Positions 1-64,000 of a DNA stretch of 64,000 bases are shown here, in pieces (within the stretch, counting starts at the first letter, position 1; the number at the start of each line of letters is the position of its first letter). The position numbers and the translations under genes were made by a program. The notes under the pieces were generated by a model. The model was not told the origin of the DNA. It searched no databases and was given only the letters and a program-made list of their open reading frames with translations. The stretch comes from Thermohalobacter berrensis. Lineage in GTDB: Bacteria; Bacillota; Clostridia; Tissierellales; Thermohalobacteraceae. Location of the stretch: contig NZ_MCIB01000038.1 in NCBI RefSeq assembly GCF_003609645.1, forward strand, positions 1 through 64,000. Reading direction: 5' to 3'.

Positions 1-136
1 AGTTTACTAAATTTATTATTGAAATTAAGTAATTTTTTAGATATACTTAATAATTTCTTAACAAAACTTTAGAACTTGTTAAAAAGTATATATTATACTA
101 AAGACAAAGGATAAGAAATTATTTAGGAGGGATATT

Positions 137-715
137 ATGTTAAGAAAAAGTATTGTAATTATACTAAGTTTAGTTTTAATTATATCATTTGTAGCATGTA
201 CAGGAAATGATGTTGAAAATAATGTACCAGAGGAAAATGGAGAACAACAAAATGAAGAAAATAATAATGATATTGTAAATCCTGAACCAGAAGAAAATTT
301 AGAGGAAATAGTGTTATATTTTGCTGATGACCAAGCTATGAATCTTGTAAAAAGTAAAGTTAAAGTAGAACTAGGAAATAAAACCTTAGAAGAAGTAGTT
401 TTAGAAAAGCTTAAAGAAGGCCCAGAATCTGAAGAGTTAATTAAAACAATACCAAGTCAAGTTGAAATAATAAGTGTGGAAGTAGTTGACAATACAGCTT
501 TTGTAAATTTATCAAGTAAAAATTTACACGGTGGTTCAACAATGGAGACATTCTTAATAGCAAGTATAGTTAAATCACTAACAGAAATTGATTATATTGA
601 TAAAGTGCAATTTCTTGTAGATGGAAAGAAAAGAGAAACTTTAATGGGCCACATAATGATTAAAGATCCGTTTACCAGTGAAGAAGTAGAACAATTTGTA
701 AATACCAAAGAATAA
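137..715 (+). CDS. GerMN-domain lipoprotein
   Basis: Secreted lipoprotein of 192 residues. Residues 1-20 are a hydrophobic signal ending in FVA-C, so Cys21 is the likely lipidated residue. An acidic Asn/Glu-rich linker (about 22-55) follows, then a GerMN domain (about 60-175) with the usual pattern: an LYF strand near its start, a GPESEEL turn, IPSQVEIISVEV, and AFVNLS. GerMN domains occur in GerM and in clostridial envelope lipoproteins linked to sporulation and germination. The start has GGAGG 8 bases upstream. A hairpin terminator follows directly, and the next gene is convergent, so this is probably a single-gene unit. The exact role is unknown. Confidence 0.8.
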   Translation: MLRKSIVIILSLVLIISFVACTGNDVENNVPEENGEQQNEENNNDIVNPEPEENLEEIVLYFADDQAMNLVKSKVKVELGNKTLEEVVLEKLKEGPESEELIKTIPSQVEIISVEVVDNTAFVNLSSKNLHGGSTMETFLIASIVKSLTEIDYIDKVQFLVDGKKRETLMGHIMIKDPFTSEEVEQFVNTKE

Positions 716-748
716 GATAGCAGCCATTTGGCCGCTATCTTATTCTTT
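714..748 (+). terminator. intrinsic terminator after GerMN gene
   Basis: The 8-bp arms AAGATAGC and GCTATCTT (714-721 and 734-741) are extended inward by GCC/GGC and followed by a T-rich stretch. Confidence 0.7.
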
Positions 749-780
749 ATTTAATTAATATTCCTCTATAGGCAATAAAT

Positions 781-803
781 AAGTGACCCATAATAGGTCA
801 CTT
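781..803 (-). terminator. hairpin after rodA
   Basis: AAGTGACC and GGTCACTT form a perfect 8-bp stem that ends at the rodA stop codon. Read on the minus strand it is followed by ATTTATTG, which is only moderately T-rich. Confidence 0.5.
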
Positions 804-1915
804 TAAAAATTAATTTTATCTTTTCTTAGACCAACACTTAATACTAATCCAACACTAATCATATTTGTTAATAAAAAGGTTCCTCCATAGCTAATAAAGG
901 GAAGTGGTATACCTGTAACAGGAACTAGTCCCATTGTCATACCTATATTTTCTATTATATGAAATGCCATCATAGAGGTTACCCCTATTACTATTAGAGA
1001 ACCGTATAAATCCTTTGCATTTTTAGCTATCTTAATAAATTTATAAAGCAATAAAAAAAACAATAGGATTAGGGCTAGTCCACCTACAAAGCCTAATTCT
1101 TCACCAATTACAGCAAATATGAAATCTGTTTGCTTCTCAGGTAAAAATCCATACTGTGTTTGAACTCCATCAAAGAGGCCCCTTCCAAATATTTTTCCAG
1201 AACCTATTGCTATTTTAGACTGAGTAACTTGATATCCTGATCCCATAGCATCACGTTCAGGATTTAAAAACACTAATATTCTTTCTTTTTGATACTTTTC
1301 TAAGTTAAGCCAAAAAATTGGTAAACTTACTAGTCCAGCTCCTATAGCGTAAAAAATATATCTATAGTCCAATCCAGCTATAAATAGCATTATAGAGATA
1401 AAAAATATAAACACAAAGGCTGTTCCATAATCAGGCTGTAGAGCTATTAAACCTATTGGAACAGAACAAAAGAGGAATATTTTGATTAAAGTTTTCAACT
1501 CATTTATTCTTTCTTTGTTTTTATCAATAAACTTTGCTACACAAATAATAACACCTAACTTAACAATTTCAGAGGGTTGAAAGCTAAATCCACCGATGGC
1601 AATCCAGCTTCTTGCTCCCCATTGTTCTTCACCAAAACCAAACAGCAAAACAGCAACCAGTAATAGATTACAAAATCCATAAATAAGGAGATATAACTCG
1701 CCTAAAGTTTCGTAATCAATTAGTATAAGAACAACTATAGCTATTAAACCTAAAACAAATGCTGCTATTTGAGTTTTTAAAAAATGCATACTGCCTATCT
1801 CTGTATTCATAGTAGCACTATATATTACTAAAAAGCCATAAAAACAAAGTAAAATAGTTACTATAAGAAGGATATAATCAAACTTCTTTAGAAGTTTTCT
1901 TTCGAAATTTATCAT
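803..1915 (-). CDS. rodA: RodA/FtsW/SpoVE-family peptidoglycan polymerase
   Basis: SEDS-family integral membrane protein of 370 residues with about ten hydrophobic segments. SEDS proteins polymerise glycan strands from lipid II together with a class B penicillin-binding protein. The C-terminal family signature is intact (ENIGMTMGLVPVTGIPLPFISYGG). I chose the ATG at 1915 because AAAGGG lies just upstream; an in-frame start 16 codons earlier lacks a good ribosome site. It lies 54 bases downstream of the aminotransferase gene on the same strand, so the two may be cotranscribed. RodA, FtsW and SpoVE cannot be separated by eye; with no mur or fts neighbours, RodA is the best guess. Confidence 0.85.
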   Translation of the reverse strand: MINFERKLLKKFDYILLIVTILLCFYGFLVIYSATMNTEIGSMHFLKTQIAAFVLGLIAIVVLILIDYETLGELYLLIYGFCNLLLVAVLLFGFGEEQWGARSWIAIGGFSFQPSEIVKLGVIICVAKFIDKNKERINELKTLIKIFLFCSVPIGLIALQPDYGTAFVFIFFISIMLFIAGLDYRYIFYAIGAGLVSLPIFWLNLEKYQKERILVFLNPERDAMGSGYQVTQSKIAIGSGKIFGRGLFDGVQTQYGFLPEKQTDFIFAVIGEELGFVGGLALILLFFLLLYKFIKIAKNAKDLYGSLIVIGVTSMMAFHIIENIGMTMGLVPVTGIPLPFISYGGTFLLTNMISVGLVLSVGLRKDKINF

Positions 1916-1969
1916 ATAGATACCCTTTCTCTTTAAGATATTAAAATTATAACATATATACAATTAAAT

Positions 1970-3382
1970 CTAAATGGAGAATTCTGAGAACATCTTTTTT
2001 GGTAATTTACTAGGTTCATATTCACCGGTGATTTTATTATACTTATATTTTTTTAGCATATTTTTCTTATTAGAAACTAATAAATTTAATACTTTTATAA
2101 ATTTATTTACTTCTTCAATAGTATTATACATGCCAAAACTTACTCTAACAAGTCCTGGAATATTTTTAGTATTTCCCATAATTAAATCTTTCTGTAATCT
2201 AGATATTTCTCTAGAAGATAGATTTAATAACTTATGAATGTATGGATGGGCGCAAAAACAGCCATTTCTAACTCCTATTCCACCTTCATATGCAAGTACA
2301 GAAGCTAAAAGGTTATGAGGAATTCCATTTACATTAAATGAGATTACTCCAACCATATCTTCTATATTTTCATTTATAGATGAATATATATTTACACTAG
2401 GAATCTCTTTTAGCTTTTTTATAATATGTTCTGTTAGTTTTTTTTCATGTTTTTTTATATTATCCATACCTATTTCATTAAGTATTTTAATTACTTTAGC
2501 TAAGGCTATTCCTCCAACAATATTTGGGGTTCCAGCCTCATCTTTATCAGGTAAATCTGCCCAATAGCTGTTATACTGAGTAACACTAATTATAGTTCCT
2601 CCACCAACATATTCTGGATCTCCTCTTTGGAAAAATTTTTTTGGTCCAATTAAAACACCCGTTCCAAAGGGAGCATACATTTTGTGGGCTGAAAAAACTA
2701 GAAAATCAATATAATCGTCATCTTTATAGCCGGACATATTTACCTTTCTATGAGGAACTAATTGAGCACCATCGACCATTATTTTAGCACCATATCTATG
2801 AGCTAAAGATGCAATGTAATGAATATTATTTATATAACCTGTTACATTTGATGCTCCAGTTACTGTAACTAGTTTAACCTTACCTTTATATTTTTTTAAT
2901 TTATTTTCTAGGTCTTCTAAATCTAACCTTCCATCTTGACAGATATTAGTATGTAAAAGTTTTGCTTTTCTTCTCCAAGGAAGGTCATTAGAGTGATGTT
3001 CCATGATAGTAGTAATTACTATATCATCCTTATTTAATGGAAATCTATAAGAAAGTTTGTTTATAGCCTCCGTTGTATTTTTTACAAATATGACAGTATT
3101 TTTATTTTTATCTGAACCCACAAAGTCTGCAACTATATCATGTGCTTCTTCATAGGCAATAGTTGATATTTTTGATTTATAGCCTGTCCCTCTGTGTATA
3201 TTAGAATACCATTCAAGAAACTCATTCATTTTATCTAATACAGGGACAAGTGTGGGGGTACTTGCAGCATTATCAAAATTAATATAATTTACTCTTTTAT
3301 TGTTATGCAATAAAACTTTTTTGTCTATGCCAACTGTATACTTTCTAATATTTTTAATCGAATATTTTTTCTTAAAAAACAT
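1970..3382 (-). CDS. class V aminotransferase, cysteine desulfurase-like
   Basis: PLP-dependent fold-type I enzyme of 470 residues in the Csd/SufS/NifS superfamily. Visible motifs are NFDNAAS near the start, TEAINKL, EHHSNDLPWR, the DGAQ strand that contacts PLP, and FSAHKMYAPFG, where the lysine should form the Schiff base. A cysteine-bearing NGCFCAHPY segment lies near the C-terminus, where sulfur-carrying cysteines of desulfurases often sit. It is longer than typical SufS (about 406 residues), with basic extensions at both ends. GGGGGAG before the ATG at 3382 fixes the start. There is no suf or isc partner nearby, so cysteine desulfurase is a family-level call only. Confidence 0.7.
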   Translation of the reverse strand: MFFKKKYSIKNIRKYTVGIDKKVLLHNNKRVNYINFDNAASTPTLVPVLDKMNEFLEWYSNIHRGTGYKSKISTIAYEEAHDIVADFVGSDKNKNTVIFVKNTTEAINKLSYRFPLNKDDIVITTIMEHHSNDLPWRRKAKLLHTNICQDGRLDLEDLENKLKKYKGKVKLVTVTGASNVTGYINNIHYIASLAHRYGAKIMVDGAQLVPHRKVNMSGYKDDDYIDFLVFSAHKMYAPFGTGVLIGPKKFFQRGDPEYVGGGTIISVTQYNSYWADLPDKDEAGTPNIVGGIALAKVIKILNEIGMDNIKKHEKKLTEHIIKKLKEIPSVNIYSSINENIEDMVGVISFNVNGIPHNLLASVLAYEGGIGVRNGCFCAHPYIHKLLNLSSREISRLQKDLIMGNTKNIPGLVRVSFGMYNTIEEVNKFIKVLNLLVSNKKNMLKKYKYNKITGEYEPSKLPKKMFSEFSI

Positions 3383-3456
3383 ATTTACTCCCCCTAAAAA
3401 GATTATCAATACCATAATATGTATAATTCAAAAAAATGACACAAAATCTATTTAGT

Positions 3457-3485
3457 TTGTATAGGAATTTAGTTTAAAATAAAAT
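3457..3485 (+). promoter_or_regulatory. sigma-A-type promoter for nfo
   Basis: TTGTAT and TAAAAT are separated by 17 bases, about 58 bases upstream of the nfo start. Confidence 0.5.
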
Positions 3486-3542
3486 ATAAGGGTATATAAG
3501 TATAGATAGGGTTAAAAAACATAAAGATTAAGAGGTGATAAT

Positions 3543-4367
3543 ATGTACTTAGGATGTCATTTATCTATTTCTAAAGGGTATTACAAAGCTGCCAAAACAG
3601 CTTTAGATATAGGAGCCAATACCTTTCAGTTCTTTTCTAGAAATCCTAGAGGAGCTAGGGCCAAAAAATTAGATATGGATGATGTAGAAAAACTAGGAAG
3701 CTTCTTAAAGGAAAATAATTTTGGACCTATTGTAGCCCATGCACCTTATATTTTAAACTTAGCTTCCCATAAAGGTAAAACTTGGGAACTAGCCAAACGA
3801 GTAATAAAAGAAGATATGGATAGATTAGAAAAAATACCTTGCCCCTATTTTGTTTTCCACCCAGGAAATCATCTAGGAAAAGGAATAGAGTATGGAATAG
3901 AAAGGATAGCTGAAGGATTAAATGAGATAATAACAGGGAATGAAAATACTATGATATTATTAGAAACAATGTCTGGTAAGGGAACTGAAGTTGGATATAA
4001 ATTTGAACAAATAAAGGGAGTAATTGATAAAGTTAAATATTCTGAATTATTAGGAGTTTGTCTAGATACTTGTCATATATATTCAGCAGGATATGATATA
4101 GTAAATGATTTAGACAATGTTTTAGAAGAATTTGATAATATTATTGGTATCGATAAATTAAAGGCTATACATTTAAATGACAGCATGAAAGATTTTAATA
4201 GTAAAAAGGATAGACATGAAAAGATAGGTGAAGGGACTATAGGAATTGAAGGTATAAAGAATATAATAAAACATCCTCAATTAAAAGATGTACCTTTCCT
4301 ATTAGAGACTCCTAATGATGTTGATGGTTATGAAAGTGAGATAAAGTTATTAAAAGAATTAAAATAA
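3543..4367 (+). CDS. nfo: endonuclease IV (AP endonuclease)
   Basis: Zn-dependent AP endonuclease of base-excision repair, 274 residues, the usual length. It cuts 5' of abasic sites. The family shape is clear: GCHLSISKGY at the start, VAHAPYILNLAS, VFHPGNH, LLETMSGKGTEVG, GVCLDTCHIYSAGYD, and AIHLNDSMKDFNSKKDRHEKIGEG with the metal-binding His/Asp/Glu residues. GAGGTG sits upstream of the ATG. A terminator follows and the upstream gene is divergent, so it is a single-gene unit. Confidence 0.95.
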   Translation: MYLGCHLSISKGYYKAAKTALDIGANTFQFFSRNPRGARAKKLDMDDVEKLGSFLKENNFGPIVAHAPYILNLASHKGKTWELAKRVIKEDMDRLEKIPCPYFVFHPGNHLGKGIEYGIERIAEGLNEIITGNENTMILLETMSGKGTEVGYKFEQIKGVIDKVKYSELLGVCLDTCHIYSAGYDIVNDLDNVLEEFDNIIGIDKLKAIHLNDSMKDFNSKKDRHEKIGEGTIGIEGIKNIIKHPQLKDVPFLLETPNDVDGYESEIKLLKELK

Positions 4368-4410
4368 TTACTTAATTTATAACTTACAAAATAAACGATA
4401 GAGATTACAT

Positions 4411-4440
4411 AAGGCACCTACTTAATAGGTGCCTTATTAT
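4411..4440 (+). terminator. intrinsic terminator after nfo
   Basis: AAGGCACCTA and TAGGTGCCTT form a perfect 10-bp stem with a 5-base loop, followed by ATTAT. Confidence 0.75.
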
Positions 4441-4469
4441 AGCTTTTGTGGGAAAATATTACATAAATA

Positions 4470-4498
4470 TTGTTTTTATAGATTTATTAAATTATAAT
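4470..4498 (+). promoter_or_regulatory. sigma-A-type promoter for the two-component operon
   Basis: TTGTTT and a perfect TATAAT are spaced by 17 bases, about 37 bases before the response regulator start. Confidence 0.65.
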
Positions 4499-4534
4499 AA
4501 ATTGTAACAATAGTAATTAGGGTAGGTGAAAAAT

Positions 4535-5242
4535 ATGGGGAAATCAAGAATTTTAGTTGCTGATGATGAAAAGGAGATACAATTACTATTGAAAAAATAC
4601 TTACAAAGGGAAGGTTATGAAGTTGATACTGCTTCAGATGGAAAAGATGTATTAGAAAAATTTAATAACAATAAGTACCATTTAATAATTTTAGATTTAA
4701 TGATGCCTGAAATTGATGGTATAGAAACATGTAGACTATTAAGAAATAAAACCAATATACCTATTATAATGCTTACTGCTAAGGATAGTGAAGTTGATAA
4801 GGTAATAGGTTTAAGTATTGGGGCAGATGATTATATTACTAAGCCATTTAGTATAAATGAATTAATTGCAAGGGTTAAGGCTCATTTAAGAAGATATTTT
4901 ATTTTAAGTAATCAAGACTCAAAAATTTCAAAGGAATTAAGTTTTGGCAACTTAATAATAGATTTAAAAAGTTATAGGGTATTTAAAAATAATAAAGAAA
5001 TTCAGCTTACAGCTAAGGAATTTGAGTTGTTAAAGTTTTTAGCTAGTAATCATGAACAGGTTTTTACTAAAAGACAAATTTTTAGACAGGTTTGGAAAAA
5101 TGAGTATCTTGAAGATGATAATACAGTAATGGTACATATTAGAAGATTAAGAAAAAAGATAGAAGATAATCCAAAGAAACCACAATATATACAAACAGTA
5201 TGGGGAATAGGGTATAAATTTACAGGAGTTGAAAAAGAATGA
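4535..5242 (+). CDS. OmpR/PhoB-family response regulator
   Basis: Transcription factor of 235 residues. The receiver domain (about 5-118) has the acidic pair ADDE, the phosphoacceptor Asp54 in LDLMMP, the conserved Thr in MLTAKD and the Lys in YITKPF. The C-terminal winged helix (about 135-233) includes LTAKEFELLKFLASN, VHIRRLRKKIE and VWGIGYKF. The ATG at 4535 is preceded by GGTAGGTG; a GTG three codons earlier overlaps that ribosome site and is less likely. The gene overlaps the sensor kinase by 4 bases (ATGA), the usual translational coupling of such pairs. The signal is unknown, but the ABC exporter next door is a plausible target. Confidence 0.9.
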   Translation: MGKSRILVADDEKEIQLLLKKYLQREGYEVDTASDGKDVLEKFNNNKYHLIILDLMMPEIDGIETCRLLRNKTNIPIIMLTAKDSEVDKVIGLSIGADDYITKPFSINELIARVKAHLRRYFILSNQDSKISKELSFGNLIIDLKSYRVFKNNKEIQLTAKEFELLKFLASNHEQVFTKRQIFRQVWKNEYLEDDNTVMVHIRRLRKKIEDNPKKPQYIQTVWGIGYKFTGVEKE

Positions 5243-6261
5243 TAAAAATAAAGAAAAAAAATCTAATATTGTATTACATAGGAATACTTTCTACTTTCTT
5301 TTTATTAATAAATGAATATTTAAGATATAATAAATTTTTAACCTTAAACATAATTGCAAATATGATTAATTTTTTAATATTTATATATTTAGCATACTAT
5401 CAGATAAAACAGAATAAATTGCTTAAAAAGTTAGTCATTACATCTAATAAAATACTTAAAGGAAATTTTAATACTAAAATATACATAAAAGGAAGTAAAA
5501 TATTTTCTGAGTTTGGAAAGATTATTAATGATTTTTCAGAAACCTTAGCTAGAAATGCAGAAAAACAAAAAATTGTTGAGGAGTCTAGAAAAAAATTATT
5601 ATCAAATATTTCCCATGATTTAAGAACACCTTTAACCTCAATTATAGGGTATATTGATGCGTTAAAAGATGGCGTTGCAGTTAATGAAAAGGAGAGAAAA
5701 GAATATTTAGATATAGTGTCATATAAGGCTAAGAATTTAAAGAAATTAATTGATGAAATTTTTTATATGGCAAAATTAGATTCAGATGACATACCGTTAA
5801 ATTTTAAAAGTTATGATTTAGGAGAAATATTAAGGGAATGTATAATTGAGTTTTTACCACAAATTAATAAAAATAATATTGCTTTAAAAGTTAATATTCC
5901 TGATGAGAAAATGTTAGTATACGTTGATAAGTTAAGTTTAAATAGAGTTATAAGTAATCTTATTAACAATAGTTTAACTTATGGAGGGAAAGGAAAAGTA
6001 TTAGGAATTGATGTTATTTCTTTAGATAAAGAATACAAAGTTACTATTTGGGATAAAGGACCAGGAATTGCCAATGAGCATTTACCTTACATATTTGACC
6101 GTCTATATATTACTGATATTTCTAGAAATAACCAATCTAAAAGAAGTGGACTAGGTTTAGCAATAGTAAAAAAACTTTTAGAAAAACATGAAGGCAAAAT
6201 ATGGGCAAATAGTATTCCTTATGAAAAAACGGAGTTTATATTTACATTACCTAAGTTTTAG
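5239..6261 (+). CDS. sensor histidine kinase with short extracellular loop
   Basis: Membrane sensor kinase of 340 residues. Two N-terminal helices (about 8-27 and 36-56) are joined by only about 10 residues, so there is no room for an extracellular sensor domain. A HAMP-like linker leads to the HisKA domain with His126 in NISHDLRTPL. The ATPase domain shows NRVISNLINNSL (N box), DKGPGI (G1), YIFDRLY (F box) and SGLGLAIVKKL (G2). This layout resembles the intramembrane-sensing kinases that report on cell-envelope stress or a partner ABC transporter; that role is inference from topology and neighbours. Confidence 0.88.
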   Translation: MIKIKKKNLILYYIGILSTFFLLINEYLRYNKFLTLNIIANMINFLIFIYLAYYQIKQNKLLKKLVITSNKILKGNFNTKIYIKGSKIFSEFGKIINDFSETLARNAEKQKIVEESRKKLLSNISHDLRTPLTSIIGYIDALKDGVAVNEKERKEYLDIVSYKAKNLKKLIDEIFYMAKLDSDDIPLNFKSYDLGEILRECIIEFLPQINKNNIALKVNIPDEKMLVYVDKLSLNRVISNLINNSLTYGGKGKVLGIDVISLDKEYKVTIWDKGPGIANEHLPYIFDRLYITDISRNNQSKRSGLGLAIVKKLLEKHEGKIWANSIPYEKTEFIFTLPKF

Positions 6262-6262
6262 A

Positions 6263-6291
6263 AGCAACACCATAGGGTGTTGCTTTTTTTA
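6263..6291 (+). terminator. intrinsic terminator after sensor kinase
   Basis: AGCAACACC pairs with GGTGTTGCT across a short loop and is followed by seven T residues. It separates the kinase from the ABC genes. Confidence 0.8.
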
Positions 6292-6370
6292 AGAAATTTG
6301 TAAGATTTAATTAAAAGTAATGTAAGTTTTCTTTTGTATTATATAGTTAACAAAAGAAAGGAGGAAAAAA

Positions 6371-7291
6371 ATGAATGCAATTTTAAAAACACATAATCTC
6401 ACAAAGAAATATGGAAATCAACTTGCAGTTAATAGTATAGACATAACAGTAAGAAGTGGAGAGATTTATTGTTTTTTAGGAAGAAATGGTGCTGGAAAGA
6501 CTACTACCATAAAAATGTTACTAGGACTAGTAGAACCTACTGAAGGAGAAATAGAATGTTTTGGTCAAAATTTAAAAAGGTCAAAGAAAGATATACTAAA
6601 GAGAATTGGTTCTACAATTGAAGCACCTGGATTTTATCCAAATTTAACTGCATATGAAAATTTAAAAATAAATGCAAAATTAATAGGAATACAAAAAAAT
6701 AGTGCAATAGATGAAGCACTAGAAACAGTTGGATTGTTAGAAGAAAAGAATAAGTTGGTAAAGAATTTTTCTCTAGGAATGAAACAGCGTTTAGGTATAG
6801 CAAGGGCAATCCTTCATAAGCCAGAACTGCTAATTTTAGATGAACCAACTAATGGTTTAGACCCTGTAGGAATAAAAGATACTAGAAGATTAATAAAGAG
6901 TTTGGCAGAAAAAAGGGATATAACAATTTTTATGTCTAGTCATATACTTAGTGAAGTAGAGCAGTTAGCTACTACTGTTGGAATCATCCATGAAGGGAAA
7001 CTGCTAGAAGAAATTTCTTTTGAAAAATTGAGAAAAAAGAATAGAAAATATATATCATTAAAAGTATCTAATGATAGCAAAGCTACAATGATATTAGAAA
7101 GGAAATTAAATATATCTGATTATGAAGTCCATGGAGAAAATGAAATAAGGATATATTCCCATTATGATAAGGTTGGAGAAATAAATAAAACCCTTATTGA
7201 AAATCAAGTACTTGTAACTAAACTTTGTTTAAGTGAGGATAATCTTGAAGATTATTTTACCAAGTTAACTGGAGGGATTTCCATTGACTGA
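6371..7291 (+). CDS. ABC transporter ATP-binding protein (BcrA-like)
   Basis: Cytoplasmic ATPase of 306 residues for an ABC-2 type exporter. Walker A is GRNGAGKTT, the signature is FSLGMKQRLGIARA, Walker B is LLILDEPTNGLDP and the H-loop is SSHILSE. The roughly 85-residue C-terminal tail after about residue 215 is common in the bacitracin/lantibiotic-immunity branch. The start has AAAGGAGG. The 3' end overlaps the permease gene by 8 bases. A peptide-antibiotic resistance role is a family-level inference; the substrate cannot be read from sequence. Confidence 0.85.
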   Translation: MNAILKTHNLTKKYGNQLAVNSIDITVRSGEIYCFLGRNGAGKTTTIKMLLGLVEPTEGEIECFGQNLKRSKKDILKRIGSTIEAPGFYPNLTAYENLKINAKLIGIQKNSAIDEALETVGLLEEKNKLVKNFSLGMKQRLGIARAILHKPELLILDEPTNGLDPVGIKDTRRLIKSLAEKRDITIFMSSHILSEVEQLATTVGIIHEGKLLEEISFEKLRKKNRKYISLKVSNDSKATMILERKLNISDYEVHGENEIRIYSHYDKVGEINKTLIENQVLVTKLCLSEDNLEDYFTKLTGGISID

Positions 7292-8018
7292 TTTAATATA
7301 TACAGAGATATTAAAATTAAAGCGTTCAAAAATGTTTATAGTGAGTCTTGCAGGTTCAACAGTTGCTCCTATATTAAATTTCTTTTTGTTTATAAGTATG
7401 AGGGCTAGAAGACCTAATGGATCTTATACATTTTCAGATTATTTTCAACAAACGAATTTATTTATCGCTTTTATTATAGGTACATTATTGTTTGGTTTAA
7501 TTGCTACTTTCATATTTAACAGGGAATATCAAGAAGATACTATGAAAAATCTATTAACAATTCCAATTGGAAGAAACATGTTAATAATTAATAAATTAAT
7601 GATACTATTCATGTGGATAATCTTTTTAATGATATTTTCATTAATTGTATGTACTGTTTTAGGTTTTATAGCTAATTTTACAGATTTTAACTTTAATATT
7701 TTTATTGAGTATTTAAAAGAGTATATATTTACTGGGGTCCTATTGTTTACATTAACTCCTCCTGTAATTTTAATTGCTTTAATATTTAAGGATTACGTAC
7801 CTGCAATAGCCTTTAACATTGTAGTAACAGTAGCTGGAATAATAATTGGTAATTCAGAATATATAAGCATTTATCCTTGGACTGTACCAGCTGCTATTAC
7901 TATAGATGGAATAAATCTAAAATATCCATTAATATACTCATGTATATCTATAATTTCAGTTTTCACATTATCATTAATAGCTTCTTTTATATATTTTAAT
8001 AAAAAAGATTTAAACTAG
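7284..8018 (+). CDS. ABC-2 type permease
   Basis: Membrane partner of the preceding ATPase: 244 residues and six hydrophobic helices. The N-terminal EILKLKRSKMFIVSLAG and the FNREYQEDTMKNLLTIPIGR loop after the second helix are typical of BcrB/lantibiotic-immunity permeases. The start is TTG at 7284, supported by GGAGGG 7 bases upstream and by the overlap with the ATPase gene. It is the last gene of the unit; a terminator lies about 60 bases on. Confidence 0.85.
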   Translation: MTDLIYTEILKLKRSKMFIVSLAGSTVAPILNFFLFISMRARRPNGSYTFSDYFQQTNLFIAFIIGTLLFGLIATFIFNREYQEDTMKNLLTIPIGRNMLIINKLMILFMWIIFLMIFSLIVCTVLGFIANFTDFNFNIFIEYLKEYIFTGVLLFTLTPPVILIALIFKDYVPAIAFNIVVTVAGIIIGNSEYISIYPWTVPAAITIDGINLKYPLIYSCISIISVFTLSLIASFIYFNKKDLN

Positions 8019-8075
8019 TTAGGAAAATTAATACTAACTATAATATAGTTTAGAATTAATAAATTCATAGATAAT

Positions 8076-8106
8076 AAAAAAACAGACCGTGATGGTCTGT
8101 TTTTTA
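8076..8106 (+). terminator. intrinsic terminator after ABC permease
   Basis: AAAAACAGACC and GGTCTGTTTTT surround a 5-base loop, with A and T runs on either side, so it could work in both directions. Confidence 0.8.
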
Positions 8107-8185
8107 TTGCAAAAAAAGTATATATGAATAATAGCACAAATAATAAAAGATACTAAATACAGAAAATTATAAAGGATGGTAAACA

Positions 8186-8920
8186 ATGAATGGGATACTG
8201 GTAAGTTTCTTAGTTGGGGCATGTACTGGAATTGGAGCATTACCTTTTTTGTTTGTAAAAAAGGTACCTTTAGCTATAAAAGATGGACTTTTAGGATTTG
8301 CTGCTGGAATAATGATTTTTGCAAGCTCCTTTAATTTATTAGAAACTGCTATGAAAGATGGAGACATATTTAACATAGTAGGTGGAATAGTAGTTGGTGC
8401 ATTTGTTTTAACTTTTATTGAATATTTTGTTCCACATACCCATGCAGAGGATTACCATAAGAGTAATAAAACTAATATTAAAAAAAACTTTTTATTGGCA
8501 GTAGCAGTAGCAATTCACAACATACCAGAAGGATTTGCAGTAGGTGTTGGTTATGGTTCAGGTAATGTTGTAACAGGAATAAACCTAGCTTTAGCAATAG
8601 GAATTCAAAATATTCCAGAAGGTCTAGTGGTAGCAGCCCCTTTAATAGATGCAGGTTATTCTAAGTCTAAGGTAATTTTATTTTCATTTTTAACTGGCAT
8701 TGGTGAACCTATTGCAGCTATAATAGGACTATACACAGTTAAAATAATTTCTAATTTATTGCCTTTTATTTTTTCATTTGCAGCTGGAGCTATGTTTTAT
8801 GTAGTATCCCATGAACTTATACCAGAAAGCCATTGTAATAATAATGAAATAGTAGCTACCTATGGATTTATGGGAGGATTAATCCTGATGATAATTTTTA
8901 AAACCTTTATTGATGGATAA
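8186..8920 (+). CDS. ZIP-family divalent metal transporter
   Basis: ZupT-like membrane protein of 244 residues with eight predicted helices. The metal-site helices are obvious: HNIPEGFAVGVGYGSG (about residue 113) and QNIPEGLVVAAPL (about 146), plus SHELIPESH in a later helix. A His-rich cytoplasmic loop (VPHTHAEDYHKS) follows the third helix. ZIP proteins import Zn2+ and related metals. GGATGG lies upstream of the ATG. The stop codon directly abuts the stop codon of the convergent TtcA-like gene, with no spacer and no terminator between them. Confidence 0.88.
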   Translation: MNGILVSFLVGACTGIGALPFLFVKKVPLAIKDGLLGFAAGIMIFASSFNLLETAMKDGDIFNIVGGIVVGAFVLTFIEYFVPHTHAEDYHKSNKTNIKKNFLLAVAVAIHNIPEGFAVGVGYGSGNVVTGINLALAIGIQNIPEGLVVAAPLIDAGYSKSKVILFSFLTGIGEPIAAIIGLYTVKIISNLLPFIFSFAAGAMFYVVSHELIPESHCNNNEIVATYGFMGGLILMIIFKTFIDG

Positions 8921-9646
8921 CTATCTTTTAATCCAGAGTTTATCTAAATCAATATTTTGGATGCCACTAATTACCTTTTCTTCAAAATCTGGATATAGAT
9001 TTTTTAAGTTTTTGACAAGTGTTTTCATTTCTTCACGTTTTGTCTGTTTATCCATAGGACATTTAGAGCCTTTGGCTAATGGAAGTGACTCCATTTTTAC
9101 TACTTTTTCTATTGTTTCTTCATTTACATATATTAAAGGTCTTATTAAAGTTAAATCCTTTTTAGTGTTGTAGGTATTAGGTTTAAATGTTCCTATTTTT
9201 CCAGTATATATAAGATTTAACAGAAAAGTTTCTACTACATCAGTTAAATGGTGTCCAAAGGCTATTTTATTACAATTATACTTTTTAGCTATTCTAGATA
9301 TGGCACCACGTTTAAGCTTTGAACATAGATAGCAAGGGCTTTTATCACTATTAAATATTCTTTGCCCTATATCAGTTTTTTCAACTATAAAGGGAATATT
9401 TAGTTCATTACAAAAATCTTTTATCGGAGTTACATTAACTCCTAAGTTTAAATCAATATGAGCACCTAAAATATCAAAATCCAGATAAGATCTGTTTTTT
9501 AAAAGGTTTAATGAATATAAAAGAAAAATACTGTCTTTACCTCCAGACAAACCAACTAGAATTTTATCTCCATTTTGAATTAAACTAAAATTGTCTACAG
9601 CTTTACGGATATTATTTAAAAATAATTTGTTGTACCATTTTTTCAT
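8921..9646 (-). CDS. TtcA-like tRNA-thiolation ATPase
   Basis: PP-loop adenylating enzyme of 241 residues. The ATP-binding motif is VGLSGGKDSIFLL (about residue 32). A CYLC pair after KSPC, then GHHLTDVVETFLLNL, are the cysteines and helix of the TtcA group, which binds a 4Fe-4S cluster and thiolates a tRNA cytidine. A further cysteine lies in KGSKCPMDKQ. The ATG at 9646 has GAGG upstream. TtcA itself is longer (about 300 residues), so the exact tRNA position modified is not certain. Confidence 0.78.
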   Translation of the reverse strand: MKKWYNKLFLNNIRKAVDNFSLIQNGDKILVGLSGGKDSIFLLYSLNLLKNRSYLDFDILGAHIDLNLGVNVTPIKDFCNELNIPFIVEKTDIGQRIFNSDKSPCYLCSKLKRGAISRIAKKYNCNKIAFGHHLTDVVETFLLNLIYTGKIGTFKPNTYNTKKDLTLIRPLIYVNEETIEKVVKMESLPLAKGSKCPMDKQTKREEMKTLVKNLKNLYPDFEEKVISGIQNIDLDKLWIKR

Positions 9647-9721
9647 TCTAATACCTCCTCTAAAAATATTATAGTTATAAAAAACTAAAAATCAAATAAA
9701 TTCAAAATAGGAAGTGGTGAA

Positions 9722-10291
9722 GTGGAAAGACTTAAAAAAGAGATTCTTGAATGGGTAAAACTAATACTAATAGCAATACTTATATCAATTATTATTGATA
9801 AATTTATTATAAGTATATCAATAGTAGATGGAGAATCTATGGAGCTTACCCTTAAAGATAATGACCGATTATTTATAAATAAAATATGCTACCTCTTTAA
9901 TAAACCTAAAAGAGGAGATATAATAATATTTAACCCACCTATAAAAGGGAGAAATGATGAATTGTTTGTAAAAAGGATTATAGCAGTTGAAGGGGACAGA
10001 TTTTGCATACATAAAAATAAAATATACATAAATGGAGAGGTATTAAAAGAAAATTACATAAAGGATTATAAGTTTGTTCCTAGAAATTATGCTTATTTAG
10101 AAGGTGTTGTGCCTAAGGGATATGTATTTGTAATGGGAGATAATAGAAATAACAGTAATGATAGTAGAACATTTGGTTATGTTCCTGTAAAAAATATTAA
10201 GGGAAAGGTAGTTACTAAAATATGGCCATTAAATGAAATAAAGACTTTTTCTGCTAAATATCCTAAGGATGGTAATGGAATAAAAGATTAA
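9722..10291 (+). CDS. lepB: signal peptidase I
   Basis: Membrane-anchored serine/lysine protease that removes signal peptides from exported proteins; 189 residues with one N-terminal helix (about 13-32), the Gram-positive SipS form. The nucleophile is Ser39 in VDGESM and the general base is Lys84 in LFVKRIIAVEGD; the box E motif GDNRNNSNDSRTFG is intact. The start is GTG at 9722 behind GGAAGTGG. It lies 12 bases upstream of queG and probably heads a three-gene unit with queG and the phosphoesterase. Confidence 0.93.
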   Translation: MERLKKEILEWVKLILIAILISIIIDKFIISISIVDGESMELTLKDNDRLFINKICYLFNKPKRGDIIIFNPPIKGRNDELFVKRIIAVEGDRFCIHKNKIYINGEVLKENYIKDYKFVPRNYAYLEGVVPKGYVFVMGDNRNNSNDSRTFGYVPVKNIKGKVVTKIWPLNEIKTFSAKYPKDGNGIKD

Positions 10292-10303
10292 AGGATGATT
10301 AAA

Positions 10304-11440
10304 ATGAACATAAAAGACTATATCATAAAAGAAGCAGAAAAGATTGGAATAGATATTATAGGTTTTACAGGGGTTAAGCCTTTTGAAAATATGAAAAAGT
10401 TGTTAAAAGAAAGAAGAGACAAAGGATATGAAACTGAATTTGAGGAGAATGATATAGAATTAAGATATAATCCTAAAAAGGTTATGCCTAATAGTAAAAG
10501 TATAATTGTTATCGGAGTATCTTATAATCTTCATTATAAAAGTAGTAAAAAATTTAATGCAAGGGGTAGGCTTTCTAAGTCGTCATGGGGAAGAGATTAT
10601 CATACTGTATTGAAAAACAAATTAGAAGAACTTGCAGATGCTATTAAGAAAGTAAAGGAGTTTGATTATAAAATTTTTGTTGATACAGGACCATTAATCG
10701 ATAGGGAGATAGCAAAAAGGGCTGGTATAGGATGGTATGGGAAAAATTGTTCTATAATTAATGATAAATATGGTTCATTTATTTTTATTGGATATATGAT
10801 TACTAATTTAGATTTAGAAGAAAATAGCCCTTTAGAAGAAAAATGTAAAACCTGTGACCTTTGTATTAGGGCATGTCCTACTAATGCTTTAGAAGAAAAT
10901 TATAAAATAAATGCAACAAGATGTATATCATATTTAACCCAAACTAAAAGGAAAATTCCCTATGATTTAAGGGATAAGATGGGGATAAAGATATATGGGT
11001 GTGATACCTGCCAACTAGTTTGCCCTAAAAATAAAGGAGTAAATAAAGGAAACTGTGAAAGTTTTCTCCCAGAAAAAACAAGAGGTTATATTGAAATAGA
11101 AGAATTATTTAATCTTTCTAATAAAGAGTTTAAGAAAAAGTATGGCCATATGGCAGGAAGCTGGAGAGGAAAAAATGTTTTAAAAAGAAACTGTATTATA
11201 GCCATTGGCAACATGAAGGATAAAACATATTTAGATCTTTTAAAACAAACCCTTAAAGATCCAAGCCCAATGATAAGGGAATATACTGCATGGGCATTAT
11301 TAAAAATAGAACCTAATGAGGGGAAAAAAGTTATCAAAGAACACCTTAAAATAGAGAAGGATGATAATGTTAAAAATGAAATGAAAAAGTTATTAGAGTA
11401 TTTTGAAGGTGGTATTATTGAAAATAGGTATAATGTCTGA
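10304..11440 (+). CDS. queG: epoxyqueuosine reductase
   Basis: Cobalamin- and Fe-S-dependent enzyme for the last step of queuosine tRNA modification, 378 residues. The N-terminal part binds cobalamin and substrate (FVDTGPLIDREIAKRAGIGWYGKN). Two 4Fe-4S motifs follow: CKTCDLCIRACP (about 184) and CDTCQLVCP (about 229). HEAT-like helices end the protein (about 275-370). I prefer the ATG at 10304 because AAGG is 9 bases upstream; an ATG three codons earlier overlaps that site. A cobalamin enzyme fits the corrinoid uptake operon elsewhere in the window. Confidence 0.93.
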   Translation: MNIKDYIIKEAEKIGIDIIGFTGVKPFENMKKLLKERRDKGYETEFEENDIELRYNPKKVMPNSKSIIVIGVSYNLHYKSSKKFNARGRLSKSSWGRDYHTVLKNKLEELADAIKKVKEFDYKIFVDTGPLIDREIAKRAGIGWYGKNCSIINDKYGSFIFIGYMITNLDLEENSPLEEKCKTCDLCIRACPTNALEENYKINATRCISYLTQTKRKIPYDLRDKMGIKIYGCDTCQLVCPKNKGVNKGNCESFLPEKTRGYIEIEELFNLSNKEFKKKYGHMAGSWRGKNVLKRNCIIAIGNMKDKTYLDLLKQTLKDPSPMIREYTAWALLKIEPNEGKKVIKEHLKIEKDDNVKNEMKKLLEYFEGGIIENRYNV

Positions 11441-11915
11441 TACACATATATCAAAAAAGGTTTCTAAATTAGATGGAATTATGGAAAGTTGTTTTGGAGA
11501 TATTGATTTATTAATACATGCAGGTGATTATAAAGATATAGAGGTTGTAGAATATTTAAAAAAAAGTAAAGATTTTATTGGAGTTTATGGAAATGTAGAT
11601 TGTAATTCTATTAAAAGTCTTTTAAATGAAAGGGAAATAATATCAATAGAGGGATATAGAATAGGAATATATCATGGTCATGGCAAGAAAGGAACTACAA
11701 TTGAAAGGTCATATAACCAATTTATTGATGATAATGTGGACATAATAATATTTGGGCACAGCCATCAACCTATAGTAAAAACTATGAAAAAAACTCTAAT
11801 GTTAAATCCAGGGTCTTTAATAAATAAAAGAAGGGAAAGGTGGTTTTCATATATTATATTAAATATTAAAAGGAATAATTTTAATGTAGAAATAAATTTT
11901 TTTGATGATTTATAA
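11418..11915 (+). CDS. YfcE-type metallophosphoesterase
   Basis: Small calcineurin-like phosphodiesterase of 165 residues. The metal ligands are visible in order: SDTH near the start, HAGDY, GNVD, YHGH and GHSH. The start is TTG at 11418 behind GAAGGTGG, giving the family's usual MKIGIMSDTH start; five more codons upstream are open but lack a ribosome site. It overlaps the end of queG by 23 bases, so the two are probably translationally coupled. The natural substrate of this family is poorly known. Confidence 0.88.
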   Translation: MKIGIMSDTHISKKVSKLDGIMESCFGDIDLLIHAGDYKDIEVVEYLKKSKDFIGVYGNVDCNSIKSLLNEREIISIEGYRIGIYHGHGKKGTTIERSYNQFIDDNVDIIIFGHSHQPIVKTMKKTLMLNPGSLINKRRERWFSYIILNIKRNNFNVEINFFDDL

Positions 11916-11965
11916 ATATTCTTAAAATTTAACATATATTAAAAATAATTAACTTAAGGAGGAAT

Positions 11966-12025
11966 ATGGTAATCTCTTGTAGTATATTTATTAGTGAAGG
12001 GATAGGAAAACGTTGTATTGTCTAG
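11966..12025 (+). CDS. possible 19-residue leader peptide before kbl
   Basis: Short frame MVISCSIFISEGIGKRCIV with AAGGAGG at 11956-11962, a better ribosome site than many real genes here, ending 50 bases before kbl. The product has no recognisable family. AATCTCT at the start of this frame (11971) can pair with AGAGATT at 12045-12051, which would fold the whole leader. It could be a regulatory leader or chance; no run of regulatory codons is present. Confidence 0.35.
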   Translation: MVISCSIFISEGIGKRCIV

Positions 12026-12075
12026 GTATGTAATACTTAATTTTAGAGATTGTAAAATAAAAGGAGGTACATATT

Positions 12076-13266
12076 ATGAGTAGTGTACATGAACTAAATT
12101 TCTTAAAAGAGAAGATTAATGAGTTAAAGGAACAAGGAGTATACAGAAAACTTCCTGTTCTTGAGGGTGCAAACGAAGCTGAAATTATACTTGATGGCAA
12201 AAAAGTAATAAACCTTTCATCAAATAACTACTTAGGGTTTGCAAATCACCCAAGACTTAAAAAGGCTGCTAAAGAGGCAGTTGAAAAATATGGTGTTGGT
12301 GCAGGTGCAGTAAGAACAATAGTTGGTAATATGGATATACATGAAGAATTAGAAGAAATATTAGCTAAGTTTAAAAGAGAAGAAGCAGCCATGGTATTTC
12401 AATCTGGATTTAACTGTAATGCTGGAACTATTCAAGCTATTACACAAAAGGGAGACTTAATAGTTTCAGATGAATTAAATCATGCAAGTATTATAGATGG
12501 AGCAAGATTAAGTAAAGCTGATAAGACAATATATAAACATTCAGATATGAATCATCTTGAAAAAGTTTTAAAGGAAAATAGAGATAAATACAAGAACATA
12601 CTTATAATTACTGACGGTGTTTTTAGTATGGATGGTGATATAGCTAAATTACCAGAAATAGTTGAATTAGCAGAAAAATATGAAGCTATGACATATGTTG
12701 ATGATGCCCATGGCTCTGGAGTTTTAGGTGAAAGTGGTAGAGGAACTGTTGACCATTTTGGATTACATGGAAGAGTTGATTTCAGCATTGGTACTCTATC
12801 TAAGGCAATTGGTGTTATCGGTGGATATGTAGCTGGTAGTAAGACAATGCAAGAATGGTTAAATCATAGAGGAAGACCAATACTTTTTAGTACTTCATTA
12901 CCACCAGCCGCTGTAGGAGCTATAATTGAAGCAATAAAAATGCTTATGGAAACTACAGAATTTACAGATAGATTGTGGGATAATGCTAAATATTTCAAAG
13001 AAAAGCTTGGTAAATTAGGCTTCGATACAGGGAATAGTCAGACTCCAATTACACCAGTAATTATTGGTGACGAAGCTAAAACAATGGAATTTAGTAGAAA
13101 ATTATTTGAAAAGGGAGTATTCGTATCTGGTATAGTATATCCAACTGTACCAAAGGGAACAGGAAGAGTAAGATGTATGGTAACAGCTGGACATACAAAA
13201 GAGCAATTGGATAGAGCAGTAGATATCTTCGAAAAAGTTGGTAAAGAAATGAATATATTAAAATAA
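12076..13266 (+). CDS. kbl: glycine C-acetyltransferase (2-amino-3-ketobutyrate CoA ligase)
   Basis: PLP enzyme of the alpha-oxoamine synthase family, 396 residues, full length. It splits 2-amino-3-ketobutyrate with CoA into glycine and acetyl-CoA during threonine breakdown. Motifs: [54 protein letters not shown], and the PLP lysine in [20 protein letters not shown]-type ribosome site AAAGGAGG lies before the ATG. No threonine dehydrogenase gene is adjacent. The glycine made could feed the glycine reductase operon at 36-44 kb; that link is inference. A terminator follows directly. Confidence 0.92.
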
Positions 13267-13270
13267 TATC

Positions 13271-13298
13271 AAAGCAGCCTTTTAGGCTGCTTTAAATT
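13271..13298 (+). terminator. intrinsic terminator after kbl
   Basis: AAAGCAGCC pairs perfectly with GGCTGCTTT across a 5-base loop, followed by AAATTTG. Confidence 0.7.
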
Positions 13299-13354
13299 TG
13301 CTTAAATATAAAGTTTATTGTATTTTTCTACCTTTATTCTCTACATATTACATA

Positions 13355-13363
13355 TGATATAAT
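13355..13363 (+). promoter_or_regulatory. extended -10 promoter element
   Basis: TGATATAAT is an extended -10 consensus, 36 bases before the small membrane-protein frame. No clear -35 is seen. Confidence 0.45.
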
Positions 13364-13398
13364 TTAGTTAGCTAATAATTTTAAAAAGTAGTGATAAC

Positions 13399-13596
13399 AT
13401 GGATCTTTTTTCTTTATTTAAATTTTTAGAAAACCTATCTTTTATTATTACATTTATCCTTAAAAGTATTTTTGATTTTATATTTTCCCATGACATTTTT
13501 TTGTTTTTATTTCTTTGGGTATGGCGAATTATCTTAATAGGTTATATAATCTTTTTTGTAATGCTGTTTATAATATCCTATAGAAATCGTTCTTAA
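13399..13596 (+). CDS. small hydrophobic protein, function unknown
   Basis: Frame of 65 residues, very rich in Phe, Ile and Leu, with two probable membrane helices (about 12-32 and 33-58) and a basic tail YRNRS. I recognise no family. The ribosome site is weak (GTGATAAC), but an extended -10 element lies upstream and a terminator separates it from kbl. It may be a real small membrane protein or a chance AT-rich frame. Confidence 0.4.
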   Translation: MDLFSLFKFLENLSFIITFILKSIFDFIFSHDIFLFLFLWVWRIILIGYIIFFVMLFIISYRNRS

Positions 13597-13738
13597 ATTT
13601 TTTTAATAACTTTCAAGTTGCTATTAACTTCTAAATCATAATTATGGATTAGCTTTTAAATTATATTTAACATTGAAGAAAAAATTTTTTTAGGCTAAAA
13701 TTATTTTGTGTATCTAAATAAAAGGAGATGAAGAATAA

Positions 13739-14674
13739 ATGAACCCAAAATTTCATGAAGAATATTTGCCTATGCTTGCAGGACTTACTGTCTCAATAAT
13801 ATTTGGTTTCTCTTTTTTATTTACAAAGGAAGGATTAGATGTACTTAAGCCCTTTCAATTATTAGCATTTAGATTTACTTTTGCAACATTATTATTAACT
13901 ATTTTAAGGATTTTTGGAATTATTAAGATAAATTATAAAGGGAAAAGGATAAAAATATTATTATTTTTAGCCTTATTTCAACCAGTACTTTATTTTATAT
14001 TTGAAGTTACAGGTGTAAATATGACTTCATCATCAGAAGCAGGTATGATGATTGCTTTAATACCTGTATTTGTAACAATATTAGCTGCTATTTTTCTTAA
14101 TGAAAAACCAACTAAAAAGCAATTATTTTTTGTTATAATTTCTGTTTTTGGTGTTATATTTATTACTGTAATGAAGGATAATCTAAATACAAATGGTAAT
14201 ATTGTAGGAATTTTTGTACTTTTAGGTGCAGTAATCTCTGCTGGAGTATTTAATATTCTTTCAAGAAAATCATCACTTCATTTTAAACCAGTAGAAATTA
14301 CATATATAATGCTTTTAATAGGAGCAATTGTTTTTAACCTAATATCAATTACTAGACATATTATTGAAGGGAATATACATCATTATTTAATACCTTTAAC
14401 AAATGTAAAGGCACTAATTTCTATATTATATTTAGGAGGGTTATCTTCTGTAGTTGCTTTTTTTATGCTAAATTATATGCTTTCTAAAATTGAAGCCTCA
14501 CGCTCATCTGTTTTTGCAAACATAACTACAATAGTTTCTATTGTTGCAGGTGTACTCATAAGGAAAGAGCCTTTTTATTGGTTTCATATTGTAGGAAGTA
14601 TAATGATAATAATGGGTGTATGGGGTACAAACTATTATGGTGTGAAAAAGAAAAAAGAATTATCTGATGCTTAA
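13739..14674 (+). CDS. EamA/DMT-family transporter
   Basis: Drug/metabolite-type permease of 311 residues with ten predicted helices in two EamA repeats (about 10-140 and 158-300). Family marks include GFSFLFTKEGL in the first helix, RFTFATLLL, and SSEAGMMIALIPVFVTILAAIFLNEKPTKKQ at the end of the first repeat. The substrate is unknown. AAAGGAGATG lies before the ATG. DUF503 and nth follow with short spacers, so the three may form one operon. Confidence 0.85.
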   Translation: MNPKFHEEYLPMLAGLTVSIIFGFSFLFTKEGLDVLKPFQLLAFRFTFATLLLTILRIFGIIKINYKGKRIKILLFLALFQPVLYFIFEVTGVNMTSSSEAGMMIALIPVFVTILAAIFLNEKPTKKQLFFVIISVFGVIFITVMKDNLNTNGNIVGIFVLLGAVISAGVFNILSRKSSLHFKPVEITYIMLLIGAIVFNLISITRHIIEGNIHHYLIPLTNVKALISILYLGGLSSVVAFFMLNYMLSKIEASRSSVFANITTIVSIVAGVLIRKEPFYWFHIVGSIMIIMGVWGTNYYGVKKKKELSDA

Positions 14675-14693
14675 ATATTATGAGGTGAATAAT

Positions 14694-14975
14694 ATGGTAA
14701 TTGGTGCATGTACTGTTGAGTTAATAATATATGAAGCTAATTCTTTAAAGGAAAAGAGGCAGGTTATTAAAAGTTTAATAGAAAGAATAAAATCACGTTA
14801 TAATACCTCAATAGCTGAAATAGATTTTAATGATAAGTGGAGAAGATCCATTATTGGGTTTGCTTGTGTAACTAATAATACAAAACACGCTAATAAAATG
14901 GTTTCCAATGTGTTAAAATTTATAGAAAGGGATAGTAGAGTTGAAGTAAGTAATATAAATATAGAGATTCTTTAA
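14694..14975 (+). CDS. DUF503 (YlxP-like) protein
   Basis: Protein of 93 residues matching the DUF503 family: MVIGACTVELIIYEANSLKEKRQVIKSL at the start, then VAEIDF-like and IIGFACVTN strands. The fold is ferredoxin-like. YlxP of Bacillus sits in the nusA-infB-rbfA operon and has been linked to ribosome function; here it is detached from that context. I chose the ATG at 14694 because GAGGTGAATA precedes it. It lies 19 bases after the EamA gene and 16 before nth. Confidence 0.85.
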   Translation: MVIGACTVELIIYEANSLKEKRQVIKSLIERIKSRYNTSIAEIDFNDKWRRSIIGFACVTNNTKHANKMVSNVLKFIERDSRVEVSNINIEIL

Positions 14976-14991
14976 AAAAGGTGGTTAATAT

Positions 14992-15639
14992 ATGAAAGAT
15001 ATTCTTCATAAATCTGAAATCAAAGAGGTTTTAGATATACTAAAAAAACTCTATCCTAATCCAAAATCTGAACTAAATTATTCTAATCCATTCGAACTAT
15101 TAATAGCTACTATATTAGCAGCACAATGTACAGATAAAAGAGTAAACATGATAACTAAAGACTTATTTAAAAAATATAAAAAACCAGAAGATTATTTAGA
15201 ACTTAGTGAAGAAGAACTAGGGAAGAAAATAAAAAGTTGTGGCTTTTATAGAAACAAGAGTAAAAATATATTAAAAACCTGTAAAATACTTGTGGAGAAA
15301 TATGGGGGAAAAGTACCAAACAGTAGAGAGGAACTTATGAAACTACCAGGAGTAGGAAGAAAAACAGCCAATGTTGTAATAAGCAATGCATTTAATCAAG
15401 ATGCAATAGCAGTTGACACCCATGTTTTTAGAGTATCCAATAGGATAGGTTTAGCAAATAGTAATGATGTATTTGATACAGAAAAGGATTTAATGAATAA
15501 TATTCCTAAGAAAGACTGGTCTGATGCTCATCATTGGTTAATTTTTCACGGAAGAAGGGTATGTAAAGCAAGAAGACCAAAGTGTGAAGAGTGTCCTTTA
15601 ACTAAGTACTGTCTGTATTATAAAAATCAAATAAAATAA
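14992..15639 (+). CDS. nth: endonuclease III
   Basis: DNA glycosylase/AP lyase for oxidised pyrimidines, 215 residues, full length. The helix-hairpin-helix is LPGVGRKTANVV (lysine nucleophile), followed by the catalytic Asp in AVDTHVFRVSNR. The 4Fe-4S cluster motif is complete at the end: C-x6-C-x2-C-x5-C in CKARRPKCEECPLTKYC. AAGGTGG lies upstream. It has a terminator after it. Confidence 0.95.
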   Translation: MKDILHKSEIKEVLDILKKLYPNPKSELNYSNPFELLIATILAAQCTDKRVNMITKDLFKKYKKPEDYLELSEEELGKKIKSCGFYRNKSKNILKTCKILVEKYGGKVPNSREELMKLPGVGRKTANVVISNAFNQDAIAVDTHVFRVSNRIGLANSNDVFDTEKDLMNNIPKKDWSDAHHWLIFHGRRVCKARRPKCEECPLTKYCLYYKNQIK

Positions 15640-15650
15640 ATAAGGAATTA

Positions 15651-15676
15651 AAGGCAGCCAAGGGCTGCTTTTTAGT
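15651..15676 (+). terminator. intrinsic terminator after nth
   Basis: AAGGCAGCC pairs with GGCTGCTTT (one wobble), followed by a short T run. Confidence 0.7.
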
Positions 15677-15762
15677 TTGCACTTTAATTTATCAAATAAA
15701 GAGGAATTATGACACTTTATGTTGAATAGGTAAAATGAAGTTATTAAAATGAGGTGGGAATA

Positions 15763-17781
15763 ATGGAAAAGAACCAATTAGTAAATATAGAAAAGGAACA
15801 GTTAATATTCTCGCTAGATATTGGTACAAGGACAGTTATAGGTATTGTGGGAATTTTAGATAAAGATGATAAATTTAAGATATTGGCTACAGAAGTAGAG
15901 GAACATAAAGAAAGGTATATGTATGATGGACAAATTCATGATATTAATGGGGTTACAAAAATAGTAAAAAGAATAAAGGAAAACCTAGAAAAAACCATAG
16001 GAGTAAAACTTGAAAAAGTAGCTATTGCTGCTGCAGGTAGAGCATTAAAAACATATAGAGTTAGTGTAGAAAGGGAAATAGATATAAATAGAGAAATTGA
16101 TAAAAGAATTGTTGAAAGCTTAGAAATGGAAGCTATTCAAAAAGCCCAAGAGTTATTAGATAAAGAAAGGAAGCAGAGTGAAGCCAAATATTATTGTGTC
16201 GGATATACTGTTGTTAATTATTATCTAGATGGTAATTTTATTGAGAATCTTGAAGGCCATAGAGGAAACAATATCGGTGTAGATGTTATAGCTACATTTT
16301 TACCTCATGTTGTTGTAGATAGCCTATATACAGTTATGAACAGGGTTGGCTTGGAAGTTATAAACATGACATTAGAGCCTATAGCAGCAATAAATGTTGC
16401 TATTAAAAAGAACTTAAGGTTACTTAATTTAGCTTTAGTTGATATAGGAGCAGGAACATCTGATATAGCAATAACAAAAGATGGTACTATTGTAGCATAT
16501 GCAATGGTATCAGTTGCAGGTGATGAGATAACAGAAAAGATTGCTAAAACCTATCTTTTGGATTATGATACAGCTGAAAAACTCAAAGTGTGTCTAAATA
16601 AACAAAATGAACATGTTTTTCAGGATATAGTTGGGATTGAACATAGACTAAAAACAGAAGAGATACTTCAAAATATAGAAGAAAGTATTGATTATTTAGC
16701 AAAGGAAATAGCATATAAAATATTAGAATATAATGAAAAAGCTCCAAGTGCTGTATTCCTAATAGGTGGAGGAAGTCAAATTCCTAAATTGCCAGAATAT
16801 ATAAGTAAGTATGTTAAATTACCAAAAGAAAGAGTTGTAATTAAGGGAATTGACTCTATAGATGATGTTGAAGAAATTCCTGATGAACTTATTGGACCAC
16901 ATGCCATTACCCCTATAGGTATTGGAATAAAAGCTATTAAAGATAAATCAAAAGATTTTCTAGAGGTAACGGTAAATGGGCAAAAAATAAAGCTTTTTAA
17001 TTCTAAATCTATTAAAGTATCCGATGCATTAGTTTTAATAGGTTTTAACCCTAAAAAGCTTATACCTAGAAGGGGAGAAAATTTCAAGTATTATCTGAAT
17101 GAAGAGGAAAAAGTAATTAAAGGAGAAATAGGAAACCCAGCAGAGATTTATGTAAATAATAAAAAAGCAAACTTAGAATATAAGTTAAGAACTGGAGATA
17201 AAGTAGAAGTTAAGGAAGCTACTCAAGGTAGAAAACCTAAGCCCCGTCTTTATGACTGTATTGATATTGATAAAAAAATTATATTTAACGGAAGAGAAAT
17301 CAATCTGATTGGCTATATTAAAGTTAATGGAGATATAGAAAATGAAAATATTCTAATTAAAGAAAATGATAAGATAGAGACCTTAGAATTAAAAACAGTT
17401 AAAGAATTATTTGATTATTTAGGGTTAAATACTAATGAATATTTAATCTATAAAAATGGAAATCTTGCTAAAGATAATGAAATTATAAAGGATAAAGATA
17501 TAATTGAATCAAAACTAAAGGAATTAAAACCAACTCATAAAGTAAAATCGAAAAACAAAATTTCTGGGAGAAATAAAATAAGACTTATTATTAATGGTAA
17601 AGAAAAAACAATTAGACATAATAAGGACAAGTTTATCTTTATAGACATATTTGACTATATAGATTTTGATTTATCAAAGCCCAAAGGAATTCTTATGTTA
17701 GAAGTTAATGGAAATAGAGCAGAATATATTCAAGAATTAAGGGATGGGGATAGGATAAATATATATTGGAAGAGAAAATAA
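15763..17781 (+). CDS. FtsA-like actin-fold protein with long beta-grasp-like C-terminal region
   Basis: Protein of 672 residues. Residues 1-395 are an FtsA/PilM-type actin fold: SLDIGTRTVIGIVG (phosphate 1), MTLEPIAAINVAI, LALVDIGAGTSDIAI (phosphate 2) and AVFLIGGGSQIPKL (adenosine motif). FtsA usually has about 420 residues. The extra part (about 400-672) holds several short units ending in patterns such as LRTGDKVEV, IKENDKIET and LRDGDRINI, like tandem ubiquitin-like (beta-grasp) modules; that reading is mine. GAGGTGGG precedes the ATG at 15763. No ftsZ is nearby; VanW and DUF2225 genes follow. A cell-envelope or division role is inferred from the fold. Confidence 0.8.
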   Translation: MEKNQLVNIEKEQLIFSLDIGTRTVIGIVGILDKDDKFKILATEVEEHKERYMYDGQIHDINGVTKIVKRIKENLEKTIGVKLEKVAIAAAGRALKTYRVSVEREIDINREIDKRIVESLEMEAIQKAQELLDKERKQSEAKYYCVGYTVVNYYLDGNFIENLEGHRGNNIGVDVIATFLPHVVVDSLYTVMNRVGLEVINMTLEPIAAINVAIKKNLRLLNLALVDIGAGTSDIAITKDGTIVAYAMVSVAGDEITEKIAKTYLLDYDTAEKLKVCLNKQNEHVFQDIVGIEHRLKTEEILQNIEESIDYLAKEIAYKILEYNEKAPSAVFLIGGGSQIPKLPEYISKYVKLPKERVVIKGIDSIDDVEEIPDELIGPHAITPIGIGIKAIKDKSKDFLEVTVNGQKIKLFNSKSIKVSDALVLIGFNPKKLIPRRGENFKYYLNEEEKVIKGEIGNPAEIYVNNKKANLEYKLRTGDKVEVKEATQGRKPKPRLYDCIDIDKKIIFNGREINLIGYIKVNGDIENENILIKENDKIETLELKTVKELFDYLGLNTNEYLIYKNGNLAKDNEIIKDKDIIESKLKELKPTHKVKSKNKISGRNKIRLIINGKEKTIRHNKDKFIFIDIFDYIDFDLSKPKGILMLEVNGNRAEYIQELRDGDRINIYWKRK

Positions 17782-17883
17782 GTTGTATCCCTTTAGATGG
17801 CTTGCTAAAAATCATATATTACTTTAATTACTAATACAATTTAATAAAGAAAATTGAATAAGCCATTTAAGGGGGAAAATAGC

Positions 17884-19257
17884 GTGACTAATAAAAAAGC
17901 TATTATTATCTTGTCAGCTTTATTATTGATATTAGTAATTTCTGTGGGAATTTTTATGTTTATTGTATTAAATAAGACAACTATCCATAAAGGTGTAAAA
18001 ATAAATACTGTACCAGTTGAAGGTTTAAGTAGGAGTGAGGCTGTAGAATATCTAAAGGAAAAGTTAGATGAGGACTTGGAAAAAAGGGTGTTAAAGCTAA
18101 AGTATCAAAATACGACTTATTCTTTTTCATATGATAAAATAGGAGTTTCATATGATTACTATACTGCTGTGGATAAAGCATATAAATTAGGAAGGGAAGG
18201 TAATCTAATTAAAAGAATAGGTGAAATAATAAGAATTGGTGTTAAGGGATATGAAATGTATATGGATTATAAAGTACAAGAAGATAAGTTAGATAGAGTT
18301 GTAAATATTATAGCCAGGGATTTAGATTTAGAAACTAAAAATGCTAAAATATTTTATCAAAACGGAAAATTAACTATTATTCCTGAAGTAAGAGGAAGAA
18401 GGGTAAATAAGGCTTTACTTAAAGAAAAAATAGTAAACAATTTATTAAATACAGGTTATGTATCTATCCCTGTAGAATATGAGAAACCTTCAATTACTGA
18501 AAAGATGCTTAAAAAGATAAATGGGCCATTAGGCTCCTTTACTACATATTATTCTGGTAGTAGTCAGGGAAGGATACACAATATAAAACTTGCGGCACGG
18601 TCAATTAATGGTAAAGTTATTCTTCCAGGTAAAATATTTTCCTTTAATAAGACTACTGGACCACGGGATGCAGAAGCAGGATATAAAAAGGCTAAAGTGG
18701 TTATAGATGGTGATTTAACAGATGGTGTAGGTGGTGGTGTTTGTCAGGTATCAACTACATTGTACAATGCTGTATTGTTATCAGATTTAGAGGTAGTTGA
18801 AAGACATCCCCATTCAATACCCTCTGCCTATGTTTCAAAGGGTAGAGATGCTACAGTTGCTTATAACTACTTAGATTTAAAGTTTAAAAACAATACAGAA
18901 TTTCCTATATATATTCATACTGAAGCTATAAATAATAAAATATCTATAAGTATTTTTGGTAACACGGAAGATAAATCTAATAATATCAAAATTAAGTCGA
19001 TTATTACTGAAACTATAAATCCTAAGATTAAAAAGATTGTAGATGATTCTCTTAAACCAGGAGAAACTTTAACAGTCCAAAAAGGAAGGTATGGATATAG
19101 GGTAAAAACTTATAAAGTAATATTAAAAAACGGTAAGGAAGTAAATAGAGAATTAGTATCAACTGATTACTATAAACCAAGAAACAAAATTATAAAAGTA
19201 GGCCCTCAATTAAAAGAAAATGTAGAAAATAATGGGTTGCTAAATTTATTGCAGTAG
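17884..19257 (+). CDS. VanW-family protein with G5 domain
   Basis: Envelope protein of 457 residues with one N-terminal membrane anchor (about 5-27). A YoaR-like domain covers about 30-200 (VNTVPVEGLSRSEAVEYLKEKL), the VanW domain about 215-380 (NIKLAARSINGKVILPGKIFSFNKTTGPR, DGVGGGVCQVSTTLYNAVL, ERHPHS, DATVAYNYLDLKFKN), and a G5 domain the C-terminus (KPGETLTVQKGRYGYRVKTYK). VanW occurs in glycopeptide resistance clusters and widely in clostridia; its biochemistry is unsettled. The start is GTG at 17884 behind AAGGGGG. It precedes DUF2225 by 24 bases. Confidence 0.88.
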   Translation: MTNKKAIIILSALLLILVISVGIFMFIVLNKTTIHKGVKINTVPVEGLSRSEAVEYLKEKLDEDLEKRVLKLKYQNTTYSFSYDKIGVSYDYYTAVDKAYKLGREGNLIKRIGEIIRIGVKGYEMYMDYKVQEDKLDRVVNIIARDLDLETKNAKIFYQNGKLTIIPEVRGRRVNKALLKEKIVNNLLNTGYVSIPVEYEKPSITEKMLKKINGPLGSFTTYYSGSSQGRIHNIKLAARSINGKVILPGKIFSFNKTTGPRDAEAGYKKAKVVIDGDLTDGVGGGVCQVSTTLYNAVLLSDLEVVERHPHSIPSAYVSKGRDATVAYNYLDLKFKNNTEFPIYIHTEAINNKISISIFGNTEDKSNNIKIKSIITETINPKIKKIVDDSLKPGETLTVQKGRYGYRVKTYKVILKNGKEVNRELVSTDYYKPRNKIIKVGPQLKENVENNGLLNLLQ

Positions 19258-19281
19258 ATAGTATGTTAGGAGGGAATTCTA

Positions 19282-19956
19282 TTGGATGAATTATATGCAA
19301 AAGAGGTTGTATGTCCAATATGCAGCAATAAATTTAAGACAAGTAAAGTAAGAAGATCTAAAATGAGAATAGAAAAAAGGGATTCTGATCTACTTGCATA
19401 TTATAAAGGGGAAAATCCAATAAAATATAGTGTTTTTGTCTGTCCAGAGTGTGGCTATGCAGCTATGGAAAATATTTTCAACAAGATAAAGGAAAAAGAT
19501 AAAAATATAATTAGGGAAAAAGTTTCATCAAAATGGAATAAAAGAGAGTTACCATTAAAAAGAAGCATAGATGATGCAATTGAATACTATAAACTGGCTT
19601 TATATTGTGGGCAACTAATAGATTTAAAAAGGGTACAATTAGGAAATATATGTTTAAGAATATCTTGGCTTTACAGAATTAAAGGTGATGATGAAGAGGA
19701 AAGATTTTTAAATTATAGTTTAAGTATGTTTGAAGAAGGTTATTATAATGAAAGATTTTCTAAAGAAGGCTTTGATGAAATTACTTTAGGTTATCTTATA
19801 GGTGAATTATATAGACGTATTGGTGAAATTGATAAAGCAATATCTTGGTTTGGGACAGTTGTTTCTAATCCTTTAGTAAAGCAAAAGCCAAGGATTGAAA
19901 AATTAGCTAGAGAACAATGGTATGTAGCAAAGGAGCAGAAAAGGGCAGGTGCTTAG
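19282..19956 (+). CDS. DUF2225 protein with zinc-finger-like cysteines
   Basis: Protein of 224 residues matching DUF2225. The N-terminus has CPIC and CPECGY pairs (about 11 and 54) that could bind one zinc ion. The rest is helical and TPR-like (IDDAIEYYKLALYCGQ; LGYLIGELYRRIGEIDKAISWF). The start is TTG at 19282 behind TTAGGAGGG. It follows the VanW gene closely and its stop codon directly touches the ogt start, so it is cotranscribed with both. Function unknown. Confidence 0.8.
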   Translation: MDELYAKEVVCPICSNKFKTSKVRRSKMRIEKRDSDLLAYYKGENPIKYSVFVCPECGYAAMENIFNKIKEKDKNIIREKVSSKWNKRELPLKRSIDDAIEYYKLALYCGQLIDLKRVQLGNICLRISWLYRIKGDDEEERFLNYSLSMFEEGYYNERFSKEGFDEITLGYLIGELYRRIGEIDKAISWFGTVVSNPLVKQKPRIEKLAREQWYVAKEQKRAGA

Positions 19957-20475
19957 ATGAAGGTATTTTATTATAGCTTTAATACTAAACTAGGAAAATT
20001 TAAAGCTGCATTTACAAATGAAGGGATAGTAAAGCTTTCACTTCCCACTGAAAAGGAGAAAGATTTTTTTGACTGGCTTAAGAGATATTTTAACGACTTA
20101 AAGGAATATAGAGGTGACAATAAAGAGATTGATTGGAAGATTAACAGATATTTAGAAGGGAAAATAAAAAAAATTGATATTCCAATAAAGTTATATGGTA
20201 CAGATTTTCAGAAAAGGGTTTGGAGAGAACTTTTAAAAATTCCCTATGGTGAAGTTAGAACTTATAAATATATAGCTGAAGCTATAAATAAAACAAAAGG
20301 TTACAGAGCAGTAGGAAATGCAAATAATAAAAATCCAATCCCAATAATTGTACCTTGTCACAGGGTTATTGGAACTAACAAAAGGTTAATAGGTTATGGA
20401 GGAGGTCTTGATCTTAAAGCTAAACTTCTTAGATTAGAAGGAGTTAAGTTTTCTGATAAAATAATTTCAAAATAG
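19957..20475 (+). CDS. ogt: methylated-DNA-protein cysteine methyltransferase
   Basis: Suicide repair protein of 172 residues that takes alkyl groups from O6-alkylguanine. The active-site IVPCHRVIG, the helix-turn-helix EVRTYKYIAEAI and AVGNANNKNPIPI are all intact; the N-terminal ribonuclease-like domain is present. The ATG follows the DUF2225 stop without a gap. The stop codon lies inside the first arm of an unusually long terminator hairpin. Confidence 0.93.
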   Translation: MKVFYYSFNTKLGKFKAAFTNEGIVKLSLPTEKEKDFFDWLKRYFNDLKEYRGDNKEIDWKINRYLEGKIKKIDIPIKLYGTDFQKRVWRELLKIPYGEVRTYKYIAEAINKTKGYRAVGNANNKNPIPIIVPCHRVIGTNKRLIGYGGGLDLKAKLLRLEGVKFSDKIISK

Positions 20476-20512
20476 TAAATAAGCGCAGACTTTAGTCTGC
20501 GCTTATTTACTA
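20473..20512 (+). terminator. 18-bp perfect inverted repeat at the ogt stop
   Basis: An 18-base arm (20473-20490) is exactly complementary to 20495-20512 across a 4-base loop. The TAG stop of ogt is the first three bases of the arm. The right arm contains TTATTTA, so it can serve as a terminator. Confidence 0.8.
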
Positions 20513-20671
20513 TAGTGGAAAAAGCTGATTGAAACAAACTAAAAACTGTAAAAAACATTAATAAAAATTACAGATATTATCACAGATAGGAGAGTTACTT
20601 GAGCTGATTCATCAAAAGGAATATAATGGAATTAATAATTAAATAAAAAATGATTTTACTAGGGAGGTGAA

Positions 20672-21199
20672 ATTATCAATACTGTTATTATAAATTCAGC
20701 ACCTGGAGTAGGAAAAACAACATTACTAAAATTACTTGAAGACAAATTATCTAATGGTTATGCAATAATAGATGGAGATGATGTAGGGCGGACAATTCCA
20801 TTAAACCTTTCAATAGATTGGTTAAACTTAATTCAAGATAATATTATTGCATGTGCAAAAAATTTTAAAGATTATAATATAAACACTTTAATTGTCTCTT
20901 TTGTTTTTCCCAGTCAGGAACGTCTTGAAAGATTAGCTAAATTGCTTATAAAGGAAGGAAATGCTGTTTATCATATAACCCTAACGTGTGAATCAAGTGT
21001 ACTTAAAAAAAGAATAAAAATGAGGAATACTCAAAAATTAGTTAGTATTAAACGTGCACTTGAATGTAATAATCAAATAAAAAAATTGGAATCTCATTAC
21101 TCTATTAATACAACACAAAAATCTCCTGAACAAGTGGCAGATATTGTATGTGAAATAGTAGATGAATTAATAAATAGGAGTGGAAAAAATAATGACTAA
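20672..21199 (+). CDS. P-loop nucleotide kinase-like protein with non-canonical start
   Basis: P-loop protein of about 175 residues. Walker A is NSAPGVGKTTLLKLL near residue 10, followed by AIIDGDDVGRT, a strand LIVSFVFPSQERL, and HITLTCESSVLKKRIKMR, a layout of small kinases related to shikimate/adenylylsulfate kinases. The frame is open only back to a TAG at 20660, so the Walker A must follow the ribosome site GGGAGGTG (20662-20669); the only codons available there are ATT (20672) and ATC (20675). No ATG, GTG or TTG start precedes the P-loop. It overlaps the cyclase gene by 8 bases. Substrate unknown. Confidence 0.72.
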   Translation: MINTVIINSAPGVGKTTLLKLLEDKLSNGYAIIDGDDVGRTIPLNLSIDWLNLIQDNIIACAKNFKDYNINTLIVSFVFPSQERLERLAKLLIKEGNAVYHITLTCESSVLKKRIKMRNTQKLVSIKRALECNNQIKKLESHYSINTTQKSPEQVADIVCEIVDELINRSGKNND

Positions 21200-21809
21200 G
21201 CTTATTGATTTAAATCATGATATTGTTAACAATATGACTGTACATCCATATGATGATGTAGTTAAGCTTTATCAAAATAAATTTTTACAAGAGGATAAAT
21301 ATAATAACTATAGATTGGAAATTGGAATGCATGCAGGTACTCATATTGATACTCCCATGCATTTGACTAATAGGAAGACATTCGTAAATGAAATTTCATT
21401 AGACAGATTTATAGGGAATGGATGTTTACTTGATGTTAGAAATGAGAGTGTAATTAAATACAAGGAAAAATATTCTAATATTGTAAATGAAAATGATATT
21501 GTTTTGTTATTTACAAATCATGATGAGAAATATGGAACAAGGGAATATTTTATAAACCACCCAATTGTTGATGAGGAACTAGCAGAATTTTTTGTAGAAA
21601 AAAAGATAAAAATGTTAGGAATGGATTTGCCATCACCAGACAAGTATCCATTTAAGATACACAAAATACTTTTTGATAACGATATATTTATAATAGAAAA
21701 TATGACCAATTTATCAAAATTATTATCTTATGATAGCTTTGAAATTATAGCGTTTCCTTTAAAAATAAAAGCAGAAGCATCTATGACTAGAGTTGTAGCA
21801 AGAATCTAA
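21192..21809 (+). CDS. cyclase-family (kynurenine formamidase-like) hydrolase
   Basis: Metal-dependent amide hydrolase of the cyclase family, 205 residues. The family motif HAGTHIDTPMH (about 47-57) supplies metal ligands; DLNHDIVNNMTVHP at the start and EASMTRVVARI at the end also match. Bacterial members act as N-formylkynurenine formamidases or on similar amides. The ATG at 21192 has AGGAG about 13 bases upstream; a GTG at 21180 overlaps that site. It is coupled to the P-loop kinase, so the two may act in one small pathway. No tryptophan-degradation genes are nearby, so the substrate is open. Confidence 0.8.
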   Translation: MTKLIDLNHDIVNNMTVHPYDDVVKLYQNKFLQEDKYNNYRLEIGMHAGTHIDTPMHLTNRKTFVNEISLDRFIGNGCLLDVRNESVIKYKEKYSNIVNENDIVLLFTNHDEKYGTREYFINHPIVDEELAEFFVEKKIKMLGMDLPSPDKYPFKIHKILFDNDIFIIENMTNLSKLLSYDSFEIIAFPLKIKAEASMTRVVARI

Positions 21810-21832
21810 TATAATATGCTACATTAATAAAG

Positions 21833-21870
21833 GCATGACACCTATTAAATTAAGATGTCATACCTAATGT
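21833..21870 (+). terminator. weak hairpin after cyclase gene
   Basis: ATGACA and TGTCAT, flanked by AGG and CCT with one mismatch, surround a 15-base loop. The T tract is poor. Confidence 0.35.
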
Positions 21871-21888
21871 TAGGATTATTTTCATTAT

Positions 21889-22026
21889 TTATTTAAAATC
21901 TTGCTTTTTAAAAGCTATTAGAAAATATTTATCTTTAAATTTTTCTTCTAAATTCTTTATTTCTTGCAATTCCTTATCATTAAGGTCAGCTAATGGTACT
22001 TGATTTAGTCTATTTTTAAATTCCAT
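21889..22026 (-). CDS. small 45-residue protein, function unknown
   Basis: Minus-strand frame of 45 residues starting MEFKNRLNQVPLADLNDKEL and ending AFKKQDFK. The ribosome site CTAGGAGG sits 8 bases before the ATG at 22026, which is ideal. The product is charged and probably one helix (LNDKELQEIKNLEEKFKDKY) with a short hydrophobic patch. A TATAAT on the minus strand lies at about 22060-22055. I recognise no family. It stands alone between the plus-strand cyclase and NCS2 genes. Confidence 0.6.
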   Translation of the reverse strand: MEFKNRLNQVPLADLNDKELQEIKNLEEKFKDKYFLIAFKKQDFK

Positions 22027-22433
22027 AAATTAATTCCTCCTAGGAATTTTACTTTTATTATAACTCATATAATATTAACCTATACATTCTAATAAAGTAT
22101 ACTTTGATGGTAGTTTGCTAATTTAAGATTAATATTTCAGGGTTGACTTTTTCAGAAAATTATGAAAGTTACTAGGAATATTGTATAAATTTTACAATTA
22201 TTAATATTAAACAATAAAATAGTTCTGATTAGTTAGTATATTCCCCCTTATTTGTGGAAGGTTTACAAATCATTAATAATTAACTGTAATTAATAGGATT
22301 AAATTCTATATATAATAAATTTAATTTTATTTTAAATTAATAAATATTTATAAATTACCAACAAAGGTTATGCTAATTAAAAAGAGAATTTTGCTAATAT
22401 AATAAATATAAATAATATATTTGGGGGGATAAT
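22027..22433. other. 407-base AT-rich intergenic region before NCS2 permease
   Basis: I see no gene, tRNA or riboswitch here. A TTGACT lies at about 22143 without a matching -10. The conserved core of a purine riboswitch is absent. It should contain the promoters of the divergent small gene and the permease. Confidence 0.5.
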
Positions 22434-23771
22434 ATGGGAAGTGGGAAAGTAGAATCAGTTAAAACCAAGGACGAATGTAAAGTTGTGAAAGATGAACTAA
22501 GGTACAAAATAGATGACAGACCACCAGTAAAAGTTGCAATTCCACTGGCAATACAAAATATTGTAGCAGCATTTAGTGGTATAGTTGCAGTACCATTAGT
22601 GGTAGGGGGAGCTTTAGGTCTTTCAGTAGCAGAGATGGCTTTTTTAGTAAACTCAACACTTTTTATGGCTGGAGTAGCAACCTTTATTCAGGCCTATGGT
22701 GTAGGTCCTGTAGGAGCAAGGTTGCCATGTGTAATGGGTACAGATTTTACCTTTGTTGGTCCTTCTATAGCAGTAGGAAGTTCAATGGGATTACCCGGTA
22801 TATTTGGCGCTACATTGATAGCATCATTTGTTGAAATAATATTAAGTAGATTTATTAGACCACTTATGAAGATTTTTCCACCTGTAGTAACTGGTACAGT
22901 GGTCACGCTTATAGGTTTAACTATCCTTCCTGTATCAGTAGATTGGGCAGCAGGTGGAGTTGGTTCTCCAGATTATGGGAGTCTAAGAAACGTTTTCTTA
23001 GCATTAACTGTAATGATAATTATTATGATTTTAAATCAATGGGGAAAAGGTTTTATTAGTGCAGGTTCTATACTAATAGGTATTATATGCGGGTATATCA
23101 TATCTATACCTATGGGGTTATTAGATACAACCCCTGTAAAGGAGGCATCGTGGCTATCATTCCCGACTCCGTTTAAATTTGGAATTAAATTTAGTCTAAC
23201 TGCAATACTTGCCTTTATACCTGCCTATTTAGTTACTACTATTGAAAGTGTAGGTGACTTAATAGCAGTAGGTCAAGCTAGTAATCATAAATTATCTAGT
23301 GATGAATTATCACGTGGTATATTAGCTGATGGTGTTGGAAGCTTTTTAGCTGGTATATTTAATGCAGGTCCAAATACCTCTTTTAGTCAGAATGTAGGTA
23401 TTATACCTATAACAGGTGTAGCAAGTAGATTTGTTGTTGTAATAGCTGGTATAATACTAATGCTTTCAGGAATTTTCCCTAAATTAGGTGCTCTAATAGC
23501 AATTATGCCTCAACCAGTTTTAGGGGGGGCAGGGATTATGATGTTTGGAATGATTGCTGTTGGAGGAATAAAAATATTAAAGCAAGTAAACTTTACAAGA
23601 AGAAATAGTCTTGTAGTTGCAATATCAATTGGATTGGGGTTAGCTGTAGTAGTAAGACCTGGGATATTAGAGCATTTTCCACAAGGTATAAGAACTATTT
23701 TAGAATCAGGAATAACAACAGGTACAATATCAGCATTGATACTAAATCTAATTTTACCTAAAAAAATTTAA
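22434..23771 (+). CDS. NCS2-family xanthine/uric acid-type permease
   Basis: Nucleobase transporter of 445 residues with about 12-14 membrane segments. The NCS2 marks are present: the early AIQNIVAAFSGIVAVPLVVG helix, TTIESVGDLIAVGQ with the acidic substrate residue, and the signature NAGPNTSFSQNVGIIPITGVASR. The family takes up xanthine, urate or other purines with protons; the exact base cannot be told. TTGGGGGGA lies before the ATG. Single gene with a strong terminator after it. Confidence 0.9.
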   Translation: MGSGKVESVKTKDECKVVKDELRYKIDDRPPVKVAIPLAIQNIVAAFSGIVAVPLVVGGALGLSVAEMAFLVNSTLFMAGVATFIQAYGVGPVGARLPCVMGTDFTFVGPSIAVGSSMGLPGIFGATLIASFVEIILSRFIRPLMKIFPPVVTGTVVTLIGLTILPVSVDWAAGGVGSPDYGSLRNVFLALTVMIIIMILNQWGKGFISAGSILIGIICGYIISIPMGLLDTTPVKEASWLSFPTPFKFGIKFSLTAILAFIPAYLVTTIESVGDLIAVGQASNHKLSSDELSRGILADGVGSFLAGIFNAGPNTSFSQNVGIIPITGVASRFVVVIAGIILMLSGIFPKLGALIAIMPQPVLGGAGIMMFGMIAVGGIKILKQVNFTRRNSLVVAISIGLGLAVVVRPGILEHFPQGIRTILESGITTGTISALILNLILPKKI

Positions 23772-23801
23772 AAACAAATATAGACTATGATTGAAAGTTT
23801 T

Positions 23802-23838
23802 GAGGCAAGGAATTTACTTCCTTGCCTCACTTTTTTTT
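23802..23838 (+). terminator. strong intrinsic terminator after NCS2 permease
   Basis: GAGGCAAGGAA pairs with TTCCTTGCCTC across a 5-base loop; eight T residues follow one base later. Confidence 0.9.
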
Positions 23839-23891
23839 GTGTCTTTTTACACATCATTAGAATATATATTAAGTAAAAAGGGGGGATTTTT

Positions 23892-25193
23892 TTGGTTATA
23901 AAAAGATTATTTAGTATCCCTGATAAAAAACCAATAGTTTTTATACCAGGACTTTTTGGTTCTTTAGGAGATGAAATTTTACCAGGAACAGGAAAGTTTA
24001 GCTTTGGGTTAGCTGAACATGTATATAGACCAATCATCGACAACCTAGAAGAGCTAGGATATAAAAAGGATAAAGATTTGTTTATAGCATTTTATGATTG
24101 GAGAAAAGATATTTTCTATTGTACTCAAAAATATCTGATTCCTACCATAACTAAAGTAAAAGAAATTACAGGCGCTAAAAAAGTAAATTTAGTTTGCCAT
24201 AGCCTAGGGGGATTAGTGGCAAGGGCATATATACAAAGCTATCTATATGCTTATGATGTAGATAAGCTTATTTTGTTTGGAACACCAAATAGAGGATCAG
24301 TTGATGCATACTATTTTTGGGAAGGAGGTAATTATCCGGAAAAAGAAAAAACTTTTAATTTTCTATATCAAATTTTATGGGAAGGATTTGTATATTTTTT
24401 TAAATTATTGTATGGAGAGAAAAATGAATTAAAACTACTTCATAACTATTTTCCTTCCATAAAACAATTACTTCCAAGTTATGATTATGGAGATTATATT
24501 TTTTATGAAAGCTCTAATCGAACAAAACACTTTATTCCAATTCAACGGATGGAAGTAAAAAATGAGTTTTTAAATACTTTAAATAGAAGAAAATATCAAA
24601 TTTATTTAAGGGGAGTTAGAGTGTATCTAATATCTAGTAAAGGATATAAAACTAATAAGTTTATTTGCGTTGATAGGAATAATAGATATAAAAATTTATG
24701 GATTGATGGGAAACCATTTTATAACGTGACAACTTTATTAGGAGATGGGACAGTTACCAATAGTAGTGCATATGGTATATATGGAAAAAGATATTTTCTA
24801 AAAGGAGACCATGTAGACATCTTAAAAGAGAGTAAATCTGTTTTAACAAATATATTTAATAGAAGAATTGAATATAAAAAACATAAAAGAGAAGAGGTTA
24901 ATTATATACATAGTATATTAGCAAAAGATGTTTCAAATATAGAGATTATGCAGAGTAATAAAGGCAGATATATAAGTGAAGATTTAGAAGACGGGGAAGT
25001 AACTGCAAAACGGGTGGGAAAAAATAATCTGTGGGTTTTAGTAAAGCAAAGGGGAAAAAAAGGATTAAGAATATCATTTACTCCCCTAAAGAATAAAAAA
25101 GGTAGTATAGTTGTATGTAGTGGTGGAAAGAGAAAAGGAATTAAAAAAATAAGAAATATTAGTAAAGACAAAAAATTTACATTAAATACATGA
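23892..25193 (+). CDS. LCAT/lipase-like alpha/beta hydrolase
   Basis: Serine hydrolase of 433 residues resembling lecithin:cholesterol acyltransferase and class lipases. VFIPGLFGS forms the oxyanion region, the nucleophile is in LVCHSLGGLVARAYIQ (about residue 106), the acid is in LLGDGTVTN and the His in KGDHVDIL (about 311). No signal peptide is seen, so it should act inside the cell or at the membrane. About 100 C-terminal residues after the catalytic His are basic and unassigned. The start is TTG at 23892 behind AAGGGGGGA. Natural substrate unknown. Confidence 0.78.
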   Translation: MVIKRLFSIPDKKPIVFIPGLFGSLGDEILPGTGKFSFGLAEHVYRPIIDNLEELGYKKDKDLFIAFYDWRKDIFYCTQKYLIPTITKVKEITGAKKVNLVCHSLGGLVARAYIQSYLYAYDVDKLILFGTPNRGSVDAYYFWEGGNYPEKEKTFNFLYQILWEGFVYFFKLLYGEKNELKLLHNYFPSIKQLLPSYDYGDYIFYESSNRTKHFIPIQRMEVKNEFLNTLNRRKYQIYLRGVRVYLISSKGYKTNKFICVDRNNRYKNLWIDGKPFYNVTTLLGDGTVTNSSAYGIYGKRYFLKGDHVDILKESKSVLTNIFNRRIEYKKHKREEVNYIHSILAKDVSNIEIMQSNKGRYISEDLEDGEVTAKRVGKNNLWVLVKQRGKKGLRISFTPLKNKKGSIVVCSGGKRKGIKKIRNISKDKKFTLNT

Positions 25194-25331
25194 AATGTTT
25201 TGAATTACCAACTTGAACAAACTATACTGTATTTGTTATTATTTAATTAGTTTGAAAACTTATATACAATTATTAATTATCAGTTAGTAGCAAAAATTTT
25301 TATACCTAATTGAAGAGAAAGGGGTTTTTAA

Positions 25332-25874
25332 ATGGAGGAAAAGAAAATAAAGGGAATAGTACAAGTCTATACAGGGGATGGGAAAGGGAAAACAACAGCA
25401 GCCATTGGACAAGGCTTAAGGGCAGCAGGCCATGGTTATAGAGTTACTATGGTACAATTTTTAAAAGGACGTGATTCTGGAGAGGTTGAAAGTATAAAAA
25501 AACTAGAGCCTAATTTTAAAATATTGAGATTTGATAGGACAAGAAAATTTTTTTGGAATATGAATGAGGAAGAAAAGAATGAATTAAAGAACAAAATAAA
25601 TAATGCTTTTGAGTACATTGAAGAAAGTATTAATAAGGATGAGTATGATATTTTAATTCTAGATGAGATTATGGCTGTAATTAATAATAATTTAGTTTCT
25701 ATTGAAAAAGTTATTGATATTTTAAAAAACAAACCAGAAAATGTTGAAATAATTTTAACTGGAAGGAACGTACCTAATCAAATACTAGATATAGCTGATT
25801 TAGTAACTGAAATGAAGATGATAAAGCATCCTTTTTCTAAAGGAATTCCTGCAAGAAAAGGAATAGAATACTAA
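25332..25874 (+). CDS. cobO: corrinoid adenosyltransferase (CobA/CobO/BtuR type)
   Basis: ATP:co(I)rrinoid adenosyltransferase of 180 residues that makes the 5'-deoxyadenosyl form of corrinoids. The phosphate loop is GDGKGKTTAAIGQGLRAAGHG near residue 16, Walker B-like LILDEI at about 118, and the end KHPFSKGIPARKGIEY is typical of the family. It is the first gene of a tight five-gene run with a B12-type ABC importer, so imported corrinoid would be adenosylated on arrival. No cobalamin riboswitch is visible in the 138 bases before it. Confidence 0.9.
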   Translation: MEEKKIKGIVQVYTGDGKGKTTAAIGQGLRAAGHGYRVTMVQFLKGRDSGEVESIKKLEPNFKILRFDRTRKFFWNMNEEEKNELKNKINNAFEYIEESINKDEYDILILDEIMAVINNNLVSIEKVIDILKNKPENVEIILTGRNVPNQILDIADLVTEMKMIKHPFSKGIPARKGIEY

Positions 25875-25890
25875 GAAATGGAGGGGTATT

Positions 25891-26850
25891 ATGAAGAACA
25901 AAAAAATCCTAAAAACTATAACTCTATTAATGGTTTTTGTATTAACATTTTCAATTTTATCAGGATGTATTAGAAAAAAAGAAAATCAAAATGAAAAGAT
26001 AAGTGATTCAAATGATACTGAAGCTGAAGTAAATTATCCAATGACAGTAAAAGATGATTTTGGAAATGAAGTTAAGATTGAAAAATTACCTATGAGGATA
26101 ATTTCACTGGCACCAAGTCACACAGAAATACTTTTCAAACTCGGATTAGGAGATAGGGTTGTTGGTGTTACAAACTATTGTGATTTTCCAAAAGAAGCTA
26201 AGGAAAAAGAAAAAATTGGTGATTTAATGAATATTAATGTGGAAAAAATAATTGAGCTAGAACCTGACTTGGTAATTCAATATGGAGAAGGTAAAGAAGA
26301 GATAAATAATCAGATTAGACAAGCTGGAATAGCACTATTAAGTTATGAACCAGAATCAATACAAGAGGTAATTGATCTTATAAAAGAGATAGGAAAAATA
26401 ACTGGTGCTCAAAGAGCTGCTGAATTAACTACTATTGAAATGACTAGTAAAAGAGATTACATAATTGAAAAAGTAAAAGATGCTAAAAAACCTAAGGTTT
26501 TTTACGAAGTATGGGATGATCCTCTTATGGCAGCAGGCCCTGGTTCATTTATAGATGAGCTTATAACATTAGCTGGTGGAGAAAATATTGCTAAGGATGC
26601 AAAGGGAAAATATCCACAATTTAGTTTAGAAAAGTTGATTGAAAGGAATCCTCAAGTATATTTAGGAGCAAAGGAGGAAGGTAAAACTGTAGAACAAATT
26701 AAAACAAGGGAAGGATATGAAATTATTGATGCTATTAAAAATGATAGAGTATATCTCTTAGAGCCTAATATTATTTCAAGACCAGGACCTAGAATAGTTG
26801 ATGGATTAGAAATTATGGCCAAGACTATTCATCCTGAACTATTTAAATAA
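25891..26850 (+). CDS. btuF: corrinoid/heme-type ABC transporter substrate-binding lipoprotein
   Basis: Periplasmic-binding-protein family lipoprotein of 319 residues. A signal ends in ILSGC (Cys about 27), followed by an acidic spacer. The BtuF/FhuD-like fold shows RIISLAPSHTEILFKLGLGDRVVGVTNYCDFP, then IIELEPDLVIQ and a C-terminal SRPGPRIVDGLEIMAKTIHP. Placement right behind cobO and before btuC supports corrinoid (vitamin B12) as ligand, but siderophore or heme cannot be excluded by sequence alone. Confidence 0.82.
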   Translation: MKNKKILKTITLLMVFVLTFSILSGCIRKKENQNEKISDSNDTEAEVNYPMTVKDDFGNEVKIEKLPMRIISLAPSHTEILFKLGLGDRVVGVTNYCDFPKEAKEKEKIGDLMNINVEKIIELEPDLVIQYGEGKEEINNQIRQAGIALLSYEPESIQEVIDLIKEIGKITGAQRAAELTTIEMTSKRDYIIEKVKDAKKPKVFYEVWDDPLMAAGPGSFIDELITLAGGENIAKDAKGKYPQFSLEKLIERNPQVYLGAKEEGKTVEQIKTREGYEIIDAIKNDRVYLLEPNIISRPGPRIVDGLEIMAKTIHPELFK

Positions 26851-26869
26851 ATAGAAAAGTAGGGTTAAT

Positions 26870-27928
26870 ATGAAAGTGGATAAAAGCTTTATAAGTAGAA
26901 AAAGATGGAACGTAGTATTAATATTATTAGTGCTTTTATTATTGTTAAGTATTAGTTTTTTTGCAACAATGGGAAGTGCTGATATAACTTTAAATGAGAC
27001 AATAAAAATAGTATCATCAAAACTTCCTTTTATAAATAAATATGTTGATAAAAGTAGTATACCTGACTCACATCAATTTATAATATTAAAGCTTAGAATA
27101 CCTAGAGTATTGTTAGGAGTTTTAGTAGGGGCAGCCCTTTCTTGTGTTGGGGCTGCTTTTCAAGGAATGTTCAAAAATCCTATGGCAGATCCATATATTA
27201 TTGGCATATCATCAGGAGCTGCTTTAGGAGCTTCTTTAATAATAATTACAGGACTGAATGCAACTATTTTTGGTATTAGGAGTGTTTCTTTAGGAGCATT
27301 TATAGGTGCAATAGCTTCAACCTTTATAGTATATGTAATATCAAGGGTAAAAAAGCGAGTTCCCATTACAGTATTATTACTTTCAGGAATAGCAGTAGGT
27401 CAATTTTTTACTGCTATAATGTCATTTTTAATGGTATTACATAGCAATGACCTTACTAGGATTATCTTTTGGACTTTAGGAAGTTTTTCAGGAAAGGGAT
27501 GGAATGAACTTTTACCTATTATTTTGCCCGTTTTTTTTTCCATTGTGGTTTTAAACTTTTTTGCAAGAGATTTGAATGTTATGTTGACGGGAGAGGAATC
27601 TGCTCAAAATATGGGTATTGATGTAGAAAAAATAAAAATTTTAATTTTAATAATATGTGCCTTAATTACTGCAATGGCAGTGTCTGTAAGCGGAATAATA
27701 GGATTTGTAGGATTAATTGTACCACATATTGTAAGATTAATAGTGGGTCCTGATCATCGGATACTTATTCCAGCTTCAGCATTATTTGGTGGTATATTTA
27801 TGATTTTTGCAGATACAATTGCAAGGACTATAATAGCACCTACAGAAATACCAGTTGGAATAATTACCTCGTTATTTGGAGGCCCTTTTTTCATATACCT
27901 TCTACGTAAAAAGAAAAGGTCTGTTTAA
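26870..27928 (+). CDS. btuC: FecCD/BtuC-family ABC permease
   Basis: Integral membrane permease of 352 residues with about ten helices. Family landmarks are LRIPRVLLGVLVGAALSCVGAAFQGMFKNPMADPYIIGISSGAALGA and GIIGFVGLIVPHIVRLIVGPDHRILIPASALFGG, the cytoplasmic loop that contacts the ATPase. It lies 19 bases after btuF and 16 before btuD, so the three subunits are cotranscribed. Confidence 0.88.
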   Translation: MKVDKSFISRKRWNVVLILLVLLLLLSISFFATMGSADITLNETIKIVSSKLPFINKYVDKSSIPDSHQFIILKLRIPRVLLGVLVGAALSCVGAAFQGMFKNPMADPYIIGISSGAALGASLIIITGLNATIFGIRSVSLGAFIGAIASTFIVYVISRVKKRVPITVLLLSGIAVGQFFTAIMSFLMVLHSNDLTRIIFWTLGSFSGKGWNELLPIILPVFFSIVVLNFFARDLNVMLTGEESAQNMGIDVEKIKILILIICALITAMAVSVSGIIGFVGLIVPHIVRLIVGPDHRILIPASALFGGIFMIFADTIARTIIAPTEIPVGIITSLFGGPFFIYLLRKKKRSV

Positions 27929-27944
27929 TATAGGAGTGAATTTA

Positions 27945-29210
27945 ATGACTGAAGCTATCAAGGTTAAATCACTATATTTTGGATATGGAGACAATCATGT
28001 TTTAAAGGATATTAACTTTACAATTAAGAAAGGTGACTTTGTAAGTATTATAGGGCCTAATGGTTCTGGAAAATCTACATTACTAAAGAATATCGCAAAT
28101 ATATTAAAACCTGAAAAGGGAATAATAGAAGTAGATGGAAAGAATATTATAGACTATAGTGTTAAAGAATTAGCAAAAAAAATAGCATTAGTTCCCCAAG
28201 ATACCCATATTGCATATGAGTTTAATGTATTTGATATTGTTTTAATGGGGAGAAATCCATATTTAAAAAGATTTGAAAGAGAAACTGATAAAGATTTTCA
28301 AATAGCCAAAGAGTCTTTAAAATTAACAGATACCCTTCATCTAAAAGATAAGGGAATTAATAATATAAGTGGTGGTGAAAGACAGAGAGTAATAATATCT
28401 AGGGCCCTTGCTCAACAGCCCAAGATACTATTATTAGATGAACCTACTTCACATTTAGATATTAATCATCAAATAGATATATTATCATTATTACAAAAAC
28501 TTAATAAAGAAAAGGAAATGACTATTGTTGTAGTAATACATGATATTAACCTTGCTGCACGGTTTAGCAATAAGATTATATTACTAAATAAAGGAGAAGT
28601 ATTAAGTATTGGTAATCCTAAAGAGGTTATAAACTATAATAACCTAGAAAATACTTATAATTTAGATATGATTATAACCGATAATCCCTATACAAATAGT
28701 CCCTATATTATTCCTCTTACATCTAAAGAAAAAAACAACTATAGAAAGATTAACAAGAAAGTTCATGTAATCTGTGGTGGAGGTACTGGTGGGGAAGTAC
28801 TTAATAAACTTGACCTATTTGGTTATAGATTTTCTGTAGGAGTTATAAACATTGGAGATTCAGACTGGCAACTTGGCAAGAAATTATCAGCAGAATTAAT
28901 TGAAGAAATGCCATTTACAGGTATAACGGACAAAGCCTATAAAAAAAATGTTGCCACTATGGAAAAAAGTGATGTAGTAGTATTAACAAGTGTTCCATAT
29001 GGTAAAGGTAACTTTAAAAATCTTGAAGCTGCATATAAGGCTTTAGAGAAAGGGAAACCTGTATATCTTATAGACAATTATCAAAAGTATAAAAGATTCG
29101 ATTATGTTAATGGCAAAGCAAAGAAAATTTTGGATGACATGAAGAAAAAAGGCCTTAAACTAGTTAACTCTGTTGATGAATTATTATTAATGTTAAAAAA
29201 ACATGTATAA
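27945..29210 (+). CDS. btuD: BtuD-like ABC ATPase with extra C-terminal domain
   Basis: ATPase of 421 residues. Residues 1-255 are a complete FecE/BtuD-type domain: Walker A IGPNGSGKSTLLKN, Q-loop LVPQDTH, signature NISGGERQRVIISRAL, Walker B LLLDEPTSHLD, H-loop VIHDIN. From about 270 to 421 a second domain begins KKVHVICGGGTGG and has alternating strands and helices (SVGVINIGDSDWQL, VVVLTSVPYGKGN, GKPVYLIDNY), like a small Rossmann-type fold. Plain BtuD ends near 250. Start: GGAGTGA before the ATG at 27945; longer in-frame readings overlap btuC. The extra domain may bind a nucleotide or corrinoid, but this is inference. Confidence 0.87.
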   Translation: MTEAIKVKSLYFGYGDNHVLKDINFTIKKGDFVSIIGPNGSGKSTLLKNIANILKPEKGIIEVDGKNIIDYSVKELAKKIALVPQDTHIAYEFNVFDIVLMGRNPYLKRFERETDKDFQIAKESLKLTDTLHLKDKGINNISGGERQRVIISRALAQQPKILLLDEPTSHLDINHQIDILSLLQKLNKEKEMTIVVVIHDINLAARFSNKIILLNKGEVLSIGNPKEVINYNNLENTYNLDMIITDNPYTNSPYIIPLTSKEKNNYRKINKKVHVICGGGTGGEVLNKLDLFGYRFSVGVINIGDSDWQLGKKLSAELIEEMPFTGITDKAYKKNVATMEKSDVVVLTSVPYGKGNFKNLEAAYKALEKGKPVYLIDNYQKYKRFDYVNGKAKKILDDMKKKGLKLVNSVDELLLMLKKHV

Positions 29211-29223
29211 AGAAGGTGATTTG

Positions 29224-30045
29224 ATGGCATATAAGCTAATTGCAGTTGATATGGATGGTACACTTCTTAATAGTAACAAGGAAGTATCATCAAAAAATAA
29301 AAATGCATTAAAAGTTGCAACAGAAAAAGGTATACAAGTAGTTATAACTACAGGGAGGATTTTTACATCTGCTAGGTATTATGCAAAATTATTAGGATTA
29401 ATAACACCTATCATATCTAATAATGGTGCTTACATATGTGAATACCATAGAAATAATGTTTTATATGAAAATCCCATTAGAAATTATGAATTAAAGGAAG
29501 TAATAAAAGATATTGAAGAAGAGGGAATGTACTATCATTTTTACGGGAATGATACTTTTTATACAAAAGAATTAGACTACACATCTAAGGAGTTATATGA
29601 ATGGAATAAAGAACAGAAGCCAGGTGATAAAATTAATATTGAAGTTTTAGAGAATCCTTTAAATTTTATAGAAGAAAAAGACCCTGATATATACAAATTG
29701 GTTGTTATTGATGAGAATCAAGATAAATTAAAATATATTAGGCAGAAACTAAGTATAAATGATAATATTGAAATTGTTAGTTCTTGGAGTAATAATGTAG
29801 AGGTAATGAATAAAGGAGTATCAAAGGGGTCAGCACTAAAAGAATTGTGTAAAATATTTAACATAAAAAGGGAAGAAGTTATAGCTATAGGAGATCATCA
29901 AAATGACCTTTCTATGATAGAGTTTGCAGGTACAGGTATTGCAATGGGAAATGCAGAAGATGAGATTAAGAAAAAAGCAAAATACATAACAGATACAAAT
30001 GATAATGATGGAGTAGCTAAGGCTTTAAAAGAATTAGTGTTTTAA
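29224..30045 (+). CDS. Cof-type HAD-superfamily phosphatase
   Basis: Haloacid dehalogenase-type phosphatase of 273 residues. Motif I is VDMDGTLLNS, motif II TTGRIF, motif III the Lys in MNKGVSKGSALKEL, and motif IV GDHQNDLSMIEFAG; the C2 cap fills about 85-190. Cof-type enzymes hydrolyse sugar phosphates, FMN or PLP; which one is not readable. The ATG at 29224 has GAAGGTGA upstream. It lies 13 bases after btuD and ends the corrinoid operon; a role there is uncertain. Confidence 0.85.
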   Translation: MAYKLIAVDMDGTLLNSNKEVSSKNKNALKVATEKGIQVVITTGRIFTSARYYAKLLGLITPIISNNGAYICEYHRNNVLYENPIRNYELKEVIKDIEEEGMYYHFYGNDTFYTKELDYTSKELYEWNKEQKPGDKINIEVLENPLNFIEEKDPDIYKLVVIDENQDKLKYIRQKLSINDNIEIVSSWSNNVEVMNKGVSKGSALKELCKIFNIKREEVIAIGDHQNDLSMIEFAGTGIAMGNAEDEIKKKAKYITDTNDNDGVAKALKELVF

Positions 30046-30072
30046 GTACATAATAAGTTGAAATTATTTAAT

Positions 30073-30110
30073 AAAAACGCTGGTGGATTTATAATCCATC
30101 AGCGTTTTTA
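30073..30110. terminator. bidirectional terminator between HAD and SOD genes
   Basis: A stem of about 16 bp (arms begin AAAAACGCTG and end CAGCGTTTTT, one wobble) lies between convergent genes, with A and T runs on both sides. Confidence 0.85.
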
Positions 30111-30130
30111 CTTTTAATTAAAATAAGAGA

Positions 30131-30640
30131 TTAGTAACAAGGTATATTTGGGGGTATACATCTAATTATTCCACATGCCAGTCTTTTTCCAGCATCTCCA
30201 GCAGGTTGTGTTCTATAGTCATCTGGATTTTTATGGATTATTATTGACTTACCTACTATGTCAGAAACTTTAAATGCATTTGTAAAGAAACTCATAATTG
30301 CTCTCCCATTGTTTGAGAAGAGTACAGGGAAATCACCAACGTGATTACCGTGGGGCTGATTTGTTGGGTTAAAGTGTTCTCCAGCATCTTTGAAAGGCTC
30401 CTCTGGGTCTCCTACATTACAGTTTCCAAATTCGTGTATATGAAACCCGTGTGGTCCTATAGGATCTTCATCATCACTAGCAGGTTGATAGGGTGGAAGA
30501 CCAGCTACATTCACATAAACCATTGCTCCTCCGGGAACATCTCTAAAATAGACTACTCCTCTTAATTGTGGGGCTAAGGGACCTCCCCTAATATAGGCTA
30601 CTGCAAATGAACAAGGTATCTTTGTTCTAATATGAATCAC
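30131..30640 (-). CDS. sodC: Cu/Zn superoxide dismutase-family protein
   Basis: About 166-169 residues. The Cu/Zn SOD ligands are present in order: HIH in GPHGFHIHEFGNC, EHFNP, PHGNHVGDF with the second His and the Asp, and IIIHKNPDDY; the signature GDAGKRLACGII with the active-site Arg and disulfide Cys follows. SOD would dismute superoxide. No signal peptide is visible, unusual for bacterial SodC. The frame can start at GTG (30640), but that codon lies inside the ribosome site AAGGGAGGTG; an ATT at 30631 has ideal spacing. Convergent with the HAD gene. Confidence 0.82.
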   Translation of the reverse strand: MIHIRTKIPCSFAVAYIRGGPLAPQLRGVVYFRDVPGGAMVYVNVAGLPPYQPASDDEDPIGPHGFHIHEFGNCNVGDPEEPFKDAGEHFNPTNQPHGNHVGDFPVLFSNNGRAIMSFFTNAFKVSDIVGKSIIIHKNPDDYRTQPAGDAGKRLACGIIRCIPPNIPCY

Positions 30641-30825
30641 CTCCCTTCATATTAACTTATGTTAGTAATTTTATTTATGTTAATTAATAAATCTTCAAAA
30701 TACCATGAAGTTGAATAATTATGTTTTTCGTTTAAAATACTAGTTTTATAAATAAATTTAATTATTTTTGGAAAATAAAAGGAATTAGATAAATAATTAA
30801 AATAAAAAAGTCTGGAGGAATAACT

Positions 30826-31755
30826 ATGAGACAGAGAAGGATTAAGGAACCTATTGTATCAATTACTAAAAATTCTAATGAGGCTAATTCACTTGAAGAA
30901 AACCTTAATAATTTACCTATGGAAAGGATAATTAGAAAAGGTGATAAAGTAGTAATAACTCCTAATTGGGTAAAAGCAAAGGAGCCCTCTTCTGGTACAG
31001 TTGTAGGACCAGCAACTTTGGATAAACTTATTAAAATTATAAAAAAGTTTAAACCGAGATCTATTGTAATTGCAACTGGTTCGGGGGGAGATCCAACAGA
31101 TAAGGTGATGAAGCATGTAGGTTATGATAAGGTAATAGAAGAAAATGGTGTAGATTTTGTAGATTTAAATTATGGTCCTTATGTAGAAATTAACTTAAAT
31201 CATGATTATCCTCCATCTACAAAATTAAATAAACTATATGAAGAAATGGATGTGTTAATATCATTTACCCAACTTAAGATGCATGAGGAAGCAACTATAA
31301 GTGCCGGAATAAAAAATATTGCGTTAGGATGGCCACCGGCAGAAATACATGGATTTCCCAAAAAAGCTTTAGGAATACATGAAGATTTACACCATTTTAT
31401 AGTAGCAATGATTGAAAAAATGCCTATAGATTTAACTATAATTAGCGCAGATAAGGCAATGATTGGAACAGGGCCATCAGATGGTAAACCGGTAGATACC
31501 CCAGGTCTTATTATCTCTGGTACTGATCCTGTAGCATGTGACGTTGTAGGAGCTAGACTTTTAGGCTTTTTACCTCAAGCAGTCCATTATTTATATGAAT
31601 TGTATAAAAAGGGATTAGGAGAAGCTGACCTTGAAAAGGTTAATATTAAAGGAATTCTACTAGAAGAAGCAGAAAGATTGTTTACAAAGGCTGCATATAA
31701 TAAAGAGACTGTATTAGACAATAAAAGAATAAAACCAATTCATGGTAATCAGTAG
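30826..31755 (+). CDS. DUF362 protein without ferredoxin domain
   Basis: Protein of 309 residues matching DUF362. Typical pieces are KGDKVVITPNWV, SIVIATGSGGDPTDKVMKHVGYDKVI, LISFTQLKMHEEATISAGIKNIALGWP and ISGTDPVACDVVGARLLGF. Unlike the second DUF362 gene at 35.1 kb it has no cysteine motif for Fe-S clusters. CTGGAGGA precedes the ATG. Biochemical function is unknown. Confidence 0.8.
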   Translation: MRQRRIKEPIVSITKNSNEANSLEENLNNLPMERIIRKGDKVVITPNWVKAKEPSSGTVVGPATLDKLIKIIKKFKPRSIVIATGSGGDPTDKVMKHVGYDKVIEENGVDFVDLNYGPYVEINLNHDYPPSTKLNKLYEEMDVLISFTQLKMHEEATISAGIKNIALGWPPAEIHGFPKKALGIHEDLHHFIVAMIEKMPIDLTIISADKAMIGTGPSDGKPVDTPGLIISGTDPVACDVVGARLLGFLPQAVHYLYELYKKGLGEADLEKVNIKGILLEEAERLFTKAAYNKETVLDNKRIKPIHGNQ

Positions 31756-31878
31756 ATGTTTTGTGATATAATTTTTATGGAAATTATATTATAATGAAAT
31801 ATGTAATAAAATATATTTTCTTTCCATACCCTTTGTGTAAAAGTAATATAAAAGACAATCAATAAAGGGGGTCTAATC

Positions 31879-32349
31879 ATGGCTTTAAATATTGTTTTAG
31901 TAGAACCTGAAATACCACAAAATACTGGAAATATAGCTAGAACTTGTGCAGCTACAGATACAAAACTACATCTAGTTAAGCCCCTTGGATTTTCTGTGGA
32001 TAATAAACATTTAAAAAGGGCAGGCTTAGATTATTGGCATTTACTTGATATTTACTATTACGATAGTTTTGATGAATTAGTTGATAAATATGGAAGGGAT
32101 AAATTCTTTTATGCTACAACAAAGGCAAATAAAAGACATACTGATGTAAAATATTTTGATGATTGTTTCTTAGTATTTGGGAAAGAGACAGCAGGGCTTC
32201 CAAAAGACCTTTTAGATGCCAATAAAGAAAGGTGTATAAGGGTGCCTATGTTAAAGGACAATAGGGCAAGATCGTTAAATTTAGCAAATTCAGTATCAAT
32301 TATTCTATATGAGGCTTTAAGACAAATAGATTTTCCTAATTTAATATAA
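31879..32349 (+). CDS. trmL: tRNA (cytidine(34)-2'-O)-methyltransferase
   Basis: SPOUT-class methyltransferase of 156 residues, usual length, forming the C-terminal trefoil knot. Visible: NIVLVEPEIPQNTGNIARTCAATDTKLHLVKPLGF, then LVFGKETAGLP and RVPMLKDNRARSLNLANSVSIILYEALRQ. It methylates the wobble nucleotide of leucine tRNAs with S-adenosylmethionine. AAAGGGGG lies before the ATG. It appears to be its own unit. Confidence 0.93.
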   Translation: MALNIVLVEPEIPQNTGNIARTCAATDTKLHLVKPLGFSVDNKHLKRAGLDYWHLLDIYYYDSFDELVDKYGRDKFFYATTKANKRHTDVKYFDDCFLVFGKETAGLPKDLLDANKERCIRVPMLKDNRARSLNLANSVSIILYEALRQIDFPNLI

Positions 32350-32360
32350 TAAGGATATAA

Positions 32361-32427
32361 TTAACAGGAAATTTACATAGTTAACAAAACACTAATATAT
32401 TTAACATAAATTTAACAAAAGTCGACA
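32361..32427 (+). promoter_or_regulatory. PhoP-box array before the Na+/Pi cotransporter
   Basis: Seven hexamers similar to TTAACA occur on one face of the helix: TTAACA 32361, TTTACA 32372, TTAACA 32381, CTAATA 32392, TTAACA 32401, TTAACA 32412, TCGACA 32422, spaced 9-11 bases. In Firmicutes PhoP binds direct TT(A/T/C)ACA repeats with about 11-base period. The downstream gene moves phosphate, so phosphate-starvation control is likely. Confidence 0.7.
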
Positions 32428-32483
32428 AATTTTATTATATTATATATACGTATGCATTATATTTTTAGATAGGAGGATTGGGT

Positions 32484-34088
32484 ATGGAGATAGCATTTGG
32501 TGTACTTGGTGGTTTAGGCTTGTTTCTATATGGTATAAATGTGATGGGGACAGGCCTACAGAAAACAGCAGGTGAAAGGTTAAAAAAATTAATTGAAATT
32601 TTAACTAAAAACAGATTTATGGGGCTTTTAGTTGGAACTGTAGTAACTATGATAATTCAAAGTAGTAGTGCTACAACGGTTATGACAGTAGGTTTTGTAA
32701 ATGCAGGTCTAATGTCACTTAATCAAGCTATAGGAATAATAATGGGTGCCAATATAGGTACCACTGTAACTGCACAACTAGTTGCCTTTAAACTTACTGA
32801 TATTGCCCCACTTGCTATTGCAATAGGTGTTGCAATGTGGTTATTTAGTTCAAATAAGAAACATAAGGAAATAGCAGAGATACTTATTGGTTTCGGTATA
32901 CTATTTATTGGAATGGACTTTATGAAAAGTTACTTAAAACCTTTAAGTAAATCTCAAACCTTTAAAGACATACTTATAAGTTTAAAAAATCCTTATCTAG
33001 GTATAATAGTTGGTTTTGGATTAACAACAATAGTGCAAAGTAGTAGTGCTTCTATTGGATTATTGATTGCATTAGCAAGTCAAGGTCTTATAACAATAGA
33101 TATGGCATTACCTATTTTATTCGGTGATAATATTGGAACATGTGTAACAGCCCTTCTTTCAAGTATAGGAGCTAGTACTACTGCTAAAAGAGCTGCAGTA
33201 ATGCACTTACTATTTAATATTATTGGTACTATAATATTTATGTTAGTGCTAAGTTATCCTATACAAATACTTGTAACTAGGTTATCACCTAATGATGTAG
33301 GTAGACAAATAGCTAATGCTCATACATTTTTTAATATTACTAATGTGATAATTCAATTCCCATTTGCTGGATTTATAGTTACGGCTGCTAAGAAATTAGT
33401 ACGAGGAAAAGAGCAAGAACCTCAGGGATTAAAATATCTTGACCCTAGAATCATTCAAGAAACACCATCAATAGCTGTAGGACAAGCTTCAAAAGAAGTA
33501 TTAAGAATGGGAAAAATAGTATTAAATAATTTTGAAAATGCTAAAAAATCTTTCTTTGATAAGGATTCTGAATTAGCATATAAGGTGTTTGAAGAAGAAA
33601 AGAAAATTAATTTAATGGAAAAGGAAATTACAAAATATTTAGCTCAACTTACTCAAACTTCATTGACAGAAGAAAATCAAACAAAAGTAACAACTCTATT
33701 AAATACAATAAATGATTTAGAAAGAGTAGGAGATCATGCAGACAATATTGCAGAACTTTCATTATATGCTATAGATAATAAACTTGATTTTTCAGATGAG
33801 GCATTAAATGAGCTAGGAAATATGTTTGAAAAGGTTGAAAATTCATATAGAAAAACTTTAGATGCTTTTAAAACAGCTAGTAAAGAAATTGCAGAAGAGG
33901 TAGTAAAAGCAGAAGAAGAAATAGATTTATTTGAAAAACAATATAGGGCAAATCATATTGAAAGACTTAACATACAGCTTTGTAAACCAAGTTCAGGTAT
34001 TGTATTTTTAGATTTAATTAGTAATCTAGAAAGGGTAGCTGATCATTCTTCTAATATTGCTTTATCAATACTTGATGCACTTAAATAG
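32484..34088 (+). CDS. Na+/phosphate cotransporter with PhoU-like domain
   Basis: NptA/YjbB-type Na+/Pi symporter of 534 residues. Two inverted membrane repeats each carry the QSSSA motif: TMIIQSSSATTVMTVGFVNAG (about 56) and TIVQSSSASIGLLIALAS (about 182). A cytoplasmic PhoU-like helical domain fills about 330-534, with two similar helices ending NDLERVGDHADNIAEL and SNLERVADHSSNIALS. ATG 32484 is 7 bases after AGGAGG; a TTG two codons earlier touches the site. A PhoP-box array precedes it. A terminator overlaps the stop codon. Confidence 0.9.
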   Translation: MEIAFGVLGGLGLFLYGINVMGTGLQKTAGERLKKLIEILTKNRFMGLLVGTVVTMIIQSSSATTVMTVGFVNAGLMSLNQAIGIIMGANIGTTVTAQLVAFKLTDIAPLAIAIGVAMWLFSSNKKHKEIAEILIGFGILFIGMDFMKSYLKPLSKSQTFKDILISLKNPYLGIIVGFGLTTIVQSSSASIGLLIALASQGLITIDMALPILFGDNIGTCVTALLSSIGASTTAKRAAVMHLLFNIIGTIIFMLVLSYPIQILVTRLSPNDVGRQIANAHTFFNITNVIIQFPFAGFIVTAAKKLVRGKEQEPQGLKYLDPRIIQETPSIAVGQASKEVLRMGKIVLNNFENAKKSFFDKDSELAYKVFEEEKKINLMEKEITKYLAQLTQTSLTEENQTKVTTLLNTINDLERVGDHADNIAELSLYAIDNKLDFSDEALNELGNMFEKVENSYRKTLDAFKTASKEIAEEVVKAEEEIDLFEKQYRANHIERLNIQLCKPSSGIVFLDLISNLERVADHSSNIALSILDALK

Positions 34089-34113
34089 AGCCTATTTTAG
34101 GCTCTATTTTAAT
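34083..34113 (+). terminator. terminator overlapping the Na+/Pi gene stop
   Basis: Perfect 12-bp stem AAATAGAGCCTA/TAGGCTCTATTT with a 3-base loop. The TAG stop codon is in the left arm, and TTTT follows. Confidence 0.8.
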
Positions 34114-34117
34114 TTTC

Positions 34118-34146
34118 TTGAGGGACTATCATATTAATTATATAAT
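34118..34146 (+). promoter_or_regulatory. sigma-A-type promoter for degV
   Basis: TTGAGG and a perfect TATAAT are 17 bases apart, about 43 bases before the DegV start. Confidence 0.65.
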
Positions 34147-34188
34147 GTAGGTAGAAGAATAGTATGTTTTAAGTGAGGGGGAAAAAGA

Positions 34189-35043
34189 TTGGAAAGAATA
34201 AAAATAATAACAGATAGTGTATCAGATATACCTAGTGAATATATAAAAAAGTATGATATAGAAGTTGTACCACTTACAATAAATTTTGGATCTAAAAGTT
34301 ATAAAGATAAGGTTGATATTTCAATAGAAGAATTTTATAAGATGGTAGAAGAAAGTGAGGATTTACCAACAACTTCCCAGATAACACCTGTAGAGTTTAT
34401 AGATACATATAAAAAATTTATAGACAGCTATGACCATCTTATTGTTATTACGATGTCTTCAAAACTAAGTGGAACGTATCAATCTGCAGTTACGGCTTCT
34501 CAAATTGAAGGAATAAGTGAAAAAGTTACAGTAATAGATTCTAAAGGAATTACACTTGGACAGGGTTTATTGGTAATAGAGGCTGCTAGAATGGCTAGTA
34601 ATGGAAAAAATAAAGAAGATATTATAAATAGAATAAATCAGATGATTGATAGATTAGAATATATTATAGTTGTTGATACTTTAGAAAACTTAAAAAAAGG
34701 AGGTAGAATATCATCAACTAAAGCCTTTATTGGAGAAAAGCTTAAGATAAAACCTGTACTAACAATGGATAACGGTAATATAATAGTAATGGATAAGATA
34801 AGAGGCAGGAAAAAAATTATTAAATGGATAATAAAAACACTTAAGAAAAAGAGTATTGATTTTTCAAATAAAACAATAGGTATAAACCATGCAATGGCAG
34901 AAGATATGGCTAAAGATTTGATGGAAAAAGTTAAAGAAAATTTTGATGTAAAAGAAATAGTTTTTGGAGAAGTGGGTTGTACGGTTGGAGTATATGCTGG
35001 AACTGGTGCTATTGCTATACATTTTCAAAATGATATATACTAA
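34189..35043 (+). CDS. DegV-family fatty-acid-binding protein
   Basis: Protein of 284 residues in the DegV/FakB family, which binds a fatty acid for phosphorylation by FakA. Marks: KIITDSVSDIPSEYI with the conserved Thr-Asp-Ser, PTTSQITPVEF, VITMSSKLSGTYQSA, VIDSKGITLGQGLLVIEAARM, DTLENLKKGGRIS. The start is TTG at 34189 behind GAGGGGG. It has its own promoter. No fakA is in the window. Confidence 0.9.
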   Translation: MERIKIITDSVSDIPSEYIKKYDIEVVPLTINFGSKSYKDKVDISIEEFYKMVEESEDLPTTSQITPVEFIDTYKKFIDSYDHLIVITMSSKLSGTYQSAVTASQIEGISEKVTVIDSKGITLGQGLLVIEAARMASNGKNKEDIINRINQMIDRLEYIIVVDTLENLKKGGRISSTKAFIGEKLKIKPVLTMDNGNIIVMDKIRGRKKIIKWIIKTLKKKSIDFSNKTIGINHAMAEDMAKDLMEKVKENFDVKEIVFGEVGCTVGVYAGTGAIAIHFQNDIY

Positions 35044-35100
35044 AATAAAACCTTTTTTGCTAAGTTTACTATACTAAAAATGTGAAAAGGAAGTGATAAT

Positions 35101-36213
35101 GTGAGTAGTGAAGTTTTCTTTATTAATCTTAGAGCTACAAGTAAAAAGGATAATATACAAAATAAACTTAGAAGACTTTATGATAAACTAGAAGTAAAAA
35201 ATATACTAGCACAAAATGACATTACTGCTATTAAGCTACACTTTGGAGAAAAGGGGACAAATGCTTTTATTCATCCTGTTTTTGTAAGACAAATAGTCGA
35301 TAAGACTAAAGAAAGCGGTGCAAAGCCATTTTTAACAGATACAAATACCCTTTACACTGGTAGTAGATCAAATAGTGTTGATCATATACAAACAGCTATA
35401 GAAAATGGATTTGCATATGCTGTAGTAAATGCTCCAATTATTATAGCAGATGGAATATATAGCAAAAATTCTATTGAAGTAGAGATTAATAAAAAACATT
35501 TTGATAAAGTAAAAATTGCTTCTGATATATATTATGCTAATTCAATGATTGTTCTAAGCCATGTTAAAGGTCATGAATTAGCAGGTTTTGGAGGAGCTAT
35601 AAAAAATCTAGCAATGGGTTGTGCTAGTGCTCCGGGAAAACAAATTCAACATTCTGATTCTAAGCCGAAAGTAAAAAGAAAAAAATGTATAGCATGTAAA
35701 ATATGTATTAATAATTGTCCTGCCGATTCTATAAGTATTCAGGATGAAAAGGCCAAAATAGATAAAGAAAAATGTATTGGGTGTGGTGAATGTATATCAA
35801 TATGTCCAAAGAGGGCTATTCAGGTTCAATGGAAGACAGATCCTGATGTTTTCTTAGAAAAAATGGCAGAATATGCCTATGGGGCAGTTGAAAACAAGAA
35901 AGGTAAAGTAGCGTATTTTAACTTTGTTATGAATGTAACACCTTTATGTGACTGTGTACCATGGAGTGATGCTCCGATTGTAGGTGATGTTGGAATACTT
36001 GCATCATTCGATCCAGTTGCTATAGACCAAGCAAGTACCGATTTAATTGATAAACAAATTGGAAATAAGGATAGTGAATTAAAAGTTAATTTTGAACCAG
36101 GAAAAGATAAGTTTAAAGGGGTACATCCAAACATTAATAGTAAGAACATATTAGAGTATGCTGAAAAATTAGGTTTAGGTAGCAGAAATTATAAGTTAAT
36201 AGAAGTTAAATAG
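35101..36213 (+). CDS. DUF362 protein with two 4Fe-4S ferredoxin motifs
   Basis: Protein of 370 residues: DUF362 pieces in the N-terminal half (AIKLHFGEKGTNAFIHPVFV, SHVKGHELAGFGGAIKNLAMGCASAPGKQ) and C-terminal part (DVGILASFDPVAIDQASTDLI), with an inserted dicluster ferredoxin at about 198-245 (CIACKICINNCP and CIGCGECISICP). It should be a cytoplasmic redox protein; partners are unknown. The start is GTG at 35101 behind AAGGAAGTGA. It lies directly upstream of the glycine riboswitch but on a separate transcript. Confidence 0.85.
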   Translation: MSSEVFFINLRATSKKDNIQNKLRRLYDKLEVKNILAQNDITAIKLHFGEKGTNAFIHPVFVRQIVDKTKESGAKPFLTDTNTLYTGSRSNSVDHIQTAIENGFAYAVVNAPIIIADGIYSKNSIEVEINKKHFDKVKIASDIYYANSMIVLSHVKGHELAGFGGAIKNLAMGCASAPGKQIQHSDSKPKVKRKKCIACKICINNCPADSISIQDEKAKIDKEKCIGCGECISICPKRAIQVQWKTDPDVFLEKMAEYAYGAVENKKGKVAYFNFVMNVTPLCDCVPWSDAPIVGDVGILASFDPVAIDQASTDLIDKQIGNKDSELKVNFEPGKDKFKGVHPNINSKNILEYAEKLGLGSRNYKLIEVK

Positions 36214-36254
36214 AAATTTTTTGCCTTAATTAACCAATTAAGTGAAAAAAGAGG

Positions 36255-36283
36255 TTGTACAAGATAATTTTGTATATTATAAT
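36255..36283 (+). promoter_or_regulatory. promoter of the glycine reductase operon
   Basis: TTGTAC and a perfect TATAAT are 17 bases apart. Transcription would start near 36290, about 40 bases before the first glycine aptamer. Confidence 0.75.
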
Positions 36284-36319
36284 AAAAGTAGGATGTTAAT
36301 AAAAAAACAAAAAAATTTG

Positions 36320-36503
36320 CTGGATGACAAATGCGGGAGATGCTAGCTTTGAGCTAGAGCCGAAGGGGTAAGTTATAGAATGTAGTGCCGTTCTATAATG
36401 AAACTCTCAGGCAAAAGGACCGCATTTTGACAGTCCTCTGGAAAGCCTTAGGGCACCGAAGGGGCAATTCTTTTAAGAAGAATCTCTCAGGTTAAATACA
36501 GAG
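36320..36503 (+). ncRNA. tandem glycine riboswitch
   Basis: Two glycine aptamers in series. Aptamer 1 is closed by AAATGCGG (36329) and CCGCATTT (36420), with the conserved GCCGAAGGGG and CTCTCAGGCAAAAGGACC. Aptamer 2 is closed by CTCTG (36436) and CAGAG (36499), with CACCGAAGGGG and CTCTCAGG. A GGA before aptamer 1 can pair with TCC in the linker next to GA-rich bases, matching the known leader-linker kink-turn. It lies upstream of grdX, so glycine should control the whole glycine reductase operon. Confidence 0.93.
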
Positions 36504-36541
36504 CAAAGGGCACCCAAGTGAGGGGTGTTTTTTGCTCTTTT
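36501..36541 (+). terminator. riboswitch-controlled terminator before grdX
   Basis: GAGCAAA (36501) pairs with TTTGCTC (36531), and CACCC with GGGTG inside, followed by TTTTC. The first GAG is also the 3' strand of the aptamer 2 closing helix, so glycine binding should prevent terminator formation and turn expression on. Confidence 0.75.
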
Positions 36542-36580
36542 CTATTAAGAAAACATTTTCCTATTCAAGGAGTGGAATAA

Positions 36581-36955
36581 TTGAAGAAATTTGTAATAAC
36601 CAACAATCCTCTAGTTAAAGAAAAACTTTCTGAATATATTGAAATTAATTATTTTGATATTACATATTTAGATATTTTAAAAAAGGTTAGAGATAAAGTA
36701 CATAAAGGATATAAATTATTAACACATCCACTATCGGGAAGTTTAAAACCAAACGAAACTCCGTATAAGTCGATTATTATAGGTCATAATAATGATAAGT
36801 TAGATATGGAGTCATTAATGATAATTGAAAGCAGCATACAAACTGCTGAGAAGTTCATAAAAGATAAAAACACTCCTAATTGGAATGAAAAAATCCTTAA
36901 AGATTTCCAAGTTATCGACATTTCACTTATTGAACAACTTGTCAAAGAATTATAA
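36581..36955 (+). CDS. grdX: GrdX protein
   Basis: Protein of 124 residues found at the head of glycine reductase operons. Visible family pieces are KKFVITNNPLVKE at the start and GYKLLTHPLSGSLKPNETPYKSIII in the middle. Its function is not established. The start is TTG at 36581 behind AAGGAGTGG, first gene after the glycine riboswitch and about 105 bases before trxB. Confidence 0.88.
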   Translation: MKKFVITNNPLVKEKLSEYIEINYFDITYLDILKKVRDKVHKGYKLLTHPLSGSLKPNETPYKSIIIGHNNDKLDMESLMIIESSIQTAEKFIKDKNTPNWNEKILKDFQVIDISLIEQLVKEL

Positions 36956-37060
36956 GGGTATTTCTATTCTAGGTATAAAACTAGAGAAAAAGTGGCAATA
37001 TTTTAATTAGGTTTTAGTTATTATAAAAATTTATAAACAATAAATAAAGGAGTGAGAAAA

Positions 37061-38011
37061 ATGGCAGATACTATTTATGATGTAGCCATAATAGGAGCAG
37101 GACCTGCTGGGCTAGCTGCAGGTATATATTCAGGTAGGGCTAGGCTTAAAACATTGCTTTTAGAAAAAGAGAAGACTGGGGGACAAATAGTAACAACAGA
37201 GGAAGTAGCAAACTATCCTGGATCAATTGAAAATGCAACAGGACCATCACTAATTGCAAGAATGGTAGATCAGGCTGAAGAGTTTGGAGTAGAAAGGAAA
37301 TCAGATGCAATTAAAGAGGTAAAACTAGAAGATAAGATAAAAGTGTTAAAAGGAGAAAAAAGTGAATACAAAGCTAAAGCAGTAATAATAGCAACAGGGG
37401 CACAGCCAAGAAAGCTAAATGTTCCAGGAGAAAAAGAATTAACAGGAAAAGGTGTATCATACTGTGCTACTTGTGATGCTGACTTTTTCACTGATTTTGA
37501 AGTATATGTTATTGGTGGAGGAGATTCTGCAGTAGAAGAGGCTTTATATCTATCTAAATTTGCTCGAAAAGTAACTATAGTTCACAGAAGAGATAAATTA
37601 AGAGCAGCAAAATCAATCCAAGAAAAAGCTTTCAATAACAATAAAATAGATTTTATATGGAATTCAGAAGTTAAAGAAATTAAAGGTGACGGTGTAGTTG
37701 AATCTATGGTATTAAGAAACAGGGAAACGGGAGAAGAGACTTTAATTGAAGCGGATGAAGAAGACGGAACATTTGGAATATTCATTTTTATAGGATACTT
37801 ACCTCAGACAGAGTTATTTAAAGATATTATTGATATGGATGAGAGAGGTTATATTATAACAGACAGTGATATGAAGACTAATATAAGTGGTGTGTTTTCG
37901 GCAGGAGACTGTAGACAAAAATCATTAAGGCAAGTTGTTACTGCTTGTGCAGATGGGGCTATAGCTGCCACTCAGGCAGAAAAATATATAGAAAATAATT
38001 TTGAAGAATAA
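37061..38011 (+). CDS. trxB: thioredoxin reductase
   Basis: FAD enzyme of 316 residues that passes NAD(P)H electrons to thioredoxin for glycine reductase. FAD motif [19 protein letters not shown], redox pair CATC (about 135), pyridine-nucleotide motif [14 protein letters not shown] followed by HRRDKLRA, and the final [27 protein letters not shown]. The HRR residues favour NADPH. I chose the ATG at 37061 because AAGGAG is 8 bases upstream. It lies 13 bases before trxA. Confidence 0.94.
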
Positions 38012-38024
38012 AGGAGGTATAGGT

Positions 38025-38342
38025 ATGTTAGAAGTTGATAAGAAAACTTTTGAAGATGAGGTTTTAAATGCCGAAGGATATATTTTGGTTGACTTCTGGG
38101 GAAGAAATTGTGAACCTTGTAAGGCATTAATGCCACATGTTGAAGAATTAGAAAAAAAATATGGAGATAAGATGAAGTTTTGTAAATTAGATACTTCAAA
38201 GGCTAGAAGACTTGCTATTAAGCAAAAAGTGTTAGGATTACCAACAATAGCAATATATAAAGATGGAGAAAAACTTGAAGAGTTGACTAAAGATGATGCT
38301 ACTAAAGAAAATATAGAAGAAATGATTAAAAAATATGTTTAA
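38025..38342 (+). CDS. trxA: thioredoxin with CEPC active site
   Basis: Thioredoxin of 105 residues serving as electron donor to glycine reductase. The active site is [11 protein letters not shown] (Cys29, Cys32) where most thioredoxins have WCGPC; variant motifs are known in grd-linked thioredoxins. The cis-Pro loop [12 protein letters not shown] is normal. AAGGAGG before the ATG at 38025 decides the start. A long hairpin lies between it and grdE. Confidence 0.93.
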
Positions 38343-38355
38343 TTAAACTTGCCTA

Positions 38356-38398
38356 TTATTTTTACCGATATTGGCTATGCCAATATTGGTAAAAATAA
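38356..38398 (+). other. 20-bp hairpin in the trxA-grdE gap
   Basis: Arms 38356-38375 and 38379-38398 pair over 20 bp with a single wobble and a 3-base loop. The 3' arm is A-rich and no T run follows, so it is not a normal terminator; it may be a processing or stability element. A second small hairpin, ATGCTGG/CCAGCAT, lies at 38404-38421. Confidence 0.65.
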
Positions 38399-38458
38399 GA
38401 TATATGCTGGAATACCAGCATTAAAAGTATTAACCGAAAGTTTAAGGAGGTGAACTGT

Positions 38459-39745
38459 ATGCGTCTTGAGTTAGGTAAGATTAACATTAAGGATGTTCAG
38501 TTTGGAAGTGAAACAAAGGTGGAGAATGGCGTTTTATACGTCAACAAAGAAGAACTTATTACACTTATTAGTGAAGATGAAAACTTAAAAAGTGTAGATG
38601 TAGAATTAGCTAAACCTGGCGAAAGTGTAAGAATTATGCCAGTAAAGGACGTAATTGAACCTAGAGTTAAGGTTGAAGGGCCAGGTGGAATTTTCCCAGG
38701 TGTTTTATCAAAGGTGGATACTGTAGGTACTGGAAGAACAAATGTATTAAAGGGTGCTGCAGTAGTTACAACAGGTAAGATAGTTGGGTTCCAAGAGGGT
38801 ATTATTGACATGAGTGGCCCTGGAGCAGATTACACACCATTTTCTAAGCTAAATAATGTTGTTTTAGTATGTGAGCCTAAAGATGGACTAAAACAACATG
38901 AGCATGAGGCAGCTGTTAGATTAGCAGGATTAAAGGCTGCTAAATATTTAGGTGAAGCAGCTAAGAATGTAGAGCCAGATGAGGTAAAAACTTATGAATC
39001 ATTATCTCTATTAGAGAGTGTAAACAAGTATCCAAATTTACCAAAAGTAGCATATGTTCTAATGCTTCAGAGTCAAGGATTATTACATGATACTTATGTT
39101 TATGGTGTAGACGCTAAGCAGATTGTACCATCAATAATGTATCCAACAGAATTGATGGATGGTGCTATTATAAGTGGAAACTGTGTTTCAGCTTGTGATA
39201 AGAACACAACTTATCATCATCTAAATAACCCAATAGTTGAAGATTTATTTGAAAAACACGGTAAAGAATTAAATTTTGTAGGGGTTATTATAACTAATGA
39301 AAATGTTTACCTAGCAGATAAACAAAGATCTTCAAATTGGTCAGCGAAATTAGCTGAATACCTTGGAGTAGATGGAGTAATTATTTCTCAAGAAGGATTT
39401 GGAAATCCAGATACTGACTTAATAATGAACTGTACTAAAATTGAGAAAAAAGGTATTAAGACTGTAATTGTTACAGATGAATATGCTGGTAGAGATGGAG
39501 CTTCACAATCATTAGCAGATGCTGACCCATTAGCAAATGCAGTAGTAACTGCAGGTAATGCTAATGAAATTATAAAACTACCAGCAATGGATAAAGTAAT
39601 AGGACACGTAGAACCAGCTAATACAATTGCTGGTGGATTTGATGGAAGTTTAAATGAAGATGGCACAATAGAGGTTGAGCTACAGGCTATAACTGGTGCT
39701 ACAAATGAATTAGGATTTAGTAAATTAACAGCAAAAGGATATTAA
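38459..39745 (+). CDS. grdE: glycine reductase protein B proprotein (alpha/beta)
   Basis: 428-residue precursor of the two smaller subunits of protein B, the glycine-specific component. GrdE proteins cleave themselves before a cysteine to form a carbonyl (pyruvoyl-type) group that binds glycine as a Schiff base. Here the site is [10 protein letters not shown], Asn241-Cys242, which matches the position known for the family. The start at 38459 is set by AAGGAGGTG 7 bases upstream. It is followed 28 bases on by grdA. Confidence 0.94.
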
Positions 39746-39773
39746 TAAACTAATAAAGAAAGGATGGGTGATG

Positions 39774-40250
39774 ATGGGATTATTTGACGGTAAAAAGGTA
39801 ATTATTATTGGCGATAGAGATGGAATCCCAGGGCCAGCTATTGAAGAGTGCCTAAAAACTACAGAAGCTGAAGTAGTATTCTCATCAACTGAATGCTTTG
39901 TCTGAACTGCAGCAGGAGCAATGGACCTAGAAAACCAGCAGAGAGTTAAGGATTTAACTGAAAAGCATGGAGCAGAAAATGTAGTAGTAATATTAGGTGC
40001 AGCGGAAGGAGAAGCTGCAGGATTAGCTGCTGAAACAGTAACTGCTGGAGATCCAACTTTTGCAGGTCCATTAGCAGGAGTCCAGTTAGGACTCAGAGTA
40101 TATCATGCTGTAGAACCAGAATTCAAAAACGAAGTAGATCCTGAAGTATATGATGAACAAATAGGTATGATGGAAATGGTTCTTGATGTTGATGAAATTA
40201 TTGAAGAAATGAAAGATATTAGAGAAGAATATTGTAAATTTGATGACTAA
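39774..40250 (+). CDS. grdA: glycine reductase selenoprotein A (UGA read as Sec)
   Basis: Selenoprotein A of 158 residues, the acidic carrier that takes the carboxymethyl group from protein B. It begins [26 protein letters not shown]. The in-frame TGA at 39903-39905 lies in CFV-Sec-T and is residue 44 with this start, the known position; the reading continues as [16 protein letters not shown] to 40250. An ATG directly before (39771) is also possible. Acidic C-terminus. The bases after the TGA should hold a SECIS element, but I could not fold one convincingly. Confidence 0.93.
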
Positions 40251-40283
40251 TTAAATAATACCCGTGATGAGAGGGGGGAAAGA

Positions 40284-41594
40284 ATGAGTAAAATTAAAGT
40301 TGTTCACTATATAAATCAGTTTTTTGCCGGAATAGGTGGAGAGGAAAAAGCAGACCACAAGCCAGAGGTTAGAGAAGGTGCTGTTGGTCCAGGAATGGAG
40401 TTTAACAAAAGATTTAAAGGTGAAGCTGAAATAGTTGCTACTGTAATATGTGGAGATACTTATTTCAATGAAAATACAGAAGATGCTAAGAAGAAAATAT
40501 TAGAAATGGTTAAAAAATATAATCCAGACATATTTATAGCAGGACCAGCTTTTAATGCTGGTAGATATGGAGTTGCTTGTGGTACTATAACTAAAGCTGT
40601 TAATGATGAACTTCAAATCCCTGTTTTAACAGGAATGTACATTGAAAACCCTGGCGCTGATATGTTTAAGAAAAGTGTATATATTGTTGAAACAAAAAAT
40701 AGTGCGGCAGGTATGAGAAAAGCTGTTAAATCTATGACAAAACTAGCATTAAAACTTGCTAAAGGAGAAGAAATCGGAACTCCTGAAGAAGAAGGATATA
40801 TGCCAAGGGGAATTAGGAAGAACTATTTTGCTCAAGAGAGAGGATCTAAGAGAGCTGTAGATATGCTAATTAAGAAGTTAAAAGATGAAGACTTTACTAC
40901 CGAATATCCAATGCCAGACTTTGATAGAGTAGAACCAAATCCTGCAGTTAAGGATTTAGCAAATGCTAAAATCGCTTTAGTAACTTCAGGTGGTATTGTT
41001 CCAAAGGGCAATCCAGATCATATAGAGTCTTCAAGTGCTTCAAGATATGGTAAATACGATATTGCAGACTTTAATGATTTAACTAGTGAAGACCATGAAA
41101 CTGCCCATGGAGGATATGACCCAGTTTATGCTAATGATGATCCTGATAGAGTTTTACCTGTAGATGTATTGAGGGATCTAGAAAAAGAAGGTGTAATTGG
41201 AGAACTTCATAGATACTATTACGCAACTGTGGGTAATGGTACAGCAGTATCAAGTGCAAAGAAGTTTGCTGCTGAATTTGCAAAGGAATTAAAAAATGAT
41301 GGTGTGGATGCAGTTATATTAACATCAACCTGAGGTACTTGTACACGTTGCGGTGCAACGATGGTAAAAGAAATAGAAAGGGCTGGAATTCCAGTAGTTC
41401 ACGTATGTACTGTAGTACCTATTTCATTAACTGTAGGTGCTAACAGGATAGTTCCAGCAGTGGCAATACCACACCCATTAGGCAATCCAAATCTAGACAA
41501 AGATGCTGAAAAACAAGTGAGAAGAAAATTAGTTGAAAAAGCTTTAAAAGCTCTTCAGACTGAAGTTGATGGTCAAACAGTATTTGAAGACTAA
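40284..41594 (+). CDS. grdB: glycine reductase selenoprotein B gamma subunit (UGA read as Sec)
   Basis: 436-residue selenoprotein subunit of protein B, which cleaves the C-N bond of glycine. Start MSKIKVVHYINQFFAGIGGEE is family-typical, behind GAGAGGGGGG. The in-frame TGA at 41331-41333 is codon 350, in ILTST-Sec-GTCTRCGATMVKEIE, the known place of Sec in this family; the frame continues to 41594 with IPVVHVCTVVPISLTVGANRIVPAVAIPHPLG. Reading the TGA as stop would give a 349-residue truncated product plus an orphan tail. Confidence 0.95.
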
Positions 41595-41681
41595 AAGTAA
41601 AAATAAGTCTAAAAATGGGTGATGATTATTCATCACCCATTTTAATAAACAAATAGCCCATAATAATTTGGAGGTGTAAAT

Positions 41682-43220
41682 ATGACCCAAGCTATTATTA
41701 AAGGTACAGGATATGTATTGGTACATGCGCCAGATATGGTTATTCATAACGGAACTACTCAAACTTCAGAAAGACTAGTTAATCCTGATTCAGAGTATCT
41801 AAAGAAGCTTCCAGAACATCTTCGTAGTTTTGATGAAGCTGTGCATTATCCACCAAATCAAGCTTACATAGGAAATATTACACCAGAAGATTTAAGAAAT
41901 TATGACATGCCTTGGTATGATAAAAAAGTGGAGAATGCAGATAGATTTGGAAAATTCGGAGAGATTATGCCACAAGATGAGTTTATAGGCTTAATGAAAA
42001 TAGTAGATGTTTTCGATTTAGTTAAGTTAAATAAAGAGTTTACAAAAAAAGTAAAAGAAAAATTAGAAAAGCATCCTCTAATTAGTGAAGAATTAATAGC
42101 AAAGCTAAAGGATGGAGATGACCAACAAGAAATAGATAAATATATTAATGAGCAGCATGCAGAGGGTATTTATCATAACGGAAATTTAGTTGGTTGTGTA
42201 AAAAGAGCACATGAAATTGATGTTAATCTAAGCTCTCATGTTTTGTTTGAAAACTTAGTAACTAAAGCATCAGGAGTTTTAGCGTTATTAAATCTTTTTG
42301 AAAAACAGGATATAAATCCAGATGATATTGAGTATGTAATTGAGTGCTCTGAAGAAGCATGTGGAGATATGAATCAAAGAGGTGGAGGAAACTTTGCAAA
42401 ATCAATAGCTGAAATTGCTGGATGTAACAATGCAACTGGTTCTGATACAAGAGGCTTCTGTGCAGCTCCTACACATGCTTTAATAGAAGCAGCTGCATTA
42501 GTAAAAGCTGGAGTATATGAAAACGTAGTTATTGTAGCAGGTGGAGCAACTGCAAAGTTAGGTATGAATGGTAAAGATCACGTTAAAAAAGGTATGCCTG
42601 TATTAGAGGATACTTTAGGTGGATTTGCTATTTTGGTAAGTAAAAATGATGGAGTAAATCCAATATTAAGAACAGACCTAGTAGGTAGACATACAGTTGG
42701 TACAGGTTCATCACCACAGGCTGTTATTACTTCTCTAGTAACTACACCACTAGATAAAGGGGATTTAAAGATTACTGATATAGATAAATATTCAGTAGAA
42801 ATGCAAAATCCAGATATAACAAAACCATCAGGGGCAGGAGATGTACCAACTTCAAATTATAAGATGATAGGTGCTTTAGGAGTAAAAAGAAAAGAGCTTG
42901 AAAGAAAAGAATTAATGAATTTTGTAAAAACTCATGGTATGCCAGGTTGGGCGCCAACTCAAGGACATATTCCATCTGGTGTACCTTATGTAGGATTTGC
43001 AAGAGAGGCAATGCTAAATAATGAAATAGATAGAGCTATGATTGTTGGAAAAGGTAGTTTATTCCTAGGACGTATGACAAATCTTTTTGATGGTGTATCT
43101 ATAGTTATAGAAAGGAATACTGGTAAACTTCGAGAAGAAAAAGGTTTATCAGAAGAAGAAGTTAAAAAAATGGTTGGAGAAGCATTAAGAGAATTTGCGT
43201 CACACTTACTGAAGGATTAG
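41682..43220 (+). CDS. grdC: glycine reductase protein C beta subunit
   Basis: 512 residues, KAS/FabH-like fold; with GrdD it forms protein C, which converts the carboxymethyl-selenoether on protein A to acetyl phosphate. Visible: GTGYVLVHAPDMVIHNGTTQTSER at the start, SEEACGDMNQRGGGNFAKSIAEIAGC, TGSDTRGFCAAPTHALIEAAALV with the likely active Cys. GGAGGTG precedes the ATG. It ends 11 bases before grdD. Confidence 0.94.
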   Translation: MTQAIIKGTGYVLVHAPDMVIHNGTTQTSERLVNPDSEYLKKLPEHLRSFDEAVHYPPNQAYIGNITPEDLRNYDMPWYDKKVENADRFGKFGEIMPQDEFIGLMKIVDVFDLVKLNKEFTKKVKEKLEKHPLISEELIAKLKDGDDQQEIDKYINEQHAEGIYHNGNLVGCVKRAHEIDVNLSSHVLFENLVTKASGVLALLNLFEKQDINPDDIEYVIECSEEACGDMNQRGGGNFAKSIAEIAGCNNATGSDTRGFCAAPTHALIEAAALVKAGVYENVVIVAGGATAKLGMNGKDHVKKGMPVLEDTLGGFAILVSKNDGVNPILRTDLVGRHTVGTGSSPQAVITSLVTTPLDKGDLKITDIDKYSVEMQNPDITKPSGAGDVPTSNYKMIGALGVKRKELERKELMNFVKTHGMPGWAPTQGHIPSGVPYVGFAREAMLNNEIDRAMIVGKGSLFLGRMTNLFDGVSIVIERNTGKLREEKGLSEEEVKKMVGEALREFASHLLKD

Positions 43221-43231
43221 AGGTGATAAGT

Positions 43232-44416
43232 ATGGCAGATAATAATGTTAAAAAAATGTTGGGAAAAGTTTTTAATGATATTGCTGACGCAATTGAAACA
43301 GGACAGTTTGGCAGAAAGGTTAGAGTTGGTATAACAACGTTAGGAAGTGAACATGGAGTTGATAACATTGTTAAAGGGGCTGAATTAGCCCAAGAGAAGG
43401 ATAAATCAATGGAAGTAGTTTTAATAGGTCCCAAAGTTGATACAAATCTAGAAATTGTAGAAGCAAACAATGAGGAAGAAGCTCATAAAAAAATGGAAAA
43501 GTTATTAGATGATGGGGATATACAAAGTGCAGTTACAATGCATTATAATTTCCCAATAGGAGTATCAACTGTTGGAAGAGTTGTTACACCAGGAAAGGGT
43601 AAGGAAATGTTTATTGCTACTACAACAGGTACATCATCTCCCCATAGAGTAGAAGCAATGATTAAAAACGGGATATACGGTATAATTACAGCAAAAGCTA
43701 TGGGAATTAAGAATCCTTCGGTTGGTATATTAAATGTTGATGGTGCAAGAAAAGTTGAAAGTGCCTTAAAAGAGTTAAATGAGAATGGTTATGAAATTAA
43801 TTTTACAGAATCAATAAGGGCTGATGGCGGTTCAGTTATGCGAGGAAACGATTTACTTGTAGGGACTCCAGATGTTATGATAACTGATACGCTTACCGGT
43901 AACTTGTTAATGAAAATATTTTCATCATTTACTACTGGAGGCAGCTATGAAGCAATGGGATATGGTTATGGTCCTGGTATAGGTGAAGGTTATGAAAGAA
44001 CGATTATAATTTTATCAAGGGCCTCAGGAGTACCTGTAGTAGCTAATGCAATCCAGTATGCAGCAGACTTAGCAAAGGGAAATATTGTTCAAACTGCTAA
44101 AGAAGAATTTAATAAAGCTAAAAAAGCTAAATTAGATGAAATATTAAAAAATCTTAAAAATAAAGATAAAGGCACTTCAGAAGATACAGAAGAAATAACT
44201 CCGCCCTCTAAAGAAGTTGTAACAGGCTCTATTTCAGGTATCGATATTATTGAATTAGAAAATGCAGTTAGAACTTTATGGAAAAACGGAATATATGCAG
44301 AAAGCGGAATGGGCTGTACTGGACCTGTTGTAATGGTAAGTGAAGATAAACTTAATAAAGCTTTAGAAGTTTTAACTAAGGCAGGATATACTACAAAAGA
44401 ATCAGACCCATGCTAA
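43232..44416 (+). CDS. grdD: glycine reductase protein C alpha subunit
   Basis: 394 residues; PlsX/phosphotransacetylase-like subunit of protein C that releases acetyl phosphate. Family pieces: VRVGITTLGSEHGVDNIVKGAELAQ, HYNFPIGVSTVGRVVTPGKGKEMFIATTTGTSSPHR, GYGPGIGEGYERTIIILSRASGVPVVANAIQYAADLAKG, and the end SGMGCTGPVVMVSEDKL. ATG 43232 has GAGGTGATAA upstream. Last gene of the operon; the stop codon is inside the terminator stem. Confidence 0.94.
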   Translation: MADNNVKKMLGKVFNDIADAIETGQFGRKVRVGITTLGSEHGVDNIVKGAELAQEKDKSMEVVLIGPKVDTNLEIVEANNEEEAHKKMEKLLDDGDIQSAVTMHYNFPIGVSTVGRVVTPGKGKEMFIATTTGTSSPHRVEAMIKNGIYGIITAKAMGIKNPSVGILNVDGARKVESALKELNENGYEINFTESIRADGGSVMRGNDLLVGTPDVMITDTLTGNLLMKIFSSFTTGGSYEAMGYGYGPGIGEGYERTIIILSRASGVPVVANAIQYAADLAKGNIVQTAKEEFNKAKKAKLDEILKNLKNKDKGTSEDTEEITPPSKEVVTGSISGIDIIELENAVRTLWKNGIYAESGMGCTGPVVMVSEDKLNKALEVLTKAGYTTKESDPC

Positions 44417-44450
44417 CAAAAGCCCTAGGTTAGCCTAGGGCTTTTGTTAG
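44413..44450 (+). terminator. 17-bp perfect terminator hairpin of the grd operon
   Basis: Arms 44413-44429 and 44434-44450 are exactly complementary around the loop TTAG. The grdD stop codon TAA (44414) is in the left arm. Confidence 0.85.
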
Positions 44451-44606
44451 CCAACACTGTTTAAAGATATTAAAAATTTTAATTTTAAGTATTTTTTAAA
44501 GAATATTTAAATATATTTTTTATAGAAAAGTAATATACTTTTATGGTATTATTAAAGTAGAATTATTTAACGCAGAATTAACATTTTATAATAGGGAGGT
44601 ATTATA

Positions 44607-45647
44607 ATGTTTAAAAAGGTTCTTTCGTTACTTATGGTTAGTGTATTTATTCTAACGCTAGCAGTTGGATGTGGTGCTGGTGGACAGAATGATACTGGTG
44701 AAAATGAAGACAAAGTAAAAATTGCAATGGTTACTGACGTCGGAGGAGTTAACGACCAATCATTCAATCAATCAGCATGGGAAGGTTTACAAAGAGCTGA
44801 AGAGGAATTAGGTATCGAGGTATCATACTTAGAGTCAAATCAAGATGCAGATTACATACCAAATCTTGAAACTCTTTTAGATGCTAATAACGACTTAATT
44901 TGGGGTATTGGATATAAGATGGGTAATGCTATATTAGAAGCTGCAAAACAGAATCCAGATCAAAAATATGCTATTATAGATTATGCATATGAGGATACAC
45001 CTGATAACTTAGTTGGAGTAGTGTTTAAAGCTGAACAACCATCTTTCCTAGTAGGATACATTGCTGGTAAAATGACTGAAACAGGAAAAGTTGGTTTTGT
45101 TGGTGGAATAAAAAGTGCAGTTATAGATGGATTTGATTATGGCTTCCATGCTGGTGTTAAATATGCAAACCCTGATGTAGAAATTATAAGACAATATGCA
45201 GAATCATTTACTGATTCAGCAAAGGGTAAAGCTATAGCAACTAACATGTTCCAAAATGGAGCAGACATAGTGTTCCATGCTGCAGGGGCAGTTGGTGATG
45301 GCGTTATAGAAGCAGCTAAAGAACAAGGAAAATATGCTATAGGTGTTGACAGAGACCAAAATTACTTGGCACCAGACAATGTTATTACTTCAGCTATGAA
45401 AAGAGTAGACAATGCTATGTTTAATATGGCTAAAGAATTAAAAGAAGGAAATTTCCCAGGCGGTCAAACAGTAGTATATGGATTAAAAGAAGGTGGAGTT
45501 GATATAGCTCCTACAACAAGCAAGCATGTACCAGCTGATATACTTGAAGAGGTTGAAGAATTAAAGCAAAAAATCATTGATGGAGAAATTGTAGTTCCAT
45601 TTAATGAAGAAACTTATAATGAGTTTATATCAGAAAATATTAAATAA
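44607..45647 (+). CDS. BMP-family nucleoside-binding lipoprotein
   Basis: Substrate-binding lipoprotein of 346 residues. Signal ends in LAVGC (Cys about 22), then VKIAMVTDVGGVNDQSFNQSAWEGLQRAEEELGI, the hallmark of the BMP/Med/PnrA family, and DIVFHAAGAVGDGVIEAAKEQ. PnrA-type members bind purine nucleosides. GGGAGG lies before the ATG. It heads a four-gene importer, separated from the ATPase gene by a terminator-like hairpin that may keep the binding protein in excess. Confidence 0.9.
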   Translation: MFKKVLSLLMVSVFILTLAVGCGAGGQNDTGENEDKVKIAMVTDVGGVNDQSFNQSAWEGLQRAEEELGIEVSYLESNQDADYIPNLETLLDANNDLIWGIGYKMGNAILEAAKQNPDQKYAIIDYAYEDTPDNLVGVVFKAEQPSFLVGYIAGKMTETGKVGFVGGIKSAVIDGFDYGFHAGVKYANPDVEIIRQYAESFTDSAKGKAIATNMFQNGADIVFHAAGAVGDGVIEAAKEQGKYAIGVDRDQNYLAPDNVITSAMKRVDNAMFNMAKELKEGNFPGGQTVVYGLKEGGVDIAPTTSKHVPADILEEVEELKQKIIDGEIVVPFNEETYNEFISENIK

Positions 45648-45681
45648 TATTTGAATTAACTGAAGATTTGACCTATAATGA

Positions 45682-45711
45682 AAACAGCTCGGACTTTGTC
45701 TGAGCTGTTTC
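45682..45711 (+). terminator. hairpin between binding protein and ATPase genes
   Basis: 13-bp stem (AAACAGCTCGGAC, 45682, with GTCTGAGCTGTTT, one wobble) and a 3-base loop. The T run is weak (TTTCAACATTTTT), so partial read-through is likely. Confidence 0.65.
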
Positions 45712-45743
45712 AACATTTTTTAGAGGGATAGGAGGTTATTTCT

Positions 45744-47288
45744 TTGGATGGCAGAAACTTCAAAGAAAAAGTTGTAGAAATGAAAAACATAACAAAGATG
45801 TTTGGAGACTTCAAAGCAAATGATAACATAAACCTAACTGTGCATAAAGGAGAAGTACATGCTTTGTTAGGTGAAAATGGAGCAGGTAAAACAACATTAA
45901 TGAATGTACTGTATGGTTTGTATCAACCTACATCTGGTGAAATATATATAAAAGGTAAAAAGGTAAATGTAGAGAATCCCAATGTTGCAATAGAAAATGG
46001 AATAGGTATGGTCCATCAGCACTTTATGCTTGTAGAACCATTTACTGTTGCAGAGAATATTATATTAGGTATGGAAACAACTAAAGGTATTGGAGTATTA
46101 GACAGAGATAAGGCTATTGAAGATGTGGAAAAGCTTTCAGAACAGTATGGTTTATATGTTGATCCAAATGCAAAAATACAAGATATTACAGTTGGTATGC
46201 AGCAAAGAGTTGAGATTTTAAAGGCACTTTATAGAGGAGCAGATATATTAATTTTGGACGAGCCTACTGCAGTTTTAACACCCCAAGAGATTGAAGATTT
46301 AATAAAAATAATTAAAAATTTAACTAATGAGGGAAAAACTGTAATAATTATTACTCATAAATTAAAAGAGATTAAACAGGTAGCAGATTATTGTACTATT
46401 ATAAGAAGAGGAAAATATATTGATACAGTAAAGGTAAGTGAAACAACAGAAGAAGAGTTAGCTTCTAAAATGGTAGGTAGAGAAGTCAGCTTTAAAGTTG
46501 ATAAGGAAGAAAGAGAAACAGGTGATACTGTTCTTAAAATAGATAATCTAGTTGTAAGGGATAACAGAAATATTAAGGCTGTAGATGGACTATCACTAGA
46601 AGTAAAGTCAGGTGAAATACTAGGTATAGCAGGTGTAGATGGGAATGGACAGAGCGAATTAATAGAAGCAATAACTGGCTTAAGGGAAGTGGAATCAGGA
46701 AAAGTGTATTTTAATAGTAAAGATATTACTAATAAAACACCTAGAGAAATAATTGATAGTGGTATATCAACTATACCTGAAGACCGTCAAAAAAGAGGAT
46801 TAGTTTTAGAGTTTACTATTGCAGAAAATACTGTTTTGGAGAACTATGATAGAGAGCCATTTTCAAGAAAAGGAATATTAAATGAAAACAAAATTAAGGA
46901 ATATGCCAAAGACTTAATAAAGAAGTTTGATGTAAGGCCTAATAATGAAAAAATAAAAGCAAAGGCCTTATCAGGAGGAAATCAACAGAAGGTAATTATT
47001 GCTAGGGAAGTTTCTAATGATCCAGATTTACTAATAGCAGCCCAGCCAACTAGAGGTTTAGATGTTGGGGCTATAGAATTTGTTCATAAATCTTTAGTAG
47101 AACAAAGAGATAAAAATAAAGCCGTTTTATTAGTTTCCTTGGAGCTAGATGAGGTTTTAAATGTGTCAGATAGGATTGCTGTAATATACGAAGGAAAAAT
47201 AGTAGATATAATAGATGCTGAAGAGGCTGATGAAAAAACCCTAGGATTATTAATGGCTGGGAGAGGTGGAAAAAGAAATGAAAACTAA
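45744..47288 (+). CDS. BMP-type nucleoside ABC importer, double ATPase
   Basis: Cytoplasmic ATPase of 514 residues with two fused ABC domains, as in RbsA/NupO. Domain 1: LLGENGAGKTTLMNVLYGL, QQRVEILKALYRGADILILDEPTAVL. Domain 2: IAGVDGNGQSELIEAITG, LSGGNQQKVIIAREVSNDPDLLIAAQPTRGLD. In the second Walker B, AAQPTRGLD replaces the usual DEPTRG, typical of this subfamily, so only site 1 may hydrolyse efficiently. The start is TTG at 45744 behind ATAGGAGG. Confidence 0.9.
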   Translation: MDGRNFKEKVVEMKNITKMFGDFKANDNINLTVHKGEVHALLGENGAGKTTLMNVLYGLYQPTSGEIYIKGKKVNVENPNVAIENGIGMVHQHFMLVEPFTVAENIILGMETTKGIGVLDRDKAIEDVEKLSEQYGLYVDPNAKIQDITVGMQQRVEILKALYRGADILILDEPTAVLTPQEIEDLIKIIKNLTNEGKTVIIITHKLKEIKQVADYCTIIRRGKYIDTVKVSETTEEELASKMVGREVSFKVDKEERETGDTVLKIDNLVVRDNRNIKAVDGLSLEVKSGEILGIAGVDGNGQSELIEAITGLREVESGKVYFNSKDITNKTPREIIDSGISTIPEDRQKRGLVLEFTIAENTVLENYDREPFSRKGILNENKIKEYAKDLIKKFDVRPNNEKIKAKALSGGNQQKVIIAREVSNDPDLLIAAQPTRGLDVGAIEFVHKSLVEQRDKNKAVLLVSLELDEVLNVSDRIAVIYEGKIVDIIDAEEADEKTLGLLMAGRGGKRNEN

Positions 47289-48414
47289 GTTAAAACTTAA
47301 AGAAAAATTATTTTCAGGAAATCTTGGTTTTACTCTTTTCTCTATAGTAATTGGTTTTGTAGTTGGTGCAATCGTTCTTTTAATTGCTGGCTTTAATCCT
47401 TTGGAAGCTTATAGTGTTATGATATCAGGAGTGTTTAGTCGTCCTAAATATATATCTTGGACTATTATATATGCTACTCCTATAATTATTACAGGACTTT
47501 CTGTGGCATTTGCTTTTAGAACTGGATTATTTAATATAGGTGCTGAAGGTCAATATATAATCGGTTCTTTAGTTGCCACTGCAATAGGATATTTTTTAAA
47601 GCTTCCTCCAGTTATACATTTTATTTTTGTTTTCATAACTGCTGCCCTAGCTGCAGGGTTATGGGGAGCAATAGCAGGATACCTTAAGGCAAAATTTGGT
47701 GTCCATGAAGTAATTGCTACTATAATGCTAAACTGGATTGCTCTTTATTTAAATAACTATTTTGTAATGCTTGAAGGCTTTAAAAGACCACAAAGTGAGA
47801 CTTCATATGAAATTCAAAATACTGCTAGTATTACTATTTTAGAAAACTGGAAATACTCAGATGTAGGAAGGGAATGGCTATCTAATTATCCAATACTAAA
47901 AGATATCTTAGCAGCTCCTGTAAATTTAGGGTTCTTAATTGCTATTTTACTTGCAATTTTGGTTTGGTATATATTAAATAAAACTACTTTAGGTTACGAG
48001 CTAAGGGCTGTAGGTTTTAATAGACATGCAGCTGAATATGGTGGAATTAATGTAGAAAAAAGTATGGTTATTTCAATGTTTATAGCAGGTGCCCTTGCAG
48101 GTATAGCTGGTGCTCTACAAGTTACTGGTGTTACAAAAAGTGTTGCAATTTTAGCAGCCATGGAAGGATATGGATTTGACGGTATAGCTGTTTCACTTAT
48201 AGGAAGCAACACAGCATTTGGTAGTATATTTTCAGGCCTTTTATTCGGTATGTTAAAATATGGTGGACCTAAAATACAACCCTTCTTAAGAGCGCCTTCA
48301 GAAGTCGTTAACATAGTTATCGGTACTATAGTTTTCTTTGTAGCAATACCAAAATTTATTAGAATGTTAGGTTCGCTGATGAACAAGAAACGAGGTGAAA
48401 AGAATGTTGGATAA
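47278..48414 (+). CDS. nucleoside ABC importer permease 1
   Basis: Membrane permease of 378 residues in the RbsC/NupP group, about nine helices. Marks: AFRTGLFNIGAEGQYIIGSLVATAIG and HEVIATIMLNWIALYLNNYFV, then ELRAVGFNRHAAEYGGINVEKS, the loop that touches the ATPase. ATG 47278 has AGAGGTGG upstream and overlaps the ATPase gene by 11 bases. Confidence 0.9.
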   Translation: MKTKLKLKEKLFSGNLGFTLFSIVIGFVVGAIVLLIAGFNPLEAYSVMISGVFSRPKYISWTIIYATPIIITGLSVAFAFRTGLFNIGAEGQYIIGSLVATAIGYFLKLPPVIHFIFVFITAALAAGLWGAIAGYLKAKFGVHEVIATIMLNWIALYLNNYFVMLEGFKRPQSETSYEIQNTASITILENWKYSDVGREWLSNYPILKDILAAPVNLGFLIAILLAILVWYILNKTTLGYELRAVGFNRHAAEYGGINVEKSMVISMFIAGALAGIAGALQVTGVTKSVAILAAMEGYGFDGIAVSLIGSNTAFGSIFSGLLFGMLKYGGPKIQPFLRAPSEVVNIVIGTIVFFVAIPKFIRMLGSLMNKKRGEKNVG

Positions 48415-49348
48415 TATACTTGAGAGCTTAGCGTTTATTCTAGGAACTACACTAATGTATTCAGCACCTTTAATATATACCGCCTTAGGTGGAGTTATAT
48501 CTGAAAATTCTGGAGTTGTAAATATAGGACTTGAAGGTATGATGACAATAGGGGCATTTTTTGGTGCAACTGTTGGATATTATAGTGGAAACCCTTGGCT
48601 TGGTTTTTTAGTTGGAGGATTAGCAGGGGGAGCCTTAGCACTTCTTCATGCAATAGCATCAGTTACATTTGCTGCAGACCAAGTGGTCTCAGGTATTGCA
48701 ATAAACTTTTTAGGACCAGGTCTTGCCTTGTTTCTTAGTAGAATGTTTTTTGATGGAGCTACAATGACTAGACCAATAGATTTAGAAGATAAAATACCAA
48801 GAAGTTTAGATAAAATACTTACTAAGGGAACTTTTATAGAAAAAGTTTTTAATCAATATGATACGGTGTATTTAGCCTTTATATTAGTGGCTATTATTTG
48901 GTTTATTCTTTACAAAACTAAATTAGGATTAAGAATTAGAGCGGTAGGTGAACATCCTAAAGCAGCTGATACATTGGGTATAAATGTATATAATATAAGA
49001 TATTTATGTGTTTTTCTATCTGGAGTATTTGCGGGATTTGGTGGAGCAGCAATGAGCTTAGCGGTAGTTTCAAATTTTAGACCGACATTAATTTCAGGGC
49101 AAGGGTTTATTGCACTTGCAGCTATGATTTTTGGTAAGTGGAAACCACAGGGAGCAATGTTGGCATGTCTTCTATTTGGTGCAGCTCAAGGGTTAGTTGT
49201 ATTCTTAGGTGGAACTGAATTCCAGGTACCATCAGAAATATTAGCAATGATACCTTATGTATTAACCCTAATTATATTAATGGGATTCGTTGGTAGAGCA
49301 ACACCACCAGCTGCTGATGGTGTACCATATGAGAAAGATAGTAATTAA
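48404..49348 (+). CDS. nucleoside ABC importer permease 2
   Basis: Second membrane permease, 314 residues, NupQ-like. Marks: ALGGVISENSGVVNIGLEGMMTIGAFFGA, FAADQVVSGIAINFLGPGLALFLSR, LRIRAVGEHPKAADTLGINVYNIRY. ATG 48404 has CGAGGTGAAA upstream and overlaps permease 1 by 11 bases. The stop codon runs into a long palindromic terminator. Confidence 0.9.
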   Translation: MLDNILESLAFILGTTLMYSAPLIYTALGGVISENSGVVNIGLEGMMTIGAFFGATVGYYSGNPWLGFLVGGLAGGALALLHAIASVTFAADQVVSGIAINFLGPGLALFLSRMFFDGATMTRPIDLEDKIPRSLDKILTKGTFIEKVFNQYDTVYLAFILVAIIWFILYKTKLGLRIRAVGEHPKAADTLGINVYNIRYLCVFLSGVFAGFGGAAMSLAVVSNFRPTLISGQGFIALAAMIFGKWKPQGAMLACLLFGAAQGLVVFLGGTEFQVPSEILAMIPYVLTLIILMGFVGRATPPAADGVPYEKDSN

Positions 49349-49386
49349 AAAAAGTTCTTTAGCCATATGGCTAAAGAACTTTTTTT
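49347..49386. terminator. 40-base perfect palindromic terminator
   Basis: A perfect 20-bp inverted repeat without spacer bases: seven A, GTTCTTTAGCCAT, then its complement ending in seven T. It can terminate on both strands. The permease 2 stop (49346) overlaps its first A residues. Confidence 0.9.
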
Positions 49387-49520
49387 ATAAGTATTTTTTT
49401 TGGTATAATCTAAATAAGAGGTAATATATATTTAATAAAGAAAGAAACAAATACTACCTTTATTATGCTCTTCATTTTCAAAGTTTCCACTCTATTAATG
49501 TAAAATTCGAGGTGAATAAA

Positions 49521-50899
49521 ATGAAGTTAGGATTTGAGTTAACACTTGAACAGACTCAAAAATTAGTCATGACACCCCAATTAAGACAAGCTATACAGAT
49601 ACTCCAGTTTAATAATCAAGAATTACTAGAGTATATAGATACTCAAATAGAGATAAACCCACTATTAGAAATAGATTTTGAGGGAGGACTTTACGAAAGT
49701 TTAAAAGATAAAGATAATAATCAAGATGAAATCGATTGGAAAGAGTATTTAGGTGAATATGATGATATTAGTTATAGAAATTTTAGTTATAAAAATAATG
49801 ATGATATAAACTATGAGAACTTTGTTTCCACAAAAACCTCATTAAAAGAGCACTTGATGTTTCAGTTAAACCTAAGTCTTTTTAAAGAAGAACATAAAAG
49901 AATTGGTAGACTAATAATTGAAAATATTGATAAGAATGGTTACCTAATTACAGATATCGATGAATTCCAAAGGTCTTTAGATGTAGATAGAAAGGATGTT
50001 GAAAACGTTTTAAAAATTATTCAGACCTTTGATCCTGTTGGAGTAGGGGCTAGGAATATTAAAGAGTGTCTAACTATTCAATTAAAAGCTAATAAAATTG
50101 ATGATCCTATTGTTTACAAAATAGTTGAGAACCATTTAGAAGATATTGCAAAAATAAGTTATCTAAAATATCTAAAAAGTTAAACATATCTTTGAAAGAA
50201 ACACAGAAAGTATGTGATTTAATAAAAACATTAGAACCAAAGCCAGGGAGAGGATTCATACATGAAAGTGACGATTTAAAGTATATAGTACCAGATATTA
50301 TATTAGAAATTGTAGACGGAGAATTTATAGTACAAGTAAAAGATACTACTGCCCCTAGGCTTAAAGTTAATAAATTTTACAAGGAGCTATTACAGAAAAC
50401 TAAAGATGGGAATATATCAGACTATGTAAACAGTAAGTTGAATTCTGCCCTATGGATTATTAAAAGCATAGAACAAAGAAGAATGACCCTTTATAAAGTT
50501 GCCAATTCCATTGTTAAATTTCAAAAAGATTTTTTTACTAAGGGAAAAATTGCCTTGAAACCTCTTACTCTTAAGGATGTAGCAGATGATATAGATGTAC
50601 ATGAGTCCACAGTAAGTAGAGCAATAAATGGAAAATATATTCAGACCCCCAGAGGTATATTTGAACTTAAATTTTTCTTTTCAAACGGAATATCTAGTAA
50701 AAATGGAGATATATCTACAACTAGTATAAAAACTATGATTAAAGATTTAATAGAAAGTGAAGATCCTAAAAAGCCTTTAAGTGACCAAAAAATTGTTAAT
50801 AAATTGAAAGAAAAAAATATAAAAATATCAAGAAGAACAGTAGCCAAATATCGTGATGAATTAAATATACCTTCTTCTACTTTAAGAAGAAGATTTTAG
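49521..50899 (+). pseudogene. rpoN: RNA polymerase sigma-54 factor, frameshifted
   Basis: Sigma-54 split by one -1 frameshift. The first part (49521-50183) has the activator-interacting region MTPQLRQAIQILQFNNQELLEYI and most of the core-binding domain (TFDPVGVGARNIKECL). It stops at TAA 50181. The continuation is in the next frame (from about 50162 to 50899): SKISKKLNISLKETQKVCDLIKTLEPKPGRGF, the helix-turn-helix TLKDVADDIDVHESTVSRAI and the RpoN box RRTVAKYRDEL. Comparison with the family suggests one base is missing near 50160-50164. It could be a real mutation, an assembly error or programmed slippage. GAGGTGAATAA precedes the ATG at 49521. Confidence 0.85.
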
Positions 50900-50919
50900 C
50901 TTTCATCCCTTGAATTTTT

Positions 50920-50968
50920 ATATGAGCTTGAGTATAATATAAATTGTGATCAGGCTCATATTTTTTTT
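50920..50968 (+). terminator. intrinsic terminator after rpoN
   Basis: ATATGAGC and GCTCATAT form the outer stem (extended inward by TGA/TCA), followed by eight T residues. Confidence 0.75.
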
Positions 50969-50974
50969 ATGGGT

Positions 50975-51016
50975 ATGGGACACGTAATATATACATGGGA
51001 TGGAATGTGACCCGTA
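50975..51016 (+). promoter_or_regulatory. upstream CggR-like operator
   Basis: ATGGGACA, ten bases, ACATGG, then AATGTGACCC: the same layout as the main operator 110 bases downstream. The half-sites are more degenerate. Confidence 0.4.
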
Positions 51017-51054
51017 TATATATCTTATTAAAGGGTAAACTATACTATAGTATT

Positions 51055-51060
51055 TATAAT
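51055..51060 (+). promoter_or_regulatory. -10 element of the cggR promoter
   Basis: TATAAT lies 25 bases before the main CggR operator and follows the 12-base palindrome ATACTATAGTAT. The -35 is unclear. Confidence 0.5.
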
Positions 51061-51084
51061 TATTTAAAAGTAACTACACATAAT

Positions 51085-51122
51085 ATGGGACAGAAACTGA
51101 CAACATGGACACAAAGTGTCCA
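51085..51122 (+). promoter_or_regulatory. CggR operator
   Basis: ATGGGACA-gaaac-TGAC and GGACA-caaag-TGTCC match the Bacillus CggR operator pattern GGGAC-N6-TGTC repeated twice. It lies between the -10 and the cggR start, so bound CggR would block elongation of the glycolytic operon. Confidence 0.75.
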
Positions 51123-51137
51123 CAGGGAGAGTTTTAT

Positions 51138-52163
51138 ATGAAAGAAATAGTTAACTTACAAAAAAAGATTATACCAGAAATGATTGAAATACTCGAAAAG
51201 AGGTATAATATCTTAAGGAGTATATATTATAATGAACCAATTGGAAGGAGAACAATAGCTGCAAGATTAGATATTGGCGAAAGGGTTGTCAGAACAGAAG
51301 TAAATGTATTAAAAAAACAAGGACTTTTGGAAATAAAATCTTCAGGAATGCATATAACAGAAGAAGGTAAAGAGTTAATAGATCAACTTAAAGAATTTAT
51401 GCATGCCCTTAAGGATTTAAATACCTTAGAAGAAAAACTTGAGAAAAAACTAAATATCAAAAAAGTAATAATTGTCCCTGGTAGTTATGATGAAGATGAG
51501 CATGTTATAAAAGATATTGGAAAAAGAGCTGCAAAGTTTATAAGTGATATAGTAAAAAATGGAAATATCATAGGTGTAACTGGTGGAACTACTATGGCTA
51601 ATGTTGTAGAAGAAATCCCACCTTTAAAGGATAAAAAAGATGTTCTTGTACTCCCTGCAAGAGGAGGCCTTGGCAAATATGTTGAAACCCAGTCTAATAA
51701 TATTGCAGCAAAATTAGCACAAAGGCTTGGAGGTAAATATAAACTACTCCATGTCCCAGACAATATTGGAAAGGAAGCACTAGAGACTTTATTACAGGTA
51801 CCAGAAATTAATAATGTTATAAAAACAATAAAAAATATAAATGTATTAGTTTTCGGAATAGGTAGAGCAGATGTTATGGCAAAACGTAGAAAGCTAAGAA
51901 AGGAAGTTATAGATAAGCTAATGGAAAGAGGAGCAGTTGCTGAAGCCTTTGGATACTATTTTAATACTGAAGGAAAAAAAGTTTGGGAGTCTAGTACTGT
52001 TGGACTTTCTCTATGTGATTTTAAAGAAATTGATACAGTTATAGGGGTTGCAGGTGGTACAACTAAGGCAGAAGCTATAATTGCCATATCAACATTAAGA
52101 AATGATATGACTCTAATTACAGATGAAGGAGCAGCAAAAAAAATCTTAAGTATAGTCAATTAG
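51138..52163 (+). CDS. cggR: central glycolytic genes regulator
   Basis: SorC-family repressor of 341 residues. The winged helix (about 20-85) contains GRRTIAARLDIGERVVRTEVNVLKKQGLLEI; the effector domain has VTGGTTMANVVEEIP, LPARGGLG, and GVAGGTTKAEAIIA, typical of CggR, which senses fructose-1,6-bisphosphate. Start: CAGGGAGAG before the ATG at 51138. First gene of the gapA operon, 44 bases ahead of gapA, behind a CggR operator. Confidence 0.93.
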   Translation: MKEIVNLQKKIIPEMIEILEKRYNILRSIYYNEPIGRRTIAARLDIGERVVRTEVNVLKKQGLLEIKSSGMHITEEGKELIDQLKEFMHALKDLNTLEEKLEKKLNIKKVIIVPGSYDEDEHVIKDIGKRAAKFISDIVKNGNIIGVTGGTTMANVVEEIPPLKDKKDVLVLPARGGLGKYVETQSNNIAAKLAQRLGGKYKLLHVPDNIGKEALETLLQVPEINNVIKTIKNINVLVFGIGRADVMAKRRKLRKEVIDKLMERGAVAEAFGYYFNTEGKKVWESSTVGLSLCDFKEIDTVIGVAGGTTKAEAIIAISTLRNDMTLITDEGAAKKILSIVN

Positions 52164-52195
52164 GCTACTAATAAAGTAGCTAAAAAATAAACTAA

Positions 52196-53221
<1,026 letters not shown>

Positions 53222-53232
53222 TAGACAGAAGA

Positions 53233-53265
53233 CCGGTTTTGCGTATTATTGCAAAACCGGCCTTT
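53233..53265 (+). terminator. hairpin between gapA and pgk
   Basis: CCGGTTTTGC and GCAAAACCGG form a perfect 10-bp stem with an 8-base loop, followed by CCTTTAACC. Weak T run: more likely attenuator or processing site. Confidence 0.6.
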
Positions 53266-53308
53266 AACCTTTTATCACATTTTAATATCTTCTGAAGGAG
53301 GGAAAAAC

Positions 53309-54502
53309 ATGTTAAATAAAAAGACAGTTGAAGATATTCAAGTTAAAGGGAAAAAAGTACTTGTAAGATGTGACTTTAACGTACCTATGGATGATGATAG
53401 GAATATAACTGATGATAGAAGAATAAAAAGTGCATTACCAACTATAAAGTATATAATAGAAAATGGTGGAAAAGTAATATTAATGTCACACTTAGGTAGA
53501 CCAAAGGGAGAGCCTAAGCCAGAATTAAGCCTTGAGCCAGTTGCAAAGAGATTAGCAGAATTATTAGGAAAAGAAGTAACTTTTGCAGATGAGGATACAG
53601 TTGTAGGGGATGAAGCTAAAAAAGCAGTTGAAAATATGAAAGAAGGAGATGTAGTGTTACTTCAAAACACAAGATTTAGAAAAGAAGAAAAGAAAAACAA
53701 TCCAGAGTTTGCTAAAGAGTTAGCTTCATTAGCGGATGTTTTTGTAAACGATGCTTTTGGTACTGCTCATAGGGCACATGCTTCAAATGTTGGTGTAAGT
53801 GAGCATCTTCCAACAGCTGCTGGATACTTAATAAAGAAAGAAATAGAAGTTATGGGTAAAGCTATGTCTAACCCAGAGAGACCATTTGTTGCTATTTTAG
53901 GAGGAGCAAAAGTATCTGATAAAATTGGTGTAATAGAGAATTTAATGGAAAAAGTAGATACATTACTTATTGGTGGCGGAATGGCTTATACTTTCTTAAA
54001 GGCAAAGGGATATGAAATAGGAAAATCACTTTTAGAAGAAGATAAAATAGATTTAGCAAAGAAATTAATGGAAAAGGCAGAGGAAAAAGGTGTAAAACTT
54101 TTACTACCTGTTGATACTGTAGTTGCAAAGGAATTTAAAAATGATACAGAATTTAAGACAGTAAAAGTAGATGAAATTCCTGAAGATATGATGGGATTAG
54201 ATATTGGCGAAGAAACTATAGAGTTATTTGAAGCAGAAATTAAGAATGCTAAAACTGTTGTATGGAACGGACCAATGGGTGTATTTGAGATGGAAAACTT
54301 TGCAAAAGGTACAGAGAGCATAGCAAAGGCTATGGCAGAGTCAAGTGCTGTTACAATTGTAGGTGGAGGAGACAGTGCTGCTGCTGTTGAAAAAACAGGA
54401 TATAATGATAAGATGACTCACATATCTACAGGTGGAGGAGCATCATTAGAGTTCTTTGAAGGAAAGACATTACCAGGCATAGCGGCTATTGAAGATAAAT
54501 AA
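53309..54502 (+). CDS. pgk: phosphoglycerate kinase
   Basis: 397 residues, usual length. [14 protein letters not shown] at the start, [24 protein letters not shown], and the nucleotide motif [14 protein letters not shown] near the end. Makes ATP from 1,3-bisphosphoglycerate. GAAGGAGGG decides the ATG at 53309. Confidence 0.96.
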
Positions 54503-54515
54503 GGGGGATTTTATA

Positions 54516-55262
54516 ATGCGTAGACCATTTATAGCTGGAAACTGGAAAATGAATAAAACTATTTCTGAAGGTTTAGTGTTAGTAAAAGAACTTAAGGAAG
54601 TAGCGGAAAAAACAGATGTAGAAGTGGCTGTATGTGTTCCTTTTATAGCTTTAAAAGATATTAAAGAAGAAATAAAAGATAGCAAAATAAAGCTTGGAGC
54701 ACAAAATATGCATTGGGAAGAAAGTGGTGCATTTACTGGAGAAATATCACCTGTAATGCTTAAGGATATCGGAGTAGATTATGTTATTATAGGCCACTCA
54801 GAGAGAAGACAATATTTTAATGAAACTGATGAAACAGTAAATAAAAAGATAAAATCTGCATTAAAACATGAAATAAACCCAATAGTTTGTGTTGGTGAGA
54901 CACTAGAAGAAAGAGAAAAAGGTATTGAGAAGGATATAGTGAAAAACCAAGTCCTTAAGGCTTTCGATGGAGTAGAAAAAGATGATGTTACTAAGATAGT
55001 TATTGCCTATGAACCAATTTGGGCTATTGGTACTGGAAAAACTGCTTCAAGTGAAGATGCTAATGAAATGTGTGCATTTATCAGAAAGACTATAGAAGAA
55101 AAATACGGTATAGATGTATCAGAAAGGGTTAGAATTCAATATGGAGGTAGTGTAAAGCCTCATAATGTAACAGATATTATGAATCAAGCAGATATTGATG
55201 GAGCTCTAGTAGGTGGAGCAAGCCTTAAAGCAGATGCCTTTACAGAAATAGTAAATTTCTAA
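54516..55262 (+). CDS. tpiA: triosephosphate isomerase
   Basis: 248 residues, complete TIM barrel. [12 protein letters not shown] with the catalytic Lys, VIIGHSERR with the His, [14 protein letters not shown] with the Glu, and [13 protein letters not shown] 54516 has AAGGGGG upstream and is 13 bases after pgk. Confidence 0.96.
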
Positions 55263-55278
55263 AACAAGGAGGAAAAAA

Positions 55279-56811
55279 ATGTTTGACAAATTAGTAGCTC
55301 TAATAGTTTTAGACGGTTGGGGAATAGGCGAAGAATACGAAGGAAACGCTATAAGTAAAGCTAACACACCAAATTTTGATAGATTAATTAAAAATTATCC
55401 TAATACTACTTTAGAAGCAAGTGGACTAAACGTAGGATTGCCAGAAGGACAAATGGGAAATTCTGAAGTTGGCCATCTAAATATAGGTGCTGGAAGAATA
55501 GTTTATCAAGATTACACTAGGATAAATAAGTCAATAGACAATGGTCAATTTTATGAAAATAAAGAGTTCCTTAAAGCAATTAATAATGTAAAGGAAAAGG
55601 ACTCTAAGCTTCATATTATGGGGTTACTATCAGATGGCGGAGTTCACAGTCATAATACACATCTATACTCACTTTTAAATCTAGCTAAAAAGCATGGAAT
55701 TGAAAAAGTATATGTACATTGCTTTTTAGATGGTAGAGATGTTCCACCGAAAAGTGCTAAAAAATATATTGAAGAGTTAGAAGAAAAGTTAAATGAAATT
55801 GGCATTGGTGAAATAGCAACAGTTGCTGGTAGATACTATGCAATGGATAGAGATAAGAGATGGGACAGAACTGAAAAGGCATATAATGCATTAGTATTAG
55901 GTAAGGGTATAGAAGTTGCAACAGCTATTGAAGCAGTAAATAGGTCTTATAGTGAAGATGTAACAGATGAATTTGTCATTCCATCAGTTGTAACTAAAAA
56001 TGGAAAACCAGTAACAACTGTAGATGACAGTGATTCTATAATATTCTTTAACTTTAGACCAGATAGAGCTAGACAAATAACAAGGGCTTTTGTAGATGAA
56101 AATTTTGAAGGGTTTGATAGAGATAAGAAAGTAAATGTACATTTTGTAGGTATGACCCAGTATGATAAAACTATTGAAAATATGAATATAGCATATAAAC
56201 CTCAGAAACATGAGAATACCTTAGGAGAATATGTAAGTAGCTTAGGGGTTAAGCAATTAAGAATTGCAGAAACAGAGAAGTATGCCCATGTGACATTCTT
56301 CTTTAATGGTGGAGTAGAAGAGCCAAATGAAGGTGAAGATAGAGTATTGATTCCTTCTCCAAAAGTTGCAACATATGACTTAAAACCAGAAATGAGTGCT
56401 ATAGAAGTTAAGGATGAGGTTATTAAAAGAATTAGAGAAGAAAATTATGGTTTAATTGTATTAAATTTTGCTAATCCAGATATGGTAGGTCATACTGGAA
56501 AATTAGATGCAGCAATAAAGGCAATCGAAACAGTTGATTCATGCTTAGGTGAGATTGTAGAAGAAATACAAAAAGTTAATGGAAAAGTGTTAATTACTGC
56601 TGACCATGGAAACTCAGAGTTAATGATAGATCAACATTCAGGAAAAACTTTAACTGCCCATACAACAAATAAAGTGCCGTGTATAATAATTGGTGAAGGA
56701 AATGTAAAGTTAAGGGAAGGAATCCTTGCAGATGTAGCACCTACCATATTAGATATGATGGGTGCACAAATCCCAGAAGAAATGACTGGTAAGTCTTTAA
56801 TAACAAGATAA
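55279..56811 (+). CDS. gpmI: 2,3-bisphosphoglycerate-independent phosphoglycerate mutase
   Basis: 510 residues, alkaline-phosphatase fold. [11 protein letters not shown] at the start, the catalytic Ser in [27 protein letters not shown], and TADHGNSE. Interconverts 3- and 2-phosphoglycerate, Mn2+-dependent. 16 bases after tpiA, with AAGGAGG. Confidence 0.96.
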
Positions 56812-56821
56812 TATTGGCTAG

Positions 56822-56843
56822 TTAGCTAGTATATACTAGCTAA
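56822..56843. repeat. 22-base perfect palindrome between gpmI and eno
   Basis: TTAGCTAGTAT followed by its exact complement. No T run follows, so it is not a normal terminator; it could be an operator or processing site. Confidence 0.6.
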
Positions 56844-58178
<1,335 letters not shown>

Positions 58179-58212
58179 TTTTGGATAAAATGAATAAATA
58201 GAGGAAATTTTG

Positions 58213-58258
58213 CCAAATAATAAGGATGGATTGTCTATCCTTATTATTTGGTTTTATA
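58213..58258 (+). terminator. intrinsic terminator after eno
   Basis: 15-bp perfect stem (CCAAATAATAAGGAT, 58213-58227, with 58237-58251), then TTTTATATTTTT. Confidence 0.8.
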
Positions 58259-58340
58259 TTTTTGAAAGGAAATTTATTGATTTTATAATTCTCCTATGTT
58301 AGAATAACTATGTTAATTATAAACTTAGGGAGGTGCAAAA

Positions 58341-58571
58341 GTGAACATATTTTTCACTATATTACTTATAATTTCAAGCTTAATACTTATAGGAAGTATT
58401 TTATTACAACCAGGTAAAAGTGCTGGTTTATCTGGTAGTATTGCAGGTGGAGCTGAAAGCTTATTAGGTAAAAACAAAGGAAGAACTTATGAAGGGATAT
58501 TAAGTAAAGTAACAACAATTTCAGCAGTTGTTTTTATAATATCTGCATTAGCACTAGCTGCACTACAATAA
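58341..58571 (+). CDS. secG: protein translocase subunit SecG
   Basis: Small membrane subunit of the Sec channel, 76 residues, two helices (about 2-22 and 55-74). Between them LLQPGKSAGLSGSIAGGAESLLGKNKGR is the SecG cytoplasmic loop. Start GTG at 58341 behind GGGAGGTG. It follows eno, as in many Firmicutes. Confidence 0.93.
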   Translation: MNIFFTILLIISSLILIGSILLQPGKSAGLSGSIAGGAESLLGKNKGRTYEGILSKVTTISAVVFIISALALAALQ

Positions 58572-58602
58572 CAATAAAAACAAAATAAAGGAGGTTATCT
58601 AA

Positions 58603-60597
58603 GTGACTATTATAGCACCAATAGTAGGTATAATTGCTCTATTATTTGCATATTATAAAGCTTCTACTATTAAAAAAGTAGATGTAGGAACTAATAGAAT
58701 GGGCGAGATAGCTTCTTACATCCAAGAAGGAGCAATGGCTTTCTTATCAAGAGAATATAAAGCACTATTAATTTTTGTTGCAGTATTATTTGTAGTTTTA
58801 ACTTTTGGTATTAACATTCAAACAGCTGTATGCTTCCTAGTTGGAGCTATTTCATCGGCTTTAGCTGGATTCTTTGGAATGAGAGTTGCTACAAGTGCCA
58901 ATGTAAGAACAGCTAATGCAGCAAAAGAATCAGGAATGAATAAGGCATTAAATGTAGCATTCTCAGGTGGAGCAGTAATGGGAATGTCAGTTGTAGGATT
59001 AGGTTTGCTAGGTGTTGGAGGCCTTTACTTAATTTTTAATGATATTACTTATGTTACAGGCTTTGGATTAGGAGCTTCATCAATTGCGCTATTTGGACGT
59101 GTTGGTGGAGGTATATACACTAAAGCAGCCGATGTAGGCGCAGACCTAGTTGGTAAAGTTGAAGCGGGAATTCCAGAAGATGACCCAAGAAACCCAGCGG
59201 TTATAGCAGATAACGTTGGAGATAATGTTGGAGACGTTGCAGGAATGGGTGCTGACCTATTTGAATCATATGTAGGATCAATTATATCAGCTATTACTTT
59301 AGGGATAGCAGCATTCAATCTTAATGGAGCTTTATATCCATTATTATTAGCAGCAACAGGAATTATAGCATCAATTATTGGTACATTCTTCGTAAGAGGT
59401 GATGAAAACTCTGACCCACATAAAGCTTTAAAAATGGGTACTTATGTAAGTAGTATAATTACTGTAATAGTTGCTTACATATTAAGCAACTCACTATTAG
59501 GAACATTAAAGCCATTTATAGCTATAGTAACAGGTCTAATAGTAGGTCTAATAATAGGACAACTTACAGAATACTATACTTCAGGAGAATTTAAGCCTGT
59601 TAAAAGAATTGCAGATAAATCTGAAACAGGTAGTGCTACAAACATAATTGGTGGTTTAGCAGTAGGTATGGTTTCTACGGCACTTCCTATTTTAGTAATT
59701 GCTATTGGTATTTTAATAGCATTCTATGCTGCAGGAGGAGGACAAGAAGTAGGTGAAGGTCTGTATGGAATTGCATTAGCAGCAGTAGGTATGCTTTCAA
59801 CAGCAGGTATGACTGTAGCAGTAGATGCTTATGGTCCAATTGCTGATAATGCTGGTGGTATTGCAGAAATGTGTGAATTACCAGCAGGTGTTAGAGATAT
59901 AACTGATAAACTAGATGCAGTTGGAAATACTACTGCAGCAATTGGTAAAGGATTTGCTATTGGTTCAGCAGCACTTACAGCTTTAGCATTATTCTCATCA
60001 TATACACAAGCTGTAAACCTAGAAAGTATAGACTTAACTAAGCCAACAGTTATTGCAGGATTATTAATTGGTGGTATGCTACCATTCTTATTCTCAGCTA
60101 TCACTATGGAAGCTGTTGGTAAAGCTGCATTTAGTATGATAGAAGAGGTAAGAAGACAATTTAAAACTATACCTGGTATTATGGAAGGTAAAGCTAAGCC
60201 AGAATACAAGAGATGTGTTGATATAAGTACAGCAGCAGCGCTTAAAGAAATGATGGTACCAGGATTACTTGCAGTAGTTGCTCCTTTATTAACAGGACTT
60301 ATCCTTGGAATAGAAGCATTAGGAGGACTATTAGCAGGAGCATTAGTTTCAGGTGTGCTTATGGCTATACTAATGGCTAATGCTGGTGGAGCATGGGATA
60401 ATGCTAAAAAGTATATAGAAGAAGGACATCATGGAGGAAAAGGTAGTGAAGCTCATAAAGCAGCAGTTGTTGGAGATACAGTAGGTGACCCATTTAAAGA
60501 TACTTCAGGTCCTTCAATAAACATACTAATAAAGCTTATGACTATAGTTGCATTAGTATTTGCTCCATTATTCCTTAAATTTGGAGGCTTATTCTAA
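58603..60597 (+). CDS. hppA: K+-dependent membrane pyrophosphatase
   Basis: Ion-pumping pyrophosphatase of 664 residues, about 16 helices. Substrate loop: [50 protein letters not shown]; also [14 protein letters not shown] and [17 protein letters not shown]. In [10 protein letters not shown] the residue after GNTT is Ala, not Lys, which marks the K+-dependent class; whether Na+ or H+ is pumped is not decided by what I can see. Start GTG at 58603 behind AAAGGAGG. 31 bases after secG. Recovers energy from PPi. Confidence 0.94.
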
Positions 60598-60612
60598 TAA
60601 ACTTAATAAAGT

Positions 60613-60645
60613 AAAAAATCCCTCTCAAACGAGAGGGATTTTTTA
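60613..60645 (+). terminator. intrinsic terminator after hppA
   Basis: AAAAAATCCCTCTC and GAGAGGGATTTTTT form a perfect 14-bp stem with an AAAC loop. Confidence 0.9.
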
Positions 60646-60692
60646 TAATACATAGGAAATTATAAACAAATAAAAATTGTTGACTTTTTTAT

Positions 60693-60950
60693 TTACTGAA
60701 ATTCCATACATTTAACAGTTAACCCTTCAATTTGTTGAAGCTTATTTTCTAAATCAACACTTCTGTCGTTACTATTATCATTTAACTCTAACAAAATTAA
60801 TCCCTTTTCTGTACACTCTTCATTAAACTCAGCCTGTTGGTGTAATCCTATTCTTGTTTTTATGATACAGCCAAACTCTGTAAAGACCTTTTGCATTCTG
60901 TCGACCTCTTCAAATCGATTATCAACTTGCACACCCATAATTTTTTTCAT
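60693..60950 (-). CDS. TM1266-like small ACT/ferredoxin-fold protein
   Basis: 85 residues resembling the iron-only hydrogenase system regulator family (TM1266): MKKIMGVQVDNRFEEVDRMQKVFTEFGCIIKTRIGLHQ, then GLILLELND and LENKLQQIEGLTVKCMEF, a beta-alpha-beta-beta-alpha-beta pattern. No HTH and no hydrogenase gene nearby. GGGGGTG precedes the ATG. Convergent to hppA. The family link is by eye. Confidence 0.65.
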   Translation of the reverse strand: MKKIMGVQVDNRFEEVDRMQKVFTEFGCIIKTRIGLHQQAEFNEECTEKGLILLELNDNSNDRSVDLENKLQQIEGLTVKCMEFQ

Positions 60951-61151
60951 TTTTACACCCCCAATTTATATTTAGTAATATAGGAATATATATCTAGTTA
61001 ATATTATTGATTAAAAAAATATAATTTATACCAAAAAAAACATATATCACAAATAGATACCAGTCTGCTTTAAAAACTGGTAATATATAACATTGGTTTT
61101 GTTACTAAAGAACACATTTTTAAAAGAATTATGGTATAGATTTAAAAGATT

Positions 61152-61160
61152 TGATATAAT
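61152..61160 (+). promoter_or_regulatory. extended -10 promoter of the hydrolase-murF-ddl run
   Basis: TGATATAAT, extended -10 consensus, about 80 bases before the hydrolase start. The hairpin TACCAGT/ACTGGTA lies at 61058-61082. Confidence 0.45.
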
Positions 61161-61239
61161 CAATTAAGGTAAGTCAATAATAGATTAATAATAAATAGAA
61201 TTTTATAGAGATTATAAAATTTTAAATGGAGTTGGTAAT

Positions 61240-62004
61240 ATGAAAGTTACTATTGAAGGATTAAATATAAATTATACTTGTGAAGGCCAGGGTAAAAATA
61301 TTCTTCTTCTTCATGGATGGGGAGGATCTATTGAAAGCTTTTTACCCGTTTTTAATCATTTAAAAAAAAGGTTTAAGGTTTATTCAATTGATTTTCCTGG
61401 CTTTGGTAAAAGTGATCCACCTAGAGAGGTATGGGGAGTCTTTGATTATGCTAGACTAACTAAAAAATTTATTGATAAAATGGGAATAGAAGAAGTGATA
61501 CTTATAGGGCATTCCTTTGGTGGTCGTGTATCAATAGTTCTTGCAAATAAGTATCCAGAATTAATTAAGAAGATGATCCTAGTAGATAGTGCAGGACTTA
61601 TCCCTAAAAGACCTTTAAAATATTACATAAAAGTTTATTCCTTTAAATTATTAAAATTCCTTTATAGAACTATATTCTTTTGGGATGATAAAGAAAAAAG
61701 AATGGAGAAATTTTATAAAAAGTTTGGGTCAAAGGACTATAGAGAAGCCGGAAATATGAGAAAAATATTAGTAAAGGTAGTAAATGAAAATCTAAAACCT
61801 TTGTTAAAGGATATTAAAGCTTCTACTCTGTTAATATGGGGTGAGAATGATGAGGCTACTCCAGTATATATGGGTAAAATTATGGAAAAAGAAATAGAAG
61901 ATAGTGGTTTAGTAGTATTAGAAAATGCAGGACATTTTTCATATCTAGACCAATTTAATAGATTTGTTTTAATTGTAGATAAGTTCTTAGAGGAGAGTGA
62001 ATAA
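61240..62004 (+). CDS. alpha/beta hydrolase
   Basis: Serine hydrolase of 254 residues. LLLHGWGGSIESF (oxyanion), DFPGFGKSDPP, nucleophile in LIGHSFGGRVS (about residue 92), acid in LIWGENDEATP and His in ENAGHFSYLDQ. A basic cap lies at about 125-190. GGAGTTGG before the ATG. Two bases separate it from the MurF-like gene, so an envelope role is suggested but not shown. Confidence 0.87.
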   Translation: MKVTIEGLNINYTCEGQGKNILLLHGWGGSIESFLPVFNHLKKRFKVYSIDFPGFGKSDPPREVWGVFDYARLTKKFIDKMGIEEVILIGHSFGGRVSIVLANKYPELIKKMILVDSAGLIPKRPLKYYIKVYSFKLLKFLYRTIFFWDDKEKRMEKFYKKFGSKDYREAGNMRKILVKVVNENLKPLLKDIKASTLLIWGENDEATPVYMGKIMEKEIEDSGLVVLENAGHFSYLDQFNRFVLIVDKFLEESE

Positions 62005-62006
62005 AT

Positions 62007-63668
62007 ATGAATATTATTAATAGTAGTATATTTACTATGATAAGTTCAATAACCTTAATTGTATGGTTTGTAGCTTTATATTTTAGAAGCAAGTTTGCCC
62101 TTCACATGATACAGCTTGAAGGTTATAAAACTAAAAACTATATAAATTGGCTAAAAGAATTTAGACATAGAGTTTTCCCGGGAAAAGTTGCTTTTCCTAT
62201 TATAGGAATTATGGCTCTTTTTATAATTCATTTAATAACCATCAATATTACTAAAAGCTTAGCGATATGGTTAGGCTTTGTAGTTTTATGGATTATTTTA
62301 CTTTTATTATCAGTAGAATTTAAAAAAGAAAAGGCAAAAAAAGAGCTAATATTTACTAAGAGGGCAAAAAGGCTTTTTATATCTAATTTTATAGTTAATA
62401 TTTTTGAATTAGCAATTCTATATATAATCTATTACAAATTATTTAAGTTAACTAATTACTCTTATCCAATAATTTTAGTTGGACTATCTTTAATATACTT
62501 ATATGTACCTTATAATATGATATTAGCCAATATTTTAGTTTCTCCAATAGAAAAAAGGATTAATAATTACTATTATAATATGGCATATAATAAAGTAAGG
62601 GGATTTAAAGATTTAAAAGTTGTAGGTATAACAGGTAGTTTTGGAAAAACTAGTACAAAATTTATAACAACAACTATACTTAAAGAAAAGTTTAATGTCT
62701 TAAAAACACCTGAAAGCTATAATACTCCAATGGGAATAAGTAAAGTTATAAATAACACTCTAAATGAAGAACATGAAGTGTTTGTAGCGGAAATGGGTGC
62801 AAGAAAGATTGGAGATATCAAGGAAGTGGCACAGCTTAGTAACCCTCATATTGGGATTTTAACATCAGTTGGACCAGCACATTTAGATACATTCAAAAAT
62901 ATAGAGAACATAATGAAGACAAAGTATGAATTAATTGAAGAATTGCCACCAGATGGTATTGCAATATTTAATTATGATAATGAATATGTAAGAAGGCTTG
63001 CTGATAAGACTTTTAAAGAAAAGATACTATATGGAATGAATGATACAGAGAAACTAGACTTATATGCTACTGATATCCAGGTATCAGAAGAAGGTTCAAC
63101 TTTTATTCTAAAGGATAAAGAAGGCAATAGTGTAAAATGTAAATCAAATCTTCTAGGTAAACACAATATATCTAATCTACTGGCAGGTGCGGCGGCAGGT
63201 AAAGCCTTAGGTTTAACATTGGAAGAAATTGCAAAAGGGATTGAAAAGGTAGAACCAGTACCCCATAGATTACAGTTAATTAATCCAGGAACAGGGGTAA
63301 TAGTAATTGATGATGCCTTTAATTCAAATCCAGTAGGAGCTAGAGCTGCATTGGAGGTTTTAAGTCAGTTTAGAGAAGGTAGGAAAGTAATAGTGACACC
63401 AGGTATGGTAGAATTAGGAAAAGAAGAAGAAAAGGAAAATAAAGAGTTTGGAAGGAGTATTGCAAAGGTATGTGACTATGCAATTTTAGTAGGTAAAAAT
63501 AGAACTAAGCCAATCTACGAGGGATTAATAGAAGAAGGGTTTAATACGGAAAGTATTTTTGTTGTAAATTCTTTAGATGATGCAACTAAGAGGTTACAAC
63601 AGATAGTAAAACCTAAAGATGTTGTCCTATTTGAAAATGATTTACCTGATACCTATAATGAGGAATAA
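62007..63668 (+). CDS. membrane-anchored MurF-like ligase
   Basis: 553 residues. Residues 1-175 hold four or five membrane segments, absent from normal MurF. The ligase follows: ATP loop GITGSFGKTSTKF (about 210), YNTPMGISKVIN, FVAEMGARKIGDI, TSVGPAHLDTFK, NLLGKHNISNLLAGAAAG, HRLQLI and DDAFNSNPVGARAAL. MurF adds D-Ala-D-Ala to the UDP-MurNAc-tripeptide. ddl follows 12 bases on, which fits. AGGAGAG lies before the ATG. Whether it replaces or supplements soluble MurF is unknown. Confidence 0.85.
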   Translation: MNIINSSIFTMISSITLIVWFVALYFRSKFALHMIQLEGYKTKNYINWLKEFRHRVFPGKVAFPIIGIMALFIIHLITINITKSLAIWLGFVVLWIILLLLSVEFKKEKAKKELIFTKRAKRLFISNFIVNIFELAILYIIYYKLFKLTNYSYPIILVGLSLIYLYVPYNMILANILVSPIEKRINNYYYNMAYNKVRGFKDLKVVGITGSFGKTSTKFITTTILKEKFNVLKTPESYNTPMGISKVINNTLNEEHEVFVAEMGARKIGDIKEVAQLSNPHIGILTSVGPAHLDTFKNIENIMKTKYELIEELPPDGIAIFNYDNEYVRRLADKTFKEKILYGMNDTEKLDLYATDIQVSEEGSTFILKDKEGNSVKCKSNLLGKHNISNLLAGAAAGKALGLTLEEIAKGIEKVEPVPHRLQLINPGTGVIVIDDAFNSNPVGARAALEVLSQFREGRKVIVTPGMVELGKEEEKENKEFGRSIAKVCDYAILVGKNRTKPIYEGLIEEGFNTESIFVVNSLDDATKRLQQIVKPKDVVLFENDLPDTYNEE

Positions 63669-63680
63669 GGAGGTCTGTAT

Positions 63681-64000
63681 ATGAAAAAGAAAGTGGCTGT
63701 TGTTTTTGGTGGGAGAAGTGTAGAACATGAAGTTTCAGTAATAACAGGGTTACAGGTTATAGAAAATATTGATAAAGAAAAATATGATGTAATACCAATC
63801 TATATTAATAAAGAGGGAAAGTGGCTTACAGGAGATGCCCTATTAGATTTTGAGAACTTTAAAAATGATAATTTAAAAGGATTAAAGGAAATAATACTTA
63901 CAAGTATATATAATGATAATAAAATTTATTTACATCCTGAAAAAATAGGTTTATTTAGTAAAAAATTGATAGATAATATTGATGTTGTTTTTCCTGCATT
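63681..64000 (+). CDS. ddl: D-alanine-D-alanine ligase, partial
   Basis: Start of an ATP-grasp ligase that makes D-Ala-D-Ala for peptidoglycan; about 106 residues are inside the window and the gene runs past the end. The N-terminus [20 protein letters not shown] is diagnostic, followed by [20 protein letters not shown] and [16 protein letters not shown] precedes the ATG. It forms an operon with the MurF-like gene and hydrolase. Confidence 0.92.

Follow-up and report, generated by a model that had tools for sequence, protein, structure and literature searches.

The locus considered here raises the question of whether Thermohalobacter berrensis has a working sigma-54 and, if its gene for this factor, rpoN, is broken, what broke it. 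At face value, the genome record describes a species without sigma-54 control of amino-acid fermentation, but the activators and the promoters of the same genome say the opposite. Here, we analysed the window, a stretch of 64,000 nucleotides that is part of contig C38 and has a GC content of 30%, together with further DNA from this genome and with genomes of relatives. It is very probable that rpoN carries a private single-base contraction, which is either a consensus error or a very recent mutation.

The rpoN gene stands alone on the forward strand, preceded by a terminated ABC-transporter operon and followed at 51105 by the next gene. The likely terminator of the upstream operon is a perfect inverted repeat on the forward strand [49349-49384], which has 18-nt arms (100% complementary) and a T run at its end. 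The gene at 51105 opens a run that presumably contains glycolytic genes. The sequence of rpoN can be described as composed of two parts, both on the forward strand. The 5′ part is in frame 0; its reading frame is open from 49512, has its start codon at ATG 49521, behind a Shine-Dalgarno-like GAGGTG [49509-49514] that was read in the sequence, and ends at TAA 50181-50183. The 3′ part is in the -1 frame, which is open over [50129-50899]. Jointly, the two parts span the sigma-54 domains AID, CBD and DBD of Pfam, in that order. The AID (PF00309) corresponds to segment [49539-49673], while the core-binding domain, CBD (PF04963), is matched in two pieces, with profile positions 1-114 in the 5′ part, up to 50162, and 112-185 in the 3′ part, at [50153-50380]. 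The 3′ part holds the rest of the CBD, the DNA-binding domain, DBD (PF04552, [50420-50893]), and the intact RpoN box SRRTVAKYR (consensus ARRTVAKYR) [50828-50854], which aligns to solved sigma-54. The sequences of solved sigma-54 chains in the PDB match both parts in the correct order. What the gene does not have is a single continuous reading frame, as it stops at 50181 and goes on in the -1 frame, exactly as the initial annotation had claimed. No second sigma-54 gene was found in the genome (2.76 Mb, 40 contigs). When compared with RpoN/SigL of Clostridia, as described in PMC6615313 and PMC6510779, the gene has the same AID, CBD, DBD and RpoN box, but its frame is broken inside the CBD.

The position of the break was located by alignment with 29 relatives, 28 of them distinct. 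The consensus of the relatives in this region is mostly L-E-D-(V/I)-(A/G)-x-N-(R/K)-(L/I); the Asn is found in 29 of 29, and the residue that follows it is Arg or Lys in 29 of 29. In rpoN, frame 0 reads HLEDIA up to 50150, with an Ala codon [50148-50150] that fits the family, and the -1 frame reads NKLSKISKKLNIS from 50153, where the Asn codon [50153-50155] fits. Consequently, the change from frame 0 to frame -1 is placed at a run of A's on the forward strand [50150-50154], directly 5′ of the invariant Asn. The frame-0 residues after this run, ISYLKYLKS, match no relative, and codon-usage scores, which have a coarse resolution, leave frame 0 in favour of frame -1 between about 50150 and 50190. 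Two other positions had been proposed, both of them downstream of the frame change. A missing base near 50160-50164 is about ten bases off, as the -1 frame is already family-like from codon 50153. Slippage by -1 at A-AAA-AGT on the forward strand [50174-50180] would leave ISYLKYL where 29 of 29 relatives have Asn and then Arg or Lys, and this site is judged from the sequence and the alignment not to be the place of the frame change.

Apart from the break, the gene is well preserved. Both halves match the RpoN of relatives, with best E-values of 3.9e-77 (N half) and 6.8e-116 (C half). Of the 115 residues that are invariant in the family, rpoN keeps 113, with 36 of 37 in the N part and 77 of 78 in the C part. 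Two departures are normal, since relatives depart at 0-3 such positions in a leave-one-out count. Against the 28 distinct relatives, the N part has a mean identity of 0.535 (relatives 0.471-0.579), which ranks 12th from the bottom among 29, and the C part has one of 0.664 (relatives 0.615-0.705), which ranks sixth from the bottom among 29. Divergence thus appears, by these sequence measures, to have undergone no clear acceleration, and an old pseudogene was rejected, with no further damage, 113 invariant residues kept and identities within the range of the relatives. The earlier statements that both halves are well conserved and that no other damage is visible, so that any loss would be recent, are borne out by these counts.

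The break is not shared by relatives. The CBD is present in 143 of the 249 genomes of the order and is in one piece in 140 of the 143. The three exceptions are the genome of T. berrensis, G054, where the break is a run of N in a scaffold gap and which was discarded as a second split rpoN, and G190, where the CBD meets a contig end. The only frameshift among them is that of T. berrensis; none was found in the CBD of the other 142 CBD-bearing genomes, in a set where its genus is represented by this one genome. In G215, the CBD is whole and lies in a frame of 388 aa. No report of a recoded rpoN was found in the literature searched. According to PMC3711429, a frame break without a cluster of counterparts in other species is probably an indel mutation or a sequencing error. 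The rpoN break fits the singleton class of frame-transition genes found there with GeneTack, in which an isolated break is not conserved in the family, and we see no difference between rpoN and this class as it is described in that source. We infer an indel rather than recoding. The gene would be an ordinary rpoN (sigL) in which one base was dropped at the A-run 50150-50154, either via strand slippage in the sequenced culture or via a consensus error. Translation would then stop at 50181, after the AID and about three fifths of the CBD. Neither piece as written should act as sigma-54, the 5′ piece because it is without the DNA-binding domain and the 3′ piece because it is without the activator-interacting region and without a good start. 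A one-base frameshift that is private to this genome, in a gene otherwise well conserved, is nothing out of the ordinary; it is worth keeping for the broken rpoN set against an intact regulon, and because an activator of the sigma-54 system is also broken at an A-run.

The genome encodes 11 strong sigma-54 activator domains (>130 bits) and, in addition, gives six weaker matches, probably to AAA proteins of other kinds. One of the 11 belongs to a split gene, described below, and the other ten lie in open frames of 452-910 aa. From 9.8 to 16 kb were taken around each of the 11, and -24/-12 promoters were scored by a weighted scan over 641,790 bases of this genome. Sites with scores of at least 14.5 number nine in the 165,789 bases near activators versus one in the 476,001 bases elsewhere, and shuffles give 1.4 such sites for all 641,790 bases. 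At 10 of the 11 activator loci, a site of at least 13.5 stands 52-84 nt before a Shine-Dalgarno-like start codon, although at locus L104 this start opens a frame of less than 60 aa; at the remaining locus, L114, the weighted scan found no site of at least 13.5. Genes downstream of the sites that pass the curated NCBIfam cut-off are those of PrdC and PrdA (proline reductase), butyrate kinase, 2,4-diaminopentanoate dehydrogenase and OrtB (ornithine), CO dehydrogenase and glycerol kinase, while models for aldehyde ferredoxin oxidoreductase, galactarate dehydratase and galactitol PTS EIIC were matched only below it. Such target types are listed for the sigma-54 of Clostridiales in PMC6615313; the proline and ornithine targets match its regulon table, and its consensus TTGGCAT-N5-TTGCT fits the sites found here. 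Near-perfect -24/-12 motifs with no Shine-Dalgarno start within 400 nt were also seen at L104 (1025, reverse strand) and L115 (6160, forward strand). A strict -24/-12 pattern applied to ten whole genomes was too strict to inform and was replaced by the weighted scan; it gave three sites in T. berrensis, none in G001-G003, three in G013, two in the rpoN-less G047 and none in four other rpoN-less genomes.

The activators and the well-placed -24/-12 sites say that sigma-54 works in this lineage. For comparison, rpoN was found in 54 of 60 relatives, and its absence from the other six was confirmed with PF04552. Five of these six are without a strong activator (best E-value 4.9e-9 or weaker), so a long-lost rpoN is expected to leave fewer activators than are seen here. 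The sixth, G024, a relative in the same order, has 23 Sigma54_activat matches, several of them strong, and neither the protein search nor PF04552 found an RpoN in it. This mismatch is either an assembly gap or a real loss. Three other genomes of the genus of G024 have the CBD, and L095 is a short stretch of G024. The opposite mismatch was seen in G031 (L092), a small genome with a diverged RpoN and no strong sigma-54 activator. Since G024 keeps its activator matches with no rpoN found, activators are no proof of a working rpoN; the intact regulon of T. berrensis points to a sigma-54 that is working or was very recently lost.

The first reading of the contraction, to which we give an even chance, is a consensus or assembly error, the living strain having an intact rpoN. 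The change is a single base in an A-run, neither half of the gene has decayed, and the regulon is intact, including the proline reductase and ornithine fermentation genes that the organism would be expected to need. Moreover, the authors of PMC3711429 expect sequencing errors to account for one class of singleton breaks, and a second A-run contraction exists elsewhere in the assembly. The latter emerged from a frameshift census of the same 641,790 bases (23% of the genome, selected in part for nearness to activators), in which nine rows passed and three were taken as broken genes, a lower bound, as the filter drops pairs with a Shine-Dalgarno-like start. They are rpoN, a PRD/EIIA(PTS)-type sigma-54 activator and a GNAT acetyltransferase. 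One of the other rows is a ThiS/ThiF junction by Pfam, and the remaining five, judged by eye, resemble normal gene junctions. The PRD activator is split by a -1 break (L113, 7602-10414; contig C34, about 28101-30913) at a run of seven A's (C34, about 29,761-29,767). Its two pieces have 558 and 383 aa, whereas its closest relatives encode it as a single frame, of 934 and 945 aa. Upstream of the gene are a -24/-12 site and PTS genes. The break in the acetyltransferase (L119, reverse strand, about 3976-4469) is also a -1 break and is not at a long homopolymer. Thus, two of the three breaks are at A-runs, and two affect genes of the sigma-54 system; this second proportion may reflect sampling, as the window had been selected for its rpoN and the activator loci had been retrieved deliberately.

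Against an error, the number of frameshifted genes in 642 kb is low, at about three (two at A-runs), and homopolymer errors typically occur in runs longer than five A's. Furthermore, a sample of long open frames (435 kb) contains 1,085 A/T runs of 6 and 426 of at least 7, and in this sample, which is biased to intact frames, 364 runs of 7 and 56 of 8 leave the frame unbroken. Strong ABC ATPase domains are whole in 52 of 52 cases. These unbroken runs and whole domains argue against an assembly with widespread homopolymer errors. In automatic annotation, rpoN would be labelled a pseudogene, and users should not infer from such a label a species without sigma-54.

The second reading, which we regard as possible but somewhat doubtful, is that the sequenced strain has really, and very recently, lost sigma-54, perhaps under selection in culture. 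A precedent is given in PMC7677240: during broth passage of Campylobacter jejuni, all five populations came to contain a fraction of cells that had lost rpoN. Within weeks, deletions of rpoN had arisen, and indels had appeared in short A/T tracts of rpoN, flgR and flgS; several genes, rpoN among them, had indels in homopolymeric tracts of 3-5 bases. Such lesions in another AT-rich bacterium make a real mutation quite possible. They resemble the break described here in being sigma-54 lesions that include short homopolymeric indels, but they were shown by resequencing over time, whereas we have the consensus sequence of one genome. Sigma-54 has been lost before in the order, as 106 of its 249 genomes have no CBD match, and the split of the sigma-54-dependent PRD activator could be early decay of the regulon. 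However, this co-occurrence was seen once, in a sample centred on activators, rpoN has no other damage, and the ten unsplit activators and the promoters are intact. If the loss is real, the regulon has been caught at the first moment of losing its master factor.

Expression of sigma-54 by -1 frameshifting or RNA slippage, at 50150-50154 or at 50174-50180, is unlikely. A P-site slip on A-AAA-ATA [50150-50156] would yield exactly the family-like sequence, and the intact regulon would suit a factor made in this way. Neither site is a full X-XXY-YYZ heptamer, however; A-AAA-ATA and A-AAA-AGT allow one-site slippage only, and the slip at 50174 gives the wrong residues. Runs of five A's are short for slippage by RNA polymerase. 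The fold predicted downstream of the slip site appears ordinary (-7.3 kcal/mol, z -0.56; 55 of 200 shuffled sequences fold at least as well), and such a break is in no relative among the 143 genomes of the order with a CBD. Programmed frameshifting is not supported. Loss, assembly error and frameshifting, the options first put forward, are the right ones, and frameshifting is the least likely of the three, given a private break, no predicted structure that stands out and runs of only five A's.

We consider it very improbable that the A-run of rpoN and the A7 run of the PRD activator form a reversible or leaky switch that would turn the whole regulon on or off in a fraction of the cells, or would allow only a small amount of sigma-54. 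If this were true, proline, ornithine and butyrate metabolism would be switched via tract slippage. In the phase variation of flgR and flgS of C. jejuni (PMC7677240), indels in A/T tracts similarly switch parts of a sigma-54 circuit, but those tracts have 7-8 bases and known reversibility, while rpoN of T. berrensis has five A's in one consensus sequence. Split sigma factors exist, such as SigO/RsoA of Bacillus subtilis, and the start codon TTG 50192 lies 8 bases after the stop, yet a sigma-54 assembled from two chains after reinitiation there can practically be dismissed: it is seen in no relative, no Shine-Dalgarno sequence precedes the TTG, and with the break inside the CBD the family-like residues of [50153-50191] would be lost.
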